This document shows, piece after piece, positions 1-64,000 of a stretch of DNA of 64,000 nucleotides (within the stretch, counting starts at the first letter, position 1; every line of letters begins with the position of its first letter). Under the pieces are notes generated by a model, which searched no databases, was not told the DNA's origin, and saw only the letters and a program-made list of their open reading frames with translations. A program made the translations under genes and the position numbers. The stretch comes from Candidatus Aminicenantes bacterium. GTDB lineage: Bacteria; Acidobacteriota; Aminicenantia; Aminicenantales; UBA4085. The DNA is taken from assembly GCA_026393855.1 (NCBI GenBank), contig JAPKZJ010000022.1, positions 1 through 64,000 on the forward strand. Reading direction: 5' to 3'.

Positions 1-1
1 A

Positions 2-175
2 GTGGCCATGGTCGAGCCGTCTCCCGCCCACACTGAGAGGGGGATGCGGGATCTGACCCGGCAACAAGTCGCCGAGGAGGCGGCCGAAGCCGGGTATAAG
101 CTGGAAACCGTGATCGAGGGGAAGTTCGAGCACGAAAACGTCTTCATCCTGCGGCCGGCGGTCTTCAAGAAATAG
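2..175 (+). CDS. Probable class I methyltransferase, C-terminal fragment
   Basis: This reading frame is open from the window edge and stops with TAG, giving the last 57 residues of a protein whose start lies outside the window. The segment with LTRQQVAEEAAEAGYKLE and the ending ENVFILRP look like the last helix and final beta hairpin of class I SAM-dependent methyltransferases, where a membrane-associated or secreted variant often carries a 'xxGf.l' turn followed by a short strand. No catalytic motif is visible because only the tail is present. The family call is therefore tentative. Confidence 0.45.
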   Translation: MAMVEPSPAHTERGMRDLTRQQVAEEAAEAGYKLETVIEGKFEHENVFILRPAVFKK

Positions 176-211
176 AAATTCCGCACATGAAAGGTTGCCG
201 CGCCTCGCCTG

Positions 212-265
212 CGGCGAAGGCTCGCAACGACAAAAGCATCTCTTTCCGCCGAAGGCGCGCAACGA
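212..265 (+). repeat. Two imperfect 19-bp direct repeats, intergenic
   Basis: Copies at 212-230 and 247-265 share 17 of 19 bases, with core CGAAGGC-N-CGCAACGA. They lie between the methyltransferase stop and the signal-peptide start of the HEAT-cyclophilin gene. The first copy sits in a short GC-rich hairpin (GCCT/AGGC). An upstream ATG at 187 would translate through this repeat, which argues against that start. Confidence 0.45.
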
Positions 266-348
266 TACACGGCCCCGCTTTCCCGGAATCGGCCTACGCT
301 GATATAATCGGCCGCAAAGACATCCATGCCGGAGATCGGAGTCCGATC

Positions 349-2532
349 ATGAAGAAAACGCTCTCGGCCCTGATCCTCGCCGTCCTGCTCGGCCCGTTCT
401 CTCTCGGGACCTCCCCGGGGCAAGCCCAGAATCTCAACGCCCTCCAAGCCGAACAAGCCCTGCGGCAAGGGATCTTCGAAGCCGAGAACAGCCGGGCTCC
501 GGACGCCGCCGCCCTGAAAGCGCTGACCGCCGCTTTGAAAGACCAGAAGGCGGACATCCGGAGGATCGCCGTCCGGGCTTTGGGGCGGCTGGAACGGCCG
601 TCTTTAAGCGAGACTATCGCCGTGCTTCTCGCCGATCCCGATGCGTCAGTGCGGGCCGAAGCAGCTAATGCCATCGGCCAGAGCGTAAACGCTCTCAAAC
701 CGGCCGGACCCGCCCCGGAAACCGGCCGCAAGGCCGACACCGCTTTCGTCGCCGCGGCTCAAGCACGGCTTTTCTCCCGGCTGGATTCCGAGCGGGATCC
801 GGCCGTCCGGGGCGCTCTGGCCCAAACGATCGGCCGCCTTCCCTACCGGGATGTGGATTCGATCCGGGCCGCGGAAAAGGCCCTTCTCGCAGTCATCGGA
901 GAGATCGGCGCAAGGCTCGATCCCGTCCGCCTGCCGGCCATCCACGGCGCGGCCAAGGGGGCGGAATCGCTCTTTCGCCTGCAGGCCCGTATGGGACCGG
1001 CCGGACCCGAGCTGGTCGCCGCCATGAAGTCCATCGTATCCGCCAAGCCCGATCCCGGCTGGAATCCGCGAACCCGGGAAACCGCGGCCGGGGCCCGGCG
1101 GCTCGCTCTCCTAGCCCTGACCTCGGCCAACAGGCTCGACGAGCCGGTCTTCGAAAGCGCGGCCGCCGACCCGGACGAGCAGTTGAGGCGGCTGGCGATG
1201 GCCGGCTTGAGCGGCCGAGTGCAAGGCTCGATCCCCGCGGCAGCCGTGGAGCGCTTGGTCCGGCGCGGACTTCAAGATACCTCCGGGATGGTCCGCTATG
1301 AAGCGCTAAGGGTTTACGGCCGGAGGCTGATGGCCGCCGACACCGCCCCCGCCTTCGCCGCCGTCCGGGATTCCTGGCCGCATACGGCGCTGCTGGCCTT
1401 GGACCTTCTGGGCCAAGCCGCGGCGCCAAAGGACCAGGTTCGGGAGCTTTTGGAAAAGACGGCCCGCGGGCTTCCGACAAATGCCGCGGCCTGGCACACA
1501 GCCGCCCACGCTCTCGTTTCGTTGGCCCGCATCGCACCCGATGCCGCCCGTCCGATTCTGCCCGCCTTCGAGTCCGCGGCCGCCTGGCCCATCCGCATGT
1601 ACGCCGCCCGCGCGGCCGGCCTGCTCAAGGACGAGGCGGCCCTCCGAAGGCTGGCCGGCGACCCGCGCGACAATGTCCGCGAAGCCGCCCTGTCCGCTCT
1701 CGTCGGCCTGATCGGCCATCAAGCCGACGCCCTCCTCGTCGCCTCTCTGTCTCGGCCCGACTATCAGCTCATCCAGACGGCGGCCCGGGGCCTGAAGCAG
1801 AGCTCCGCCGCCGAAACGGCGGTTCCGGCCCTCCTCGAGGCCCTCGATAGGGTGACCGCCGAGAGACGGGATACATCGCGCGACCCGCGGCTGGCCCTCC
1901 TGGAGCGGATCGGCGAGCTGGCCACCCCCGCGGCGGCGACCCGAATTGCGCCCTATGCCGCGGACTTCGATCCCGCCGTGGCGGCCTCCGCGGCCGGAAT
2001 CGTCGAGCGTTGGACGGGCCGCAAGCCGGAGGTCCGCCCACGGCCGATTTCGGTTGTTCGGGCCCGCATGGCGGAGGTGGAAAAGCTTGGTTCGGCCGTC
2101 GTTCAAGTGACCATGGCCGGCGGAGGTGTCTTTGAATTGAAGCTGCTCACGGACGAAGCGCCTGCGACTGCAGCCCGGTTCGCAACGCTGGCCCGGGCCG
2201 GATATTACAACCGGCTGACGTTTCACCGCATCGTGCCCAACTTCATCATCCAGGGCGGGAGTCCCGGCGCCAACGAGATTATGGGAGACGGGCCGTACCT
2301 GCGGGACGAGCTCGGGCTCGCTTCCCATGACCGCGGGACACTGGGCATCTCGACCCGCGGCCGGGACACCGGCGACGCCCAAATCTTCGTGAATGTCGTC
2401 GATAACCCGCGGCTGGATCACGACTACACCGTCTTCGCCCGGATCATCTCCGGGCTGGACGTCGTCGACCGCATTTTGGAATGCGACGTCATCGAGCGGA
2501 TCGACGGACTTATTCCACAACGGCACGAATAA
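349..2532 (+). CDS. Secreted HEAT-repeat protein with C-terminal cyclophilin domain
   Basis: The 727-residue protein starts with a clear signal peptide (MKKTLSALILAVLLGPFSLG). Alanine/arginine-rich paired helices typical of HEAT or PBS-lyase repeats fill residues about 35-560. From about 575 to the end it is a cyclophilin-type peptidyl-prolyl isomerase, with the FHRIVPNFIIQGG catalytic segment at about 625 and the later GDAQIFVNVVDNPRLDHDYTVF block. An ATG at 187 in frame would add 54 residues before the signal peptide and is rejected; ATG 349 follows GGAGATCGGAG. The likely role is folding or scaffolding of exported proteins in the periplasm. The domain fusion is seen directly; the partner proteins are unknown. 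Confidence 0.88.
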   Translation: MKKTLSALILAVLLGPFSLGTSPGQAQNLNALQAEQALRQGIFEAENSRAPDAAALKALTAALKDQKADIRRIAVRALGRLERPSLSETIAVLLADPDASVRAEAANAIGQSVNALKPAGPAPETGRKADTAFVAAAQARLFSRLDSERDPAVRGALAQTIGRLPYRDVDSIRAAEKALLAVIGEIGARLDPVRLPAIHGAAKGAESLFRLQARMGPAGPELVAAMKSIVSAKPDPGWNPRTRETAAGARRLALLALTSANRLDEPVFESAAADPDEQLRRLAMAGLSGRVQGSIPAAAVERLVRRGLQDTSGMVRYEALRVYGRRLMAADTAPAFAAVRDSWPHTALLALDLLGQAAAPKDQVRELLEKTARGLPTNAAAWHTAAHALVSLARIAPDAARPILPAFESAAAWPIRMYAARAAGLLKDEAALRRLAGDPRDNVREAALSALVGLIGHQADALLVASLSRPDYQLIQTAARGLKQSSAAETAVPALLEALDRVTAERRDTSRDPRLALLERIGELATPAAATRIAPYAADFDPAVAASAAGIVERWTGRKPEVRPRPISVVRARMAEVEKLGSAVVQVTMAGGGVFELKLLTDEAPATAARFATLARAGYYNRLTFHRIVPNFIIQGGSPGANEIMGDGPYLRDELGLASHDRGTLGISTRGRDTGDAQIFVNVVDNPRLDHDYTVFARIISGLDVVDRILECDVIERIDGLIPQRHE

Positions 2533-2619
2533 GCGCTGACAACAGCCACCCGCTTTATAGCGCCCCAAGGCAGAGAAATAAGGCAAACAATCAAACTAAT
2601 CCGGTACGCGCTTTTTGCT

Positions 2620-3012
2620 TTACTGAATCGGCGAAGGGTGAGCGTCCATCGGCCAGTCGATATCGACGATCACGTTGTTGGTGTCGAGCTTCATCCACGC
2701 CCCCGTTGCCGCATCGACGATGACGGGGACAAGGCCAGCCAGGATATCGAGAATCAAGTATCCGGCCGCCATGTGATTGGTCAGCCGGAAGGTTTTTGCC
2801 TTGCCGTCAAGCTTGAATTCGATGTTGTAGGTCTTCTTCGATTCGAGCTTGAGTGAGACCGGCGTCGTGCCGATCTTTTGTCCGTCAATCCAAACCTCAG
2901 CTCCGCTGGGCTTGCTCTCCATCCGAACTTCTTCGGATGCTCCCTTGAACAGGGTTGCACATCCTGTGGCGACCAAGCCGATGACAACGAGCAGGGCAAA
3001 AATCTTTTTCAT
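2620..3012 (-). CDS. PEGA-domain lipoprotein
   Basis: The 130-residue product has a lipoprotein signal with lipobox VATG-C18, so it is probably lipid-anchored. Residues about 30-80 match a PEGA-type domain (SKPSGAEVWIDGQKIGTTP, then a LKLESKKTYNIEFKLDG stretch), a small beta domain found in surface and signalling proteins. A hydrophobic segment follows (MAAGYLILDILAGLVPVIV), and the protein ends soon after. The start has a GGGGG ribosome site just upstream. It is convergent with the HEAT-cyclophilin gene. The specific function is unknown. Confidence 0.8.
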   Translation of the reverse strand: MKKIFALLVVIGLVATGCATLFKGASEEVRMESKPSGAEVWIDGQKIGTTPVSLKLESKKTYNIEFKLDGKAKTFRLTNHMAAGYLILDILAGLVPVIVDAATGAWMKLDTNNVIVDIDWPMDAHPSPIQ

Positions 3013-3149
3013 AGTACCCCCATGAAGAATATTAACGGCAATCGCTTTCGGAGTTTATAGGAAAAAAGCCTTCATATCAATCCTCTAGGCAGGGGGAGCG
3101 CTCGGCCAATCGCCTCCCCCGCCTCCTCCCTGAGGCGGTTTATTGACGG

Positions 3150-5348
3150 CTAATTGATCATATCAATCTCGAGGCAGGCGCCGTAGGCGGCCTGGGCGTC
3201 CGCGGTCATGGCCAGGGAGAACAGCAGGTCGTCGGCCGAGGGCTTGACCGGGCCGCGATAGGCCTCCCGGCCGTTGACCCGAACCACGACGTCCCGGGTC
3301 AGATCGACGAGCGTATTGCCGGTAACCGCAGCGTGGATTTCGGCCCCGGCCGGGGCTCCCTCGGCCTCGATCCAGAAGCAGCGCGGATAAGCCGCGTCGG
3401 CCAGAACGAAGTCGATGCGCCGGGGATAGGCGTTCCGCCGCCCGGACGCGAAGACGTCCAAAATTTCGGCGATGACCTCGCGGATGTCGATGTTGTGCTT
3501 GCGTCCGGGCATGACCCGCTGGGTCACTTGCCCGTCCGCCTGGCGCAGGATGTCGGCGGTCCGGCGGTCACCCTCAGGAGTCACCTGATCGTCCTGCGCG
3601 CCGTGGCTTAAAAAGACCCGGGCGTTGGTCAGATTCTTCAGGACCTCCAGGTTCTGCGGCTGCTCCAGGAATCGGCGATCGACAACCGGATAGCCCATAT
3701 TCGCGGCCAGGCCGGCGAACCGGTCGGGCAGACGGGTTCCGAAGTAGATCGTCCCCATCCCGCCGTTGGAGCTGCCGGCCAGGAAGACCTGGTTCGTATC
3801 CACGGACAGCGTTTTCAGGGCGGCCGTGAGCACCCGGTTGACGACCGGTTCGACGTCCTTATCCCACCATTTGCCGTCGGCTTGGGGCACGAGCAGGATG
3901 AAATGGGACAGGGCCCCGGCGGCCCGCAAGCCGTTGTAGATGGCCTGGAAGGCCAAATCGCCGCGGCCGTCGCCCATGCCCAGATAGACGATCATGGGAT
4001 AAGTCTCGGCCGGATCGTAGTCTTCGGGCAAAGAGACATAATAGGGATGGCGAAAATCCGTCGGCTCGCCGGGGAGGTAGTACCGGTAGCAGCCGCCCAC
4101 GGCATCGTTGGCCGGCTTGAGAAACCGGAGCAGATCGCGCAGGGATTCCTCATCCCCTTGGAAAAGATCGGGCAGCTCCCCTCCCTCGTACAGCCAATTC
4201 TGGAGAACCCAAAAGACGAACTTTTTGTCGGGCGGCAGAACGTCGGTGCTGTGGTTGAAATAATCCGCCGCCCGGCGGGCGACATAAGGATCCGCGTCGC
4301 GGATCTTGGCGATGAGCGGGCGGGCGTCGCCGCCGAACTTGGAGAGCGCCTTGGCGGCGTTGAATCGGACGATCGGGTTGCGGGCGTAAAGGTAGCGCTT
4401 CATGTCCAGTCCGTCGGGGATGCCCCGGCGGGCGCAATAGGCCGCGGCCAGATTCTGCTCCTGGACGTCGGATCCGGCCAGAAAGCGCTTGATGATCCCG
4501 GCTCGGCAGGTCAGCCCCGCATCGGTGATGGCCCCCAGGACCAAGGCCCGGTCGACCATCGGATCCTTGTCCCAGGCGTGCCACGCGTCCCGTTGGACGC
4601 CCTTGAGCCGCACCGAGGCATGTTCGCGTCTCCGCTCGCCCGCGCCGCCGTAATCGGCGGCATATTCGAACCGGGCCGGCAGGCCCAGGTCGCGATCGAC
4701 GGCCATGAGGGCCCAGCCGGCCGGGTGCCGGCCGCTGAAAACATGCTGGAACGACGAGCCTTCCTTCTTCACGCCTTCATAGACGATATCCATCGGCTGA
4801 TCGCCCGAGGGTGTAGTACTCCATCCTTCCCAGATCGACTGAGTGGGAAGGATAAAAAGGCCTTTCATGGACGAGACGACGAACGAGGCGGCGTCCTGCA
4901 GGCTGTAGCTGCGGTTCAGGCTCCGCCCGAATTCGTCCACGATCCGGTAACGGACGGACGTCGTCTCGGCCCGCTCATAAAGCGACAGAATGTTGTCGGC
5001 GTCGCTTTCGCCCAAGGCCCTGACCAAGGCGGCACGCCCAGTGATACGGAGCTTGGTCCGATTGGCCTGGATGGCCGTCCCGACGGCGGTGCTGTTCCGG
5101 TTGACCACCGCGGTCTTGATCAGCCACTCTTCGTGGACCGTGTATTTCACGTCCGGATGGTCGAGCGGGCTGTTTTCGGTGTCAAAGACCCGCTCGTAAA
5201 CCAGCACGTCGCCGACCGGAAACGCATACCGCAAATCGGACGGAGCCGGAGTTAAAGCGTCCGCGGGGCGGTTCGCGGGCACGGGCAAGCGACCGGCCGA
5301 AGGACCGCCGGCCAGAAGAGCTAGAACTATCGCGATGCCGAGATGCAT
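3150..5348 (-). CDS. Secreted alpha/beta-hydrolase (esterase) with HEAT-like middle region
   Basis: The 732-residue protein has an N-terminal signal sequence (MHLGIAIVLALLAGG), a long region without a clear family, a short HEAT-like helical stretch (about 330-390) and an alpha/beta-hydrolase domain resembling polyhydroxybutyrate depolymerase or feruloyl esterases. The nucleophile elbow GSSNGG lies near residue 525, the acid in HGAQDDQV near 585 and the histidine in GRKHNID near 618, so the catalytic triad is complete. A small beta domain follows. It is divergent from the rhamnosidase gene, which suggests a shared carbohydrate or ester-degrading role. The substrate cannot be read from the sequence. 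Confidence 0.78.
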   Translation of the reverse strand: MHLGIAIVLALLAGGPSAGRLPVPANRPADALTPAPSDLRYAFPVGDVLVYERVFDTENSPLDHPDVKYTVHEEWLIKTAVVNRNSTAVGTAIQANRTKLRITGRAALVRALGESDADNILSLYERAETTSVRYRIVDEFGRSLNRSYSLQDAASFVVSSMKGLFILPTQSIWEGWSTTPSGDQPMDIVYEGVKKEGSSFQHVFSGRHPAGWALMAVDRDLGLPARFEYAADYGGAGERRREHASVRLKGVQRDAWHAWDKDPMVDRALVLGAITDAGLTCRAGIIKRFLAGSDVQEQNLAAAYCARRGIPDGLDMKRYLYARNPIVRFNAAKALSKFGGDARPLIAKIRDADPYVARRAADYFNHSTDVLPPDKKFVFWVLQNWLYEGGELPDLFQGDEESLRDLLRFLKPANDAVGGCYRYYLPGEPTDFRHPYYVSLPEDYDPAETYPMIVYLGMGDGRGDLAFQAIYNGLRAAGALSHFILLVPQADGKWWDKDVEPVVNRVLTAALKTLSVDTNQVFLAGSSNGGMGTIYFGTRLPDRFAGLAANMGYPVVDRRFLEQPQNLEVLKNLTNARVFLSHGAQDDQVTPEGDRRTADILRQADGQVTQRVMPGRKHNIDIREVIAEILDVFASGRRNAYPRRIDFVLADAAYPRCFWIEAEGAPAGAEIHAAVTGNTLVDLTRDVVVRVNGREAYRGPVKPSADDLLFSLAMTADAQAAYGACLEIDMIN

Positions 5349-5483
5349 CTCGGGCCTGCTTTCCCCAAGAACTTAGGACGCCGGACGGACGGCATTCCTT
5401 CCCGAAATATTATCGTCTTGCGCCGGGCTACTCTTTTCCCCCTGTCTGTGATAGGAAATCAACGATCGAATCAGGAGGTTCTT

Positions 5484-8282
5484 ATGCCCCTCATCCGTCA
5501 TCTCGTCTCCCGCCGATACTCCCGGGTGGTCTTTATTTCATCGGCCGTCCTTCTGGCGGCCTGGTTTTCTATCGCGCTCGCGGCCGAAATCGCTCCCCCG
5601 ATGGCGGCAGCCGAGCCCGGCGGTAACATCCGGGCCGTCGATCTCCGCTGTCAAGGCGCCGTGGAGCCGATCGGCATCGACGCCCCCTTGCCGAGCCTGT
5701 CCTGGAAGATCGCGGGAGACGGACGCGGCCTGCGCCAAACCGCCTATCGGATCCAGGCCGCCTCGCGGCACGAGATGCTGGCGGCGGACCGGCCGGACCT
5801 CTGGGACAGCGGCAGAGTCGACTCGGGTGATACCGTCGGCATCGCCTATGCCGGCTGGCCTCTCGCCTCCTTCAAACGGGCGGCCTGGCGAGTCCGGGTC
5901 TGGGACCAGGACGGCCGGGAATCGTCTTGGAGCGAATCGGCCGGCTGGGCGATGGGCATCCTGCGACCCGGGGAATGGCGGGCCGTCTGGATCGGCGCCC
6001 TACCGGATAGAACCCCGCCCGCCCCCACTCGCCTGCTGCGCCGGGAGTTCGCCGTCCGGGCTCCTCTCGTCCGGGCCGACATGTTCGTCTGCGGGCTGGG
6101 TTTCTACGAAGCCACGATCAACGGCCGCCGGGTCGGGGAGTATCTTTTCTCTCCCGGTTGGACCAAATATGACAAGACCTGCCTCTACGATACCTATGAC
6201 GTGACCGCCTTGGTGCGTCCCGGCGCGAACGCCATCGGGATTCTATTGGGCAACGGCTTCTACAACGTCACCGGCGGCCGCTACACCAAGTTCAAGGGCA
6301 CGTTCGGCCCGCTCAAGGCCGTCGCCCTGCTGCGGCTGGAATATGCCAATGGCGCGGTCGATTTCGTCGGCAGCAACGGATCCTGGCGGACGGCACCCGG
6401 CCCGATCACCTTCTCCTGCGTATACGGCGGGGAGGATTACGACGCCCGGCTCGTCCCGCGCGGATTCGACGAGCCCGGCTTCCGCGACACGGCCTGGTCC
6501 GCGGCCGCCGTCCTGCCCGGGCCCGGCGGCGCGTTGCGCGGTTCCGCCGCCGCCGCGCCTGCCATCCGGGCCATTGAGACGCTCCATCCGGTGGGGACCC
6601 GGGCCCTGCGCCCCGGTGTGGAAGTCTATGACCTCGGCCAAAACGTCTCCCTCATGCCCCGACTTGTCGTCCGAGGGCCGGCTGGATCGTCGGTGCGGAT
6701 CATTCCGGCCGAGCTCCTGGCCGCGGACGGATCGGTCGATCGCGGGTCGGTCGGCGGCGGGGAGGCCTACTGGCAATACACCTTGAACGGGGCGGGAACG
6801 GAAACGTACGTCCCCAAGTTCTTCTACCACGGTTCCCGTTATCTGCAAGTCGAACGGACGCCGGCCGAGCCGGGCGGCAAACAGCCTGTGATCGTCTCGC
6901 TGGAGGGAATCGTCGTCCACTCTTCGGCCGCGCCGGCCGGCGAGTTCGCCTGCTCCTCGGACCTCTTCAACCGGATCCGGACGCTCATCCGCTGGGCCCA
7001 GCGCTCGAACCTGATGAGTCTCGTCACGGACTGCCCGCACCGCGAAAAGCTGGGCTGGCTCGAGCAATATCACCTCAACGGGCCGTCCCTGCGCTTCGAG
7101 TGGGATCTGTCCCGGCTTTTCGCCAAGACCATGATCGACATGGCCGACTCCCAGCTTCCGGACGGACTGGTTCCCGACATCGCCCCCGAATACACGGTCT
7201 TCAGGGGCGGGTTCCGCGACTCGCCGGAATGGGGCAGCGCCTTCGTCCTCGTGCCCTGGCAGCAGTATGAATGGACCGGCGATCCCGATCTCCTGCGGCG
7301 TTATTACAACGGGATGAAGCGCTATGTCGACTACCTGTCGACCAAGGCCGTGGACGGCATCGTTTCGCACGGCCTGGGCGACTGGTACGACATCGGGCCC
7401 AAGCCGCCCGGCGAGGCGCAGCTTACGCCCAAGGCGCTGACCGCGACCGCCTTCCATTACGCCGACACACTGATCCTGGCCAAGGCGGCCGAAATCCTGG
7501 GCCGGCCCGAGGAAGCGCGGGCGTTCGCCGCCCGGGCCGAGGCCGTCAAGGCCGCCTTCAACGCCCGCTTCTTCAATGCGGCCGCCGGAGTCTACGCCTC
7601 CGGATCGCAAGCCTCCCAGTCCATCGCCCTGGTCATGGGGCTCGTCCCGCCCGGGCGGGAAGCGGCCGTGCTGGAGGCCCTGGTCAAGGACGTGCGGTCG
7701 CGCGGCGACGCCCTGACTGCGGGCGACGTGGGGTTCCGGTACCTTCTGCGGGCCCTGGCCGACGGCGGCCGTTCGGATGTCGTCTACGATATGAACAGCC
7801 GCTCGGACAAGCCCGGCTACGGCTTTCAGCTCAAGGCCGGAGCCACCAGCCTGACCGAAGCCTGGGACGCGGGCCGGGCCTCGTCCCAAAACCACTTCAT
7901 GCTCGGCCACATCATCGAGTGGTTTTACCGCGACGTGGCCGGGATCGGCGGCGATCCGGAGGGCCCCGGCTTCAAGAAAATCCTCATTCGGCCTCAACCC
8001 GTCGGCGGACTGACCTGGGCCCGGGCCGCGATCGAGACGGTCCGGGGCCGGATCGAAACGGAATGGCGGATCGAGGGGAAGCGCTTCCGGCTGGCGCTGA
8101 CGGTTCCGCCGAATACGAGCGCCGCGGTGGAGTGGCCCGGACACGCGTCCGGCCCGGTTCTGGAGGGCGGCCGGCCGGCGTTGGAAAGCGCCGGCGTCTC
8201 GGGCGTGACGGCGACGGCATCTGGCCGGACCATCATCCGCATCGGCTCGGGGCGCTACGTATTTGAATCTGCTTGGGAATAA
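5484..8282 (+). CDS. Secreted alpha-L-rhamnosidase, GH78 family
   Basis: The 932-residue product releases terminal alpha-L-rhamnose from glycans or glycosides outside the cytoplasm. ATG 5484 follows AGGAGG at 5473 and begins a basic-hydrophobic signal peptide ending near ALAAE; an in-frame ATG at 5343 is upstream of this and rejected. The domain order is that of GH78: N-terminal beta domains (VRADMFVCGLGFYEATINGRRVG motif region), a catalytic (alpha/alpha)6 barrel beginning near TDCPHREKLGW at about 515, EWGSAF at about 582, the GATSLTEAWDAG motif near 790, and a C-terminal beta domain. The length fits the family. A neighbouring divergent esterase may remove acyl groups from the same substrate, which is inference. 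Confidence 0.9.
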   Translation: MPLIRHLVSRRYSRVVFISSAVLLAAWFSIALAAEIAPPMAAAEPGGNIRAVDLRCQGAVEPIGIDAPLPSLSWKIAGDGRGLRQTAYRIQAASRHEMLAADRPDLWDSGRVDSGDTVGIAYAGWPLASFKRAAWRVRVWDQDGRESSWSESAGWAMGILRPGEWRAVWIGALPDRTPPAPTRLLRREFAVRAPLVRADMFVCGLGFYEATINGRRVGEYLFSPGWTKYDKTCLYDTYDVTALVRPGANAIGILLGNGFYNVTGGRYTKFKGTFGPLKAVALLRLEYANGAVDFVGSNGSWRTAPGPITFSCVYGGEDYDARLVPRGFDEPGFRDTAWSAAAVLPGPGGALRGSAAAAPAIRAIETLHPVGTRALRPGVEVYDLGQNVSLMPRLVVRGPAGSSVRIIPAELLAADGSVDRGSVGGGEAYWQYTLNGAGTETYVPKFFYHGSRYLQVERTPAEPGGKQPVIVSLEGIVVHSSAAPAGEFACSSDLFNRIRTLIRWAQRSNLMSLVTDCPHREKLGWLEQYHLNGPSLRFEWDLSRLFAKTMIDMADSQLPDGLVPDIAPEYTVFRGGFRDSPEWGSAFVLVPWQQYEWTGDPDLLRRYYNGMKRYVDYLSTKAVDGIVSHGLGDWYDIGPKPPGEAQLTPKALTATAFHYADTLILAKAAEILGRPEEARAFAARAEAVKAAFNARFFNAAAGVYASGSQASQSIALVMGLVPPGREAAVLEALVKDVRSRGDALTAGDVGFRYLLRALADGGRSDVVYDMNSRSDKPGYGFQLKAGATSLTEAWDAGRASSQNHFMLGHIIEWFYRDVAGIGGDPEGPGFKKILIRPQPVGGLTWARAAIETVRGRIETEWRIEGKRFRLALTVPPNTSAAVEWPGHASGPVLEGGRPALESAGVSGVTATASGRTIIRIGSGRYVFESAWE

Positions 8283-8590
8283 ATAACTCAATCCCCAATC
8301 TGTGTGGGATGGTGAGGCGGCGTGGGGATTGGCACCGGCGAAATCGCGAGGGTCTAGCCTTTTTCCACTTCTCTCCGAGGGAAGCCAGCGGCCGCCGGAG
8401 GATGTTTGAGCACGCGACTTTCAAGGAGAACGAGACGGAGTGGGTGGTCAAGGAAGCCTTAATGGACAAACACGCGGAGTTCCGGAGGCGCCAAGGAGAT
8501 CGGTGGGAAAAGGCGTTAAAGACCCGAAGCCGCCGGGCCAATCCCCGCGTCGCAGGCCACACAGATTGAAAGTGAAATAAATGGAACCGT
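8283..8590. other. Convergent intergenic region carrying a degenerate repeat
   Basis: About 300 bp separate the convergent rhamnosidase and PilY1 genes. Short open frames exist on both strands but have no ribosome site and no family signal. The stretch 8403-8449 has two conserved blocks, TGTTTGAGCACGCGAC and ACGGAGTGGGTGGTC, that recur inverted at 30932-30979, also between genes. I see no intrinsic terminator with a clear T-tract. Confidence 0.55.
8403..8449 (+). repeat. Two-block dispersed repeat, copy 1
   Basis: The blocks TGTTTGAGCACGCGAC and ACGGAGTGGGTGGTC are separated by 16 bp here and by 17 bp in the inverted copy at 30932-30979. Weaker similarity continues for about 100 bp on the right (for example ACGCGGAGTTCCG here against ACGCGCAGTTCCG there). 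This is a dispersed intergenic element of unknown type. Confidence 0.65.
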
Positions 8591-11500
8591 CTAGCGGATA
8601 ACTTTGAATATCTCCCGCCACGAGGTGATCCGCAGGAGGGCCCCGACGGGCTGCTCCAGACGCTCGATCGTGGAATCGTATTCCTGGATGTAGACCTCGC
8701 GCTTATAGGACCCCGGCGCCTTCTGCCGCTCGCCGATGGTCACGGCCTTGCGGGCCTTGCTGGCGAGCTGAAGGCTTTCGACCGCGGTTCCGGAGGAGCT
8801 CTTCAAGGCCGAGCCGCCGAGGACGCTGCCGGCCACGGATTGGACGAATCTTGCGTACAGGCGGCCGAGGCTGGCCAAGTTGAGGCAGGGATTGACGTTC
8901 TCGATACTGCCCATCAAGGTGCTGAAATAAACGATTTTGTCCGAAATGACGGGATCGGCCCAGACCTTCTCGCCCGTCCCGAACGATCCCTTGCGCAGCG
9001 AAGAAGCCAAGCCCGTCTCGGCGGCGTCGCCCATGTACCATTCGATCGTCTGGGAGGTGCCGTCGTCGCGCAAATCGATGAGGGCATAGGGACGATCGGC
9101 CGGGGCCCGGTCGTCGCCGCCCGTGCCGAAAAAGACTCGCACGGGCAGACCGCCCGAAGCGGGATCCGGGTACAGCGCCGGCTTGGTGATGATCGGGTAG
9201 TTGCAGCGATCCGTGTAGATGGCGTTCAGCGTCCAATAGGTCGTACTGGTGGAGCTCAACGGCATCCGATAGAGGCGCCCGTCCAAGTCGCCGACATAGA
9301 CGTATTCCGTCTTTCCGTCGCGGTTGATGTCCACCGCCGACGGCGAACCTGGGATTGCGTTGTAGATGTCGGTATAGCGGTGCGGATGGCCGGTGACATT
9401 GGTGTTGACGTTGGCCGCAGTCCGGTTGACCAGGATGGCCCCCGTGTCGAGACGGACCACATAGAATCGGTTTCCGACTACGGCGCTGGTGCTGTTGTCG
9501 TAGCCCGAGCCCATGAAGGCCACCCAGCGTGCGGTCGTGCTCTGGGTGACTTGGCCGATGGCGGGAACGGACCACGTTTCGCCCATATTGGCGTTGGTGA
9601 GCTCCCAGAGCGGCAGGGGATTGGCCGGGTCGGTGACGTCCAGGGCGAAATAGTAGTTCAGGCCTCCCCCGATCGAGCTTCCGTATCCCCCGCCCTGACC
9701 GCAGATGAGAACCGTCTTCCAAGCGCCGTTGATGTAGGCGTCCCCGATACTCGGGGTGCCATCCACAAAGAGATCCGACCGGAAATACCGTTCGCCCGTA
9801 TAGGCGTCCTTGCCGGACATGTTCTTCAGCTTGGGGATCAAGTTGTAGGGGATCCAGCCCCACAGCTCCCGCCCCGTGGCCAGCTCGAAGCAATGCAGCA
9901 TGCCGTCGTTAGCCCCGACGAAAACGACCGGCGTTCGCCCCGCCCAGGCCTGCATGAAGGCGGCGTAGCCCGCGCCCATGGCCACGGAGTCGCCCGCAGG
10001 CGGCCCCATGATGGTCGGACTGGAATGGAGGATGTCGCCCAGCTTCCAACTCCGTCCGACGCCGCGGACAAACTCGATCAGTCCGGCGTTGTCGGCGTCG
10101 GGGTCGACCAGGAGCGAAGCCAGGGTGCCGGTGTTGGCGGTCGTAAAATCGCGCCGCGAATAGGCCGTCGAGCTGTTCGGCCGGTAGGAGCAGTAGATCG
10201 TCCGGTTGGCCGGGTCCCGAACCTGCAATTGCTGCCCCGCGTCCCAGAAGATCTCGCCCCCGGAGGCGACGGTTCGGCCCGTGGAGCTGAACGGATCGGC
10301 CTGGGAGATCGTCTGGATGGTCGAGCCCCCGGTCGAGGAGACCCGGATGTTGGTCACGTCATAGGCCCGCAATTGACCTTCCGATCCGGGAAAGATGAAG
10401 GACGACGAGATCAGGAGCTTGCGGCGCCGGCCCGAAAGATCGGATGTCGTGGCCGCAGCCGAGGACCGGGAATACTCGCGCCGCTCCACATAGACATACT
10501 CCATCCGGAGGGTATCGACGACCGGCGTTTCGTAGGAGGCGTCGGTGTAGTCGGTCATCGCGTCTTCGGCGGCGGTGAGGACGGCCTTCCAGCGCAGGCT
10601 GGAGCCATAGGTATGGAAATCGTGCCAGGGTTGGTTGGTGACGTTGACGATTTGAGAACCGTCGTAGCCCGCGTAGTATTCCCAGTTTTGTCCGTCGTTG
10701 TTGGAGACGAAGTAGTCGATGGTCAAGCCGCTGGAGGAGCTGCCGATAATCCTTTGATCGATGGCCGTCATGCGGGCCTTGGTGATGGCGTACTGGCGGC
10801 CGGACATGGTCGGCGTGAGATTCAGCGACAGGCCGAGTCCCGACAAGTTATAGACGTCGGCCAGCGAGTTGACGAACAGGTAGTAATACTGGGAGTCGTT
10901 GCCGTCGGCGATCAGAAAATCCATGGATCCGTCTTTATTGAAGTCGAGCACCGCCCCCAGGTCGAAATCATAGACCGCGGGGGACTTGAGCGGGCCGTTG
11001 AAGACCAGCTTGACGGTGAAGTTGCCCGAGCCGCCGTTCTTGAAGTAATAGACCTTGCCGCCGTAGCCGTTGCCGCCGTAATTATAGTTGTCCGTCCCGA
11101 TGATCAGGTCCTGATCGCCGTCGCTGTCGAAATCGTAAACCAGGCTGACGGTCGCTCCCCCGTCGTACATGTTGTTGTGGAGGTCGCCGGAGCCGTCCGT
11201 AAACGAGGCGGCCAAGTTGAAGTGCCCGGTCCCGTCGTTGCTGTAGAAACGCAGGTCGGCGGTGGAGACGCTGCCGACGATGATGTCCAGCCCGGGCGAG
11301 CCGTCGAAATCCGCCACCGAGACCGTGTTGACGCCCCGTCCGCCCCAACCGGTTGAGATGAGGGGGGTCGTCTCGACGAGGAACGTCTGCGCGTTGATCC
11401 GATTGTTCTTGGTGTTGGTGATCTTCAGGATGTCGCCGTCCCGGTTACCCATGATGACGTCGACGTCGCCGTCGGCATCGAAATCGATGGAGACGACCAT

Positions 11501-12202
11501 CGTCGAGGACCAGGCGATGCCGCCGACCGTCCCGGACCAAGCCGAGGTCAGATCGGTCCGAACAAAGGACAAGACTCCCGTATTGCGGCCGCCCGAGATG
11601 AGGGTGTTTTCGTAGAGCCAGACCCGTTTCAGGTCGCAGCTACCCGCCGTGGTCGAGACGATCAGAATGAAATCGATGTCACCGTCGCCGTCATAGTCGC
11701 CCGAGGTCATGCCGCAATGGCCCTCATTGTCGATGGCCGCCCCGCCGACGCCGCGGGTCGGCCAGCCGGAGGCGTTGCCGGTGGAGCCGTCGATCCAGGA
11801 AGCGATCTGGAAAGTCCCGGGTGATCCCTGCGCCCCGAGGTTCCGGACGAAGGCCAGGCAGTTGCTGTAGGAGCTGCTGGTGCCGATGTAGTCGGGCCAG
11901 CCGTCCAGGTCGAAGTCGTTGGCCGTCAGGGCGTTGATCCAGGCCGGGACGTAGCTCGGGTTGGCGGTTTCAAAATTAGCCCCCACCCGATTGTTGGTCA
12001 TGATGTCGCGCGGATTGGCCGGATCGTTGAACCAATACTTGACGGAGCTCGCCGCCGTATCCAGGTCGGAGGCGTCGCTGAAGGTCTCGGCAAAGGTCCC
12101 GGTGTTCTCCACACAGCTCTGGGACGAGGCCGTACCGACGAGCAGGAGGACCAAGGCCAGGGCAAGGGCGGCCGCGCCGATCCGGATGATGCGTGGCGTC
12201 AT
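8591..12202 (-). CDS. pilY1: PilY1-like type IV pilus assembly/adhesin protein
   Basis: The 1203-residue protein has a signal peptide and a C-terminal beta-propeller domain of the PilC/PilY1 family (GDILHSSPTIMGPP, VVFVGANDGMLHCFE, GWIPYNLIPKL, FVDGTPSIGDAY). The calcium-binding loop DINRDGKTEYVYVGDLDG is intact. The N-terminal half carries about six FG-GAP/VCBS-type loops of form DxDxDGxxD (for example DYDGDGDIDFILI, DFDADGDVDVIMG). I do not see the von Willebrand A domain found in many PilY1 proteins. ATG 12202 is chosen because GAGGAG precedes it; a TTG at 12217 also reads in frame. It is the last gene of the minor-pilin operon and probably forms or primes the pilus tip. Confidence 0.9.
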   Translation of the reverse strand: MTPRIIRIGAAALALALVLLLVGTASSQSCVENTGTFAETFSDASDLDTAASSVKYWFNDPANPRDIMTNNRVGANFETANPSYVPAWINALTANDFDLDGWPDYIGTSSSYSNCLAFVRNLGAQGSPGTFQIASWIDGSTGNASGWPTRGVGGAAIDNEGHCGMTSGDYDGDGDIDFILIVSTTAGSCDLKRVWLYENTLISGGRNTGVLSFVRTDLTSAWSGTVGGIAWSSTMVVSIDFDADGDVDVIMGNRDGDILKITNTKNNRINAQTFLVETTPLISTGWGGRGVNTVSVADFDGSPGLDIIVGSVSTADLRFYSNDGTGHFNLAASFTDGSGDLHNNMYDGGATVSLVYDFDSDGDQDLIIGTDNYNYGGNGYGGKVYYFKNGGSGNFTVKLVFNGPLKSPAVYDFDLGAVLDFNKDGSMDFLIADGNDSQYYYLFVNSLADVYNLSGLGLSLNLTPTMSGRQYAITKARMTAIDQRIIGSSSSGLTIDYFVSNNDGQNWEYYAGYDGSQIVNVTNQPWHDFHTYGSSLRWKAVLTAAEDAMTDYTDASYETPVVDTLRMEYVYVERREYSRSSAAATTSDLSGRRRKLLISSSFIFPGSEGQLRAYDVTNIRVSSTGGSTIQTISQADPFSSTGRTVASGGEIFWDAGQQLQVRDPANRTIYCSYRPNSSTAYSRRDFTTANTGTLASLLVDPDADNAGLIEFVRGVGRSWKLGDILHSSPTIMGPPAGDSVAMGAGYAAFMQAWAGRTPVVFVGANDGMLHCFELATGRELWGWIPYNLIPKLKNMSGKDAYTGERYFRSDLFVDGTPSIGDAYINGAWKTVLICGQGGGYGSSIGGGLNYYFALDVTDPANPLPLWELTNANMGETWSVPAIGQVTQSTTARWVAFMGSGYDNSTSAVVGNRFYVVRLDTGAILVNRTAANVNTNVTGHPHRYTDIYNAIPGSPSAVDINRDGKTEYVYVGDLDGRLYRMPLSSTSTTYWTLNAIYTDRCNYPIITKPALYPDPASGGLPVRVFFGTGGDDRAPADRPYALIDLRDDGTSQTIEWYMGDAAETGLASSLRKGSFGTGEKVWADPVISDKIVYFSTLMGSIENVNPCLNLASLGRLYARFVQSVAGSVLGGSALKSSSGTAVESLQLASKARKAVTIGERQKAPGSYKREVYIQEYDSTIERLEQPVGALLRITSWREIFKVIR

Positions 12203-12213
12203 AGTGTCACTCC

Positions 12214-12816
12214 TCAATTTCCCTGGGCCTGGTAAGAGAGGCCGATCTCAAGGCGGGTCGAGGCCAGGGTGCGGGTCCCCTGGCGAACCTCGCCGATGAC
12301 GACCAGCAGGGCGTCGCTCGGGTCCGCCGCTCCGCCGCCGGCCTCGTCGTTGATAAGAAAGGCCGTATAGACCAGCCGCGGGTCGACTGCTCCCGCTCCG
12401 TCCAGGGCGAACGTCTGCCGGAAGGCGACGAGGGGAGCCACGTCCGGCGTGCCGTCTCCCGCGGCGTCGAACAGCCGCATGAGCTCGTCGTCGGTCTTCC
12501 GCCGGAAATAGGCGGCGTTCGCAACACCGGAATTGAAGGGGATGTCGATGCCCGTCGGGACGGTCAGGGTGCGGCCGGAGAAATCGGTCCAATCGCCGAC
12601 CGCGAAATGGTCCTCGATCTCGGCCCGGGCCGCATCGAAACCCGCCTCGGCGGCGTTGAAGGCCTCTTCCTGGGTTCGCAGGCCGCCCGCCATTTTGGGC
12701 CCCATCGCGGTCAGGGTCAGGATCGACAGCCCCATCGCGGCCAGGCAGGCCGCGATCAGGATAACGATAAAGAGGCCGGACCCCTGCTCGTGCTTGCGTC
12801 GCGCGGCCCGGCTCAT
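12214..12816 (-). CDS. PilX-like minor pilin / pilus assembly protein
   Basis: The 200-residue product has an N-terminal cytoplasmic basic stretch, then a single hydrophobic helix (GSGLFIVILIAACLAAMGLSILTLTAMG) and a soluble domain, as in PilX/GspK-like minor pilins. The EEAFNAAEAGFDAAR segment after the helix is the usual PilX_N pattern. The start ATG overlaps the PilW stop as ATGA, which fixes it; an upstream in-frame extension through PilW is a shadow. Minor pilins prime assembly of the type IV pilus and help export PilY1, encoded immediately downstream. Confidence 0.82.
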   Translation of the reverse strand: MSRAARRKHEQGSGLFIVILIAACLAAMGLSILTLTAMGPKMAGGLRTQEEAFNAAEAGFDAARAEIEDHFAVGDWTDFSGRTLTVPTGIDIPFNSGVANAAYFRRKTDDELMRLFDAAGDGTPDVAPLVAFRQTFALDGAGAVDPRLVYTAFLINDEAGGGAADPSDALLVVIGEVRQGTRTLASTRLEIGLSYQAQGN

Positions 12817-13904
12817 CGCATCCCCGTGTTGTAGAGGTTCATGGACAGGTTCCGGATGGCGGAGGAGGATTCCAGCAGGAACCGCTTGTGCCAATCGTCG
12901 GTCGCGGCGGCGGCGGTGTTGGCCAGGGCCGGCCGGCGGTAGATATGAAGGCCCGGCGAGGCGACCTTGCCGATCGAGGCCATGACGTCGCGCGTCCGGC
13001 CCAGGATCTGGATCCGGACCTCGCGGATGCGGCCGATCTGAGCGTTGGTCCAGGCCGTACTCCAGTTCTGGAACCCGTCCAAGCGGCCGTCCGCATCGCC
13101 GTCGAAATCGCCGTTGTACTGGAACTGGAGGGACTCGATATTCTGGGCCAGAGGGTAGTGGACGCCGTTGAGGGTCATATAAAGGACGCCGCCGACGCCG
13201 CCCCCGATGTAGCCGTTCTGACCTGCGGTCAGCCCGGACACGCTGCCGGTGACGTCCAGCCAATACTCGCGGATGTCGGCGAATATGATGCTGCCGCCGT
13301 CGAAAAAGTCCGAGTCGGCGCAGACGTCGCGCAATCCGTGCTTCGGATTGATATTGGAGAGATCCTTCGTCGAGAACTGGAAGCCTTCATGGGTCCCCGG
13401 TTCGTTATGGAAGACGCCGGTGATCTCCCTTAAGGCGCTGCCGTTGCAGCCCGACGAGGGGTTGGGCAGGACCATGACGATTTTCCCCAGGTAGAAGGAG
13501 TCCGGATATCCGCTTCGCTCCAGGCTGTAGTCTTCGATCGTCACGTTTTTTGAAGAGCCGCTGTAGTTGGCAATGCGCAGGACAAGTGGATTCTCGATAT
13601 TGCCCACGATGCACAACCGGTCGGGCGTTTCGGCGGTGCCCGTGGCTTCGTTGTCGACCCCTTCCAGGGCCCAGCCCGCGTAGACGTCGGGCAGCCCGGC
13701 GCCAGCCATGCGAATGTCCCGGGTCAGAAAAAACATCGCTCCCCGGACATCGTGCTGGAGCTCGACATACTGCTGCTGGTCTGCCGAGGACTTGTTGCTG
13801 CGGGAGAAGATGGCCAGCCCGCTGACCACGACGACCAGCATGACCGTGCTCGCGATCAGAAGCTCGAGCAGGGTGAACCCGGAGCGGCGCGCATCGTGTC
13901 TCAT
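12813..13904 (-). CDS. PilW-like minor pilin with prepilin leader
   Basis: The 363-residue protein starts with a class III prepilin signal, RRSG-FTLLELLIA, cleaved before Phe by prepilin peptidase, followed by a hydrophobic helix and a QHDVRGAMFFLTRDIRMAGAG segment typical of PilW. The rest is a large globular domain that differs between species. The start overlaps the PilV stop by ATGA and the stop overlaps the PilX start by ATGA. It should sit with PilV and PilX in the pilus-priming complex. Confidence 0.87.
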   Translation of the reverse strand: MRHDARRSGFTLLELLIASTVMLVVVVSGLAIFSRSNKSSADQQQYVELQHDVRGAMFFLTRDIRMAGAGLPDVYAGWALEGVDNEATGTAETPDRLCIVGNIENPLVLRIANYSGSSKNVTIEDYSLERSGYPDSFYLGKIVMVLPNPSSGCNGSALREITGVFHNEPGTHEGFQFSTKDLSNINPKHGLRDVCADSDFFDGGSIIFADIREYWLDVTGSVSGLTAGQNGYIGGGVGGVLYMTLNGVHYPLAQNIESLQFQYNGDFDGDADGRLDGFQNWSTAWTNAQIGRIREVRIQILGRTRDVMASIGKVASPGLHIYRRPALANTAAAATDDWHKRFLLESSSAIRNLSMNLYNTGMR

Positions 13905-14356
13905 CGGCCGATCACCGTGTTCAGGACGGCCCGGACGCCGTTGGCCCAGGGGTCCGCCAGTAGTGTCGCCGCCGCAACCCCAGCCCGGGTGGACGGAAAG
14001 ACGAGAACCTTGACGCTGTAGATCAGGCCCGAAACCTGGATCCGGGTCAGGCGGCGGAAATCGAGGTTGCCGTCGGAGTTGAAGTCGATCATCTCATCGG
14101 ATTGCTCGCCCCGCGAGGTCGTGGGATACGATTCCAGCTCCTCGGCCGTCAGGGTCCGAAGATAATCGATTCTCTGTTGGGCCAGGAGGGAGGCATGGCC
14201 GATCTCCCCCGCTCGGCGGTTGTTGGCCATACCGATCAGGAAGGCCTGGGCCAGGCCGAGCATGGCGATGCCCATAACGGCGATCCCGATCAGGGCTTCG
14301 ATCAGGGTGAAGCCGCGGCGGTCGCGGCGGAGGGGGAAAAAACGCCTCGGCTTCAT
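13901..14356 (-). CDS. PilV-like minor pilin
   Basis: The 151-residue protein has the prepilin leader RRG-FTLIEALIGIAVMGIAMLG, followed by LLAQQRIDYLRTLTAEELESY as in PilV proteins. The mature N-terminal residue would be Phe, and Glu5 of the mature protein is present. The gene is separated from the upstream pilin gene by three bases and overlaps PilW by four. It is a structural minor pilin of the type IV pilus. Confidence 0.85.
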   Translation of the reverse strand: MKPRRFFPLRRDRRGFTLIEALIGIAVMGIAMLGLAQAFLIGMANNRRAGEIGHASLLAQQRIDYLRTLTAEELESYPTTSRGEQSDEMIDFNSDGNLDFRRLTRIQVSGLIYSVKVLVFPSTRAGVAAATLLADPWANGVRAVLNTVIGR

Positions 14357-14359
14357 CGC

Positions 14360-14881
14360 TCATCCTCCGTTGTCCGCCGACAAGAGGAACGATCCGCTGG
14401 CAAAAATGCGGATCAGCCGGCGGCCCGACTGGCCCATACCGGTCAGCTTAGCCGAGGCCAGGGCCACCGTGTTGCGGGCGGTATCGAAGCCGTCGACAAA
14501 GCCGGTCGGCGTGAAGATGACCGAGGCGTTGGCCGGCAAGGTCAGGGTCAGGACGAACTTGGTGGCCACGCTTCTAGTGGGTTGGCCGGGCTTGGCCGTC
14601 CAGGTGCCCGTCTGGCTCTCGAACTCGATGGCGTACCACCAGCGGCCGCTCAGGGAGTAGAAGCGCACGCGGTGATTGAGCTTGGCAGAGGCGGCCTGCC
14701 ACTTGGCCAATTGTAGGGTGGACAAGATCTCTCGGGAGCCCATATCCAAAGACCGGACGTCGGTCGGGTTCATCAAGTTGGGATAGAAGGCCAGGGCCAT
14801 GATCCCGATCACGGCGACCGAGATGATCATCTCGAACAGGGTGAATCCCGCGTTCGAGCGCCGCCGGCTCCCCATGGACAT
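14360..14881 (-). CDS. FimT/GspH-like pseudopilin
   Basis: The 173-residue protein has prepilin motif NAG-FTLFEMIISVAVIGIMAL followed by a GspH/FimT-type beta domain with the RLIRIFASGSFLL ending. It is the first gene of the minor-pilin operon. Two ATGs compete: 14881, which lies only three bases from GGAGG, and 14875, which has a better nine-base spacing; the latter would remove two residues. The upstream region has a weak TATCAT -10-like box only. Confidence 0.83.
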   Translation of the reverse strand: MSMGSRRRSNAGFTLFEMIISVAVIGIMALAFYPNLMNPTDVRSLDMGSREILSTLQLAKWQAASAKLNHRVRFYSLSGRWWYAIEFESQTGTWTAKPGQPTRSVATKFVLTLTLPANASVIFTPTGFVDGFDTARNTVALASAKLTGMGQSGRRLIRIFASGSFLLSADNGG

Positions 14882-15115
14882 GAACCTCCATAAAGGACGG
14901 GATCCGGACGAATCCGCTCCCGTATCCGCCTCTTATGATACAGAAGGGCCGCCGCCGGGGCAATCGCCGAGGCCGATGAACCCGGGGGTGAAGAAAACGG
15001 CCGGCGACTAGCCGTCGGCGGCGAGGGGGGTGAGAAGGGCGGGCGCGGCGCGAAAAATCCCGTCCGGCGCGGGAGAAACGCTCACTCCACGAAGAGCAGA
15101 ATCGGAGCAGGATGT

Positions 15116-15201
15116 TGGTGCGGAAGGGGGGACTTGAACCCCCACGGCCTTACGGCCATAAACTCCTGAGGCTTACGCGTCTGCCATTCCGCCACTTCCG
15201 C
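15116..15201 (-). tRNA. tRNA-Leu (anticodon CAG)
   Basis: The minus strand folds as a class II tRNA. The acceptor stem is GCGGAAG/CTTCCGC, the anticodon loop CTCAGGA holds CAG, the long variable arm is GGCC-GTAA-GGCC, and the T arm is GGGGG-TTCAAGT-CCCCC. The discriminator is A and CCA is encoded (15116-15118). The long variable arm with A discriminator and the D-loop GGCGGAATGGCAGA fit leucine. Confidence 0.95.
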
Positions 15202-15236
15202 ACGGGAAGAAAAACTCAGCCTCGGAAAGGGAAGGT

Positions 15237-15265
15237 ATTATAGCCGGAAGGCATTCCAATGTAAA
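15237..15265 (-). promoter_or_regulatory. Sigma70 promoter of tRNA-Leu
   Basis: On the minus strand -35 TTTACA (15265-15260), a 17-nt spacer and -10 TATAAT (15242-15237) are present. Transcription would start near 15230, about 30 bases before the tRNA 5' end. Confidence 0.75.
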
Positions 15266-15289
15266 GAATTCGCGGCCCCTGAAAGAATC

Positions 15290-15317
15290 TTCTAAACACG
15301 CTCGTTTCTGGTATAAT
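15290..15317 (+). promoter_or_regulatory. Likely promoter of the V-ATPase operon
   Basis: A perfect -10 TATAAT lies at 15312-15317, with a weak -35 (TTCTAA at 15290) 16 bases upstream. The predicted leader to the subunit E start is about 60 bases, with AAGGAG ten bases before the ATG. The promoter is divergent from that of tRNA-Leu. Confidence 0.55.
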
Positions 15318-15384
15318 TTTCCACTCGAAACGACGCCGCCGGCCCGGGAGCGGTCGATTTCCACCCGTAAGGAGCAACCGATTC

Positions 15385-15987
15385 ATGGACGCCGAACTCG
15401 GCAAACTCATCGAAAAACTTAAGTCGGAGGGCGTCGAGGAAGGCCGTCGGATCGGGCGGGAAAAGACCGAGGCGGCCGAGAAGGCGGCCGCGGCCATCCT
15501 CGATGAGGCGCGGAGCAAGGCGGCCGATATCCTGCAGCTGGCCGAGAACCAGGCTGAAATGTTCCGGGTCAAGAGCGAGACGGCCGTGCAGCAGGCGGCT
15601 CGGGATATCCGGCTTCTCCTCAAGGCCCGGATCATGGAATTGTTCGAACGGGCCTTCAAGACGGAAATCGCCGCTGCGCTGCGGCCCGAGCTCGTCCGGG
15701 ACCTGATCTTAAAAGTCGTCGAGGACTGGTCCGAGGGCGGCGGGATCGAGCTCAGCGTAGCGGATCAGGACCTGACGGCGATCAAGGGCCTGCTCGGGAA
15801 CGGCTTGCAGAAGCTGGTCGAAGACGGGGTCGTCCTCAAGACCGGCGCTTCCCTCCGGCACGGCTTCCGGGTCGCCCTCAAAGGCCGGGATGTCTTCGTC
15901 GATTTTACCGACGAAACCCTGGGCGAGGCCCTGTTCTCTCTCCTCAAGCCCCAATTGCGGGCTCTCTTGGACGGGACGGGCAAATGA
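15385..15987 (+). CDS. atpE: V/A-type ATPase subunit E
   Basis: The 200-residue protein is the peripheral stalk subunit E of a rotary V/A-type ATPase. The N-terminal half is a long charged coiled coil rich in Glu, Lys and Ala (KLIEKLKSEGVEEGRRIG through AENQAEMF), and the C-terminal half is the globular E domain ending in the VFVDFTDETLGEALFSLLKPQLR segment. Length fits the family. It is the first gene of a seven-gene operon and overlaps the next gene by ATGA. Confidence 0.87.
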   Translation: MDAELGKLIEKLKSEGVEEGRRIGREKTEAAEKAAAAILDEARSKAADILQLAENQAEMFRVKSETAVQQAARDIRLLLKARIMELFERAFKTEIAAALRPELVRDLILKVVEDWSEGGGIELSVADQDLTAIKGLLGNGLQKLVEDGVVLKTGASLRHGFRVALKGRDVFVDFTDETLGEALFSLLKPQLRALLDGTGK

Positions 15988-16490
15988 GCGACAGATACTA
16001 TTACCTCGTGGCCCAATTGCCGGGCTTGCGGTTCGGGCGGGAGCCGGGAATTTCCCTTCCGGCTTTCCTGGCGGAAACCGGCAAGTGGCTGGGCCGGAAG
16101 GCCATGGAGACGGTCCGCCAGGCCGCGCTCTTCGACCTCTCGGACGAGCCCGGCCCGTCCTCCCTGCTGAACCGGATCAAATCCTTCGAACGGGACTTCC
16201 GGACCGAGCTGGCGGCTTGGCGGCAGGCCCGTCTGGACGGCCGGGACCTCCGCACCTCTTTTCCGCCCGGGCTGGTCCGGGAGGGCGATCCACTCGAGGT
16301 CGAACGCCGGCTTCTTCGGTTTCGCTGGGACCGGCTCGAGGAAGAGGCACAGGGCCACCACTTCGATCTTGAAGCCGTCCTCATCTACCATCTCAAGCTG
16401 CAGATCCTGGTCCGGCTGGCGGTCTTCGACGCCATACGGGGCCTGGAAGCCTACCGGGATCTGACCGGGCGCGCGAGCTTACAAACATGA
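15984..16490 (+). CDS. DUF2764 protein of the V-ATPase operon
   Basis: The 168-residue protein begins YYYLVAQLPGL, the hallmark start of DUF2764 proteins that occur between the E and A genes of V-ATPase operons in Chlamydiae, Spirochaetes and Bacteroidetes-type genomes. It is mostly alpha-helical with no signal peptide or membrane segment. ATGA overlaps join it to both neighbours. Because this operon has no recognisable C (d) gene, an adaptor role between the central stalk and the membrane ring is a reasonable guess, not shown by the sequence. Confidence 0.75.
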   Translation: MSDRYYYLVAQLPGLRFGREPGISLPAFLAETGKWLGRKAMETVRQAALFDLSDEPGPSSLLNRIKSFERDFRTELAAWRQARLDGRDLRTSFPPGLVREGDPLEVERRLLRFRWDRLEEEAQGHHFDLEAVLIYHLKLQILVRLAVFDAIRGLEAYRDLTGRASLQT

Positions 16491-18211
16491 CCGGACACAT
16501 CACCGGCATCAACGGCAATATGCTCACAGCCTCCTTCGAGGGCGCCGTCACCCAGAACGAGGTCGGCTTCGCGATCAGCGGCGACGAGCGGCTCAAGGCC
16601 GAGGTCATCCGCATCCGCGGCAACACCGCCTTCCTCCAGGTCTTCGAGAGCGCCAAGGGGCTCCGCGTCGGTGACCCGGTCGAGTTCACGGGCGAGCTTC
16701 TCTCGGTGCATCTCGGCCCGGGCCTGCTCGGCCAGATCTACGACGGCCTTCAGAATCCCCTGCCCCGGGTCGCCGAGCGTTACGGGTACTTTCTCCCCCG
16801 CGGCGTCGTCCTGAACGCCCTCGACCCGGATAAAGCTTGGGCTTTCGAGCCGCTCGTCAAACCCGGCGACGTCGTCCGGGCCGGCGCCTTCCTGGGCTCG
16901 GTGCCGGAAACCCAATTCCGCCACCACATCCTGGTCCCTTTCGATTGGGCCGGCGAGTACACGGTCGTCAGCGTCCGGCCGGCCGGTCCGGCCAAGCTCC
17001 CGGACGTCGCCGCCGTGCTCCGCGACGGCCGGGGCGAAGAGCGCGCATGCCGTCTATCGTTCGACTGGCCGATCAAGATCCCGATCCGGGCCTACCGGGA
17101 AAAATTCCTCCCCAACGAGCCCCTGACGACCAAGGTCCGGATCATCGATACGTTCTTTCCGGTGGCCAAGGGGGGGACCTACTGCATCCCCGGTCCCTTC
17201 GGCGCCGGCAAGACCGTCCTGCAGCAGATCACCAGCCGCAACGCCGACATCGACATCGTCATCATCGCCGCCTGCGGCGAGCGGGCCGGGGAGATCGTCG
17301 AGACGATGCGGGAGTTTCCCACCCTGACCGATCCAAGGACCGGCCGCTCGCTGATGGAGCGGACGATCATCATCGCCAACACCTCCTCCATGCCGGTCGC
17401 CGCCCGCGAGGCTTCGGTCTATACGGCGGCTACGCTGGGAGAGTATTACCGCCAACAGGGCCTCGATGTCCTGCTCCTGGCCGATTCCACGTCCCGCTGG
17501 GCCCAGGCCATGCGGGAAGTCTCGGGCCGGCTGGAGGAGATCCCGGGCGAGGAGGCCTTCCCCGCTTATCTCGAATCCAGGATCGCCGAGTTCTACGAGC
17601 GATCCGGACTGGTCGAGCTGGAATCCGGCGGCCGGGGCAGCCTGACCATCGGCGGGACGGTCAGCCCGGCCGGCGGCAATTTCGAGGAACCGGTCACCCA
17701 AGCCACCTTGAAGGTGGTCGGCGCCTTTCACGGCCTTTCCCGCGAGCGGTCCGACGCTCGCCGCTATCCGGCCATACATCCTCTGGACAGCTGGTCCAAG
17801 TATGCCGGACCGGTCTCCGAGGGGATCGTCCACCGGGCCCGGAAGATCCTCGCCAAAGGGGCCGAGGTCCATCAGATGATGATGGTCGTGGGCGAGGAAG
17901 GCACCTCGCTCGACGATTTCATCGTCTACCTGAAATCCGAGTTCCTGGACGCCGTCTATCTTCAGCAGAACGCCTTCGATCCCGTCGACGCGGCGACGCC
18001 GCCGGCCCGCCAGCAGCGGACGGCCGAAGCGATCGACGGCATCCTGGAGGCGCGGCTTGATTTCGCGGACAAGGAACGCGCCCGAAGCTTTTTCCACGAC
18101 CTGCGCCGATTATTTCTCGACCAAAATGCCCTAGAGACGGATGCCCAGGCCTTCCTGGAGAAGGACCGAGCGATCCGAGCGCTGCTGGACGGAGCGGCCC
18201 GCCATGCGTAA
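16487..18211 (+). CDS. atpA: V/A-type ATPase catalytic subunit A
   Basis: The 574-residue catalytic subunit binds and hydrolyses (or makes) ATP in the peripheral head. The P-loop [12 protein letters not shown] lies at about residue 235, followed by the family-specific [25 protein letters not shown] and the Walker B region [23 protein letters not shown]. The extended non-homologous region typical of A subunits is present before the P-loop. It overlaps DUF2764 by ATGA and subunit B by eight bases, so the head subunits are probably made together. Confidence 0.96.
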
Positions 18212-19505
18212 GATCCACAACAAAGTCCTCAGCGTCACGGGCAACGTCATCACCGTCAAGGCCGAGGGCGTGGCCTATGAGGAGCTGGCCACGGTCTCGT
18301 CCCGGAGAGGCCGCTCCCTGGCCCAGGTCATCAAGCTCGACGGGGACATCGTCTCGCTCCAGGTGTTCGCCGGCAGCCGCGGCGTCTCGACCCGCGACGA
18401 GATCGAATTCCTCGGTCACCCGATGCAGGCGGCCTTCTCCCCGGACATGCTCGGCCGCATCTTTTCGGGCAGCGGCCGGCCGCGCGACAACGGCCCCGAG
18501 CTGACCGACCATCTCATTCCGGTCGCCGGGCCTCCGGTCAACCCGGCCAAACGGATCATCCCCCGGCGGATGATCCGAACCAACATCCCGATGATCGACG
18601 TTTTCAACTCGCTGGTGGCCTCGCAGAAGCTGCCCGTGTTCTCGGTCTCCGGCGAGCCTTACAACGAGCTGCTGGCCCGGATCGCCCTGCAGGCCGAAGT
18701 CGACATCATCATGCTGGGCGGCATCGGCCTGAAATTCGACGAATACATGAAGTTCCGGAAGGCCCTGGAAGAGGGCGGGGCCCTGGCCCGGTCCATCCTC
18801 TTCGTCCATACGGCCGCCGATCCGGTCGTCGAAGGACTGATGGTGCCCGACTTGTGCCTGGCCGTGGCCGAACGCTTCGCCCTGGACGGCAAGAACGTCT
18901 TGGTCCTGCTGACGGACATGACCAACTTCGCCGACGCCTTGAAGGAGATCGCCATCACCATGGAGCAGGTCCCATCCAACCGCGGCTACCCAGGGGATCT
19001 CTACAGCCAGCTCGCCGCCCGTTACGAAAAAGCCGTCGATTTCGAAGGAGCCGGCTCGGTCACCATCCTGGCCGCCACGACTATGCCGGGCGACGACGTC
19101 ACCCATCCCGTCCCCGACAACACCGGCTACATCACCGAAGGCCAGCTCTATCTGCGGCACGGCCGAATCGAGCCGTTCGGAAGCCTCAGCCGGCTGAAGC
19201 AGCTGGTCAACGGCAAGACGCGCAAAGACCATCGGGCGATCATGGACGGGATGGTCCGGCTCTACGCCCAATCGCGTGAGGCCGAGGAAAAGCGGGCCAT
19301 GGGCTTCCGGATGAGCCCCTGGGACGAGAAGCTGCTGAAATACAGTCGCCGCTTCGAAGCGGGCATGATGGACCTCACCGTCAACATCCCCCTCGAAAAA
19401 GCCCTCGACTTCGGCTGGACCATCCTGGCCGATTGCTTCAAGCCCGAGGAGACGGGCCTGCGAACCGACTTGATCGAGGAATTCTGGCCGCGCCGCGCCG
19501 AATAG
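18204..19505 (+). CDS. atpB: V/A-type ATPase regulatory subunit B
   Basis: The 433-residue non-catalytic head subunit alternates with A. The conserved [42 protein letters not shown] and [18 protein letters not shown] blocks are present; the P-loop is replaced by the [13 protein letters not shown] segment, as expected for B. ATG 18204 lies inside the end of subunit A; a start at 18141 would only add out-of-family residues. The protein ends as the usual B subunit, so nothing seems missing. Confidence 0.96.
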
Positions 19506-19514
19506 CGAAGGACC

Positions 19515-20138
19515 ATGGCCAAGGCGCAATTAACCAAAAGCGGACTGAAGCGCGAGCAGGACGACCTCAAGCGCTACCTCCGTTTTCTACCCACCTTGGA
19601 GCTCAAGAAGCTGCAGCTTCTGGCCGAGATCCGGCGCGTCCGGGCCAGGATCGAGCAACTGGAGAGGGAAAGCCTGGAACGCGAGAAGGAGATCCGGCCG
19701 TGGGCGGCCGTTTTCGCCGAAGAAACCGAGATGGCCGATTGGATTCGCGTCAGCCGGGTCAGGACGTCTCTGGGGAACATCGCCGGCATCGGCATCCCCA
19801 TCCTCGAGGACATCGAATTCGAAGCGGCTTGCTATGACCTCCGGGGCACGCCGCTGTGGGTCGACCGGGCCCTGCCGATCGTGAGGGAGGAAGTCCGGCT
19901 CCGGCTGCTGATCGGGGTCGCGCTAGAACAGCAGGCCATCCTCCGCCGGGAGCTTCGGACCACGATCCAACGGATCAAGTTGTTCGAGGAGGTCAAGATC
20001 CCCGAAGCCCGGGAAGCCATCCGGGCCATCCAGATCTTCCTGGGCGACCTGCGCACGGCCGAGGTCGTCCGAGGCAAGATCGCCAAGGCCAAAATCGAAC
20101 TCAAGCGGGCCGCCGAAGCGGCCGGGAGCCCGGTATGA
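19515..20138 (+). CDS. atpD: V/A-type ATPase central-stalk subunit D
   Basis: The 207-residue protein is the rotor shaft subunit that couples ATP hydrolysis to ring rotation. The N-terminal TKSGLKREQDDLKRYLRFLPTLELKKLQLL and C-terminal long helix are the two coiled-coil arms of subunit D. It starts nine bases after subunit B and overlaps subunit I by ATGA. No separate F subunit gene, its usual partner, is visible here. Confidence 0.9.
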   Translation: MAKAQLTKSGLKREQDDLKRYLRFLPTLELKKLQLLAEIRRVRARIEQLERESLEREKEIRPWAAVFAEETEMADWIRVSRVRTSLGNIAGIGIPILEDIEFEAACYDLRGTPLWVDRALPIVREEVRLRLLIGVALEQQAILRRELRTTIQRIKLFEEVKIPEAREAIRAIQIFLGDLRTAEVVRGKIAKAKIELKRAAEAAGSPV

Positions 20139-21970
20139 TCGTGCCGATGAAGCGAGTGACGCTTCTCGTCGCCCGGGACGAGATGGACGCGGCCCTCCGC
20201 CGACTGCGCGGACTGGGCCTCGTCCATGTCACGCCCGGGCGCGAGCCGGAAGCGGCCGATCTGGCCGGGCTGACCGAGCAGGCCGTCCGGCTGGAGAAGG
20301 CGCTCCTCCTCCTCGGCCCGCCAGCCTCCTCGAACCCGGCGCCTGCCGCCGCGGCCTCCGGCGAAGAAGGCCGGTCGCTCGTCGATGCACTTCTCTCTTT
20401 GGAAGCGAGGCGGGAGGAGACCCGCTCCCGCCTGCGCGAAGCCGAAGAGCGGCGCGAGTGGTTCCGGGCCTGGGGCGATCCCTCCTGGTCCTCCCTTCAA
20501 GCTCTGGCCGCGGCCGGGCTGACGGCTCGCTTCTACCAAACCGACGCCGCGGCCCTGAAAAGCCTTCCGGATACGGGGACGGCGTTCGTCGCCGGCCGGG
20601 AGAAAGGCCGGATTCGGCTGGCTTGGCTGACGCCGGGGCCGGAGGGCGGGCTGGAGCTCAAGGAAGAGGCCGTCCCCCGGATCGAAGTGGCCGAGGTGGA
20701 ATCGGAGATCGATCGCCTCCGTTCCGATCTCGCCAACATGGAACGCGAGCGACGGGAGCTGGCCGGGCGCCGGGCCGAGCTTCGCGCCTACGAGCGCCGA
20801 CTCCGGCGAAGCACGGAATTCGGCCGGGTCCGGGCGGGGTTGGGCCGGGAGGAAACGTTCTCCTACCTGGAAGGCTACTGCCCGGCCGAGGCCGCGGGAC
20901 GTCTCAAGGCGACGGCCGCGGACGAGGGCTGGGGCTTTGGAGCCGCCGACCCAGACGATCCGGCCGAAGTCCCGACCTTGATCCGCAACCCGGGCTGGGT
21001 ACAGGCCATCCAGCCTCTCTTCAAGTTCATGGGGACCCTCCCCGGATACGCCGAGGCCGACGTCAGCCTCTGGTTCCTATCATTCCTCTCCGTCTTCTTC
21101 GCCCTGCTGATCGGCGATGCGGGCTACGGCCTTCTCTTCCTCGGCGCCACCCTCTGGGCCCGCCGGCGGGCCAAACCGGGCACGCCTCCTGAAGTCTTCC
21201 GGCTGATGATCCTCTTCAGCCTCGCCACGATCGTCTGGGGCGCCTTGACCGGAACCTATTTCGGCGCCGCCGCCATCGCCCACCTGCCGGGACTGCGCAG
21301 CTTGGTCGTAGGGCGGTTGGACAGCTTCGTCGAGGCCAACGGCGCGTTCATGATGTACCTCTGCTTCATCATCGGCTTGGCCCACCTGACCCTGGCCCAC
21401 CTTATCAATATCGTCCGTCTATGGCCCTCGCCCCGTCTTCTCGGACAGGTCGGCTGGATCGCCATCGTCTGGGCGGTCTTTTTCCTGGTCGGCAAACTGG
21501 TTTCCGAGCGATCCCTGCCGGGGTTTTTCGGCCCGCTCTTTCTGGCCGGAGCCTTGTTGGCCCTCGTCTTCACCAACTTCCAGCGACGGCTGCTCAAGGG
21601 CATGACCACAACTCTGGTCGACCTGCCCTTAAGCATCATCAGCTCGTTCTCCGACATGATGTCCTACCTGCGACTGTTCGCCGTGGGCTTCGCCTCGTTG
21701 ACGGTGGCCGGAAGCTTCAACGACATGGCCGTCGGTGCGGGCGTCCACTCGCTGGGGCAGGGCCTGCTGGCAGCCATCATCCTGTTTTTCGGGCACAGCC
21801 TCAACATCGTCCTCGGGGGCATGTCCGTGCTGATTCACGGCGTCCGGCTCAATATGCTCGAGTTCTCCAACCATTTGGGCCAACAGTGGACCGGCCTGCG
21901 GTACGAGCCCTTCCGGGACGACCTGGCGGAGGGACGGGGACGAAATTCGGCACGAAAGGAAAACCCATGA
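20135..21970 (+). CDS. atpI: V/A-type ATPase membrane subunit I
   Basis: The 611-residue subunit I (a-subunit homologue) forms the ion half-channels and stator. The N-terminal half is soluble with a coiled coil (VEVESEIDRLRSDLANMERERRELAGR region); the C-terminal half has about seven membrane segments beginning near ADVSLWFLSFLSVFFALLIGD. Conserved GDAGYGLLFL, TYFG and the SYLRLFAVGFASLTVA segment, which carries the essential Arg, are present. The ATG at 20135 overlaps subunit D; a second ATG at 20147 is also possible. Confidence 0.92.
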   Translation: MIVPMKRVTLLVARDEMDAALRRLRGLGLVHVTPGREPEAADLAGLTEQAVRLEKALLLLGPPASSNPAPAAAASGEEGRSLVDALLSLEARREETRSRLREAEERREWFRAWGDPSWSSLQALAAAGLTARFYQTDAAALKSLPDTGTAFVAGREKGRIRLAWLTPGPEGGLELKEEAVPRIEVAEVESEIDRLRSDLANMERERRELAGRRAELRAYERRLRRSTEFGRVRAGLGREETFSYLEGYCPAEAAGRLKATAADEGWGFGAADPDDPAEVPTLIRNPGWVQAIQPLFKFMGTLPGYAEADVSLWFLSFLSVFFALLIGDAGYGLLFLGATLWARRRAKPGTPPEVFRLMILFSLATIVWGALTGTYFGAAAIAHLPGLRSLVVGRLDSFVEANGAFMMYLCFIIGLAHLTLAHLINIVRLWPSPRLLGQVGWIAIVWAVFFLVGKLVSERSLPGFFGPLFLAGALLALVFTNFQRRLLKGMTTTLVDLPLSIISSFSDMMSYLRLFAVGFASLTVAGSFNDMAVGAGVHSLGQGLLAAIILFFGHSLNIVLGGMSVLIHGVRLNMLEFSNHLGQQWTGLRYEPFRDDLAEGRGRNSARKENP

Positions 21971-22407
21971 TCACCGGATTCGGCGATTTCAACAGCTCGC
22001 TGGTTTTCGCGGCCATCGGCTCGGCTCTGGGCATCGGCGCCGCCGGCATGGCGGCCGTGGGCGCCTGGAAGAAGGCCTTCAGCCTGAACAAGGCCGCCCC
22101 CTTCATCATGGTCGCCTTCGTCGGGGCGCCCCTATCCCAAACTTTTTACGGCTTCCTGGTGCGGGACGCCATCCGCAAGGCTCCCTGGCCCGCGGAGGCG
22201 GGGCTGGCCCCGCTTTTAATCGGGACCCTGGCCGGAATCGCCATCGGCCTGTCCGCCTACATCCAAGGCAAGATCGGGGCTAAGGCGGCCGACGCCCTGG
22301 GCGAGACGGGCAAGGGCTTTGCCAACTACTTGATGGCGATCGGCATCATCGAGACCGTGGCCATCTTCGTCATGGTTTTCGTGACCATGGCCATGCCCAA
22401 GGGCTGA
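21967..22407 (+). CDS. atpK: V/A-type ATPase proteolipid ring subunit K
   Basis: The 146-residue rotor ring protein has four membrane helices from a duplicated hairpin. The essential acid is Glu129 in helix 4 (GIIETVAIF). Helix 2 has the SQxxY pattern (Ser57, Gln58, Tyr61) and helix 3 has Gln100, matching the positions of Thr64, Gln65, Tyr68, Gln110 and Glu139 that bind sodium in Enterococcus hirae NtpK. This suggests sodium coupling, as inference. It overlaps subunit I by ATGA and is the last gene of the operon. Confidence 0.93.
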   Translation: MITGFGDFNSSLVFAAIGSALGIGAAGMAAVGAWKKAFSLNKAAPFIMVAFVGAPLSQTFYGFLVRDAIRKAPWPAEAGLAPLLIGTLAGIAIGLSAYIQGKIGAKAADALGETGKGFANYLMAIGIIETVAIFVMVFVTMAMPKG

Positions 22408-22433
22408 CCCGCGGACGGGGCACTGGATCGGCG

Positions 22434-22570
22434 GTCCTCGCGACGACTAGCGAAACGCCGGTCGTTACGAGGGCTGCGAAACGGCTGTCCTCGCGACGAC
22501 TAGCGAAACGCCGGTCGTACCGAGGACGCCCTCGACAGGACGATCGCCTCGACCGTCCTCGCGAGGACGG
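22434..22570 (+). repeat. Tandem 32-bp repeat and adjacent palindrome
   Basis: Identical 32-bp units occupy 22434-22465 and 22487-22518, 53 bp apart, each starting GTCCTCGCGACGACTAGCGA. The second unit forms a hairpin with CGAGGAC at 22521-22527, with an inner ACGAC/GTCGT stem. A perfect 18-bp palindrome CCGTCCTCGCGAGGACGG follows at 22553-22570. They lie between the V-ATPase stop and the -35 box of the next promoter. No T-tract follows, so this is REP-like rather than a standard terminator. Confidence 0.75.
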
Positions 22571-22571
22571 C

Positions 22572-22600
22572 TTGACAAAGCCCCGGCCCGCCCTTATGTT
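22572..22600 (+). promoter_or_regulatory. Sigma70 promoter of the eRF1-like gene
   Basis: The -35 is TTGACA (22572-22577), the spacer is 17 nt and the -10 is TATGTT (22595-22600). The -35 directly abuts the 18-bp palindrome. The predicted leader to the start codon at 22751 is about 145 nt. Confidence 0.65.
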
Positions 22601-22750
22601 AGTCGTGCATGACCGTCTCCTTATCGCGGGAACGTGTCGAAGGCTCGATCGCCAAGGGGTCTTCCTGAAAACATCCTCATACGCTCGACGGCGGAGCTTT
22701 GTCCCGGCTTCGAGCCGGCGGGCGGCGCCCGGATATTCCAAGGAGGTTTC

Positions 22751-23893
22751 ATGAAATTCTCGAGCCGCGCCCAGGTCGAATCGCTCTCCAAGTTCCGGAG
22801 CGAGAAGTACCTCACCCTGTCGTTCTTCCTGGATACCGACAAGCATCGACTGAGCAAGAAAGAGATTCTCGTCTCGGCCAAAAACCTGCTGGCCGACGCC
22901 CGGGCCCGCTTGGAGGCCCTGGACGCCTCGAAGGAGAAGAAGCAAAGCCTGGCGGCCGACCTGGACGCCGTCCAGGAGCTGACGGCCAAGGAGGCCGGCG
23001 CGAACGGCCCCGGGCTGGCCGTCTACGCCTGCTCCGGGGAGAAGTTCCAGGAAGTCCTCTCGCTGCCCGAAGCGCCGCGGAATCGAGTCGTCTTCGACCG
23101 CAACCCTTACGTTTTGCCGCTGACCATGATCCTGGACGAGTTCCGGCGGATGATCGTCTTCCTCATCGACCGCCGCGAGGCCAAGTGGTACGCCGCCGCC
23201 ATGAACGAGATCACGGTGCTGGATCAGATGAAGAGCGAGCCGCCCCAGAAGATCAAGGGCGGCGGGGAGCGCGAAGAGGCCCGCCGGATCGAGCGCCACG
23301 TCGAGGCGGCCCTGCAGGGACATTACAAAAAGGCCGCTCAACGGACCTTCGAGCTGTTCAAGAAGAACGGGTTCCACGGCTTCGTCCTAGGCTGCCCGGA
23401 CAACCTGGCCTCCGAGATCGAGCCGCACCTTCATCCCTATGTCCGCGAGCGGCTGCGGGGCTGGCTGCGGGCCAAGCCGGCCGATGCACCCGATATCGTC
23501 CTCAAGGAGACCCAGGCCCTGGAGCGAGCCATCAAGAAGGCCGAAGAAGAGGCAATCGTCAAGCGCTTCACGGCCGAGCTGGAGAAAGGCGGCCGGGCCG
23601 CTTCGGGGCTGCGGGACTGCCTGAGCGCCCTGGGCATGGGCGAGATCCAGACCCTGATCGTGACGAAGTACTACTCCGCGCCCGGCCGGCATTGCCCGCG
23701 CTGCAAGCTTCTCTACACCGAGGAGCAGATCAAGTGCCCCTCCTGCGACCGCAAGACCGATCCCGTGCTGGACGTCGTGGACGAGGCCATCGAGGCGGCC
23801 ATGCGGCACGACGCCCAGATCCGCCACATCCAGCCGCCCTCGCGGCTGGATCACTACGGCCAGATCGGAGCCTTGCTGCGGTTCAAGTCGTAG
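22751..23893 (+). CDS. Bacterial eRF1-like protein (baeRF type) with zinc finger
   Basis: The 380-residue protein has the C-terminal half of archaeal/eukaryotic release factor 1: a domain-2-like helix region, a central VLGCPDNLASEIEPHL block and a domain 3 with a zinc finger CPRC-x10-CPSC and the ending YGQIGALLRF, which matches the terminal GGIAAILRY-type strand. The N-terminal domain is not the stop-codon-reading one. The position of the catalytic GGQ holds GGGE (KIKGGGEREEARRIE). Such families are thought to act in ribosome rescue or hibernation rather than normal termination. ATG 22751 follows AGGAGG. Confidence 0.72.
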   Translation: MKFSSRAQVESLSKFRSEKYLTLSFFLDTDKHRLSKKEILVSAKNLLADARARLEALDASKEKKQSLAADLDAVQELTAKEAGANGPGLAVYACSGEKFQEVLSLPEAPRNRVVFDRNPYVLPLTMILDEFRRMIVFLIDRREAKWYAAAMNEITVLDQMKSEPPQKIKGGGEREEARRIERHVEAALQGHYKKAAQRTFELFKKNGFHGFVLGCPDNLASEIEPHLHPYVRERLRGWLRAKPADAPDIVLKETQALERAIKKAEEEAIVKRFTAELEKGGRAASGLRDCLSALGMGEIQTLIVTKYYSAPGRHCPRCKLLYTEEQIKCPSCDRKTDPVLDVVDEAIEAAMRHDAQIRHIQPPSRLDHYGQIGALLRFKS

Positions 23894-26800
23894 CTTTGAT
23901 CTTTTTGTCCCGGAAACGAACCTTCTCGAACAGACTGTACATGACCGGGATGACGAAGAGCGTCAGAAGCGTCGTTGCGATCAGGCCGCCGAGCAGGGTG
24001 ATGCCCAGGGGGTTCCGCATATCGGCACCCGAGGACCGGCTGATGGCCATGGGGAATGTCCCCAGGATGGTCGTCAGAGCCGTCATCAGAACCGGGCGAA
24101 GCCGGGTCACGGCGCCTTCGACCACGGCTTTCTTCTTATCCATCCCGCCGCGCCAGAGCTGGTTGGTATAGTCGATCATGACGATGGCGTTGTTGACCGC
24201 CACGCCGGCCAGGATAATGATCCCGATCCAGACCGGCAGGTTCACCGGCCGGCCGGCGATAAGCAGCCCGAGGACGATTCCGATCAGGCACATCGGGATG
24301 GTGAACATGATGATGAAGGGGTGTTTGAGTGACTCGAACTGCGAGGCCATGACCATGTAGACGAGCAGGAGGGCCAGGGCAAAGACGCCGGCCAGGATAA
24401 GGAAGGCTTCGCTCATTTGTTGATAGGAACCGCCGATCTCGAGGAAATAGCCGGCCGGCAGGCCTTTTTCGACGGGAGCGATGCGGGCCTTGACGTCGCG
24501 GACCACACCGCCCAGATCGCGGCCGGAGATGTTGGCGGTAATCGAGACGCGCCGGGCTTGGTTCTCACGGGCGATCTGGATCGGCCCCTGGCCCGCTGCA
24601 ACTTCCGCCACCTGGTCCAAGGCCACGGACGTACCCATGGGAGTCAGAATGGGGGTTGAAGCCACGGCCTGGATAGAGTCGCGAAACTCGGACTTAAACC
24701 GGACCCGAATGTCGATCTCTTCGCCGGCCTCCCGGTAGCGGGTGGCTACCTGACCGAGAGTAGCCGTCTGAACGGCGGTCTCGACCTGGTTGACGGTCAG
24801 CCCGAAGCGGGCCGCCCGGTCGCGATTGATCCTGATGTGGTACTCGGGCTTGGCCTGAGCCAGGGTATGGGTGGCGTCCCGAATGCCGGGCACGTCCTTG
24901 ATCCGGGCCACGACGTCGTCGGCGAAGCGCCGCAGGTCGGGCAGCTCCTTGCCAAAGATCTTGATCTCGACGGGAGAGGTGGCCCCGCCCATGAAGGTTC
25001 CGGTCATGTCCATAGCCTCGACCTTGACGTTCTCGAAAACGGGAAGCTGCCGGCGGATCCGCTCCTGGACCTCGATCGTTTTGGCTTTGCGCTTTTCGAT
25101 CGGCTGCAGCCCGATAAAGAATTGGGCCTCATGCGGGCCGGTGGGAGAGCCCCCAAAGCCCTGGTCCGAGGGATTGTCTTCGGCCGAGCTTCCGACCTGG
25201 AGGCTGATGATCTTGACCTCGGGCTGGGCGGCGATGACCTTCTCGATCAACGTCGCGATGCGGTCGGTTTCCTGAAGGGCCGTCCCGACCGGGGCGCTGA
25301 CTTTGAAGAGCAGCATATCCATGTCCATGGACGGCATGAACTCCGTGCCGAGGACGGGGATGAGGGCCGCGGAGGCCAGGAAGAGGCCCAGGGTGCCGAA
25401 GATGACGGTCTTGCGGTGGGCCAGAGCCCAATTGAGGCCCTGGCGATAGAAGGCCTGGGGCCGGCTGAAGTCGCGGCCGATCGTCTTGCGAATGGATCGG
25501 GCATCGCCCTTCTTCTGCCTGAATAGAATCGAGCCGAGCATGGGCACGATGGTCAAGGCCACGAACAGCGAGGCGATCAAGGAGAAGACGATGGATAGGG
25601 CCAGGCCGGTGACCAGCTTGCCGGTGATGCCCTGGGCGAAGGTCAGGGGCAGGAAGACAACGATCGTCGTCAGGGTCGAGGCAGTGATGGCCATGCCGAC
25701 CTCGGCCGTTCCGGCCTTGGCCGCCTCCTTGGCATCCTTGCCCATTTGGACGTGGCGGAACATGTTCTCGATGACGACAATGGAGTTGTCGACCAGCATG
25801 CCGATGCCCAAGGCCAGACCGCCCAGGGTCAGCAGGTTCAGGGTGAAGCCGGCGAAATAGAGGGCGATGAAAGTCGTGATGATGGATAAGGGAATGGAGA
25901 GGCCGATGATCAGGGTCGGCCGCCAGTTCCACAGGAAGAAAAAGATCACGGCGATGGCCAGCAGGCCGCCTTGCCAGGCGTTGTCCATCGTGCTCTTGGT
26001 CACGCCCTTGATCATGTCGGCCTGGTCCATGATCATGTGGAACTTGATGTCGGGCGGAAGGGCCTTGGCTAGGGACTCGAGGGCCTTCTGGACGGCGGCG
26101 CCGACGATGGCCGTGTTGGCTCCGGACCGCTTGGTCACGAATAGAAAAACGGCGTCCTGGCCGGCGATGCGGCCGACGTAGCGGGTCTCCTTGAGGGTAT
26201 CGCGGACCTCGGCCACGTCCCGCACGTAGATGGGGCTGCCCTTGGCCGTAGCCCCGACTACGGTGGCCCGGATGTCGTCGAGGGATTCGAACTCGCCCAG
26301 GGTCCGGACGAGGTAATCGGAATGCCGCTCGACCAGGTGACCGGCCGGCATGTTGACGTTGTCCATGGCCAGGGCGCCCAGAACCTGGTTAAGCGACAGG
26401 TTGAGGGCCAGCAGGGACCGTTTATCGACGTCGACCAGGATCTCCCGGGTGCTCATGGAGGCGGTCTGGGCCGCGGCTACGCCCTCGACCCGCTCCAGCC
26501 GGCGGGCGACCTCGTCGTCGACGAGCTTTTTCATCTCCGTGGCAGGCCGGTTGCCGGTGATGCCCCAGAAGACGACCGGCATCTGGCCCATGTTGAACTT
26601 GACGACCAGCGGATCGCTCGCTCCCTTGGGCAGGTAGTTCTTGTACAGCCCGATCTGATCGCGCAGATCCTGGGCGGCGAAGTCGAGGCTGGTGCCCCAC
26701 TCGAACTCGACCGAGAGGAGAGAGGTCCCCTCCGAAGATGTCGAGGTCAGCTTCTTAACCCGGTTGACCGAGGAAACGACCTGCTCGAGCGGGCGGGTGA

Positions 26801-26987
26801 TGCTGTTTTCTATGTCCTCGGGAGAGGCGCCCCGGTAGCTGGTGATGACGGAAACGGTCGGGTATTCGAGGTCGGGAAAGAAGTCCAATCCCAGCCGGGT
26901 GTAGGAGATAGCGCCCACGACGACCAGGATCAGGGCCATCATGGCCGTCGTGACGCGCTTGTTGACGGCAAATTCCGGGAGCTTCAT
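23883..26987 (-). CDS. RND efflux transporter permease (AcrB/HAE1-like)
   Basis: The 1034-residue inner-membrane pump has the two repeats of RND permeases, each with a transmembrane helix, a large periplasmic loop and a cluster of helices. Helix 4 has GIGMLVDNSIVVIENMFRH, the proton-relay region with an Asp-Asn pair in place of the usual Asp-Asp, as in many HAE1-like pumps. It begins VNKRVTTAMMALILVVVGAISY and ends in a cytoplasmic tail. With the adaptor and TolC genes upstream in the same operon, it forms a tripartite pump. The substrate is unknown. Its last bases overlap the convergent eRF1-like gene. Confidence 0.95.
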   Translation of the reverse strand: MKLPEFAVNKRVTTAMMALILVVVGAISYTRLGLDFFPDLEYPTVSVITSYRGASPEDIENSITRPLEQVVSSVNRVKKLTSTSSEGTSLLSVEFEWGTSLDFAAQDLRDQIGLYKNYLPKGASDPLVVKFNMGQMPVVFWGITGNRPATEMKKLVDDEVARRLERVEGVAAAQTASMSTREILVDVDKRSLLALNLSLNQVLGALAMDNVNMPAGHLVERHSDYLVRTLGEFESLDDIRATVVGATAKGSPIYVRDVAEVRDTLKETRYVGRIAGQDAVFLFVTKRSGANTAIVGAAVQKALESLAKALPPDIKFHMIMDQADMIKGVTKSTMDNAWQGGLLAIAVIFFFLWNWRPTLIIGLSIPLSIITTFIALYFAGFTLNLLTLGGLALGIGMLVDNSIVVIENMFRHVQMGKDAKEAAKAGTAEVGMAITASTLTTIVVFLPLTFAQGITGKLVTGLALSIVFSLIASLFVALTIVPMLGSILFRQKKGDARSIRKTIGRDFSRPQAFYRQGLNWALAHRKTVIFGTLGLFLASAALIPVLGTEFMPSMDMDMLLFKVSAPVGTALQETDRIATLIEKVIAAQPEVKIISLQVGSSAEDNPSDQGFGGSPTGPHEAQFFIGLQPIEKRKAKTIEVQERIRRQLPVFENVKVEAMDMTGTFMGGATSPVEIKIFGKELPDLRRFADDVVARIKDVPGIRDATHTLAQAKPEYHIRINRDRAARFGLTVNQVETAVQTATLGQVATRYREAGEEIDIRVRFKSEFRDSIQAVASTPILTPMGTSVALDQVAEVAAGQGPIQIARENQARRVSITANISGRDLGGVVRDVKARIAPVEKGLPAGYFLEIGGSYQQMSEAFLILAGVFALALLLVYMVMASQFESLKHPFIIMFTIPMCLIGIVLGLLIAGRPVNLPVWIGIIILAGVAVNNAIVMIDYTNQLWRGGMDKKKAVVEGAVTRLRPVLMTALTTILGTFPMAISRSSGADMRNPLGITLLGGLIATTLLTLFVIPVMYSLFEKVRFRDKKIKATT

Positions 26988-26994
26988 GGCCGGC

Positions 26995-28092
26995 TCACTT
27001 CTTGATTTCGACGGGCGAGCCTTCGATCAGGCCGAAGTTGCCCTCAATGATGACGAGATCGCCTTCCTTGAGCCCATCCAACACCTCGATCGTGGTCGTA
27101 TTCTTGAGGCCCAGGGTGACGGGATGCTTGACGGCCTTGCCGTTCTCGGCCAGGAAGACATATTTGTTCTCCAGAATCGCTTTCTGGGGCACGGCCAGGG
27201 CATTCGGGTGCGACTGGACCTCGAAGACGATCGTGCCGTAGACTCCGGGGCGGAGCTTCCAGCCCGGGTTGGGCACGTCGACCTCGACCCGGAACTTTTT
27301 GGACAACGGATCTCCGGTCTGATTGATGACCGAGATCAGACCCGAATGGTCCGAAGACTCGCCGTTGCTGACGCGCAATAAGGCGGGATGCCCCTTCTGC
27401 AGGCGGCCCACATCACCGGGAGTGACTTCGACGATGACCTTGATCCGGGAGTCGTCCACCAGGGTCACGACCCCGTATCCGCCCATCATCGGATTGATGA
27501 CGTCGCCGACTTGGGCGTTCTTCGACGAGATGATGCCGGCCCAGGGAGCGGTCATGACGGCGCTCGCCCGGGCGTGACGGGCCAGGGCGACGCCGGCACG
27601 GGCTTGTTCGAGCTGGGCTTTGGCCGCGTCGAAGCCCAGCCGGGCCTGTTCGGACTGCTGCTCGGAGACGGCTTTCTGGGCCTGCAGACGGTCCATGCGA
27701 TCCCTGGTCCGGACGGCGTTGTCGTAGGAGGCTTGGGCCACGGCCAGTCCGGCCTCGGCCTGGCGGAGCTGGAGGCCGATGGACTCGGCGTCGAGCTCGG
27801 CCAGGAGCTGGCCGGCGGCGACCCGCTGGCCTTCCTCGACCAGGATGCGGGCCACCTTGCCGCCGGTCTCGGGGGTGATGTTGATCTTGCGCCAAGCCTC
27901 GAGCGTTCCGGTGTAAGTCAGCTTTTCGGAGACGGTCTGGCGCGCGGCCGGGACGACGGAGACGACAGTCGCGGCGGCGCCGGCCGCGGCGGACGGATTC
28001 GCGGCCTCTTTGGCGGACGGCTTGCAGGCCGGCAGCGTCGAGGCAGCGAGAACGATCAGGACGAAGGCGGCGACAAGGCGTAGATATTTCAT
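26995..28092 (-). CDS. RND periplasmic adaptor (membrane fusion) protein
   Basis: The 365-residue adaptor links the RND permease to TolC. A lipoprotein signal with LPA-C (about residue 23) anchors it to the inner membrane. A biotinyl-lipoyl-like domain with GGKVARILVEEGQRVAAGQLLAELD, an alpha-hairpin of heptad repeats (LRQAEAGLAVAQASYDNAV) and beta-barrel regions follow in the usual order. The start is preceded by GGAGTG. The stop is seven bases before the permease start. Confidence 0.93.
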   Translation of the reverse strand: MKYLRLVAAFVLIVLAASTLPACKPSAKEAANPSAAAGAAATVVSVVPAARQTVSEKLTYTGTLEAWRKINITPETGGKVARILVEEGQRVAAGQLLAELDAESIGLQLRQAEAGLAVAQASYDNAVRTRDRMDRLQAQKAVSEQQSEQARLGFDAAKAQLEQARAGVALARHARASAVMTAPWAGIISSKNAQVGDVINPMMGGYGVVTLVDDSRIKVIVEVTPGDVGRLQKGHPALLRVSNGESSDHSGLISVINQTGDPLSKKFRVEVDVPNPGWKLRPGVYGTIVFEVQSHPNALAVPQKAILENKYVFLAENGKAVKHPVTLGLKNTTTIEVLDGLKEGDLVIIEGNFGLIEGSPVEIKK

Positions 28093-28111
28093 GGCATCAC
28101 TCCGTTATCTT

Positions 28112-29467
28112 TTACTTTTCGTAGGCGTCTTGGTTCAGGCCGACGGCTTTTTCCAGCTCGGCCATGGCCACGGCATAGTCATAGAGGGCTTGCGTGTAGT
28201 TGGTCCTGGCTTCGCTCAGGGCCACCTGGACGGAACTGACGTCCAGATTGGTGACCAGGCCCTCGGTGAAATTAAGCTCGGCGATCCGGACGGCCTCCAG
28301 GGCCTGCTCGACGTTCTTCTCCTGCGAGAGAAGCGATTCGCGGGCCTGCTGGAGGCCCAGAATGGCCGTCTGGACTTCAAACTTGACGGTCTCGGCCAGC
28401 CCCCTTTGGCTGTAGTCGATCTGCTTGAGGGCGGCCTGCGACTGGCCCAGCCGGGCGCTGTTGACGAAGCCGTTGAAGATGGGGAAGCTCAAGACCATGT
28501 TGATCTGATAGAAGCTCTCCCAGGTGTTGCGGCCGAAGTTGAGCTTGTCGGCCCAATAGTTATAGGCGCCGCCGACGGCCAGGGTCGGCAGGTAGGCCGC
28601 CTTGGCCATCTTGACCATCTCGGCGGCCATGAGCTTCTGGTAGCGCAATTGGTTGACCTCGGGCCGTTGGGCCAGGGCTCGGGCGATGTTCTCGTCCACG
28701 TTCACGTCCACGGCCTTGATGCTGAGCTCCCCTTTGACCTCGATGGCCTGGTTCAGGTCCAGGCCGAGCAGGGTCTTGAGGCCCAGCTCGGCCGCGCGCA
28801 GGCCGTTGCGGGCTCGAATGAGCTGGGGCTTGAGGTTGGCCGATTGGACCTCGGACCGGAGCATGTCGAAGCGGGTGGCCATCCCGGCTTCGTAGAGGTT
28901 GCGGACGTTCTTGACGTGCCTGTCGGCCAAGTCGACCGCCTCGCCCGTGACGTCCACGAAGGCCCGCGCCAGCAGGACGCCGTAGAAGGCCTTTTTCACG
29001 TTGAAGACGGTTTCCTGCTGGGACAGGCGGATGCCTTCCTGGGTCGACTGCAGGTTGAGGTTGGCCTGCTTGAACCCCGCCATCAGCCGGCCGCCGGCGT
29101 AGAGAGGCAGGCTGAAGTTCAGGGAGAACTGATAATTGCGGGTGAAGTCGAGCTTGACCTTGGTCGGCGGCTGGCCCGGGACGAACGAGGGGAAGGTGAC
29201 GGAAAAGACCTTCTTGTCCAGCACGTTCTGACCCTGGGCATTGAGGGTCGGGAAGAATCCGGATACGGCTTCGCGGACGGCGGCCGAGGCCCCATCTTCT
29301 TTGGCCTTCTCGGCCAGGTAGAAGAGGTTTTGGCGCAGGGCCAAGCGGATGCTGTCGTCGAGGGTCAGAGTCAGCGTCTCCGGCCCCTGACCGGGGCGCG
29401 CCTCCATCCGAACAGGGAGTGCGGCCAGGACGGCCAGGCTGGCTATCAGAGCGGCGATTCTTCTCAT
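28112..29467 (-). CDS. TolC-family outer-membrane efflux protein
   Basis: The 451-residue product has a signal peptide (MRRIAALIASLAVLAALPV) and the duplicated pattern of the TolC family: a DSIRLALRQNLFYLAEKAK first repeat and a QRGLAETVKFEVQTAILGLQQARESL second repeat, each with long helices and two beta strands for the outer-membrane barrel. The start overlaps the stop of the TetR-like gene by ATGA. It completes the tripartite pump with the downstream adaptor and permease. Confidence 0.92.
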   Translation of the reverse strand: MRRIAALIASLAVLAALPVRMEARPGQGPETLTLTLDDSIRLALRQNLFYLAEKAKEDGASAAVREAVSGFFPTLNAQGQNVLDKKVFSVTFPSFVPGQPPTKVKLDFTRNYQFSLNFSLPLYAGGRLMAGFKQANLNLQSTQEGIRLSQQETVFNVKKAFYGVLLARAFVDVTGEAVDLADRHVKNVRNLYEAGMATRFDMLRSEVQSANLKPQLIRARNGLRAAELGLKTLLGLDLNQAIEVKGELSIKAVDVNVDENIARALAQRPEVNQLRYQKLMAAEMVKMAKAAYLPTLAVGGAYNYWADKLNFGRNTWESFYQINMVLSFPIFNGFVNSARLGQSQAALKQIDYSQRGLAETVKFEVQTAILGLQQARESLLSQEKNVEQALEAVRIAELNFTEGLVTNLDVSSVQVALSEARTNYTQALYDYAVAMAELEKAVGLNQDAYEK

Positions 29468-29862
29468 CGGGTTTCTCCTCGGTCGGCGGTGCGGGCGGCG
29501 AATCCCCGCAATAGAAAATCGGATATGAGTGATACGTCTTTTTCAAGGTCGGGTTTATGCGGCGCCCAGAATCCTTCGGTGAACACGCCCTCGATGACCG
29601 CGGCCACGTAGAAGGACGCGGCCCGGACGTCGAAGGCCCGGAATTCGCCGTTGGCGACCCCTTCGGCCAGCAAGGCCTCCGTGCCCTTCATCAGGTCGGC
29701 GCGGCGGGCCCTGAGGCGGTCGATGAACTGGCTTTCGCGGCCTGAGCCGGCAGCCCCCGTCCGGCCGACGAACAGGGGGATAAACTTGAGGAAAGTCCGA
29801 TCGGCCAGAAAGACGCGGGAGAGATTCTCCTTTTCGGCCAGAGAGCCGAGGAGGCAAGCCAC
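29464..29862 (-). CDS. TetR-like protein lacking its DNA-binding domain
   Basis: The 132-residue product resembles the C-terminal ligand-binding/dimer domain of TetR regulators (MKGTEALLAEGVANGEFRAF, FYVAAVIEGVFTEGFW, ISDFLLRGFA). The N-terminal helix-turn-helix of about 60 residues is absent: an in-frame TAA lies in the promoter -10 just upstream, and I see no HTH remnant in the other frames. The GTG start at 29862 lies about at the predicted +1. It heads the efflux operon and overlaps the TolC gene. It may be a vestigial local regulator; without an HTH, DNA binding is not expected. The family call is moderate. Confidence 0.6.
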   Translation of the reverse strand: MACLLGSLAEKENLSRVFLADRTFLKFIPLFVGRTGAAGSGRESQFIDRLRARRADLMKGTEALLAEGVANGEFRAFDVRAASFYVAAVIEGVFTEGFWAPHKPDLEKDVSLISDFLLRGFAARTADRGETR

Positions 29863-29868
29863 TCGGGT

Positions 29869-29897
29869 ATTTTAGGATCTCGCTCCAAACGTGTCAA
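29869..29897 (-). promoter_or_regulatory. Sigma70 promoter of the efflux operon
   Basis: On the minus strand -35 TTGACA (29897-29892), a 17-nt spacer and -10 TAAAAT (29874-29869) form a near-consensus promoter. The predicted start of transcription falls on the GTG at 29862, so the first gene is probably leaderless. Confidence 0.75.
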
Positions 29898-29950
29898 GGG
29901 GGGGAAAGGAGGGAAGAGAGGCGGCGCCCCCGCCTCCGGACCTATCCGCG

Positions 29951-29969
29951 GCGTAAAAGCTTTTTACGC
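29951..29969. promoter_or_regulatory. Perfect inverted repeat, candidate operator
   Basis: GCGTAAAA and TTTTACGC form an 8-bp dyad around GCT in the divergent region between the efflux operon and the 30015 gene. It lies just upstream of both -35 boxes (29892 minus, 29980 plus). This position suits an operator, but no regulator is assigned. Confidence 0.5.
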
Positions 29970-29979
29970 AGCGGTTGCT

Positions 29980-30008
29980 TTGAAAAAGGATGGAGGTGCG
30001 GCTACAAT
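29980..30008 (+). promoter_or_regulatory. Sigma70 promoter of the 30015 gene
   Basis: -35 TTGAAA (29980-29985), a 17-nt spacer and -10 TACAAT (30003-30008) are present. The predicted +1 is at about 30015, the A of the start codon, so the mRNA appears leaderless. Confidence 0.7.
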
Positions 30009-30014
30009 GGAAGT

Positions 30015-30701
30015 ATGAGAAGCCTGACCGGGCGGACGGCCCTGCGGACCGCGGCCGCCTTATGGCTCGGGCTGGTCGTCGTCAGCCTCCCGGGTCGACC
30101 TCTGCCCGGCAAATGGGACATCCAGATCGTGGTCGAGGTCGAAGGCCGCTACGGCCTGGAGGCCCGCGACGCCCGCCACGAGGGCAGCTATGCCTTGCGG
30201 GCTCACTGGCTCGGGCTGATGGAAAAAGACGACGAGGATTTCCTTCTCATCCACAAAGAGCGCAGCCTCGAGAAGTGGGAGGCCGAGGAGAGGTCCAGCC
30301 GGGGAGCGACCGTGACGATCCTCAGGACCGAGGATTTTCCGGAGAAGCCGGAGCTGCGCGTGAACTACGTCCTGCGGGAGGGAGACAACCTCCGCGTCGA
30401 TTTCGCGGTCATCGGCTTCGAGGTCCCGCGGGCTCTCGCCGAAGATACCTTTCCCCTGATTCTGCCGGCCGCCGCGGGCAACCGGACCGGGGCGCCGGGC
30501 CAGGCTTACGATCCCTACGTGATCAAAGGCTCGAACCTGATCATCGTCCCCCTGTCGGCCATCCTCAAGGGCCCCGAGGTTCGCAAGATCCCCTGGTCCT
30601 GGCGCTACCGCGGCTGGCTGCAGCGCGAGACCCAGAACCTGTTGGTGACCCAGAGCCACGACGCCGTCGTCACAATCTCGATCACCCCGCATGAAGAATA
30701 A
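30015..30701 (+). CDS. Secreted protein of unknown function
   Basis: The 228-residue protein has an N-terminal hydrophobic signal (RTAAALWLGLVVVSLPG) and a beta-rich body with no family that I recognise. Motif-like stretches include WDIQIVVEVEGRYGLEA near the N-terminus and YDPYVIKGSNLIIVPLSAIL later. No cysteine pair or catalytic motif is evident. It is single, divergent from the efflux operon, and probably starts at +1 of its promoter. A periplasmic location is likely. Confidence 0.7.
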   Translation: MRSLTGRTALRTAAALWLGLVVVSLPGRPLPGKWDIQIVVEVEGRYGLEARDARHEGSYALRAHWLGLMEKDDEDFLLIHKERSLEKWEAEERSSRGATVTILRTEDFPEKPELRVNYVLREGDNLRVDFAVIGFEVPRALAEDTFPLILPAAAGNRTGAPGQAYDPYVIKGSNLIIVPLSAILKGPEVRKIPWSWRYRGWLQRETQNLLVTQSHDAVVTISITPHEE

Positions 30702-30931
30702 GGAACATCTCCCGATCCCGGGAAGAGCGATTCGGAGTCACCGTTGGGGGCAACGGTGCTATGCGCCGTAATCAGATCTCTCCAAATCCTTGATCCGAAC
30801 GCTATCGACGGCGCATTGATCGTCCCGGCCAATCCTCTCGGCGCCTCAGCGCTTCGCAGTCCTCGTCGGAACGTCGCTTCGATAGTTCCCGCGAGGGCGG
30901 AACTGCGCGTTCGAGATCTCCCGGTCATGGA

Positions 30932-30979
30932 GACCACCCACTCCGTTTCGATTCCGCAGGATGGTCGCGTGCTCAAACA
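30932..30979 (-). repeat. Two-block dispersed repeat, copy 2
   Basis: On the minus strand this reads TGTTTGAGCACGCGAC, 17 bases, then ACGGAGTGGGTGGTC, as in copy 1 at 8403-8449. It is inverted relative to that copy and again lies outside genes. Weaker similarity extends to about 30840. Confidence 0.65.
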
Positions 30980-31014
30980 GCCCTCGGCACATGCAGCCGA
31001 AGGCGCTATCCTAT

Positions 31015-31034
31015 CCCCGCCTTCGAAGGCGGGG
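31015..31034. repeat. Perfect 20-bp palindrome
   Basis: CCCCGCCTTCGAAGGCGGGG could fold as a hairpin of up to ten pairs, with outer CTA/TAG pairing interrupted by one base. It lies downstream of the secreted-protein gene, but no U-run follows on either strand, so it is not a standard terminator. Confidence 0.6.
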
Positions 31035-31175
31035 TAGGGGTGGTGATATCAATGAGAATAAGAGTGTTGTGCGCCTTCGGAATAAAAAGCTTTTCCCGCG
31101 CGATTTCGCCGTTGGACGGATACCGCGCCGCTAAAGCCCTCGGAGATGGGAATTCAATAAAAGAAGACGATAAAT

Positions 31176-32123
31176 TTAAGCCCGGGGATGGAACTTGTCG
31201 TAGACCTTGCGCAGGCGCTCCCGGCTGACATGGGTATAAATCTGAGTCGTCGTGATCTGGCTGTGGCCGAGCATCAGCTGGACCGAGCGCAGATCCGCCC
31301 CCCGTTCCAGAAGATGGGTGGCGAAAGAGTGGCGCAGGACATGGGGATGGACTTTGTCCCCCAGCCGGGCCGAGGCTGCGTATCCCTTGAGCGTCTTCCA
31401 AAATCCCTGCCGGGTGAAGGCCGAGCCGCGACGGGTGAGGAAAAGCGTCTCCGAAGCCCCTTCGGCCGCGGGGGACCGAGGCGACGCCGTTTTCTTCTTC
31501 GAGAGAAAATGGGGACGCGCCTCCCCGAGGTAGCGCGCCACCGCTTCGACCGCCGACCGCCCCAGCGGCACGATTCTTTCCTTGCCGCCCTTGCCGCGGC
31601 AAAGGAGAAACCCGTCCCGCAGGCGGACATCCATGATCCGAAGCCCGACGAGCTCCGAGACTCGGAGGCCCGAAGCATACATGACTTCGAGCATGGCCTT
31701 GTCGCGAAGGCCTTGGGCGTCCGATGAGTCGGGCTGGTCGAGCAGGGCTTGGACCTCTTTGACCGAAAGGAACTTGGGCAGGGAGAGCCAGGCCTTGGGC
31801 GAGGTCAGGTTAAGGGCCGGGCTTTTCTCGATCCGGCCTTCCAGCACGCCCCAGCGATAGAAGGCCTTGAGGGCCGAGATGAGGCGGGCCAGGGACCGCG
31901 GCGAGAGCCCCGCCCGGCTCTCGGCGTGAATGAACCGGACCAGGTCGGCCTCACCCGCCCGGTCCCAAGCGGCCTTGGATGTCTCGAGAAAGGCGAAATA
32001 TTTACCCAGATCGCGGGCATAAGAACGCTGGGTATTGACGGCCAGGCCGCGCTCGACGTCGAGGAAAGACTGGAATTCGGCCAGAAGCGAGGCGGGATCG
32101 TCCGGGCCGCGGCGGGCGGTCAT
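31176..32123 (-). CDS. xerD: XerD-like tyrosine recombinase
   Basis: The 315-residue protein has the N-terminal SAM-like core-binding domain (LLAEFQSFLDVERGLAVNTQRSY) and the catalytic domain with the full set of residues: Arg in ASGLRVSELVGL, Lys in KGGKERIVPLG, HVLRHSFATHLL, GH in LMLGHSQITTTQIY and the nucleophilic Tyr. Length fits XerC/XerD, which resolve chromosome dimers at dif. The start overlaps the stop of the MBL hydrolase gene by ATGA. No phage or integron context is present, so a housekeeping role is likely. Confidence 0.88.
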   Translation of the reverse strand: MTARRGPDDPASLLAEFQSFLDVERGLAVNTQRSYARDLGKYFAFLETSKAAWDRAGEADLVRFIHAESRAGLSPRSLARLISALKAFYRWGVLEGRIEKSPALNLTSPKAWLSLPKFLSVKEVQALLDQPDSSDAQGLRDKAMLEVMYASGLRVSELVGLRIMDVRLRDGFLLCRGKGGKERIVPLGRSAVEAVARYLGEARPHFLSKKKTASPRSPAAEGASETLFLTRRGSAFTRQGFWKTLKGYAASARLGDKVHPHVLRHSFATHLLERGADLRSVQLMLGHSQITTTQIYTHVSRERLRKVYDKFHPRA

Positions 32124-32740
32124 GCCGGATAGGTGTTGGCCGCGCGCTCCTGGCCGATCGTGGTCAGGGGCCCGTGGCCAGGCAGGACGACCGTGTCGTC
32201 GGGCAATACCATCAGCTTGTCTCGGATGCTGGCCTCCAGCTGCCGCTGGTTGCCCCCGGGCAGATCGGTCCGCCCGACGCCCTCGAAGAACAGGGTATCG
32301 CCCGAGAGCAGGAATCCGTCGCCGAGGAGGCAGACACCTCCCGGCGTATGGCCCGGCGTGTGAAGGACGCGGAGCTTCCCGTTGCCGATGTAGATATCTT
32401 CGCCGTCCGCAATCAACCGGTCGGCCGGAGGCGAGTCCTGGGCACCCAGGAAGAGGCTGATCTCCAGGTTCTGCATCTTGCCCAGCAGATCTTTGTCACC
32501 GGCGTGGATAAGCAGGGGGATGTGATATTTGTCCTTGATGTCGCGATTGGCCCCGATATGGTCGATATGGCCGTGGGTGTTGATGAGCAGGATCGGACGG
32601 AGGGCCTCCTCGGCGATGACCGGATAGACTTTGCCGGCCTCCGCCCCCGGGTCGACGACGGCGCACTCCTTCGTGCCGGGGCAGTACACCAGGTAGCAGT
32701 TGGTCTCCAGGCCGCCGACGATGATGAGCTTATAGCGCAT
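32120..32740 (-). CDS. MBL-fold hydrolase (glyoxalase II-like)
   Basis: The 206-residue protein has the metallo-beta-lactamase metal motif THGHIDHIGA, plus HTPGHTPGG, LSGDTLFFEGVGRTDL and VLPGHGPLTTIGQE, as in YcbL/GloB-like hydrolases. This set is usually assigned to hydroxyacylglutathione hydrolase or a related thioester hydrolase. ATG 32740 is preferred over 32773 because GGAAGGGA precedes it and the fold starts at YKLIIVGGLETNCYLV. It is co-transcribed with xerD by a four-base overlap. Confidence 0.87.
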   Translation of the reverse strand: MRYKLIIVGGLETNCYLVYCPGTKECAVVDPGAEAGKVYPVIAEEALRPILLINTHGHIDHIGANRDIKDKYHIPLLIHAGDKDLLGKMQNLEISLFLGAQDSPPADRLIADGEDIYIGNGKLRVLHTPGHTPGGVCLLGDGFLLSGDTLFFEGVGRTDLPGGNQRQLEASIRDKLMVLPDDTVVLPGHGPLTTIGQERAANTYPA

Positions 32741-32900
32741 GTCCCTTCCTTGAGTCTTATTTAGCCCATTCATCGGATCAAGTCAATCAGAGAGGCTCTG
32801 GCGATTTGGATTCATATTCTTCCCGAATAAGATGCGAGGCAAACGGAGAAGGCTTCCTCGAGGGGGTGGCAGAGAAGCGCCGGCCGAAGGCCGGTGCGAA

Positions 32901-32944
32901 ACGTTGGAGGGGGAACCACTCAAAGGTTCCCCCTCCAAGGGAGT
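32901..32944 (+). repeat. Long hairpin repeat, copy 1
   Basis: TTGGAGGGGGAACC and GGTTCCCCCTCCAA form a perfect 14-bp stem with a seven-base loop. A second copy with one mismatch is at 40281-40320. Here it lies immediately upstream of the -10 box of the methyltransferase promoter. A smaller GC hairpin (GCGCCGGCC/GGCCGGTGC) lies just before it. Confidence 0.75.
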
Positions 32945-32951
32945 CCAGTGA

Positions 32952-32957
32952 TATAAT
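32952..32957 (+). promoter_or_regulatory. -10 box of the methyltransferase/ammonia-lyase operon
   Basis: A perfect TATAAT ends seven bases before the GTG start at 32964, so the predicted +1 coincides with the start codon. No good -35 is seen; that position falls in the end of the hairpin repeat. Confidence 0.5.
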
Positions 32958-32963
32958 CCCGGC

Positions 32964-33794
32964 GTGAACGAGACTCCCTGGCAGCTTCAAATCGTTAAGC
33001 GCTCGCTCAAAAAGAAAGAGAAGCTCGACCTCATCGACAAGCACCTCCGCGTCCGCCCCGGCGAACGGATCCTCGACCTGGGCTGCGCCCAGGGCATTCT
33101 GAGCTACTTCCTCCGGAAGAAGGGCGGGACCTGGGTCTCCACCGACCTCGACCTGACCAACCTGCGCTCCAGCCAGGCCCTGTTGAAGGGCGGCCTGGTC
33201 CAGATGGGATCGCCCACTCTCCCCTTCCGCGACGGCGCCTTCGACCAGGTCGTCTGCCTCGACTACCTGGAGCACGTCGACGCCGACGCCGCGACCCTGG
33301 CCGAAGTCCGCCGCGTCCTGAAGCCCGGCGGCCGATTCCTGCTCATCACCCCGCACGACGGGGGATTCTTCCTGCTCCAAAAGATCCGGCCGGCCGTGGG
33401 GCTGAAGATCGAGTTTTACGGCCACAAGCGCGAGGGCTACAGCCTGCCTAACCTGCGCCGGATGTTCGCCGCCGCGAGCTTGAGGCTCACCGGCTACACA
33501 ACCTACTCGCGCTTCTGCACCGAGCTCCTCGAGCTCATCCTCAACGCCCTCTACGTGAACATCCTTTCGACCAAGCCCCAGAGCAAGCTCCGCGACGGGC
33601 ACATCCGGCCTTCGACCTCGGACGAGTTCGCGGCCCAGAAAAAGGCCTTCGGCATCTATAAGATCATCTATCCCTTCCTCTGGCTGGCCTCGCGCCTGGA
33701 CACCCTGCTCTTCTTCCAGCGCGGATACGCCATCATGGTCTGGGGGGAAGCCGAATCGAAACCCAAGGAGTCCGGACATGGCCATCGTTCTTGA
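32964..33794 (+). CDS. Class I SAM-dependent methyltransferase
   Basis: The 276-residue protein has motif I ILDLGCAQGILSYFL, an acidic end to strand 2 (VSTDLDLTNL), VVCLDYLEHVDADAATLAEVRRVLKPGG and ITPHDGG, the pattern of the UbiE/BioC-like group. No signal peptide is present. The start is GTG and appears leaderless. Its 3' end overlaps the ammonia-lyase start by 17 bases, so the two are probably made together. The methyl acceptor is unknown. Confidence 0.83.
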   Translation: MNETPWQLQIVKRSLKKKEKLDLIDKHLRVRPGERILDLGCAQGILSYFLRKKGGTWVSTDLDLTNLRSSQALLKGGLVQMGSPTLPFRDGAFDQVVCLDYLEHVDADAATLAEVRRVLKPGGRFLLITPHDGGFFLLQKIRPAVGLKIEFYGHKREGYSLPNLRRMFAAASLRLTGYTTYSRFCTELLELILNALYVNILSTKPQSKLRDGHIRPSTSDEFAAQKKAFGIYKIIYPFLWLASRLDTLLFFQRGYAIMVWGEAESKPKESGHGHRS

Positions 33795-35301
33795 CGGACA
33801 GTCGCTGACCCTGGAAAAGCTCGTCGCCATCGCCCGCGGCGCCGAGAATGTCGAAATCGCCCCGGCCGCGCTGGACAGAATCCGGGCCTGCCGGGCCGTG
33901 ATCGAGGAGAAGATCGCGGCCCGCGAGATCATGTACGGCGTCAACACCGGGATCGGCGAGTTCTCCGAGGTCGTCCTGACCGACGAACAGGTCAAGGACT
34001 TCCAGAAGTATCTCATCTACAACCACGCCGCCGGCATCGGCAAGCCCGCACCGATCGATCACGTCCGGGCGGCCATGGCCGGCCGGATCAACGTCCACGC
34101 CAAGGGCCGCTCCGGCTGCCGCCCCGAGATCCCGCTGACCCTGGCCGCCATGCTCAACGCCGGGGTGACCCCCGTCGTCTGCCGCAAGGGCTCGGTCGGC
34201 GCTTGCGGCGACCTGGCCCCGATGTCCCAGATCGCCCTGCTTCTCCTGGGCGAGGGCGAGGCTTTCTACGGGGCCGAGCGCCTGCCCGGCCGGATCGCGA
34301 TGGAGAGGGCGGGCATTCCCATTCCCGGTCTGCAGGCCCGCGACGGGCTGGCCGCCATCAACGGCTCCAACCTGCTGACCGCCATCAGCGCCCTCTGCCT
34401 CTACGACATCGACCGCTGGCTGAAGCAGGCCGAGATCGCCTGCGCCATGTCGCTCGAAGCCCTGATCGCCAACCTCAAGCCTTACGACATCCGCCTCCAT
34501 GAGGAGCGCGGCTTCGCCGGCGCCATGCGTTCGGCCCGGGCCATCATGAAGTGCCTCGAGGGCAGCGATCTGGCTACGGGCAAGATGAAGACCAAAGTCC
34601 AAGACGCCTACTCCATGCGCTCGACCCCCCAGGTCATCGGCACCGCCCACGACGCCGTGGCCTACGCCCGCAAACAAGTCGAGATCGAGCTCAACGGCGT
34701 CGGCGATAACCCCATCTTCCTGGCCGAATCCAAGACCACCCTGACCGGGGCCAACTTCCAAGGCTCGCCCGTGGCCTTGCCGATGGATATGATCGGGGCG
34801 GCCGTGACCATGGTCTGCGTCCTGTCCGAGCGGCGGCTCAATCGGCTGACCAATCCCGCCCTGAGCGTCGGCCTGCCGGCCTTCCTGACCGAGGGGGCGG
34901 GCATGTTTTCCGGGATGATGCTGAGCCAGTACACGGCCGACCATCTGATCGTCGAGCAGCGCATCCTGTCCGCTCCGGCCTCCATCCAGTCCATCCCGGC
35001 CGCGGCCGACCAGGAAGACTTCGTCTCGATGGGCATGAACACCGCCCTCAAAACCGTCCAGATCCTCGACAACGCCTACGGCATCCTGGGCATCGAGATG
35101 ATGGCCGCCGCCCAGGCCATGGATTTCCGATCCTTCGCCTTCGGCCGGGGGACCGAGACGGCCCGCACCGTCGTCCGCCGCTATGTCTCCCACCTGGACG
35201 TCGACCGGCCGCTTCACATCGACCACAACATGATGAAGACCCTGATCCAGACGGGCGAAGTGCTGGACGAGGTTGAAAAGGCGGTCGGACCGCTGGCTTG
35301 A
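33778..35301 (+). CDS. hutH: MIO-family aromatic amino acid/histidine ammonia-lyase with Cys in the cofactor triad
   Basis: The 507-residue protein matches histidine ammonia-lyase end to end (YGVNTGIGEF, GCRPEIPLTLAAML, QDAYSMRSTPQVIG, SIPAAADQEDFVSMGMN). The MIO-forming triad, normally Ala-Ser-Gly, is Ala142-Cys143-Gly144 (GSVGACGDLAP). His83 (YNHAAGIG), the substrate-selectivity position of histidine lyases, is kept. Other sites differ from the typical enzyme: GANFQG for GGNFHG and QEDF for QEDH. It may therefore be a divergent lyase or aminomutase. No hutU, hutI or hutG is near, so it is not in a histidine-use operon. Confidence 0.82.
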   Translation: MAIVLDGQSLTLEKLVAIARGAENVEIAPAALDRIRACRAVIEEKIAAREIMYGVNTGIGEFSEVVLTDEQVKDFQKYLIYNHAAGIGKPAPIDHVRAAMAGRINVHAKGRSGCRPEIPLTLAAMLNAGVTPVVCRKGSVGACGDLAPMSQIALLLLGEGEAFYGAERLPGRIAMERAGIPIPGLQARDGLAAINGSNLLTAISALCLYDIDRWLKQAEIACAMSLEALIANLKPYDIRLHEERGFAGAMRSARAIMKCLEGSDLATGKMKTKVQDAYSMRSTPQVIGTAHDAVAYARKQVEIELNGVGDNPIFLAESKTTLTGANFQGSPVALPMDMIGAAVTMVCVLSERRLNRLTNPALSVGLPAFLTEGAGMFSGMMLSQYTADHLIVEQRILSAPASIQSIPAAADQEDFVSMGMNTALKTVQILDNAYGILGIEMMAAAQAMDFRSFAFGRGTETARTVVRRYVSHLDVDRPLHIDHNMMKTLIQTGEVLDEVEKAVGPLA

Positions 35302-35318
35302 GCGGGCAGAAGAATAAT

Positions 35319-35723
35319 ATGGACGCCTATCTGACGCCGGATGCCCGCCTGGCCCTCCAGGCGCTCGCCGTCACTTCCGGGCGTGCCGCCTCCGCCGGCT
35401 TTCTGATCGGCCATGTCCGGGGCGGCCGTTTTATCGTCGAAGGGCTCGTCCCGGCAGCTTCTCCGACGACCATCAGCGATCCCGAAATCTTCTTCCGGCT
35501 GGATGCCCTCTACGCGGGCCGGATCATCGGGTTTTTCCTCGCCGCCTCGGCGGCGTCCGCCCGCAAACCGCTCCTGCGGCCCCATGCCTGCGGCAAGCTG
35601 GTCCTGGCGGCCAGGAAAACACCGTCGGGTCGGTCCGCATGGAAAGGATTTTTGATCGAGTTTGACGGCGAATTCTCCTTCGCGCGGGCTCAAATCATTT
35701 CCGAAACCGAGAGAAAGCCATGA
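35319..35723 (+). CDS. Small protein of unknown function
   Basis: The 134-residue protein lies between the ammonia-lyase and the secreted protease, and overlaps the protease start by ATGA. ATG 35319 is preferred to a TTG at 35298; neither has a strong ribosome site. The pattern AGFLIGHVRGGRFIVEGLVPA resembles the first strands of JAB/MPN domains, but the His-x-His metal site is absent, so a fold guess is all that can be said. No signal peptide or membrane helix is present. Confidence 0.6.
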   Translation: MDAYLTPDARLALQALAVTSGRAASAGFLIGHVRGGRFIVEGLVPAASPTTISDPEIFFRLDALYAGRIIGFFLAASAASARKPLLRPHACGKLVLAARKTPSGRSAWKGFLIEFDGEFSFARAQIISETERKP

Positions 35724-37192
35724 AGAAAAAAGCCGTTTGGGTCGTTTTAATCCTCGCCGCCCTGCTCCTGCAGAGCCCCCATCCCTCCCCCGCCGACCCG
35801 GAGGCCAAGATCCGGCCGGCCCTGGGATTGGCGATGCGGGAAGCCCCCGATTCGGCGGCGACGCTTCATGTCTGGGTCAACTTTAAAGATAAGGGCATCG
35901 CGGATGGAACGGCGCTTCGGCAGGCTCTGGCCGTGACGCGGACGGGCCTGCGCGCGCACAGCCTCCAGCGCCGGGCCAAGTCGCTGCCCCTCGACGCCCT
36001 GGTCGACGAGCAGGACCTTCCGGTATCGCCCGACTACGCTTTGCGAGCCCGCGCCCTATCCTCCGGCGTTCGGGCCGTCTCGCGCTGGCTGAACGCCGTC
36101 AGCGTCGAGGCGACCCCGGCCCAGGTCCAAGCGCTGGCCGGGCTGGATTGCGTCGCCTCGCTCGATGTCGTCCACGGTTTCAAGCGCGAGGAACCGCTAA
36201 TCATCGAGCGGGAGATCGGCGATTTGGCGGCAGCCGGGCCGGACCCCATTCCCGGACTCAAGCCGTTTTACGGCGGCGCTTACCGCCAGGTGGGGATGAT
36301 GGGCGTACCCGAGCTGCATGCGGCCGGATTGACCGGGCGCGGCGTCATCGTCTGCCTGCTGGACATCGGCTTTCGCAAGACCCATGAAGCCTTCCGGACG
36401 GCCCGGGTTATCGCGGAGCACGACTTCGTGATGAAGGACGGCGATGTCCAGCGCGATCCCTCCAACCCGCTCGACTACACCGATTTCCACGGCACGGCCT
36501 GCTGGTCGCTCCTGGGCGGCTACCGGCCCGGCACGCTCGTCGGCCCGGCCTTCGGGGCCGATTTCATCCTCGGCAAAACCGAGGATGACCGGTCCGAAAC
36601 GCCGGTTGAAGAGGACTATTGGGCGGCCGGGATCGAATGGGCCGAATCGCTTGGTGCCGACGTCGTCTCGTCCTCGCTCGGATATACCGATTGGTACCGC
36701 TTCGCCGACATGAACGGCCGGACGGCCGTGACGACCAAGGCCGCCAACCGGGCCACGGCCCTCGGCGTCGTGGTCGTCAATGCCGCCGGCAACGAACGAG
36801 GAGGCTCGTGGGGCCATATCATCGCCCCGGCCGACGGATTCGACGTCATCGCCGTGGGCGCGGTCGACGCCAAGGGCAAAATCTCCACCTTCAGCTCGCC
36901 CGGCCCCACGGCGGACGGGCGGATCAAACCGGAAGTTTGCGCCATGGGCGTTCGGAACTTCACGGCCATGAGCGGGCCGAACCTGGGCGATGCTTCGTAT
37001 TCGATGGGCAGCGGGACTTCCTACGCGACGCCTCTCACGGCGGGTGTGGTGGCCCTGCTTCTCGAGGCCTATCCGAATTGGACCGTGGCCCAGGTCAGGG
37101 ACGCCCTGATGTCGACGGCCGCCAACGCCGCGACGCCAGACAACGACTACGGTTGGGGGCTGGTCAACGCGCCGGCGGCGGTGAGGAAGTAA
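35720..37192 (+). CDS. Secreted subtilisin-like serine protease (S8)
   Basis: The 490-residue protein has a signal peptide (KKKAVWVVLILAALLLQ), a pro-region of about 150 residues and a subtilase domain. The catalytic Asp is in IVCLLDIGFRKTHE, His in DFHGTACWSLLGG and Ser in GSGTSYATPLTAGVVALLLE; the oxyanion Asn is in VVNAAGNERGGSWG. The triad is complete. It is the last gene of the methyltransferase/ammonia-lyase operon and probably acts outside the cytoplasm; a link between the secreted protease and the cytoplasmic enzymes is not evident. Confidence 0.9.
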   Translation: MKKKAVWVVLILAALLLQSPHPSPADPEAKIRPALGLAMREAPDSAATLHVWVNFKDKGIADGTALRQALAVTRTGLRAHSLQRRAKSLPLDALVDEQDLPVSPDYALRARALSSGVRAVSRWLNAVSVEATPAQVQALAGLDCVASLDVVHGFKREEPLIIEREIGDLAAAGPDPIPGLKPFYGGAYRQVGMMGVPELHAAGLTGRGVIVCLLDIGFRKTHEAFRTARVIAEHDFVMKDGDVQRDPSNPLDYTDFHGTACWSLLGGYRPGTLVGPAFGADFILGKTEDDRSETPVEEDYWAAGIEWAESLGADVVSSSLGYTDWYRFADMNGRTAVTTKAANRATALGVVVVNAAGNERGGSWGHIIAPADGFDVIAVGAVDAKGKISTFSSPGPTADGRIKPEVCAMGVRNFTAMSGPNLGDASYSMGSGTSYATPLTAGVVALLLEAYPNWTVAQVRDALMSTAANAATPDNDYGWGLVNAPAAVRK

Positions 37193-37244
37193 CAGTCCGC
37201 GCGACTAACTTTTTGGCCTTGCTCCTGGGATCCACTTTCATAAT

Positions 37245-37263
37245 CTCGCACAACCCGTGCGAG
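37245..37263. repeat. Short hairpin between convergent genes
   Basis: CTCGCAC and GTGCGAG pair around AACCC. It lies between the subtilase stop and the YdeI-like stop. It may help 3' end formation on either strand, but no T-run follows. Confidence 0.4.
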
Positions 37264-37285
37264 AATCGTCCAACCGAGAGTTCGA

Positions 37286-37552
37286 CTATTTGGGCTTCCC
37301 GGCCGGCTTACGCCGCCAAGCCATCTTCATGTACTTGCGGCCGCCCTCGAGCTCGGCCAGCATCTGCTCTAGGCGGGAAGTCCGCGTCTCTTCCCGGACA
37401 GCCCGGGTGATCCAGCCGATGTAGTCATTCTGCTGGTAGTCCGGACGGCTCCGATAGGCAGCCATCAAGCCGCGCTCTTGCAGCGCTTTTTTGATGAAAG
37501 CCGGCATCGGATAGCGAAGCCTTTTCAGCCGCGTCGCTATTCTTACATCCAT
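37286..37552 (-). CDS. YdeI/OmpD-associated family protein
   Basis: The 88-residue product has the C-terminal signature of the YdeI family (NDYIGWITRAVREETRTSRL and a MLAELEGGRKYMKM segment). The family's usual N-terminal extension is short or absent. Two starts are possible: TTG at 37579 and ATG at 37552, and the first strongly family-like residue is near MPAFIKKAL (37507). No ribosome site decides it. It may be a shortened member. Its function is not established beyond the name. Confidence 0.62.
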   Translation of the reverse strand: MDVRIATRLKRLRYPMPAFIKKALQERGLMAAYRSRPDYQQNDYIGWITRAVREETRTSRLEQMLAELEGGRKYMKMAWRRKPAGKPK

Positions 37553-37598
37553 GCTGTTCGCGCCGATTCTCGAAGCCAAGCCGTTACGGTTGGTTTGC

Positions 37599-38156
37599 TT
37601 ATTTTCCTGCCAGCCCGATAGTGAATTGCCGCGCCCGCTTCTTGACGGTATCCAGCACGGTGGTTTTGATCCACCCCGAGCTTTTCAGGTTTGAGGCGCG
37701 AGTGAACACCACCGCGATGGTGGTTTGTTCGCCCTTGGCCAGGATTCGCGAGCTCTCCCACGGATTGGCGAGAGAAAAGCCCGGCCCGGAAATCGTCGGC
37801 GGGTCCACTTGAAGGGGACGAGTCCCTTTATTGATAAGCTTGATTTCGCGAGTCGCCGTAAGGCCGACGCTCAACTTGCCGAAGTCCAATTGAGAAGGGT
37901 CGATGGAAATAGTCGGACTCTTGGAGAACGAACTGGCGATGCCCCCGATGATGAATAGCCCGGCCACGATGCCCGCGGAGATGAGGAGCGCATTCGTTAT
38001 CTTGCTGCTTTCCGCGCCCCAATTGACGGCATTGCTATAACGGCCGGCCGGCCGACCTTGCCCGAAACAGGGAGCCGTGAGCAAAGCCGCGACCAAAAGC
38101 AGACTCCACAGGCTTCGTCCAGACCTGAACGCCCTCTTGATCCAAGCGCTTTTCAT
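37599..38156 (-). CDS. Membrane-anchored protein with ASH/Ig-like domain
   Basis: The 185-residue protein has an N-terminal signal (SGRSLWSLLLVAALLTAPCFG), a second hydrophobic helix (ALLISAGIVAGLFIIGGIAS) and an Ig-like beta domain of the ASPM-SPD2-Hydin type (ISIDPSQLDFGKLSVGLTATREIKL split by strands, then INKGTRPLQV). The ATG at 38156 overlaps the stop of the upstream gene. The domain probably faces the periplasm. A conserved pair of unknown role is formed with the gene before it. Confidence 0.65.
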   Translation of the reverse strand: MKSAWIKRAFRSGRSLWSLLLVAALLTAPCFGQGRPAGRYSNAVNWGAESSKITNALLISAGIVAGLFIIGGIASSFSKSPTISIDPSQLDFGKLSVGLTATREIKLINKGTRPLQVDPPTISGPGFSLANPWESSRILAKGEQTTIAVVFTRASNLKSSGWIKTTVLDTVKKRARQFTIGLAGK

Positions 38157-38548
38157 GACTGGCTCGCGACTTTCCCCAAGATACCTGCCACCCTCTTGAC
38201 CAGCGGCCGGGAAGGCGCGTTCATGAGCAAGAGCAGAACGGCCATCGGAAGGACTCCGATGCCAACCACGAAATAGCCTAGGCTCAGGCCAAGGATGAAC
38301 ATGGCCGCAAATCCTCCGATGATGATCGCGGCTCGCAGGCCATCCGAGGGCATATATCCATAGGGGCCACGGCAGATCGTCCGCCCATCCCTTTCTCGCA
38401 CCTGGACCGCGCAACCCTTAGTGGCGTCCTGGATGATTTCGATTCGTTTCGGCTTGACCTTCATACGGAAAGCCGGGCCGAGCTCCTTCTGGATGATGTC
38501 TTTGATTTCTTCACCGGTCATGATCTTGTCAAATGCGTACTTGCCCAT
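38153..38548 (-). CDS. Small membrane protein of unknown function
   Basis: The 131-residue protein has a soluble N-terminal half (YAFDKIMTGEEIKDIIQKEL) and two hydrophobic segments (LRAAIIIGGFAAMFILGL and GYFVVGIGVLPMAVLLLLM). I recognise no family. ATG 38548 follows AGGAGG closely; an ATG at 38653 in frame lacks such a site. It is the first gene of a two-gene unit joined by ATGA. Confidence 0.62.
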   Translation of the reverse strand: MGKYAFDKIMTGEEIKDIIQKELGPAFRMKVKPKRIEIIQDATKGCAVQVRERDGRTICRGPYGYMPSDGLRAAIIIGGFAAMFILGLSLGYFVVGIGVLPMAVLLLLMNAPSRPLVKRVAGILGKVASQS

Positions 38549-38854
38549 TTGAACCTCCTGCCACAGCCGACGAACAACTGTGAGGCGGAGCCGAATGAGG
38601 AAAGGCGTCTCGGCGCATCGGCTGAATACTCCCCCCGCCAAAATGGCCTCCATAGTAATTCACGAATTCAAGCCTGTCAAACGCAAGGTCGACCTGATCT
38701 CGAACCAAAAAGAATCCAGGTTCAGCTTTAACGCCCTAATCGAGCCTGGAAGAGGAAAGGCCCGAGTCACAGCTTGGGCCGGGGCGGCGCTTGACATAAC
38801 GGCCCATTTCACTAAGATGGAAAAAGCCACCCGTAGCAGATTTGGAGGATACGC
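38549..38854. other. Divergent intergenic region
   Basis: This 306-bp region separates the minus-strand pair from the DUF2147 gene. It holds the probable plus promoter at 38791. A plus-strand frame of about 90 codons (38580-38858) ends inside the next start and has neither ribosome site nor family signal, so it is not called. Confidence 0.5.
38791..38818 (+). promoter_or_regulatory. Likely promoter of the DUF2147 gene
   Basis: -35 TTGACA (38791-38796), a 16-nt spacer and -10 TAAGAT (38813-38818). The leader of about 30 bases carries GGAGG before the ATG. Confidence 0.55.
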
Positions 38855-39319
38855 ATGAAGAAAGCAGTCCTGATCACTTTGATGGTCGTCTTCGCCCTCG
38901 GCTTCCTCGGCACCACCCTGCGGGCCCAGGGAACGCTGGCCGGCCTGTGGAAGACGATCGCCGACGAAGGCCCCGACAAGGGCAAGGCCAAGTCCTACCT
39001 GGAGCTCTTCGAGAAAGATGGAGTCTTCTTCGCCCGCATCAACAAGCTCCTGCTCGAGCCCCAGGACAAGGTCTGCGACAATTGCAAAGGCGCCCTCAAG
39101 GGCAAGCCCCTCATCGGCATGGTCCTCATGTCCGACATGAAGAAGACGGGTAAGATCGACAAGGACTTCGGCGAGGAGTATGCCGGCGGCGAGATCATGG
39201 ACCCCGACAACGGCAAGTCCTACCGCTGCAAGATCTGGGTCAAGGGCGACAACCTGACGGTCCGCGGCTACCTGGCCATGTTCCACCGGACCCAGAACTG
39301 GTACCGCGTCAACCCGTAA
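38855..39319 (+). CDS. DUF2147 secreted protein
   Basis: The 154-residue protein has a signal peptide (KKAVLITLMVVFALGFLG) and the DUF2147 pattern: GLWKTIADEGPDKGKAKSYL, a CDNC pair in KVCDNCKGALKGKPLIG, GEIMDPDNGKSYRCKIWV and a terminal LTVRGYLAMFHRTQNW. These proteins are small periplasmic beta barrels of unknown role; some occur with sphingolipid or lipid genes. GGAGG precedes the start. It is a single gene. Confidence 0.85.
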   Translation: MKKAVLITLMVVFALGFLGTTLRAQGTLAGLWKTIADEGPDKGKAKSYLELFEKDGVFFARINKLLLEPQDKVCDNCKGALKGKPLIGMVLMSDMKKTGKIDKDFGEEYAGGEIMDPDNGKSYRCKIWVKGDNLTVRGYLAMFHRTQNWYRVNP

Positions 39320-39336
39320 CCCGGGCCTCGGCCTTT

Positions 39337-40014
39337 TTATTCGGGTCGACGGGCCAGAAGCGCGTCGGCCCGGCCGTCCAATTCGCGCAGGATTCGCTCC
39401 ACGCGCAGCCGTTCGCTTTCCAGAGCCTCACCTTCGATTCCGCGGGGAATCTCGATCGGCTCACCGAATAAAGCCACGGCCCGGGAGAACAGGCGGGGAA
39501 CCTCGAAGCGGTCCCAGCTGCGGAAGACTTTTTTCCTCGAGGCCCCGAGCGTGTAGGGAACGAGAAGCGCCCCGGTCTCGGCCCCCAGCTTGACGGCGCC
39601 GAGCTTCAGCTCCCGGTCGGGGCCGCGCGGCCCATCCGGAACGATCAGGACCTCGCCGCCCGCCGCGAGCTCCCGCATCATGATCACCCAGGCCCGCTTC
39701 ATTGAATGGGAGCCCGAGCCGCGGATGACTTTGTAGCCCCAATTGTCGATGAGCCTGGCGATCAGCTCGCCGTCCTGGGACGGGCTGACGAGGGGCATGA
39801 TGTTGCGGCGGCGGAACATCCAAGGGGCGCTGAAGATCTTGCCGTGCCAAACCAGAATGACGACCGGCCGACCGGCCCGGCGCAGGTCGCGATAGGCGGA
39901 TTCGCCCTCAACCCGCAGGCGGAGGGTCTTCATCCAGGCGGACATGAGCGGCCGGCCCAGGAAATCGATGGCCGCCTGCTCGAGCTTTTTGCGGAAAGGC
40001 ATGGCGGATTTCAT
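39337..40014 (-). CDS. Lysophospholipid acyltransferase-like protein (DUF374)
   Basis: The 225-residue protein has VILVWHGKIFSAPWM, an HGK/HxxxxD-like active-site region, PLVSPSQDGELIARLIDNWGYKVIRGS and VLIVPDGPRGPDRELKLGAVKLG, the pattern of DUF374 acyltransferases that act on lipid A or related lipids. ATG 40014 is used; an ATG at 40068 would start inside repeat copy A. No convincing ribosome site is present. It is downstream of the symporter gene on the same strand but separated by repeats. Confidence 0.78.
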   Translation of the reverse strand: MKSAMPFRKKLEQAAIDFLGRPLMSAWMKTLRLRVEGESAYRDLRRAGRPVVILVWHGKIFSAPWMFRRRNIMPLVSPSQDGELIARLIDNWGYKVIRGSGSHSMKRAWVIMMRELAAGGEVLIVPDGPRGPDRELKLGAVKLGAETGALLVPYTLGASRKKVFRSWDRFEVPRLFSRAVALFGEPIEIPRGIEGEALESERLRVERILRELDGRADALLARRPE

Positions 40015-40045
40015 GCTATGCGAAACGGCGTACCGAGTCAAAGAA

Positions 40046-40192
40046 GGGCTCGGGGTATGAGGGGCCAAACACGCTCGCTCCCCCAGCGAGGGAACTCGCT
40101 CTGCCGACTCGGTCGCTCCCCTCGCCTTTCGGCGAGGGACCGTGCCCGCTCCCTCGTCGATCGGTTTGACCCCTCAAACCCCTCGCCCCGGT
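40046..40192 (+). repeat. Structured dispersed element, copy A (~147 bp)
   Basis: This matches copy B (62564-62709) along its length. Outer arms GAGGGGCCAAAC (40059-40070) and GTTTGACCCCTC (to 40175) pair, with one mismatch. Inside are hairpins CTCGCT/AGCGAG (40074-40090) and CCCTCGCC/GGCGAGGG (40118-40138). Differences from copy B are largely paired, so the fold is kept. No protein is likely to be coded, though both copies give short frames rich in Arg and Ser on the minus strand. Confidence 0.8.
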
Positions 40193-40280
40193 CTAAGGCC
40201 TTTTCGGAAACGATAAAATTGCATTCATGGGAAAAGGCTACCATGAAGGGGAGGCAGGACGACGGCTATAGGCCGGAGGA

Positions 40281-40320
40281 CGTTGGAGGGGGAACCCTGC
40301 AAAGGTTCCACCTCCAAGGG
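40281..40320 (+). repeat. Long hairpin repeat, copy 2
   Basis: TTGGAGGGGGAACC pairs with GGTTCCACCTCCAA (13 of 14) around CTGCAAA, matching copy 1 at 32901-32944. Another hairpin CCCTAAGC/GCTTAGGG follows at about 40342-40361, inside the end of the symporter gene region. Confidence 0.72.
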
Positions 40321-40349
40321 AGGCCGGTCGCTCCCTCGCCGACCCTAAG

Positions 40350-41771
40350 CTATCGCTTAGGGCTGCAAAGCCCGTGGGTTTGGCCCCCAATCGCCCTCGC
40401 CCTTTGATCCAAAGCAGAGCCAAAAGCGAATCCCGCCAAGCTCAATCCCAGGCCGTAAGGCAGCGAAAAGGGCCAGGCGGGAATGGGCAACGGCAACACG
40501 CCCGAAGTCGACAGGAAAGAAAGAACCGCGAAGCCGCCGCCCAACCCCAAGCTCAAGAGGCCGGCCCACGGCCGACGGCGCACCGAGAGGATCATCGCCA
40601 ATCCCGGGACGAAGAAACCCTCAGCCAGTATCTCCGACGCCAATCCGATCGTCTTGAGGATACTCTGAAAACGGGTGGCTACCGCAAACGCCGCCGCAGC
40701 GGCCAGAATAAGCGCGGCTCGGCTCGCGAGAGCACCCCTTTCCGGCCGTTCGGCCGCCTTCCGGCCGAAGACGTCCCGAGCAATGGCCAGACCGCCGGCA
40801 TTGAGGGCCGTGTCGAGAGTGGACATCACGGCCGCCAGAACAGCGGCAAACAGCAAACTCCCGAGCCACGGCCCGAGCTTGTCCGCGATCATGGCGGGGA
40901 AAAGGGATCCCTCGGGCACCCGCCCTCCGAACAGCGGCCGGGCCAGCCCCCCTATCAGGACGACCAGGACATAGAGAACGGCCAAAGCCGCCGCCGAAGC
41001 CGCCAACCCTCCCCGCGCCGCCGTGCCGCTCCGCGCAGCCTGAATGCGCTGGTGCGCGATAGGCGAGATCGTCCAGGCCAGGGTGAACGAAAGGAAGATC
41101 AGGCCGCTCTGCGGGAATCCGGCCAGCAGGCCGGGGCCACCGGTAATCGCGCCGAGCACGGCCGAGCTGCCCCCGGCCTTGCCCGCCAAAAAGACGACCA
41201 AGCCCGACAGGCCGACGGCCAGCAGCGCGCATTGGATGATATCGGTGGCGACGACGGACCGCAGCCCGCCGGCCAAGCTGTAAATGAGCACGACCGCCGT
41301 CCCGAGCGCCAGGCACTCGAGATAGGGGCGCTTCATGAACACGCCCAAAAACCGTCCCATGGCGACCATCTGCGAAGCAGCCAGCAAGATCATGTACCAG
41401 ATGAGCAGGCCCGAGGCAATGGACCGGACCACGCGCCCGTAGCGCATCCCCGCCAGTTCGGGGAGGGACAAGGCCGGCAGGCGGCGAAGCGGGCCGGCCA
41501 GCGCAAATAGGATCAAAATCGAGGCTACGGCCGGGAGCCCGACCAGCCATAGGGCCCCAAGACCGGTGCGGAAGGCGTCGTCCGTCGAGACCAGGATCGA
41601 AGCCGCCCCGAACCAGGAAGCGGTCAGCGACAGCGCTACAAGAGTCCCCGGCAGGCGGCGCGAAGCCAGAAAGAAGTCCTCGAAGCCCTTCATCCGGCGC
41701 CTGGCGGTCAAACCGATAACGAGGACGATGGCGAAATAGGAAGCCAGGGCGATCAGCAATCCGGGGCGCAT
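40350..41771 (-). CDS. Sodium:solute symporter family protein
   Basis: The 473-residue protein has about 13 membrane helices of the SSF family. Typical segments are DFFLASRRLPGTLVALSLTASWFGAAS split in helices 1-2, the GGLRSVVATDIIQC loop and MSTLDTALNAGGLAIARDVF. The likely cargo is not readable; sugars, amino acids or carboxylates are all possible. The last ~17 residues are encoded in sequence shared with the repeat near 62731, so the C-terminus may have been set by repeat insertion. It is divergent from the lolA promoter. Confidence 0.88.
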   Translation of the reverse strand: MRPGLLIALASYFAIVLVIGLTARRRMKGFEDFFLASRRLPGTLVALSLTASWFGAASILVSTDDAFRTGLGALWLVGLPAVASILILFALAGPLRRLPALSLPELAGMRYGRVVRSIASGLLIWYMILLAASQMVAMGRFLGVFMKRPYLECLALGTAVVLIYSLAGGLRSVVATDIIQCALLAVGLSGLVVFLAGKAGGSSAVLGAITGGPGLLAGFPQSGLIFLSFTLAWTISPIAHQRIQAARSGTAARGGLAASAAALAVLYVLVVLIGGLARPLFGGRVPEGSLFPAMIADKLGPWLGSLLFAAVLAAVMSTLDTALNAGGLAIARDVFGRKAAERPERGALASRAALILAAAAAFAVATRFQSILKTIGLASEILAEGFFVPGLAMILSVRRRPWAGLLSLGLGGGFAVLSFLSTSGVLPLPIPAWPFSLPYGLGLSLAGFAFGSALDQRARAIGGQTHGLCSPKR

Positions 41772-41791
41772 AGGGGATTCCTAATATATGC

Positions 41792-41797
41792 TATAAT
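41792..41797 (+). promoter_or_regulatory. -10 box of lolA
   Basis: A perfect TATAAT ends ten bases before the ATG, so the leader would be only two to four bases. The -35 is weak (CATAGG). The region is divergent with the start of the symporter gene. Confidence 0.5.
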
Positions 41798-41806
41798 TTC
41801 GCCGGG

Positions 41807-42469
41807 ATGAAGAGGAATATCCTTTCAGCAGCCTTGGTTTTAGCCGCCGTCTGCCTGGCCGCCGCCCAGGAAACCCCCGAAGCCATTCTGGCCCGCATGG
41901 AGAAAGCTTTCGGCGGGATGGCGGCCTTCCAGTCCGATTTCGAGCAGACCTCGAGCTCCACGATGACGGCCATCCCCATGACCCAGAAAGGCCGGGTCTA
42001 CTTCCGGCGGCCCGACGCGATGCGCTGGGAGTACGGCGCCCCCGAGAAAAATATCTTCGTCTTTAAGGCGGGGCTTCTCTTGTCGTACTTCCCCGAGGAC
42101 AACCAGCTTTGGCGGCAAAACATCCCGCCGGAAAAAAACGAGACCGAGATCCTAGCTCTGTTGGCCGGGAAAGGCGGTCTTTCAAAAAAATATATCGTTG
42201 AGGAAAGCCCCTTCCCCGAATCGGCTCCCGGCTCCGCCCAGCTCAAGCTGACGCCGCGGGAAGAAAGCGAATATTCCTATCTTCTGCTGGAAATCGACCG
42301 CAAAAGCGCCCTCATCCGGCGGGCCATCTTTTTTGATTGGGGGGGAAACCGCAGCCAATTCGTCTTCTCACGGCTCAAGTCCGGGGTCAAGCTGGCCGAT
42401 TCGGTCTTCGAGATCAAAGTCCCGTCCGACTGCGAGATCATCGACGAGACCGGGCCGATCAAGCGCTGA
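41807..42469 (+). CDS. lolA: Outer-membrane lipoprotein carrier protein LolA
   Basis: The 220-residue periplasmic carrier takes lipoproteins from the inner to the outer membrane. A signal peptide ends near CLAAAQ. The LolA pattern is present: FQSDFEQTSSSTMTAIPMTQ, GRVYFRRPDAMRWEYGAPEK and LLLSYFPEDNQLWRQ. Its presence supports an outer membrane with lipoproteins. An ECF sigma operon follows 29 bases downstream, so they may be co-transcribed. Confidence 0.86.
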   Translation: MKRNILSAALVLAAVCLAAAQETPEAILARMEKAFGGMAAFQSDFEQTSSSTMTAIPMTQKGRVYFRRPDAMRWEYGAPEKNIFVFKAGLLLSYFPEDNQLWRQNIPPEKNETEILALLAGKGGLSKKYIVEESPFPESAPGSAQLKLTPREESEYSYLLLEIDRKSALIRRAIFFDWGGNRSQFVFSRLKSGVKLADSVFEIKVPSDCEIIDETGPIKR

Positions 42470-42498
42470 ACCATCGGCCGCCGAATCCGTATAAACCC

Positions 42499-43062
42499 AT
42501 GCATGACGATCAGGAACTCGTTCGAAGGACCCTCCGCGGCGATCGCGGCGCCTTCGAGGAGATCGTCCGGCGGTACCAGCAGGCCGTCATCAATTACATC
42601 GGCCGGATGGTCCGGGAGCGCGAAATGGCCCTGGACTTCAGCCAGGAGATCTTCCTCAAGGTCTACTCTTCACTCCGCTCCTACCGCCCCCAGTTCAAGT
42701 TCAGCACCTGGCTGTTCAAGATCGCATCGAATTACATGATCGATTATTGGCGGAAGAGAAAGATCGCGACCACGTCCTACGATCAGCCCGTGGACGGTGT
42801 CGACGGGTCCGCCTGCATTCAGGTGACCGACGACGGCCCCTCCGTCTCCCGCCAATACGAGATGCAGGAGCTGCGCGGCCGGATCGAGGAGGCCATGGAC
42901 CGCCTCCCCCCCGCCCTGCGCGAGCTCTTCGTCTGGCGCCACGTCAACGGCTTCAGCTACGAGGAGATGGCCGACATCAAGTCGCTCCCGGTGGGCACCG
43001 TCAAGAACCGCGTCTTCCAGGCTAAAGAGATGCTCAAACAGCTTCTCGAGGAGCCCGCATGA
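42499..43062 (+). CDS. ECF sigma factor (RpoE-like)
   Basis: The 187-residue sigma factor has region 2 (IVRRYQQAVINYIGRMVRER, then FSQEIFLKVYSSLRSYR and FKFSTWLFKIASNYMIDYWR) and region 4 (ALRELFVWRHVNGFSYEEMA, then LPVGTVKNRVFQAKEML). ATG 42499 is chosen by the family start; an upstream frame through lolA is a shadow. Its stop overlaps the anti-sigma start by ATGA, as usual for ECF pairs. It probably responds to envelope state because lolA precedes it. Confidence 0.92.
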   Translation: MHDDQELVRRTLRGDRGAFEEIVRRYQQAVINYIGRMVREREMALDFSQEIFLKVYSSLRSYRPQFKFSTWLFKIASNYMIDYWRKRKIATTSYDQPVDGVDGSACIQVTDDGPSVSRQYEMQELRGRIEEAMDRLPPALRELFVWRHVNGFSYEEMADIKSLPVGTVKNRVFQAKEMLKQLLEEPA

Positions 43063-43664
43063 GCTGCCTGCGGTTGGACGAGATCCACGAATTCCTCGAA
43101 GGCGGGCTGGATGAGTCCGGCGCCCGCCGCGTCGAGGCTCATGCCGCGGACTGCCAGGCCTGCCGAGGCGCCTTGGACGCCCGGCGCCGGATCCACCAAG
43201 CCGCCCTCTCTCTCGAGCCGATCGCCGTGCCCGACGGATTCGCCGCCGGCGTCCTAGCCCATCTGGATCTGGTCGAGGAAGCTTCCCTGCCCCGGCTGAG
43301 CCTGCGCGGCTGGCTGGCCGCGACCATGGCCGGCACGGCCACCTTCGCCGCCACCCTGATCGGGCTGGCGCTTCTTTCCGGCCGCAATCTGGGCGGCTAC
43401 CTCTTCCACCTGTCCGACGGGCTTCTGGGGTACCTCCAAGGCGCCGCAGCCACCGTCGTCAAGCTGGCCAAATACGCCCTCGTTTTCCTCAAGATCGCCC
43501 GGGAATTCACCGGCGCCTTGCTCGAAGTCCTCAAGCGCGCCACGGCGTTTATCGGACCCGAGGTTCAAGCGGCCTGCTTCGTGGCCGCCCTCGTCTTCCT
43601 GGCCGCAGGTGCCGTACTCTGGAAGCGCCGCCAACTCACTCTGGAGAACCGCCATGACCAATAA
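43059..43664 (+). CDS. Zinc-finger anti-sigma factor, membrane-bound
   Basis: The 201-residue protein has an N-terminal anti-sigma zinc domain with Cys3, His28, Cys32 and Cys35 (AHAADCQAC) and one or more membrane helices (WLAATMAGTATFAATLIGLALL and AACFVAALVFLAAGAVLW). It should bind the upstream sigma factor in the cytoplasm and release it on a signal. It overlaps the sigma gene by four bases and the downstream membrane protein by eleven. Confidence 0.87.
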   Translation: MSCLRLDEIHEFLEGGLDESGARRVEAHAADCQACRGALDARRRIHQAALSLEPIAVPDGFAAGVLAHLDLVEEASLPRLSLRGWLAATMAGTATFAATLIGLALLSGRNLGGYLFHLSDGLLGYLQGAAATVVKLAKYALVFLKIAREFTGALLEVLKRATAFIGPEVQAACFVAALVFLAAGAVLWKRRQLTLENRHDQ

Positions 43665-44637
43665 GCCTCTCCGGATCGGATTCGTCGCCCTGCTCGTCCT
43701 GAGCGCCGCCTGCGTCGTCACCGCCCAGGACCGCGGCGACCGCGTCGTCTATAAGGACACGATCGTCGTGGCCGCCGGAGAGACGCGGGAGAACATCATC
43801 GCCTTCGGCAGCGACGTCGTCGTCGAGGGCACGGTCAAGAAGACCGTCCTCGCCATCGGCGGCTCGATCACGGTTTCCGGCACGGTCGGCGAGGCGGTCG
43901 TCGGGATCGGCTCGCGGATCAAGCTCCTGCCCCAGGCCAAGATTGACGGTGACTTGGTCATGATCGGCGGGAGTGTCGCCAAGGAGCCCGGGTCGAGCGT
44001 GGGAGGCGATACGGTTTCGATCAAGGTCGGGGATTTGACCGGCAAGTTCTTCGGCCAGGGCTTCGCGGGCCTGTTCTCGCTGGCCTTCTGGCCCCTGTTG
44101 ATCATCCTCAAGCTGGTCAACGCATTCATCTGGCTCCTGGTGGCCATCGTCGTAGCCGCCCTCTTTCCGCGCCAGGTCGTCTTCGCCTCCGGGCGCATCC
44201 GCCGCCAGTTCTGGCCCATCTTCGGCACCGGCTTCCTGGCCCTGGTCATCTTCACCGTCTTCGTCGCCTTCGCCGCCGTGCTTTGCCTGGTCCTGATCGG
44301 CATCCCCATCCTGCTCTCGCTTGTCCTGGCCGGTATGGTCGTCAAGATCTTCGGCAAGGTCGTCATCTTCTTTCTCATCGGCGAAAGCCTGGCCCAAGCC
44401 TTCAACCGCAAATCGGTCACCCCCGTCGGCGGCGCGCTGCTCGGCCTGTTCCTGCTGACCCTGATCAGCTTCGCGCCGTTCCTCGGCTTTCTGGTTTCGA
44501 CGGCCATGAACATCCTGGGCTGGGGCGTGGCGCTTCGGACCAAGTTCGGGACGCACGAGAACTGGTTCCAGCGCGGCCCGCATGTGCATCCGGCTTACCC
44601 CGGAACGCCCGCTCCGCCGACGCCGCCCGCGGCCTGA
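43654..44637 (+). CDS. Bactofilin-like polytopic membrane protein
   Basis: The 327-residue protein has a signal peptide, then a beta-helical region of repeating hydrophobic/glycine residues similar to bactofilins (VVVEGTVKKTVLAIGGSITV, IDGDLVMIGGSV) and about five membrane helices after residue 140, with a Pro-rich tail. The N-terminal beta-helix is probably outside the cytoplasm. It is co-transcribed with the sigma/anti-sigma pair, so it may be the sensor or output of that envelope system. The combination is seen; the role is inference. Confidence 0.75.
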   Translation: MTNKPLRIGFVALLVLSAACVVTAQDRGDRVVYKDTIVVAAGETRENIIAFGSDVVVEGTVKKTVLAIGGSITVSGTVGEAVVGIGSRIKLLPQAKIDGDLVMIGGSVAKEPGSSVGGDTVSIKVGDLTGKFFGQGFAGLFSLAFWPLLIILKLVNAFIWLLVAIVVAALFPRQVVFASGRIRRQFWPIFGTGFLALVIFTVFVAFAAVLCLVLIGIPILLSLVLAGMVVKIFGKVVIFFLIGESLAQAFNRKSVTPVGGALLGLFLLTLISFAPFLGFLVSTAMNILGWGVALRTKFGTHENWFQRGPHVHPAYPGTPAPPTPPAA

Positions 44638-44677
44638 CCGGACGAACGAACGACGGCATTCTCCCGAGGAGCCCCCC

Positions 44678-45235
44678 ATGAACGAAGTCTTGCGCGCGAT
44701 TCGAAACCGCCGCAGTCTGCGCCGATTCAAGCCCGATCCCCTCCCCGAGGAGGCGCTGAAGGCGATCCTGGAGGCCGGGCTTCAGGCCCCCACCGGGCAC
44801 AACGATCAGCCCTGGTTCTTATCTGTGGTGTTGGATCAGGCCTTGCTGCGGGAAATCAGCGATGGCGGCAAAGCGGCGATGAGGACGATCCCGGTCCCCT
44901 GGATCGCCGAATTGGGGAAGAACGAGAAATTCCAGATGTTCTACGGCGCCCCGGCCGTGGTCTTCGTGTCGGCCCGCAAGGACGCCGTCTCGCCCTTAGC
45001 CGACGTCTGCGCCGCCATCCAGAACATGCTCCTGGCGTCCGAGAGCCTGGGGATCGGCTCCTGCTGGATCGGCTTCGCCAAATTTTATTTCACGGGCCCG
45101 GATCGCCTGGCCCAGCTGGGCATCCCCGAAAGCCACGAGGTTCATTACGGCGTGGCTTTGGGATTCCGGCCCGACGGGCTCGTCCTGAACCCGCCGGACC
45201 GGAAGTTCGAACACTTCTATCGGATCATTCGCTGA
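44678..45235 (+). CDS. Nitroreductase family protein
   Basis: The 185-residue flavoprotein has the nitroreductase pattern: IRNRRSLRRFKPDPLPEEAL at the FMN phosphate site, APTGHNDQPWFLSVV and ASESLGIGSCWIGF. The usual role is NAD(P)H-dependent reduction of nitro groups or quinones, with FMN. ATG 44678 follows GAGGAGC; the frame also extends upstream into the previous gene, which is rejected. The substrate cannot be told. Confidence 0.86.
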   Translation: MNEVLRAIRNRRSLRRFKPDPLPEEALKAILEAGLQAPTGHNDQPWFLSVVLDQALLREISDGGKAAMRTIPVPWIAELGKNEKFQMFYGAPAVVFVSARKDAVSPLADVCAAIQNMLLASESLGIGSCWIGFAKFYFTGPDRLAQLGIPESHEVHYGVALGFRPDGLVLNPPDRKFEHFYRIIR

Positions 45236-45239
45236 TCCT

Positions 45240-47642
45240 TTAGTTCATCCTCATGCCCGCCATGCCCGGCGAGAGCGTGCGCAGGCTGCCGCCGACAAAG
45301 GCGGCGATGTCCTCCGGCTTCCAGCCGAGCTTGATCAGCCCGAAGTAGAAAGCCCGCTTAACCGTCAGGTCATTGGCCTTTTCGATCGTCTTCAAGTTGG
45401 CGATCAGGTTGGAGGCCGAGCCGAGGACTTTCTTGGCCGCATCGGCCCTGACCAGCCCGGCCGGAACGTCCTCGGGGTCGTAGTCGACGCCCCAGATCAC
45501 CTTCTTGGCGATGATCTTGTCCTTCAAGCCTTCGGGGACCACGGCGAGGCCGGTCACCAGGAACGGCTTCTCGGCCGCGCCCAGGAAATCCCCGAGCAGG
45601 GGCTCGCCGGGATTGATGAGCTGGGCGAAGACGCCGTTGGCTTCCATCGCCTTGAGGGCCGCCTTGCCGGAGTCGGTCAGGCGCCCATTGACCACCCAAG
45701 CCGTGTCGTCGCCCGCGAACTCCACCCGGCCGAAGCCGACGTTGGCCGCGGTCAGGTCCAGGAACTTGACGTCGCCGCCGAAGACAGGACTCTTGACGCC
45801 CACGGCAGGATCCTTGCGGACCGGCTGGGGCTGGCCGGGTGCGGCCGGGGCTCCCATGTCCAGGAGGGCCATGATCTGGGCGACGCGGGGGTCCGACGCC
45901 TGGGACGTGGCGGCGCGGGAAATCTCCCGCTCGTACATCCGGCCCAGCACGGCGGCCTTGTTGGCGAAATCGCTGTTCTTCCAGGCCGCGCCGGGCAGCG
46001 CGGCGTTGATGTTGGTGAACCGCATCATCATCGAGTTGTAGAGGTACTGCCGATCCGGGATGAGCATGTTGACGGTCGTCTCGTTGGCCGTGTTGATCGT
46101 CCCCTGCAGGACGAACTGGGCCGTCTTGCGCAGGATCTCGGCGTCGATCTTGGAAGTGTCGTCGCCGCTGTCATGGTAGTCGGGGTGGCCGACGCCGCCG
46201 TCGGTCATCAGGGCCAGCGATTCAATGCCCTTGGTGATGAAGGCGGAGTAGTCGCTGCCGCCGGGTCCGGCCGTGCCGGGGTGGACGACCGAGATGACGT
46301 CGGGGTCCTGGTCGCGCTTGATGACCTTGTCCCAGATCTCGGGGAAGTTCAGGGCGCCGGGGGCGCCGATGCCGTTGCCCAGGCCGACCATGTCGCAGTT
46401 GAAGTTGGCTACGACCTTGTCCATGACGATGCCGGCCGGAGGCTTGCTGCCGAAGTAGTTGGACCCGAGCAGGCCCATTTCCTCACCGCACCAGGCGGCG
46501 AAGATGATCGTTCGCTTGGGCTTGAAGCCGGCCTGGGTCAGCACCCGGGCGACTTCCATGACCACGGCCGGGCCGGAAGCGTCGTCGTCCGCTCCGTTCA
46601 TGACGACCGAGCCCCGGGTTCCGAGGTGGTCGAGATGCCCGCCCAGGACGATATACTGATCCTTCAGGGCCGGGTCGGTCCCTTCGATCTTGCCGATGAC
46701 GTTGAGGCCGTCACCGCTGTATTTGTTGATCTGGTCGTAGCCCTTCAGCGCGATCATGGCGCCGGTGGCCTTGGAGCGGGACTTCTTGCCGCGGATGTCC
46801 CAGCGCAGGGCGTTGAGCGTCTTGGTAAACTCGTTGTTCGAGGCCGTGGCCGGCTTCCGCATCAAAGCCCGGAAGACGCGCTCAGTGACGTCGAAGGCCA
46901 GGAAATTGCGGGTGAAGGCCGCCGGGGCGTTGGGGCCCCCCATAGGGCCGCCCATGACCATGATCCGCCCCATTGGGGACGGGTTGGGATCGTAGAGCAG
47001 GATCGCCGCGGCGCCCTTGTCGAAGGCCGTCTTGATTTTCGCGGCGTCGGAGGTCTCGTCGTTGGTCAGCCCGAGCGGAGCCGGAGGCGGGCCTTGAGGG
47101 TCCCCGCCCATCATCCCCCTGCCTCCGGGCATGGTGAACGCATCCGGCGAGCCTTTGTAGGCCAGCACGATTTTGCCCTTGACGTCGGTGCCGGCGTACT
47201 CGTCCAAGCCCTTGGCCGGGAGCGACAGCCCGTAGCCCACGAACACGACGGCGCCCTTGACGGCGGTCTTGGCCGTAGACAGGGCGTTGACGGTGAAGTC
47301 GGAGTCGTCGGAATAGAAGGCCTTGCCGTCGACCGCCAGAGCGGGGACGCCAAGGTTGACGGTAACGGGCCGTTGGATCGGGACTTTCTGGAAATAGGAC
47401 GTTCCGCCGTCGCCGCTCGGCTTCAGTCCGTACTCCTTGAACCGGGCCAGCACGTAATCGGCCGCCTTCTGGTAGCCGGGCGTGAGGGTCTGGCGGCCTT
47501 CGAGCTGGTCGGAGGCCAAGTACTCGATGTGGCTTTTGACTTTGTTGCCGTCCGCCTTGTAGGTTTGGGCGAAGGCGGGGGTCAGGCAGAGGGTCGCGAC
47601 CGCCGCGACCAGCAGAAAGGACGCGGTCTTGCGCAAAGACAT
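45240..47642 (-). CDS. Secreted M28 family metallopeptidase with PA domain
   Basis: The 800-residue protein has a signal peptide, an inserted PA-like domain (VVFVGYGLSLPAKGLDEYAG), a Gly/Met/Pro-rich insert (about 170-190) and an M28 peptidase core with two-zinc ligands in GGHLDHLGT, NGADDDASGP, WCGEEMGLLGS, NFNCDMVGLG and HPDYHDSGDD. The final ~250 residues form an extra region without a clear family. These enzymes are aminopeptidases or carboxypeptidases outside the cell. AGGAGG precedes the start. It is convergent with the nitroreductase gene, five bases apart. Confidence 0.9.
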   Translation of the reverse strand: MSLRKTASFLLVAAVATLCLTPAFAQTYKADGNKVKSHIEYLASDQLEGRQTLTPGYQKAADYVLARFKEYGLKPSGDGGTSYFQKVPIQRPVTVNLGVPALAVDGKAFYSDDSDFTVNALSTAKTAVKGAVVFVGYGLSLPAKGLDEYAGTDVKGKIVLAYKGSPDAFTMPGGRGMMGGDPQGPPPAPLGLTNDETSDAAKIKTAFDKGAAAILLYDPNPSPMGRIMVMGGPMGGPNAPAAFTRNFLAFDVTERVFRALMRKPATASNNEFTKTLNALRWDIRGKKSRSKATGAMIALKGYDQINKYSGDGLNVIGKIEGTDPALKDQYIVLGGHLDHLGTRGSVVMNGADDDASGPAVVMEVARVLTQAGFKPKRTIIFAAWCGEEMGLLGSNYFGSKPPAGIVMDKVVANFNCDMVGLGNGIGAPGALNFPEIWDKVIKRDQDPDVISVVHPGTAGPGGSDYSAFITKGIESLALMTDGGVGHPDYHDSGDDTSKIDAEILRKTAQFVLQGTINTANETTVNMLIPDRQYLYNSMMMRFTNINAALPGAAWKNSDFANKAAVLGRMYEREISRAATSQASDPRVAQIMALLDMGAPAAPGQPQPVRKDPAVGVKSPVFGGDVKFLDLTAANVGFGRVEFAGDDTAWVVNGRLTDSGKAALKAMEANGVFAQLINPGEPLLGDFLGAAEKPFLVTGLAVVPEGLKDKIIAKKVIWGVDYDPEDVPAGLVRADAAKKVLGSASNLIANLKTIEKANDLTVKRAFYFGLIKLGWKPEDIAAFVGGSLRTLSPGMAGMRMN

Positions 47643-47674
47643 GGTTGAATCCTCCTAGAGAACATGAAGATGGG

Positions 47675-47703
47675 ATTATAACCCCGGCGGGGGCAGACTC
47701 CAA
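47675..47703 (-). promoter_or_regulatory. Sigma70 promoter of the M28 peptidase gene
   Basis: On the minus strand -35 TTGGAG (47703-47698), a 17-nt spacer and -10 TATAAT (47680-47675) lie about 35 bases before the start codon. Confidence 0.7.
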
Positions 47704-47847
47704 CACTTCCGCGGGGATCCATCACTGAGATATACTCGCCGGCATCCTTAAAAGTTCCGTCTTTTATAAATCTTCCAGCCGACGACCATCACCCGCGCGG
47801 GTATTCCTGAGGAGAGGGAAAGGCCTACGAAGGCTCGCCTCAACGCC

Positions 47848-50021
47848 TCATTTGGCGCCGCCGAGGCTCTCCTTGATCCGAGCCGGGGTCATCGGGAGAT
47901 GGCGCAGGCGCGCCCCCATCGCGTCGTAGACGGCGTTGGCCAGGACGGCCCCGACCGTGATGATGGCCGGTTCGCCGCCGCCTGAGATCGGGACCTCGGG
48001 CGAGTCGACGAGGACGGACTCGATCCTGGGCAGCCAGGTGAAACGGGGCAGCTCGTAGGTGTCGTAATTGAGGTCCAGCACCTGCCGATTCTTGAACCGG
48101 ACTTCCTCGCTCAAGGCATAGCCCAGCCCCATCGTCAGGCAGCCCTCGATCTGCAGGCGCATGCCTTCCGGGTTGACGGCGACGCCGGAATCGTGGGCGC
48201 AGGTCATCCGCTCCACCCGGACCCGGCCGGTCGCGGGGTCAACCTCGACCTCGGCCATGGTGGCGATATAGGTCCCCAGGTAATCCGCGCAGGCCAAGCC
48301 GCGCCCCCGCCCCCGGCCTGCAGCCGCGGCCGGAGTCGGGGCGGGCTTCCAATCGAACGCGGCCGCGGCGGCGTTCAGAACGCGGGCCAGCCGCGGGTTG
48401 GCCAGATGGGCCAGCCGGAACTCGAGCGGGTCGCGACCGGCCCGGACGGCCATGATGTCGATCTGGCTCTCGCGGGCGAAGGTATTGGTGTTGCTGGCCG
48501 GCGCCCGCCAGGCGCCTACGTCGAACGGGTGGGCGCTCGCTCCTCCCCCGCTCCATTCGCCCCGCACGACCGTGCGATGATTGGGGATGTCATAGAACTG
48601 CTGGGAGCTGCGCTCGCCGGCATAGAAGACTTCGTAATCCCAGAAAACGATCCGGCCGGCGGCCGAGAGCCCCGACTTGATCTTGACCACCGCCGCGGGG
48701 CGAAAAGTGTCGTAGAAGAATTCGTCCTCGCGGCTCCAGGCCACCTGCACGGGCCTTCCGGTCGCCTTGACCAGCCGGGCGGCCTGGACGGCCTGCAGGT
48801 TGCGGCTCTTGCCGCCGAACCCGCCGCCGACATACGGCATGATCACATGGACTTTAGCCGCGGGGACGCCCAGCGCTTGGGCCATCTCGTCTTTCAGCCG
48901 GAACGGGGCCTGGGTCGAGGCCCAGACCCTGGCCCGGCCGTCCTTGAGCTCGACCAGCGCGGTATGCGGCTCCATCGGGGCATGGGCGACATAGGCGTTG
49001 GTGAAGGTCTCGTCGAACGATTGGGTCGCGGCTTTCGCCCCCTCGGCCAAGTCGCCGGCTTGGGCGACCGCCCTCCCCTGCGGGGCATTCTTGACCAGAT
49101 GATCGAAGATGTTGGCCTCGTTCAGGCCCGTCTCCGGGGCCTCCCATTCGGCCTTAACGGCGTCCAACGCGGCTGCGGCCCGGTCGGGACGCTCGTGAAC
49201 GACGGCGATCAGATCGGCGTCTTGGATGACTTTGGCGCCGGCGATCTTTTCCGCTCCGGAGAGGTCCAGGCGCACCAGCTTGGCGCCGTGGGCCGGAGGC
49301 CGCAGGATGCGGGCGTAAAGCATCCCGGGAACGCGGATATCGCCCGAGTACATCGCCGCCCCCGTCGCCTTGGCGACGGCATCCCGCCGCATGGCCGGCC
49401 GACCCATGACTTTGAATTCCGCCGGCGGCTTGAGCGGCGGCTTCGGCGTGACATGCCGCTCGATCGTCCGGCCTTGGGCCAGCTCGCCGTAAGACACTCT
49501 ATTCGCCGGCTGGGTTTTATCGACGATAAAACCGGATCGGGCCTGGAGCCGGTCGAGGGGCGTGCGCAGCCGTTCCGACGCCAGCTCCAACAGGACCGCC
49601 CGGGCTTCGGCCGCGGCCGCCCGCAAAGCCGGCCCGAACGACCGGATGGTCTGCGATCCGAACGTCCCCATGTCGTAGGGGCAGAGGTCGGTGTCGCCCA
49701 TGACCATATCCACGGCGGCAGGGTCGATCTCCAGCTCCTCGGCCAACATCAGCGGCAGGGCGGTGTTGGCGCCCTGGCCCTGCTCGATCTTGCCGGTGAA
49801 GCAGGTCACCCGGCCGTCGGCGCCGAGGCGCAGGAAGGCGTTGAAGTCCGACGGCAGGCCGCGCCCTCCGCCCTGCAGGCGGGCCGGCTCCTGGCCCGGG
49901 AAAAGAGGATCGCCGGCGGCGACGAAGACGATGATGCCGCCGCCCAGCCGCTTGAGGAACTCGCGGCGATCCAGCCTCGCTTCCCAAGCGGAGCGAGGGC
50001 GGCTAAGGCCCGAATAGGCGC

Positions 50022-50025
<4 letters not shown>
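47848..50025 (-). CDS. Molybdenum hydroxylase large subunit (xanthine dehydrogenase family)
   Basis: The 725-residue protein has a Tat-like signal (LDRREFLKRLGGGIIVFVAAG) and the molybdopterin-binding domains of the xanthine/aldehyde oxidase family, closest in pattern to isoquinoline 1-oxidoreductase beta subunits (FTGKIEQGQGANTALPLMLA, AHAPMEPHTALVELKDGRA, VGGGFGGKS). The C-terminal GGGEPAIITVGAVLANAVYDA contains the active-site Glu. It pairs with the 2Fe-2S subunit encoded immediately upstream; no FAD subunit is nearby, so electrons may go to a membrane carrier. The substrate is unknown. Confidence 0.88.
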
Positions 50026-50504
<479 letters not shown>

Positions 50505-50601
50505 GGCCGGTCCTCCCTGCGGGCGGCCGGGAAGCCGCTCCGCCGTCTACCATTGGCCTCATGATACCACCGCGGGCCGGGGAAAAGCCAAAGCCGGGGG
50601 G

Positions 50602-51873
50602 CTACTGAACGCCGGTCAACTGGATGTCGGTGACCGTGATCATTCCGGTCGCCAGGCTGCGGTCCTGGGTGATCTTTCGCAGCAGCAGGCCGCGGGCCCG
50701 TTCATAAACATAAGTGAACGATTGGCGCGGCCCGTCCGATTGCAGGGCGACATACTGGGCATCCGCGTTGGCCACCCGGACGGCGAATCCGGTCAGGGGA
50801 TCGCGGTCGATCACCTGTCCGACGGCGAGTCCGGCCAGCACGGCCGGCGGGATCGCCAGTGGCGCCAGGCTGCCGGGGCCGTCGACGCTGTTGAACTCCG
50901 TGATCCCGAACGTGCCCTGAGTCTGCGTTCGGCCGTGCAGCCAGAGCCAATCGGCGCCGCTTCGCTGGAGCTGGAGGCTGGCCGTGATCGCCAAGGGCGT
51001 CGGCACGATGCCCTGCCCTTGCAGGACGGACTGGCCGCGATAGGCCAGCGTCCGCGCCGCTCGCAGGCTCTCCGCCATGGGCTTGCCCAGCCAGGGCAGA
51101 TTCAGTTGCCGAGCCCCGCGGAAGCGCAGAAAAGTGGCGTAGGAGACCGAATCCGAGAGCGGCTGGGTACGGTCGCGAATCGCGGGCGGCTCGCTCGTCA
51201 GGCGGCTCAAGTAGAGCAGGTATCCGCCGGCCTGGTCGTAGATGTAGGAGGTCCGGCTGGCCCCGCCGATGATGACAATGTGGGTCGCCTGATAAGTCCG
51301 CCCGGCCTCGTCCCGCCAGGCCGTGGTCCGGGCCAGCGTCCGGCCCGCCAGCGGCAGTCCATTCCAGGGATAGTCGCGGAGGACTTGGGCCTGACGCCGC
51401 GGATGCATCCAGAAATCGCCGCCGGTGTCCGAGGTGACCAGAGAGTCCAGGCTCGTATTGTAGATGGGCGTCGTGTCGCCGCCGTTAAAAAGATAAAACG
51501 GCTCGGCCAGCGCAAACACACCGCCATCGCCTCCGACGACGGTGGCCTGGATCAATCCATGCGAGCCGAGGCCCTTACGCTCCGTGGCGTAACGGCGGCC
51601 TTGCCGGTCCGCCCAATCGCCCTCTTCGTCCGGCACCCAGCCGTTGACCGAACCGGACAGGCTCCCGGTCATCAGATAATAGGTCAGCCGGAGCCCGGGC
51701 TTGATCGAATCCGGGGCGAGGGCGGCTGCGGCGGGCGGGGCTTGAAACCGGGAGGCCGCCCGTCTCGCGGCAGAAGCCGCAGTCTCGGAACGGAGAAGCC
51801 CGGTGGCCGCGCCCAAGGCCGCTAGCCCAAAGAGGCCGAGCAGAGCGAGAAACATCCGGCGGCGTTGGATCAT
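50602..51873 (-). CDS. Secreted or membrane-anchored protein of unknown function
   Basis: The 423-residue protein has an N-terminal hydrophobic segment (RRRMFLALLGLFGLAALGAATG) that may be a signal or anchor, a low-complexity Ala-rich linker and a beta-rich body (GLRLTYYLMTGSLSGSVNGW, FYLFNGGDTTPIYNTSLDSL). I recognise no family. ATG 51873 follows AGGAGGCTC; an ATG at 51969 in frame has no such site. It is alone between the molybdenum enzyme and the merR gene, on the minus strand. Confidence 0.72.
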   Translation of the reverse strand: MIQRRRMFLALLGLFGLAALGAATGLLRSETAASAARRAASRFQAPPAAAALAPDSIKPGLRLTYYLMTGSLSGSVNGWVPDEEGDWADRQGRRYATERKGLGSHGLIQATVVGGDGGVFALAEPFYLFNGGDTTPIYNTSLDSLVTSDTGGDFWMHPRRQAQVLRDYPWNGLPLAGRTLARTTAWRDEAGRTYQATHIVIIGGASRTSYIYDQAGGYLLYLSRLTSEPPAIRDRTQPLSDSVSYATFLRFRGARQLNLPWLGKPMAESLRAARTLAYRGQSVLQGQGIVPTPLAITASLQLQRSGADWLWLHGRTQTQGTFGITEFNSVDGPGSLAPLAIPPAVLAGLAVGQVIDRDPLTGFAVRVANADAQYVALQSDGPRQSFTYVYERARGLLLRKITQDRSLATGMITVTDIQLTGVQ

Positions 51874-51984
51874 GGAGAGCCTCCTAGGCGCCGGAACTAT
51901 ATGAGATTCCGGCGCCCTTGGCAACACTCCCTCGGTCGCCCGATCGGATCCCCCCGCCTCGATCCGCAAAAGTGCGGGCGGAGC

Positions 51985-52015
51985 TTGACATTGACGTAAC
52001 GTAATAGTTTAGAGT
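51985..52015 (+). promoter_or_regulatory. MerR-type promoter/operator
   Basis: -35 TTGACA (51985-51990) and -10 TAGAGT (52010-52015) are separated by 19 nt, the long spacer typical of promoters twisted by MerR proteins. The spacer contains an imperfect dyad TTGACGTAACGTAA. It lies upstream of a MerR gene, so autoregulation is likely. Confidence 0.7.
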
Positions 52016-52036
52016 GAGGGGGAATAAACCCGCTCG

Positions 52037-52126
52037 ATCCCCCGGGCTTTTAGCCCGGGGGATTAACAGGGTTAATACTGAGCGGCGCTTTAGCCCCCGA
52101 TTTGAAAATCGGGGTTCGAGCGCCGC
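52037..52126 (+). promoter_or_regulatory. Two strong hairpins in the merR leader
   Basis: A perfect 12-bp stem with a three-base loop spans 52037-52063 (ATCCCCCGGGCT paired with AGCCCGGGGGAT). A nested hairpin spans 52082-52126, with outer GCGGCGCT/AGCGCCGC and inner CCCCGATTT/AAATCGGGG. Both lie in the 5' leader between the MerR promoter and the gene. They may control mRNA or be inserted repeats. Confidence 0.7.
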
Positions 52127-52146
52127 GAACGTATCGAGGTGAGCTC

Positions 52147-52893
52147 GTGACCTACACCGTCAAGAAGCTGGCCGACCTGGCCGGAGTCAGCCCGCGCACC
52201 CTGCGCTATTACGACCGGATCGGGCTCCTTACGCCGGACGCCGTCGGCGCCAACGGCTACCGGTATTACGGGGAGAAATCGGTCCTGCGCCTGCAGCAGA
52301 TTCTTTTTTACCGCGAGCTGGACCTGCCCTTGGTCGAAATCAAGACGCTTATGGGCCAGCGCGGCTTTTCGGCCCAGCGGGCCCTGCGAGGGCACCGCGA
52401 GGCCCTGCTCGGCCGGGTCACTCGGCTCCAACGCCTGATTCGGACGGTGGACGACACGATCCTGTACCTGCAAGGAGAGAAACCGATGACCAAGAAGCAA
52501 TTGTTCGAGCCGTTCAGCGAAGAGACGCAGGAGGCTTATGCCAAACGGGCCGAGGAAATGTACGACCCGGAGACCGTGCGGGCGTCCAATCGGAAGTGGA
52601 AGGCCTATAGCCAAGCCGAGAGAAAGAGGATCATGGACGAAGGGAACGCGGTTTACGCCGACCTGATCGCTGCGATCCCGGAGGGCCCGGCGGGCCCTGC
52701 GGTCCAAGCCTGCATCGCCCGCTGGCACAAGCACCTGCAATACTTCTGGGCACCGAACCGGGATCAATTATTGGGCCTGGCCGCGCTGTACAACGATTCG
52801 CCGGAGTTCCGGGCCAATTTCAATGCCCTGGACCCGCGCCTGGCCCCCTTCATGCGGGAAGCCGTGGCGGTATACGTCGAACGGATGGGATAA
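52147..52893 (+). CDS. MerR regulator with TipAS ligand-binding domain
   Basis: The 248-residue regulator has an N-terminal MerR HTH (YTVKKLADLAGVSPRTLRYYD, split at the recognition helix), a dimer helix and a C-terminal TipAS-type drug-binding domain (SQAERKRIMDEGNAVYADL, HKHLQYFWAPNRDQLLGLAA, FREAVAVYVE-like ending). GTG 52147 is used because AGGTGA precedes it; an ATG at 52102 lies inside the hairpin leader. TipAS proteins sense cationic or thiopeptide-type drugs and activate efflux or sequestration; no such target gene is adjacent. Confidence 0.85.
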   Translation: MTYTVKKLADLAGVSPRTLRYYDRIGLLTPDAVGANGYRYYGEKSVLRLQQILFYRELDLPLVEIKTLMGQRGFSAQRALRGHREALLGRVTRLQRLIRTVDDTILYLQGEKPMTKKQLFEPFSEETQEAYAKRAEEMYDPETVRASNRKWKAYSQAERKRIMDEGNAVYADLIAAIPEGPAGPAVQACIARWHKHLQYFWAPNRDQLLGLAALYNDSPEFRANFNALDPRLAPFMREAVAVYVERMG

Positions 52894-52924
52894 GCGCCGC
52901 GGCGCCTGATCCGGCAGCCTTCAA

Positions 52925-54568
52925 TCACCGTAGGCCGCCGGGCTCCGATCCGGCCTCATGGACGATCCGTCCATCGATAACGGTCATCAGGACCCGGACG
53001 GACGGGAGGGTTTCGGCTGGTGATCGAAAAAGGTCGCGATCGAGAAGAATCAAATCCGCCAGCTTGCCCGGCTCCAACGTGCCTTTGTCCGCCTCGGAGA
53101 ACTCGGCAAAAGCCGCATCGCGGGTGTAGGCGGTCAGACACTGCTCGCGGGTCAGCCGCCGGCCGTCCGGCCCCGGGCGGGCCATGGCCAGAGCGATGAC
53201 CTCAAAGGGAGACATCAAGGGCGTGGCCGTCACCGAATCCGTCCCAAAAACAATCTTGACACCGGCATCGAGCAGACGCCGGCAGGGGAATAAGTCCTTG
53301 GGCGGCGGGCCGCCGCCCTCCCCGCGGTCGAAAGCGGCCAACAGGGGCGGTTGGACGCTGGCGATGACGTGCGCCGCAGCGTAAAGACGAATCCACTCCG
53401 GCGGCACATTATGGGCGTGTTCGATGCGAAACCGGGGATCCCGCGGATGGACGGAGTCGTTGACTCGATTGAAGATTTTAAGGATCTCGAAACCGCCGGC
53501 ATGGACCATGATCGGGAGCCCGGCCAGCGTCGCGCCTTCGAACCAGCCGTAGACTTCGGCCTCCGTGGGCAGACTGGACCAGCGGTCCGGACGGCCCGAA
53601 CGGTCGAGGACGGGAGCCTGAGTCCAGGACATTTTAAACAGCTTGAGCGCGCCCCAGCGAAGCCAGGCATCGCCCCGCCCGTGCGCTTGGACGTAGTCCC
53701 GCAGCCGCGTCCAGGCCGGCAGCGGGACGGCGGCATAGATCCGAACAAGCAGGCGATTCTCCCGGCGCAGCCGCTGGAAAATGAGGAGCTCCTGCCAGTT
53801 TCCGGAATGTTGAACCGAAGTCACGCCCCAGGAGGCCAGGCGAGCCATGATCGCTTCCGACGACTTCCCGGCTTGCTCCCCGGCCCGTTCGGCCAGAACG
53901 GCATCCATGAGCTCCATCGGTCCGCCCCAAATCAACCCCGTCGGGAGACCGGTCCGGTCCCGAACGATTCCCTCGGGAGGACTGCCTCGGGTATCCCGAC
54001 CGATCCCGGCCGCCTCGAGCGCCGCCGCGTTAGCCAAACCCGCCTCGCCGCGCCCCCGCAGCAACCAGACCGGATTCCGCGGCGTGGCGCCGTCGATCCA
54101 GTCCCGCGTCGGGAGCTCGCCGCCCCATTTGCGTTCGTCCCAGCCTTCACCGAAGATCCACTCCCCGGGCGGAACGGTCCGGGCATACGCCGCCACCGCC
54201 TCGCTGAATTCCTTTTTCCCGGCCATGTAGCGGAGGCTCAGGGGCGCAACACCTCCGGTCGTATTCAAGTCAAGAAGATGGAAGTGGGCGTCAATCAAGC
54301 CGGGCAGGACCGAGCATCCACCGGCGTCGATGATCCGCGTCTCCGGCCCCGTTACGGCCCGGATCTCGCCGTTCGAGCCGACGGCGGTGATCCGTCCGTC
54401 TTGAACGGCGAGGGCCTCGGCCCAAGGCCTTTGCGGGTTTCCCGTCCAGACCCGGGCCTTGATAATCGCCAGGGATACGGCCGGACCGGGCGCGGCTCGG
54501 CCTGCGGAGGCCGAAAGCAGGACGGCCGCCGCGAAGGCGCCGAACCTGTGGAGACGCGGGAGGATCAT
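52925..54568 (-). CDS. Secreted amidohydrolase (YtcJ-like)
   Basis: The 547-residue protein has a signal peptide (HRFGAFAAAVLLSASAGRA) and an amidohydrolase fold of the Amidohydro_3 group: VLPGLIDAHFHLLDLN with metal His residues, the SVQHSGNWQELLIF segment, FGTDSVTATPLMSPFE with the metal Asp and EPGKLADLILLDRD. Members hydrolyse formamides or related compounds; the substrate is unknown. ATG 54568 starts the signal peptide; longer frames run into frr. It is convergent with merR and downstream of frr on the same strand. Confidence 0.85.
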   Translation of the reverse strand: MILPRLHRFGAFAAAVLLSASAGRAAPGPAVSLAIIKARVWTGNPQRPWAEALAVQDGRITAVGSNGEIRAVTGPETRIIDAGGCSVLPGLIDAHFHLLDLNTTGGVAPLSLRYMAGKKEFSEAVAAYARTVPPGEWIFGEGWDERKWGGELPTRDWIDGATPRNPVWLLRGRGEAGLANAAALEAAGIGRDTRGSPPEGIVRDRTGLPTGLIWGGPMELMDAVLAERAGEQAGKSSEAIMARLASWGVTSVQHSGNWQELLIFQRLRRENRLLVRIYAAVPLPAWTRLRDYVQAHGRGDAWLRWGALKLFKMSWTQAPVLDRSGRPDRWSSLPTEAEVYGWFEGATLAGLPIMVHAGGFEILKIFNRVNDSVHPRDPRFRIEHAHNVPPEWIRLYAAAHVIASVQPPLLAAFDRGEGGGPPPKDLFPCRRLLDAGVKIVFGTDSVTATPLMSPFEVIALAMARPGPDGRRLTREQCLTAYTRDAAFAEFSEADKGTLEPGKLADLILLDRDLFRSPAETLPSVRVLMTVIDGRIVHEAGSEPGGLR

Positions 54569-54599
54569 GGTCGAGGAGACCGGGCCGGAGCCCGGAGGC

Positions 54600-55157
54600 T
54601 CAAACCTGCATGATGTCTTTTTCTTTGGCCGCGACGGCTTCCTCGGTCTTCTTGGTGAAGTCGTCGGTGATCTTCTGGAGGTCCTCGAGGCCCTTGAACC
54701 GGTCGTCCTCGCTGATCTCCTTTTCCTTCTCCAGCTCTTCGATGAAGTCCTTGGTCTCGCGCCGCATGTTGCGCAGGGCGGTCTTCTCGTCCTCGAGCAT
54801 CTTCTTGACGCCCTTGACGATCTCCCGCCGGCGCTCTTCGTCCAGCGGCGGCACGGGGATCTTGAGGAGCTTGCCGTCATTGAGCGGGTTGAGGCCCAGC
54901 CCGGCCGCCCGGATAGCCTTGTCGATGCCCTCCAACAGGCTGTGGTCGTAGGGCTGGACGGTGATCAGGGTCGGGTCGGGGATGCCGATCTTGGCCATCT
55001 GGTTGACGGGGGTGGCGACGCCGTAGTAGTCGACCTTGATGTCCTCGAAGATGCCCAGGTTGGCCCGGCCCGTTCGGACCCGGCCGAGCTCCTTGCGGAA
55101 GTGCTCGAGCGAGGCCTTCATCTTCTTTTCGAGATCTTTCAGCACGTCTTTGACCAT
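54600..55157 (-). CDS. frr: Ribosome recycling factor
   Basis: The 185-residue factor separates ribosomal subunits after termination, together with EF-G. The typical tRNA-shaped protein pattern is present: HFRKELGRVRTGRANLGIFE, YDHSLLEGIDKAIRAAGLGL and a VKDVLKDLEKKMKASL N-terminal helix. Length equals the family. It is the last gene of the rplM-rpsI-rpsB-tsf-pyrH-frr cluster, 25 bases after pyrH. Confidence 0.96.
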   Translation of the reverse strand: MVKDVLKDLEKKMKASLEHFRKELGRVRTGRANLGIFEDIKVDYYGVATPVNQMAKIGIPDPTLITVQPYDHSLLEGIDKAIRAAGLGLNPLNDGKLLKIPVPPLDEERRREIVKGVKKMLEDEKTALRNMRRETKDFIEELEKEKEISEDDRFKGLEDLQKITDDFTKKTEEAVAAKEKDIMQV

Positions 55158-55182
55158 GATGAACCTCGGGAGCGGCCGCCGC

Positions 55183-55902
55183 TCAGTACACCCGGGTGCC
55201 GACCACCTGGCCCAGGACGGCCCGCTTGATATTGCCGGACTTGCGCAGGCTGAAGACGATGATCGGCAGGTTGTTGTCCTTGCACAGCGAGATGGCCGTG
55301 GCGTCCATGACCTTGAGGCCCCGCTTGAGGACGTCCATGTAGCGAATGGAGGCGAACCGCTTGGCCGTCTTGTCGATCAGCGGATCGGCCGTGTAGACGC
55401 CGTCGACCTTGGTGGCCTTGAGAATGACCTGGGCCCGAATCTCCAGGGCCCGCAGCGCGGCCGCGGTGTCGGTGGTGAAGTAGGGGCTGCCCAGTCCGGC
55501 GGTGAAAATGACGACCCGGCCCTTTTCGAGGTGGCGGATGGCCCGCCGCCGGATGAACGGCTCGGCCACGGCCCGGATCTCCAGGGCCGACATGTGCCGG
55601 GTCGGGACGCCTTCTTTTTCCAGGGCGTCATGGAGGGCGATGCCGTTGATGATGGTGGCCATCATGCCCATCTGGTCGGCCGAAGCCCGGTCCATCCCTT
55701 CGCCCGTGCCCCGCACGCCGCGGAAGATGTTGCCGCCTCCGATCATAAGCGCGACCTGAACCCCCAAGCCGTGCAATTCCTTGATTTCGCGGGCCACGTG
55801 GGAGGCGGTGACGATGTCGATGCCGAAGGCCAGCTTGCCCAGCAGGGACTCGCCCGACAGCTTCAGCAGGACGCGATCGTAAGCGGGGCGCGGCGAGTCC
55901 AT
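55183..55902 (-). CDS. pyrH: UMP kinase
   Basis: The 239-residue enzyme phosphorylates UMP to UDP in pyrimidine synthesis. Its pattern matches bacterial Pyr[40 protein letters not shown] and [20 protein letters not shown]. The ending [19 protein letters not shown] is also typical. It is placed between tsf and frr, as in many bacteria. Confidence 0.96.
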
Positions 55903-55909
55903 AGCCGCC

Positions 55910-56506
55910 TCACTTCTTGATTTCGAACCGGGCGAAGCGCCCGATCTTGGTGTTTTCCTTGAATTTGGCGACGAACTGAACGACGAGGTCCTTGATCTTG
56001 ACCTTGTCGTCGCGGACGTAGGTCTGCTCGAGGAGGCAGACTTCCTCGTAGAACTTGGTCAGCTTGCCCTCGATGATCTTCTCGATGATCTCGGGCGGTT
56101 TCTTGGAGTCCTTGAACTGCTCGCGGGCGATGGCCCGTTCCTGCTCCAGGATCTCGGCCGGAACGTCGGCCGGGGCCACGTACTTGGGGGCCGCGGCCGC
56201 GATATGCATGGCGATATTCTTGACCAGCTCCTTGAACTCCTCGTTGCGGGCCACGAAGTCGGTTTCGCAGTTGACCTCGAGCAGAACGCCGATCTTGCCG
56301 GTCATGTGGATATAGGATCCGATCAGGCCCTCGTTGGCGATCCGCTCGGCCTTATCCTTGGCCCGGGCGTAGCCCTTCTTGCGCAGGATCTCGATGGCCT
56401 TGTCCATGTGACAGCCGGCCTCGTCCAGGGCTTTCTTGCATTCCATCATGCCGATCCCGGTGCGCTCGCGCAGCTCCTTGACCTGTTCGGCGGTGACATT
56501 TGCCAT
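55910..56506 (-). CDS. tsf: Elongation factor Ts
   Basis: The 198-residue guanine-exchange factor for EF-Tu has an N-terminal UBA-like domain with [20 protein letters not shown] and the core motif [20 protein letters not shown]. The dimer domain is short, as in many bacterial lineages, and the C-terminal segment [17 protein letters not shown] is present. ATG 56506 follows AAGGAGCAC; an ATG at 56563 is rejected. It follows rpsB, the standard order. Confidence 0.95.
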
Positions 56507-56537
56507 AGGGTGCTCCTTGTCGCGGACGCCGGACGGC

Positions 56538-57296
56538 TCAGGCCGAAGCGGCTTCGTCGGCATCGGCGGCGGCGTCGCCGCTCTTCTTGTCCTCGAGCAT
56601 GTCTTTTTCCACCCGGGCCTTGCGGCCCTCCATGATGGCTTCGGCCATTTTGTTGGTGAACAGCTCGATGGCCCGGACGGCGTCGTCGTTGCCGGGGATG
56701 GGGTAGGCCAGGTTTTCGGGGTCGCCGTTGGTATCGACGATAGCCACGATGGGGATGTTCATCTTCGTGGCCTCCAGCAGGGCGATCTCCTCGTTGGAGG
56801 AGTCGATGACGAACATGGCCCCGGGCATCCGGGTCATGGTCTTGATGCCGCCCAGGTTCTTGGACAGCTTGCGGTAGACCTTCTCCATCCGGGATTGCTC
56901 TTTCTTGCTCAGCAAATCCCAGCGGCCGTCCTCGCGCATCTCGTCCAGCTCGACCAGCTTGTCGATCGAGCCGCGGATGACCTTGAAGTTGGTCAGCAGG
57001 CCGCCCAGCCAGCGCTGGTTGACGTAGCTCGAGCCGCACTTGGTGGCGGCGTCGCGAATGATGTCCTGAGCCTGTTTCTTGGTCCCGACAAAGAGAATCT
57101 CGCGCCCCTCGCCGGCCAGGCCTTTGACGAACTGCAGGGCCTCTTTGAAGACCTTGATCGTCTTCTGCAGGTCGATGATATAGATCCCGTTGCGCTGGCC
57201 GTAGATGAATTCCTTCATCTTGGGGTTCCAGCGCTTGGTCTGATGTCCGAAGTGGACTCCCGCCTCCAAAAGCTCTTTCATCGAAACTGAAACCAC
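56538..57296 (-). CDS. rpsB: 30S ribosomal protein S2
   Basis: The 252-residue S2 protein has [20 protein letters not shown], the [20 protein letters not shown] segment and the [20 protein letters not shown] region of the family. The start is GTG (57296), which follows AAGGAG and aligns with the usual VSM start; ATG 57281 would lose five family residues. An acidic low-complexity tail ends the protein. It is in the ribosomal operon before tsf. Confidence 0.96.
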
Positions 57297-57307
57297 GGCC
57301 GTCTCCT

Positions 57308-57712
57308 TTAGCGTTTGTGGTACTGCGGAGCTTTGCGGGCGCCCAGCAATCCGTACTTCTTGCGTTCTTTGATCCGCGCGTCGCGGGTGACCATACCGGC
57401 CGCCTTGAGGACCGGCTTGAGCTCGCGGTTGAACTCGATCAGGGCCCGGACGATGCCCAACCGGACGGCCTCGGCCTGGGCGTGCACGCCGCCGCCCTCG
57501 ACCCGCATGAAGACATCGAACTTATCGTCGGTCGCCGTCATCTGGAGCGGCTGCCGGATGGCCAGCCGGTGCGATTCGGTGTGAAAGTACTCGTCGAAGG
57601 GCCGCGGCCGCTTCTTGACGAACAGCGTCAGATCGCCCTTGCCCGACCGCAGGAAGACCCGGGCCACGGCGGTTTTGCGCTTGCCTGTGCCGTAATACTG
57701 GATGAGACTCAA
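57308..57712 (-). CDS. rpsI: 30S ribosomal protein S9
   Basis: The 134-residue S9 protein begins [19 protein letters not shown] and ends in the basic tail [17 protein letters not shown], which reaches the P site. The start codon is TTG at 57712, with GGAGG seven bases before it; no ATG or GTG is nearer. It follows rplM, as is usual. The rare start codon may lower its translation relative to rplM. Confidence 0.96.
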
Positions 57713-57728
57713 TGCAGGTTCCTCCTAC

Positions 57729-58157
57729 TCAAAACCGGTGTTCCTGGGGATTTTGCGCCACATGCGGATGCTCGGCGCCAGGATAGACCTTGAGCTTCTT
57801 GTAGACCGCCCGGCCGAGCTTGTTCTTGGGGATCATGCCCCACACGGCGCGCTTGATGACCTCTTCCGGCTTGCTGGCCAGGAGGTCCTGCAGGACTTCG
57901 GTTTTCAACCCGCCCGGGTACCCGGAGTGGGAATAGTATTCCTTGTCGGCGGCCTTTTTGCCCGTCACGACGATCTTGGCCGCGTTGATCACGACGACGA
58001 AGTCACCCGTGTCGACGAAGGCCGCGAACATGGGCTTATGCTTGCCCCGCAGCAGCACGGCCGCCTCGGTGGCCAGCCGGCCCAGCACCTTGCCTTCGGC
58101 GTTGAGGATCCACCATTTCCTTTCGATGTCGCCCTTTTTTGGGACAAAAGTCTTCAT
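57729..58157 (-). CDS. rplM: 50S ribosomal protein L13
   Basis: The 142-residue L13 protein has the standard [20 protein letters not shown] start and [37 protein letters not shown] and [20 protein letters not shown] blocks. It is the first gene of the ribosomal cluster and sits behind a strong promoter with a leader of about 60 bases. No L13-binding leader motif is evident to me. Confidence 0.97.
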
Positions 58158-58226
58158 TCGCGTCTTCCTCGAGAGAGAAAAGTTATTGCAATACGCAGAT
58201 TAAGTCGTAAAGCAAAATGATGCAAT

Positions 58227-58255
58227 AAGATACTAAATCCGGGCCCCCGTGTCAA
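58227..58255 (-). promoter_or_regulatory. Sigma70 promoter of the rplM operon
   Basis: On the minus strand -35 TTGACA (58255-58250), a 17-nt spacer and -10 TATCTT (58232-58227). Transcription should start near 58220 and serve the whole rplM-frr cluster. Confidence 0.78.
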
Positions 58256-58283
58256 CTAGGCATGGAGCCTTTTTTCGGGGCCT

Positions 58284-58338
58284 AAAAACGAATCCCCTTC
58301 CGCCTCCGGGCCTGGCGGGACCGGGCGAAAGGGGATTC
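58284..58338 (-). terminator. Intrinsic terminator of the TPR gene
   Basis: On the minus strand GAATCCCCTTTCGCC pairs with GGCGGAAGGGGATTC around a GC-rich loop, followed at once by GTTTTTA. Position is 25 bases after the TPR stop. Confidence 0.8.
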
Positions 58339-58362
58339 AGGGCGGGGACGGATGATAAGCGA

Positions 58363-59361
58363 TCAGCCCGTCTTCTTGAGCTCCTTCTCCAGCTTCATGC
58401 GTTCGAGCTGGCGGGTGCGGGCTTCCATGAACTTGTCGCCGTAGCGGTTGGCCTCTTCCTGGTAGCGTCCTTCCTTCTCGGGATAGAGCTTGGCGTGGAC
58501 GTTGAGGTAGAGAATCTTCATGTAGGCGTAGGCGTCCGGGAAGTTGGCGTCGATCTCGATGGCCTTGAGCAGGTTCTTCTCGGCGTCGGCGGCGGCGGCG
58601 ATCTTATCGGAGTCGGACAGGAAGTTCTGAAGCTGGTAGGCCTTGTTGAACCGGTTGACGCCGATGGTGTAGAAGATCTCGGCCGAGGCGGGCTCGAGCT
58701 GCTTGCGCATCATGTGGAAGGCCAAGGCGTTGTCGAACTTGTCCTTGAACTCGGTCGCGCTCAGCTGGTCGAAGTAGTTGGCCATATAGGCGTAGCCCTG
58801 GACGTTCATAGGGTCCGTCTCGATGCGCCGCATGTACATCTGCTCCGCCTTCTCCTTGAGCTCTTTCTTTTCGGAGGCGTAGCGCTTGTAGAACTCGGCG
58901 ATGATGTAGTAGTTGTTCATGTTGCCGGGTTCCAGATCGATGATCCGCAGGTACATCTTCTCGGCGTTGTCGAAGTCGCGCAGCTTGTCGAACATGTCGC
59001 CGAGCGAGTAGATGACGTCCTTGTTGTTGGGGTCGATCTCGAAGGCCTTTTGGAGGGCCTTGAGGGCTTCCGCGGCCCGCTCCTTGTTCTCGGCCGTTTC
59101 CTTGGCCGGGACATAAAGGGCCTTGTAGCTCTCGCCCAGGAAGCGATAGGCTTCCTTCAGGTCGGGGTTGTTGCCCAGAGCCGTTTTGTACTCGACAATG
59201 GCCTTGCTGTACTTGTTGTCGATGAAGAGGGCGTTGGCCTTGTTAAAATGAAAATTCGCGGTCAGCTTTTTGACGCTCAGCTTCTGGCAGCCGAAGGCGG
59301 CGAAGACCAGCAGGAGCGCCAGCGCCGCGACGAGAGCGCGGGACGTCCGTTTATCCGACAT
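58363..59361 (-). CDS. TPR-repeat lipoprotein
   Basis: The 332-residue protein has a lipoprotein signal (RALVAALALLLVFAAFGC) with the lipid Cys at about 25, then tetratricopeptide helices through most of its length (LFIDNKYSKAIVEYKTALGN, ALKALQKAFEIDPNNKDVIY, AEKMYLRIIDLEPGN). TPR lipoproteins usually scaffold envelope complexes, such as outer-membrane assembly factors. ATG 59361 follows GGAGGTC. It is a single gene with its own promoter and terminator. The partner is unknown. Confidence 0.85.
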   Translation of the reverse strand: MSDKRTSRALVAALALLLVFAAFGCQKLSVKKLTANFHFNKANALFIDNKYSKAIVEYKTALGNNPDLKEAYRFLGESYKALYVPAKETAENKERAAEALKALQKAFEIDPNNKDVIYSLGDMFDKLRDFDNAEKMYLRIIDLEPGNMNNYYIIAEFYKRYASEKKELKEKAEQMYMRRIETDPMNVQGYAYMANYFDQLSATEFKDKFDNALAFHMMRKQLEPASAEIFYTIGVNRFNKAYQLQNFLSDSDKIAAAADAEKNLLKAIEIDANFPDAYAYMKILYLNVHAKLYPEKEGRYQEEANRYGDKFMEARTRQLERMKLEKELKKTG

Positions 59362-59405
59362 CGTGACCTCCTTGGACACTCCGTCCAACGATAGATGGAA
59401 ACTCA

Positions 59406-59434
59406 TTTATAAACGAACCCCGGGGGAAAGTCAA
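59406..59434 (-). promoter_or_regulatory. Sigma70 promoter of the TPR gene
   Basis: On the minus strand -35 TTGACT (59434-59429), a 17-nt spacer and -10 TATAAA (59411-59406) precede a leader of about 40 bases. Confidence 0.72.
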
Positions 59435-59451
59435 CTTGGCCGGACGGCCGC

Positions 59452-60777
59452 TCATGCCCCCCGGAAGTAGATCCGGATCGGATTGCCCTCGAATCCGAAG
59501 GCTTCGCGCAGGCGATTCTCGAAGTGCTTGGCCGAGGCCGGGGCGAAGGTCGCGTTGCGGCCGGCATAGAGGCGGAAGGACGGCGGCAGCACGCCCGCCT
59601 GGGTCATGTACTTGATCCGGAAGCGCCGGCCGGAGGGGGTCATGGGCGAGTTGTTCCGGTGAACCCCGTCCAGGAACCGGTTCAGGTCGGCCGTCCCGAT
59701 CGTCCGGCCGCCGGCCCGCCAGACGGACTCGGCCAGGTCCAGAATGCGCAGGACTCTTTTACCGGTCAGGGCCGAGACGGTCAGGACCGGGGCGTAGCGG
59801 ATGAACTCGAGCCGGGCGAAGACCAGATTCTCGAGCTCGCCCGCCTTCATCATCTCGTCCCGGACCAGGTCCCACTTGTTGACGGCGACGATCAGGGGCT
59901 TGCCGGATTCCTTGGCCATCTGGGCCACCGCCGCGTCCTGCCGGGTCGGAAACTCCAGGGCGTCGAGCAGCAGGCAGAGGACGTCGGCCTGGTCGATGTT
60001 CTTGCGCGACTTGATGACGCCGGCCGACTCGCGCTCGTCGCCGGTCTTGGACAGCTTGCGGATCCCGGCCGTGTCGACGAGGCGATAGGCCTTGTCGCCG
60101 CGGCGAATCAGGACGTCCACACTGTCGCGGGTCGTGCCCGGCAGCTCCGAGACGATCAGCCTCTCTTCGCCGCACAGCCGGTTGGTCAGCGAGGACTTGC
60201 CGACGTTGGTCCGGCCGATGACGGCGATCCGCAGCGGCTTGTCGGCCGTCACCGCGTCCTCGGCCCCGGCTCCGGGGAGAAGATCGACCAGAGCCTCAGC
60301 CAAGGCGTCGAGGTTGACCGAATGCTCGGCCGAGATGAAATGGAGCGTCTTCTCGCCCAGACGGTAGAACTCGGCCGCCTCGGGTCCGGGGCGGTCGGTG
60401 TCGATCTTGTTGACGGCCACGACGAGCGGCTTGTCCAGCTTCTTGAGGGACTGGAAGAGACCGCGCTCGACCGGCAGCAGGCCCCGGCGCCCATCTACGA
60501 GGAAAAGCAGGACGTCGGCCCGGCGGGCCGCCTCCCAGGCCATCTTGTGGACCTGGGCGGCCAGGGGCTCGGCCCCGGCCAGCTCGTCGATGAACCCGCC
60601 CGTGTCGATGAGCTCGACTTCGCGGTCCAGCAGCCGGACGGCGGCCGAGACGCGGTCCCGGGTCATGCCGGGCAGGGAGTGGACGAGGGAGACCCGGCGG
60701 CGGGCCAGCTTATTGAAGAGGGTCGACTTCCCGACGTTGGGAAAGCCGACGATGGCGATTTGGGGCAGGTCCGCCAT
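59452..60777 (-). CDS. der: Ribosome biogenesis GTPase Der
   Basis: The 441-residue protein has two tandem G domains, the first with GFPNVGKSTLFNKL and DTGGF, the second with GRTNVGKSSLTN and DTAGI, and a C-terminal KH-like domain. NKID and NKWD guanine-recognition motifs are present in both. Der acts in 50S subunit assembly. Its start overlaps the GerMN stop by one base (TGATG), so it is translated with amiC and the GerMN gene. Confidence 0.96.
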   Translation of the reverse strand: MADLPQIAIVGFPNVGKSTLFNKLARRRVSLVHSLPGMTRDRVSAAVRLLDREVELIDTGGFIDELAGAEPLAAQVHKMAWEAARRADVLLFLVDGRRGLLPVERGLFQSLKKLDKPLVVAVNKIDTDRPGPEAAEFYRLGEKTLHFISAEHSVNLDALAEALVDLLPGAGAEDAVTADKPLRIAVIGRTNVGKSSLTNRLCGEERLIVSELPGTTRDSVDVLIRRGDKAYRLVDTAGIRKLSKTGDERESAGVIKSRKNIDQADVLCLLLDALEFPTRQDAAVAQMAKESGKPLIVAVNKWDLVRDEMMKAGELENLVFARLEFIRYAPVLTVSALTGKRVLRILDLAESVWRAGGRTIGTADLNRFLDGVHRNNSPMTPSGRRFRIKYMTQAGVLPPSFRLYAGRNATFAPASAKHFENRLREAFGFEGNPIRIYFRGA

Positions 60778-61355
60778 CAGTCCTTGGCGACGAGGGAGAA
60801 ATCGGGGGCGAAGGCCCGGTTCAGGGCGATATGGCCGTTGAGGGTCTCCCGCTCCTCGCCGTCGACGAGGATGAAGACCTTCTTGATCGTTTTAAAGTTG
60901 TAGGCCAGCGAGTTGACGATGGCGAAGACGGTGGCTTTCTCGGCCTCCGACCCGGAGGGGTGGGCGGCGGAAAGCTCCTTGGAGAAGTCGGCGTAAGCGA
61001 CACCCTCCTTGGTCACGAAGATCTGGCCGACCTTGGTTTCGACCGGCAGGGCCGAGGGCAGGCCGTTCTTCGAGCCGTTGATCAGCTCGGTCAGAAGGCT
61101 TTCGGCCTCTTGGGCCACGGTCGCCGCGACGGGGATCGTCCGGGTCTCGGGCACGAACAAGTCGTCCTCCTCACGCAGAAAAAAGAGGGTGACGGTCTTC
61201 GTTTCCTTGGTCGGGGCGTTCACTCCGACCGGGGTCTCGGGCGTTTCCACTTGGCGGGCGATCCGCTCCGGCGAGATGCCCAGGATGAAGAGGATGACGA
61301 GGCCGACGAGCAGGGCGGCCAGGCCGAGAATGACGGGCGTGCGGGACTTGGCCAT
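60777..61355 (-). CDS. GerMN-domain membrane protein
   Basis: The 192-residue protein has one N-terminal membrane helix (PVILGLAALLVGLVILFILGI) and a GerMN domain (VTLFFLREEDDLFVPETRTI, LLTELINGSKNGLPSALP, VAYADFSKELSAAHPSGS, IVNSLAYNF). GerMN proteins occur in spore germination and cell-wall genes and often neighbour an N-acetylmuramoyl-L-alanine amidase, as here. It likely acts at the periplasmic face in wall remodelling. It is seven bases after the amidase stop. Confidence 0.88.
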   Translation of the reverse strand: MAKSRTPVILGLAALLVGLVILFILGISPERIARQVETPETPVGVNAPTKETKTVTLFFLREEDDLFVPETRTIPVAATVAQEAESLLTELINGSKNGLPSALPVETKVGQIFVTKEGVAYADFSKELSAAHPSGSEAEKATVFAIVNSLAYNFKTIKKVFILVDGEERETLNGHIALNRAFAPDFSLVAKD

Positions 61356-61362
61356 GGCGGGC

Positions 61363-62151
61363 TCAGTCCTGCCGCAGCAGCTTGAGGTACGCGGCCAGAC
61401 CCTGATAGACAGCCTCGGCCACCTTGGCCTGGAAGGCGTCGTCGGTCAGGCTCTGCTCCTCCTCGGGGTTGGAGATAAAAGCCGCCTCGACCAGCACGGC
61501 CGGGCAGGCCACACCGCGCAGGACCGAGAAGTCGGCCTGCTTGATGCCGCGGTTTTCGGTCCCCAGGAGGGCGTTGAGCTCGCGCTGGATCAATTCGGCC
61601 AGCCGGGAGCTCTGCTTGATATAGCCGGCCTGGGCCATGTCCCATAGGATCATCTTGACCAGGTCCTTGTCGTCCTCGACGATCCGCTTGTCGACGCCGG
61701 AGGCGGTGTTTTCCTGGTAGGCCAGCTTGCGCGATTCCTCGTCCGTGGAGTTGAGGCTGAGGAAGAAGGTCTCGGAGCCGCGGGCCTTCTTGCGGAAGGA
61801 GCCGTTGGCGTGGATGCTGATGAACAGGGCCGCGTCGTTGTTGTTGGCCAAAGCGGCCCGGTTTTCGAGCGAGACGTCGATGTCCTTGTCTCGGGTCAAG
61901 ACGACCCGGTAGGCCAGGTTGGCCTCGATCAGAGCCTTGAGCTTGAGGCTGATGGCCAGAGCCACGTCTTTCTCGACGGCCCCGAACTTGCCCTTGGCCC
62001 CGACGTCCAGGCCGCCGTGGCCGGGGTCGAGGATGATGGTCCTCTGCTGGGCGGACGCCGGCGGGCAGAGAGCGAGGGCCGCGAAGAGGACAAGCGCGGC
62101 CGTCGCCGCGATCGCTCCGGCCCGGGTCCTTATCTTCTCGATGACATGCAT
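61363..62151 (-). CDS. N-acetylmuramoyl-L-alanine amidase (Amidase_3)
   Basis: The 262-residue amidase has a signal peptide, then the zinc motifs ILDPGHGGLDVGAKG (His), a glutamate in FGAVEKDVALAISLKL, SIHANGSFRKKARGSE (His) and VLVEAAFISNPEEE (Glu). It cleaves stem peptides from muramic acid in cell division or wall turnover. ATG 62151 is chosen; an ATG at 62208 would start inside tmRNA. No promoter is visible in the ten bases between the tmRNA and the gene. Confidence 0.92.
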   Translation of the reverse strand: MHVIEKIRTRAGAIAATAALVLFAALALCPPASAQQRTIILDPGHGGLDVGAKGKFGAVEKDVALAISLKLKALIEANLAYRVVLTRDKDIDVSLENRAALANNNDAALFISIHANGSFRKKARGSETFFLSLNSTDEESRKLAYQENTASGVDKRIVEDDKDLVKMILWDMAQAGYIKQSSRLAELIQRELNALLGTENRGIKQADFSVLRGVACPAVLVEAAFISNPEEEQSLTDDAFQAKVAEAVYQGLAAYLKLLRQD

Positions 62152-62161
62152 GGCGGAATTG

Positions 62162-62505
62162 TGGTGGAGGCGGCGGGAATCGAACCCGCGTCCGAAAACA
62201 TTCCGCAAGACGCCTCTACGTGCTTTTCCTCGTCTTTGTTCTCGCCGCGCGGGACCCGGCGAGGAAGGGTCCGCGAAGCCAGCCCCTATTGATTCGCTCG
62301 CTCGGCTCGGGGCTCGCCAAGTCCGCTATCCTGCTGGTCGGCGCTCCAGCGGCCCCGCAGGCGAGAGCCGAAGGAACGGCATGCCTAAAGCTTAGGCAGC
62401 GAGGGGTAGTGTTTCTGCACTTCTTAGGTCCACCGTTTAACGAGAGAGATGGGATCTCGGCATGCAGCGTCAGCTTCACTGTCTCCGTCGAATCCGTTCG
62501 CCCCC
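62162..62505 (-). ncRNA. ssrA: tmRNA (ssrA)
   Basis: The 344-base RNA has the 5' end GGGGGCGAACGGATTCGACG and the 3' tRNA-like end with T arm GCGGG-TTCGATT-CCCGC, acceptor CGCCTCC and ACCA, which pairs with GGGGGCG. The mRNA-like part has resume codon GCA preceded by AAGU; it codes AETLPLAA and stops at UAA. That stop lies in the stem GCCTAA/TTTAGGC, as in helix 5 of other tmRNAs. With the charged Ala the tag would be A-AETLPLAA. It rescues stalled ribosomes with SmpB. Confidence 0.94.
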
Positions 62506-62524
62506 ACGCTCGAATTCGTCTATC

Positions 62525-62553
62525 AGTATAGGGTGGAAGGAAGAGGAAGTCAA
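62525..62553 (-). promoter_or_regulatory. Sigma70 promoter of tmRNA
   Basis: On the minus strand -35 TTGACT (62553-62548), a 17-nt spacer and -10 TATACT (62530-62525). The start is about 12-15 bases before the mature 5' end. It probably also reads into the amidase-GerMN-der genes. Confidence 0.78.
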
Positions 62554-62563
62554 ACGGGAAGGG

Positions 62564-62709
62564 GGGCTCGGGGTATGGAGGGTCAAAACACGCTCGCGCG
62601 CCCAGCGAGCGCGCTCGCTCCGCCGACTCGGTCGCTCCCCCTGCTCCGCAGGGGACCGTGCTCGCTCCTTCGTCGATTGGTTTTGACCCTCCAAACCCAT
62701 CGCCCGAGC
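62564..62709 (+). repeat. Structured dispersed element, copy B (~146 bp)
   Basis: This matches copy A at 40046-40192 in the same orientation. Outer arms GGAGGGTCAAAAC (62577-62589) and GTTTTGACCCTCC (62680-62692) pair perfectly. Inside are GCTCGC/GCGAGC (62592-62610) and CCCCTGC/GCAGGGG (62638-62654). A-rich sequence follows (TTTTTAAAAAAAA). It is between the ssrA promoter and the LarA-like gene. Confidence 0.8.
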
Positions 62710-62816
62710 TTTTTAAAAAAAATTTCCAATGGTTTCGGCCCCCCATTGCCCTCGCCCCCCGTATTGAACTTCAAAAGGCAACAAAACCAAATCCAAAGCG
62801 AAAGCAAAAAACCGTT
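62710..62816 (+). other. A-rich and repeat-related leader of the LarA-like gene
   Basis: GGTTTCGGCCCCCCATTGCC at 62731 continues to 62757 and resembles 40377-40402, which is inside the end of the symporter gene. The rest is A-rich without family signal. Confidence 0.55.
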
Positions 62817-62822
62817 TATAAT
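62817..62822 (+). promoter_or_regulatory. -10 box of the LarA-like gene
   Basis: A perfect TATAAT gives a leader of about 12 bases, with GGAG before the ATG. No good -35 is seen. Confidence 0.5.
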
Positions 62823-62840
62823 ACCGCCCGGAGAACAACG

Positions 62841-64000
62841 ATGCGCATTCAACTGGCTTATGGCGCGGAGGGTCTGGAGCTCGTCCTTCCGGACGAATTG
62901 AGGCCTGTTGTCATCGAGCCGAGGCATCGTCCCGCCCTGGCCGAGGCCAAGGCGGCGGTCCGGTCCGCCTTGCGCGCCCCGATCGGCTCCCCCGCCCTAG
63001 CGGCCCTGGCCGGCGCCGGCGGGCGGCGGCCGATCGGCATCATCTTCAGCGACGCCACCCGGCCTCTCCCCCGCCGCCTGCTCCTCGAAGCCGTCCTTGC
63101 GGAGCTGGCCGATGTCCCCCGGGAGGAGATCATCCTATTCAACGCCCTGGGCACCCACCGTCCCAGCCCGCCCAAAGAGCTCGTCGAGATGCTCGGGCCG
63201 GAAATCGCCGCCGGGTACCGCATCGTCCAGAACGACTCCTTCGATCCCTCGACCCAAGTCTCGCTTGGCCGCTCGTCCTTCGGCCACCAAGTCCGGCTGA
63301 ACGCCGTCCTGCCCGAATGCGGGCTCCTTGTCCTGGTGGGATTCATCGAACCCCATCTCTTCGCCGGTTTTTCCGGCGGGCCGAAATCGATCATGCCCGG
63401 CCTGGCCGGCCAAGCCACGGTCCTGGGAAACCACGACGCCGGAATGATCGCTCACTCCGCGGCGGTCTGGGGCCGGATCGACGGCAATCCTATTTGGGAG
63501 GAGGCCCGCGAGGTCCTACGACGGCTCCTGGACTGGGAGGGAGGGCGTCGTGCCTTTCTCCTCAACGTCACGCTGAACGCGGCCAAGGAAATCACCGGCG
63601 TTTTCGCCGGGGAATGGGAGGATGCCCACCGCCGCGGCTGCGCCTTTGTCCGCGAGACGGCCATGGTCCCCACGGACGGGCTGTTTGACGTCGTCGTCAC
63701 CACCAATTCGGGCCGCCCGCTCGACCTCAACGTCTATCAAGCCGTCAAGGGCATGAGCGCCGCGGCCCGGATCGTCAAAGACGGCGGGGCGATCGTCTGC
63801 GTCTCGGAGTGCCGGGAAGGGATCCCGAGCGGGAGCGCCTTCGAGTCCATCCTGGCCGGCGGCGGGAACCCCGATGAAGTCCTGCGTTCCATCCTAACGG
63901 CGCGCGGGCCCGTCCAGGACCAATGGCAGGCCCAGATCCAGACCCAGATCCAGCGGCGGGCCGAGATCCACCTTTACGCCGACGGACTGGACGACGCCTC
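62841..64000 (+). CDS. LarA-like nickel-pincer racemase/epimerase, 3'-truncated by window
   Basis: At least 386 residues are coded to the window edge. The N-terminal DUF2088 domain has FSDATRPLP, ALGTHRPSPPKELVEMLG and the catalytic-like HLFAGFSGGPKSIMPGLAG, close to LarA lactate racemase motifs; the second domain begins near VVVTTNSGRPLDLNVYQAVKGM. LarA binds a nickel-pincer nucleotide and racemises or epimerises hydroxy acids. Maturation genes (larB, C, E) are not in the window. ATG follows GGAGAAC; the C-terminus cannot be judged. The substrate is open, since LarA homologues act on many hydroxy acids. Confidence 0.87.
   Translation, partial: MRIQLAYGAEGLELVLPDELRPVVIEPRHRPALAEAKAAVRSALRAPIGSPALAALAGAGGRRPIGIIFSDATRPLPRRLLLEAVLAELADVPREEIILFNALGTHRPSPPKELVEMLGPEIAAGYRIVQNDSFDPSTQVSLGRSSFGHQVRLNAVLPECGLLVLVGFIEPHLFAGFSGGPKSIMPGLAGQATVLGNHDAGMIAHSAAVWGRIDGNPIWEEAREVLRRLLDWEGGRRAFLLNVTLNAAKEITGVFAGEWEDAHRRGCAFVRETAMVPTDGLFDVVVTTNSGRPLDLNVYQAVKGMSAAARIVKDGGAIVCVSECREGIPSGSAFESILAGGGNPDEVLRSILTARGPVQDQWQAQIQTQIQRRAEIHLYADGLDDA

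Follow-up and report, generated by a model that had tools for sequence, protein, structure and literature searches.

A dispersed element that folds as a three-way junction on one strand in uncultured bacteria of many phyla

ERIC, bcr1 and other large palindromic MITEs are imperfect palindromes of about 130–155 bp that lie dispersed between genes and are confined to narrow taxa. The attC sites of integrons act as folded single-stranded DNA, each a single hairpin whose structure is conserved while its stem sequence varies, and of which one strand is active. The HEARO or omega RNAs of IscB and TnpB (Rfam) are structured, occur in many copies and in several phyla, and include copies without an ORF; REPINs are intergenic, multi-copy repeats that fold as single strands and carry compensatory changes (PMC3116915).

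Here we describe an element with a unit of about 140–200 nt, two copies of which lie in the window (the whole 64,000-nt stretch of Candidatus Aminicenantes DNA that was analyzed). With the REPIN and REP sequences associated with RAYT (PMC3116915, PMC2817692), it shares a short, intergenic, dispersed, multi-copy and non-autonomous character, a hairpin formed by the single strand, and compensatory changes, but it has no palindromic symmetry, forms a three-way junction with conserved loops, spans some 140–200 nt, occurs in many element-rich genomes that have no RAYT, and has a core conserved across phyla. HEARO and omega RNAs resemble it in being structured, multi-copy, spread over phyla and ORF-less in some copies, but the element has neither an Rfam match nor a linked ORF, and a TnpB zinc ribbon is present in 1 of 20 genomes. 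Conserved structure, variable stems and a favored strand are common to the element and attC; where attC is a single hairpin, however, the element forms a three-way junction; it brings no cassettes, and shows no attC boxes by eye. We know of no such conserved junction core in MITEs of the ERIC or bcr1 type, from which the element is set apart here by description rather than by sequence. As in MITEs, the dispersed, short, ORF-less copies have terminal inverted repeats (the P1 arms), and as in structured RNAs a covarying fold was found on one strand. The family is absent from Rfam (no relevant family in release 15 at gathering or permissive thresholds), and the defining features of REPIN/RAYT systems failed where tested. 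Literature searches on repeats or structured RNAs in Omnitrophica and Parcubacteria returned nothing relevant.

An earlier note, made from the letters alone, had reported two similar copies of a structured element in the window whose differences tend to be matched on the opposite arm. Both copies are present where it placed them and are 83% identical in a BLAST-level comparison, and the quoted arm pairs can be read in them: GAGGGG/CCCCTC against GGAGGG/CCCTCC in the outer stem, and CCCTCGCC/GGCGAGGG against CCCCTGC/GCAGGGG in the inner hairpin. The location given for the copies holds, with the spans (40046–40192 and 62564–62709) now trimmed to precise P1 ends at 40188 and 62705 (Table 1). To that description the present analysis adds the minus-strand fold, the tandem G.A pairs of the junction, the invariant loops and a family that extends across phyla.

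Table 1. Coordinates of the element copies in the window, their parts and adjoining features
Feature	Position	Strand	Remark
Element copy A	40046..40188	minus (predicted functional strand)	P1 end to P1 end; covariance-model match 40031-40202
Element copy B	62564..62705	minus	directly upstream of tmRNA promoter; covariance-model match 62549-62719
Copy A P1 5' arm (GGGC-GA-GGGG...TCAAAC)	40164..40188	minus	partner 40046-40070
Copy A P1 3' arm (GTTTGGCCCC...CCCC-GA-GCCC)	40046..40070	minus	
Copy A P2 5' strand CGAC-GA-GG-GA-GC	40148..40159	minus	two tandem G.A sites
Copy A P2 3' strand GC-GA-CC-GA-GTCG	40105..40116	minus	
Copy A core motif GAGCGGGCACGG	40140..40151	minus	cross-phylum consensus GAGCGGGCAYGG
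Copy A P3, hypervariable apical hairpin CCCTCGCC-GAAA-GGCGAGGG	40119..40138	minus	
Copy A P4 hairpin	40073..40099	minus	conserved loop TCGCTGG at 40083-40089
Promoter-like TTGACT-N17-TAGCAT	40013..40041	minus	abuts copy A 3' end
Promoter-like TTGACT-N17-TATACT of tmRNA gene (62162-62505)	62525..62553	minus	just past copy B 3' end
Second repeat family (B), then partial right half of A-type element	40225..40404		adjoins copy A

A BLAST search of the window's own assembly (3.68 Mb in 144 contigs) with copy A as query found 20 places, 13 of which we took as full-length copies, the rest being halves, tandem pieces and composites with a second repeat family. This second dispersed family (GGCTACCATGAGGGGGTGGCAGG...GTTGGAGGGGGAACC-loop-GGTTCCCCCTCCAAGGGAGTCC) occurs at 40225–40320 and 32902–32946 of the window and at many other loci (L028, L035–L050), and is often joined straight to the Y-shaped element or, in some cases, sits in its middle. 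A third repeat (GGGGGAATAAACCCGCTCGATCCCCCGGGC...GAGCGGCGC...) is found at 52023–52135, with more than 30 further matches in the related genome G002.

On the minus strand of the window the element folds as a three-way junction, in which a closing stem P1 (23 pairs) leads to an arm P2 (8 pairs) capped by the hairpin P3 (8 pairs) and to a second hairpin, P4 (8 pairs). We defined the structure on this strand because many of the plus-strand mismatches are TC.TC and read, on the minus strand, as tandem G.A pairs in a 5'-CGAG-3' context. Four such tandem sites lie in the junction, two of them within P2; G.A is kept at the P2 sites in 13 and 8 of the 13 full-length copies and at the P1 and P4 sites in 11. 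RNAalifold applied to the 13 aligned copies gave 45 pairs, 30 of them with double changes. P4 is 100% paired across these copies while its sequence ranges from CTCCC/GGGAG to AAACC/GGTTT, and P3 changes wholly in both sequence and length from copy to copy. Two unpaired motifs are kept across phyla, GAGCGGGCAYGG in the P2/P3 region and TCGCYGG in the P4 loop.

Single copies fold more stably than dinucleotide shuffles on both strands (z −3.6 to −6.0), and the named strand is stabler than its complement in 154 of 155 non-redundant copies with RNA parameters (mean −12.4 kcal/mol) and in 152 of 155 with DNA parameters. In the paired columns G.U outnumbers A.C (170 versus 53) and G.A outnumbers C.T (229 versus 15). 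Taken with the stability asymmetry, these biases indicate that one particular single strand folds. G.U makes up only about 4% of paired cells, a share lower than we would expect of RNA helices; the folding strand may be RNA or single-stranded DNA.

Several variants of this architecture were seen. In five copies from one Aminicenantes MAG (L157, L160, L185, L193 and L247) the closing stem runs about 20 bp further outward, with extensions that differ among the copies and pair inside each. The same P1 ends (GGGCGAGGGG/CCCCGAGCCC) enclose another interior core (GCCGAAACGGCGCAAAAATTTCCGCC) in L127 (1044–1293), L128 (999–1249) and G002 (contig C122, near 5548–5667). The element ends of six Omnitrophota loci (L149, L174, L195, L219, L223 and L246), TTAGCGGGT/ACCCGCTAA, turn up again as CACCCGCTA within the hairpin P3 of several copies, which gives the impression that the element carries one of its ends inside itself. 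Two known motifs were considered and rejected: an HDV-like ribozyme, of which GGCAUGG and CCUCGCUGG in the element are reminiscent, differs in order, spacing and pairing and gave no match in Rfam, and a kink-turn does not fit G.A sites that are symmetric (2x2), with the 3-nt bulge absent.

That the fold rather than the sequence is kept, as the earlier note had proposed, is strongly supported both within the window's own genome and across phyla, the stems varying by matched substitutions. In a MAFFT alignment of the 13 full-length copies of that genome, 96.1% of the pair cells hold a pair (80.7% after shuffling), and 88 cells hold double changes against 23.5 in shuffles, a count that none of 500 shuffles reached. 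Sliding the 3' partners by 1–3 columns leaves 8–13 double-change cells, and double changes far outnumber one-sided intermediates. Among the cross-phylum loci all 47 of 47 pairs have double changes, in 1786 cells against 522 when shuffled and 205–289 when slid; this alignment was fitted to the covariance model and so leans towards structure, but the size of the gap makes an artifact unlikely.

The earlier note had also suggested collecting copies from the genome and its relatives with a covariance model. Such a model (R1), trained on the 13 own-genome copies only, gave 29 matches in that genome at a threshold of E ≤ 0.001, a number that includes some weak hits on the reverse strand of places already matched. 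Within the window's family it matched 8 of 12 genomes (27 in G001, 12 in G007 and 10 in G002, some rows being weak reverse-strand duplicates), with no match in any of the four genomes of genus g3. The few copies and lack of covariation that the note had named as counting against it were thus not what emerged, given these 29 matches and the 88 double-change cells against 23.5.

Beyond the family, a scan of one-genome-per-species assemblies with the conserved-core pattern, for which we estimate about one chance match, found at least 117 further stretches in genomes of about 10 uncultured phyla, and R1 matches 98 of 100 of the cross-phylum pattern loci (best E 7e-24). Among the matches listed, the hosts are uncultured and include Omnitrophota, Aminicenantes, Patescibacteria lineages, Auribacterota, WOR-3, Deltaproteobacteria, Acidobacteriota and Bipolaricaulota, among others; binning error is possible in single MAGs, such as one labelled Clostridiales. 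A retrained model (R2), used for per-genome counts, gave 1–58 matches per genome in 39 element-bearing genomes of many phyla, including small ones, with 7 matches in 0.5 Mb and 15 in 0.8 Mb. Of 149 genomes sampled in the window's own phylum and screened with stricter filters, only 4 carry the element, which is thus sporadically distributed but dense in the genomes that have it. Acidobacteriota bacterium STD1_136 (L153) bears the same copy as G002. No match to the element was obtained in IMG/VR or in the phage, plasmid and viral collections.

Several comparisons bear on whether copies move. Copies at different loci align at about 90% identity over some 180–200 nt and then stop (for example L148/L154, L187/L228 and L223/L246). 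At the tmRNA locus of G002 both flanking genes are present, 143 nt separate them instead of 286, and the element is absent, in an alignment of the empty site that is not base-precise; on the tmRNA side in G001 no copy was seen. Five sites are common to species (copy A/G002, L008/L084, L009/L120, L007/L108 and L015/L122), and each holds very different elements or elements of different subtypes. The L008 and L084 elements, for example, are 57% identical within flanks that are about 81% identical, and at the copy A site G002 has an element of another type, which shares the P1 ends but, as in L127 and L128, differs in its interior. Such sites imply that elements were either inserted repeatedly at one spot or replaced by conversion. 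Inspection by eye of the flanks of a few near-identical copy pairs revealed no target-site duplication.

We also looked for a mobilizing partner. Y1_Tnp is present in 22 of 39 element-bearing genomes and absent from 17, among them genomes with 34, 29, 18, 17 and 15 copies; MAG incompleteness weakens each single absence of an enzyme, but not the overall pattern. Reverse transcriptase (RVT_1) occurs in 5 of 20 element-bearing genomes and a TnpB zinc-ribbon match in 1 of 20, so that both were rejected as partners, being mostly absent. Between inverted copy pairs (L067, L093 and L074) a transposase was sought, and only ordinary genes or mechanical ORFs were found. No protein family recurs beside the element at the 117 loci. 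Separately, the Y1 transposase genes at L252–L257 have inverted flanking ends of their own (for example AATAGGGGTACAGTATACGTAATTCCCTATTT in G000).

Among the alternatives, it is very improbable that the paired changes arose by palindrome correction at the DNA level, or gene conversion between arms, without selection on the fold. Such correction would account for the great excess of double changes over one-sided intermediates, but it would erase the conserved tandem G.A mismatches (G.A 229 versus C.T 15) and predicts no strand preference, yet 154 of 155 copies fold better as the named strand. A role as transcription terminator or insulator, in which a GC-rich stem and pyrimidine tail upstream of promoters would stop read-through, finds support in the window's family, where copy B abuts the tmRNA promoter, the sigma70 −35 box TTGAC lies within 35 nt of the element's 3' end in 15 of 67 copies (1 of 66 mirrored) and sigma70-like sites occur there in 17 of 67 (3 of 66 mirrored). 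In other phyla, however, the association vanishes (TTGAC 3/95 versus 1/94 mirrored; sigma70-like 10/95 versus 7/94), and we therefore regard it as a local habit rather than a core function and reject a promoter or terminator role as the general one. The U-tract is absent, and a terminator has no need of the conserved junction and loops, which makes this explanation improbable. Movement of a REPIN/REP-type element by RAYT, a Y1 HUH transposase, is unlikely as well and has already been largely refuted. It would fit the likeness to REPINs, which are also intergenic, multi-copy, single-strand folding and rich in compensatory changes (PMC3116915), and the Y1_Tnp genes in 10 of 12 genomes of the window's family. 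Yet Y1_Tnp is missing from 17 of 39 genomes, copy-rich ones included (the assemblies are incomplete), and from G001 (76% complete) with its 27 matches. The 10 family RAYT loci gave no credible match to the element model, their genes being flanked by unrelated ends of their own, and REPINs are symmetric doublets, whereas the element's fold is strand-asymmetric (154/155).

The main rival to a mobile repeat is a multi-copy structured noncoding RNA, or a mobile element encoding one, whose transcript is the functional product; we consider it possible but on balance doubtful. Transcripts of every copy, read from the named strand, would fold into the three-way junction and be bound at their conserved loops by a protein or a second RNA, a proposal that we hold just as tentatively. 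The strand-specific fold (154/155), the single-stranded motifs kept across phyla with the tandem G.A pairs, covariation in every stem (47/47 pairs) and the retention of sites in related species all speak for such an RNA. Against it, up to 58 copies and a sporadic distribution are unusual for a host RNA, G.U makes up only about 4% of paired cells, no conserved promoter was found upstream of the element, and there are no fixed neighbors or orientation: relative to adjacent genes (mechanical ORF calls) 27 elements are in the same direction, 35 opposite, 20 divergent and 9 convergent, which follows no rule. Of the options that the earlier note had offered (MITE-like element, REP-type site or structured RNA), a mobile repeat is favored because of the dispersal, the patchiness and the near-identical copies in unrelated flanks, whereas a RAYT-dependent REP is disfavored. 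Numerous copies in different intergenic places, sporadic among related genomes, support mobility, as do the absence of copy B from its orthologous site in G002 and the lack of shared neighbors, of an orientation rule and of viral, phage or plasmid matches; against it stand the patchy candidate mobilizers (Y1 22/39, RT 5/20, TnpB 1/20), the lack of a visible target-site duplication in the few pairs inspected by eye and the null result for replication-strand bias judged by local GC skew. The sites common to species could also reflect a function tied to the site, combined with gene conversion, instead of insertion. Nearly all full copies retain the fold, which would not be expected to such an extent if they were dead transposon copies.

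Our best reading is thus an element that behaves like a REPIN or MITE but is strand-asymmetric and not tied to RAYT transposases; that it belongs to a new family of non-autonomous mobile repeats recognized as a folded single strand we judge about evenly balanced. A protein or ribonucleoprotein acting in trans would recognize the folded strand, as single-stranded DNA or RNA, through the conserved core, and the recognized strand would be copied to new intergenic sites, so that selection would act on the fold of copies still able to move. More tentatively, the family may represent a new class of mobile element of uncultured bacteria, with a conserved three-way-junction single strand (RNA or single-stranded DNA) and undescribed machinery unrelated to RAYT, RT or TnpB/IscB, that crosses phyla and includes Patescibacteria.

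What is strongly supported is a structured element that reaches 58 copies per genome, occurs in many uncultured phyla and is found neither in Rfam nor in the literature searched. Its conserved core and freely varying stems offer a handle for finding the binding partner, and the covariance model makes the mobile-element and host-RNA readings testable. Mobility would point to a route of transposition, as yet undescribed, in organisms with reduced genomes; as a host RNA, the element would constitute a widespread new RNA class.
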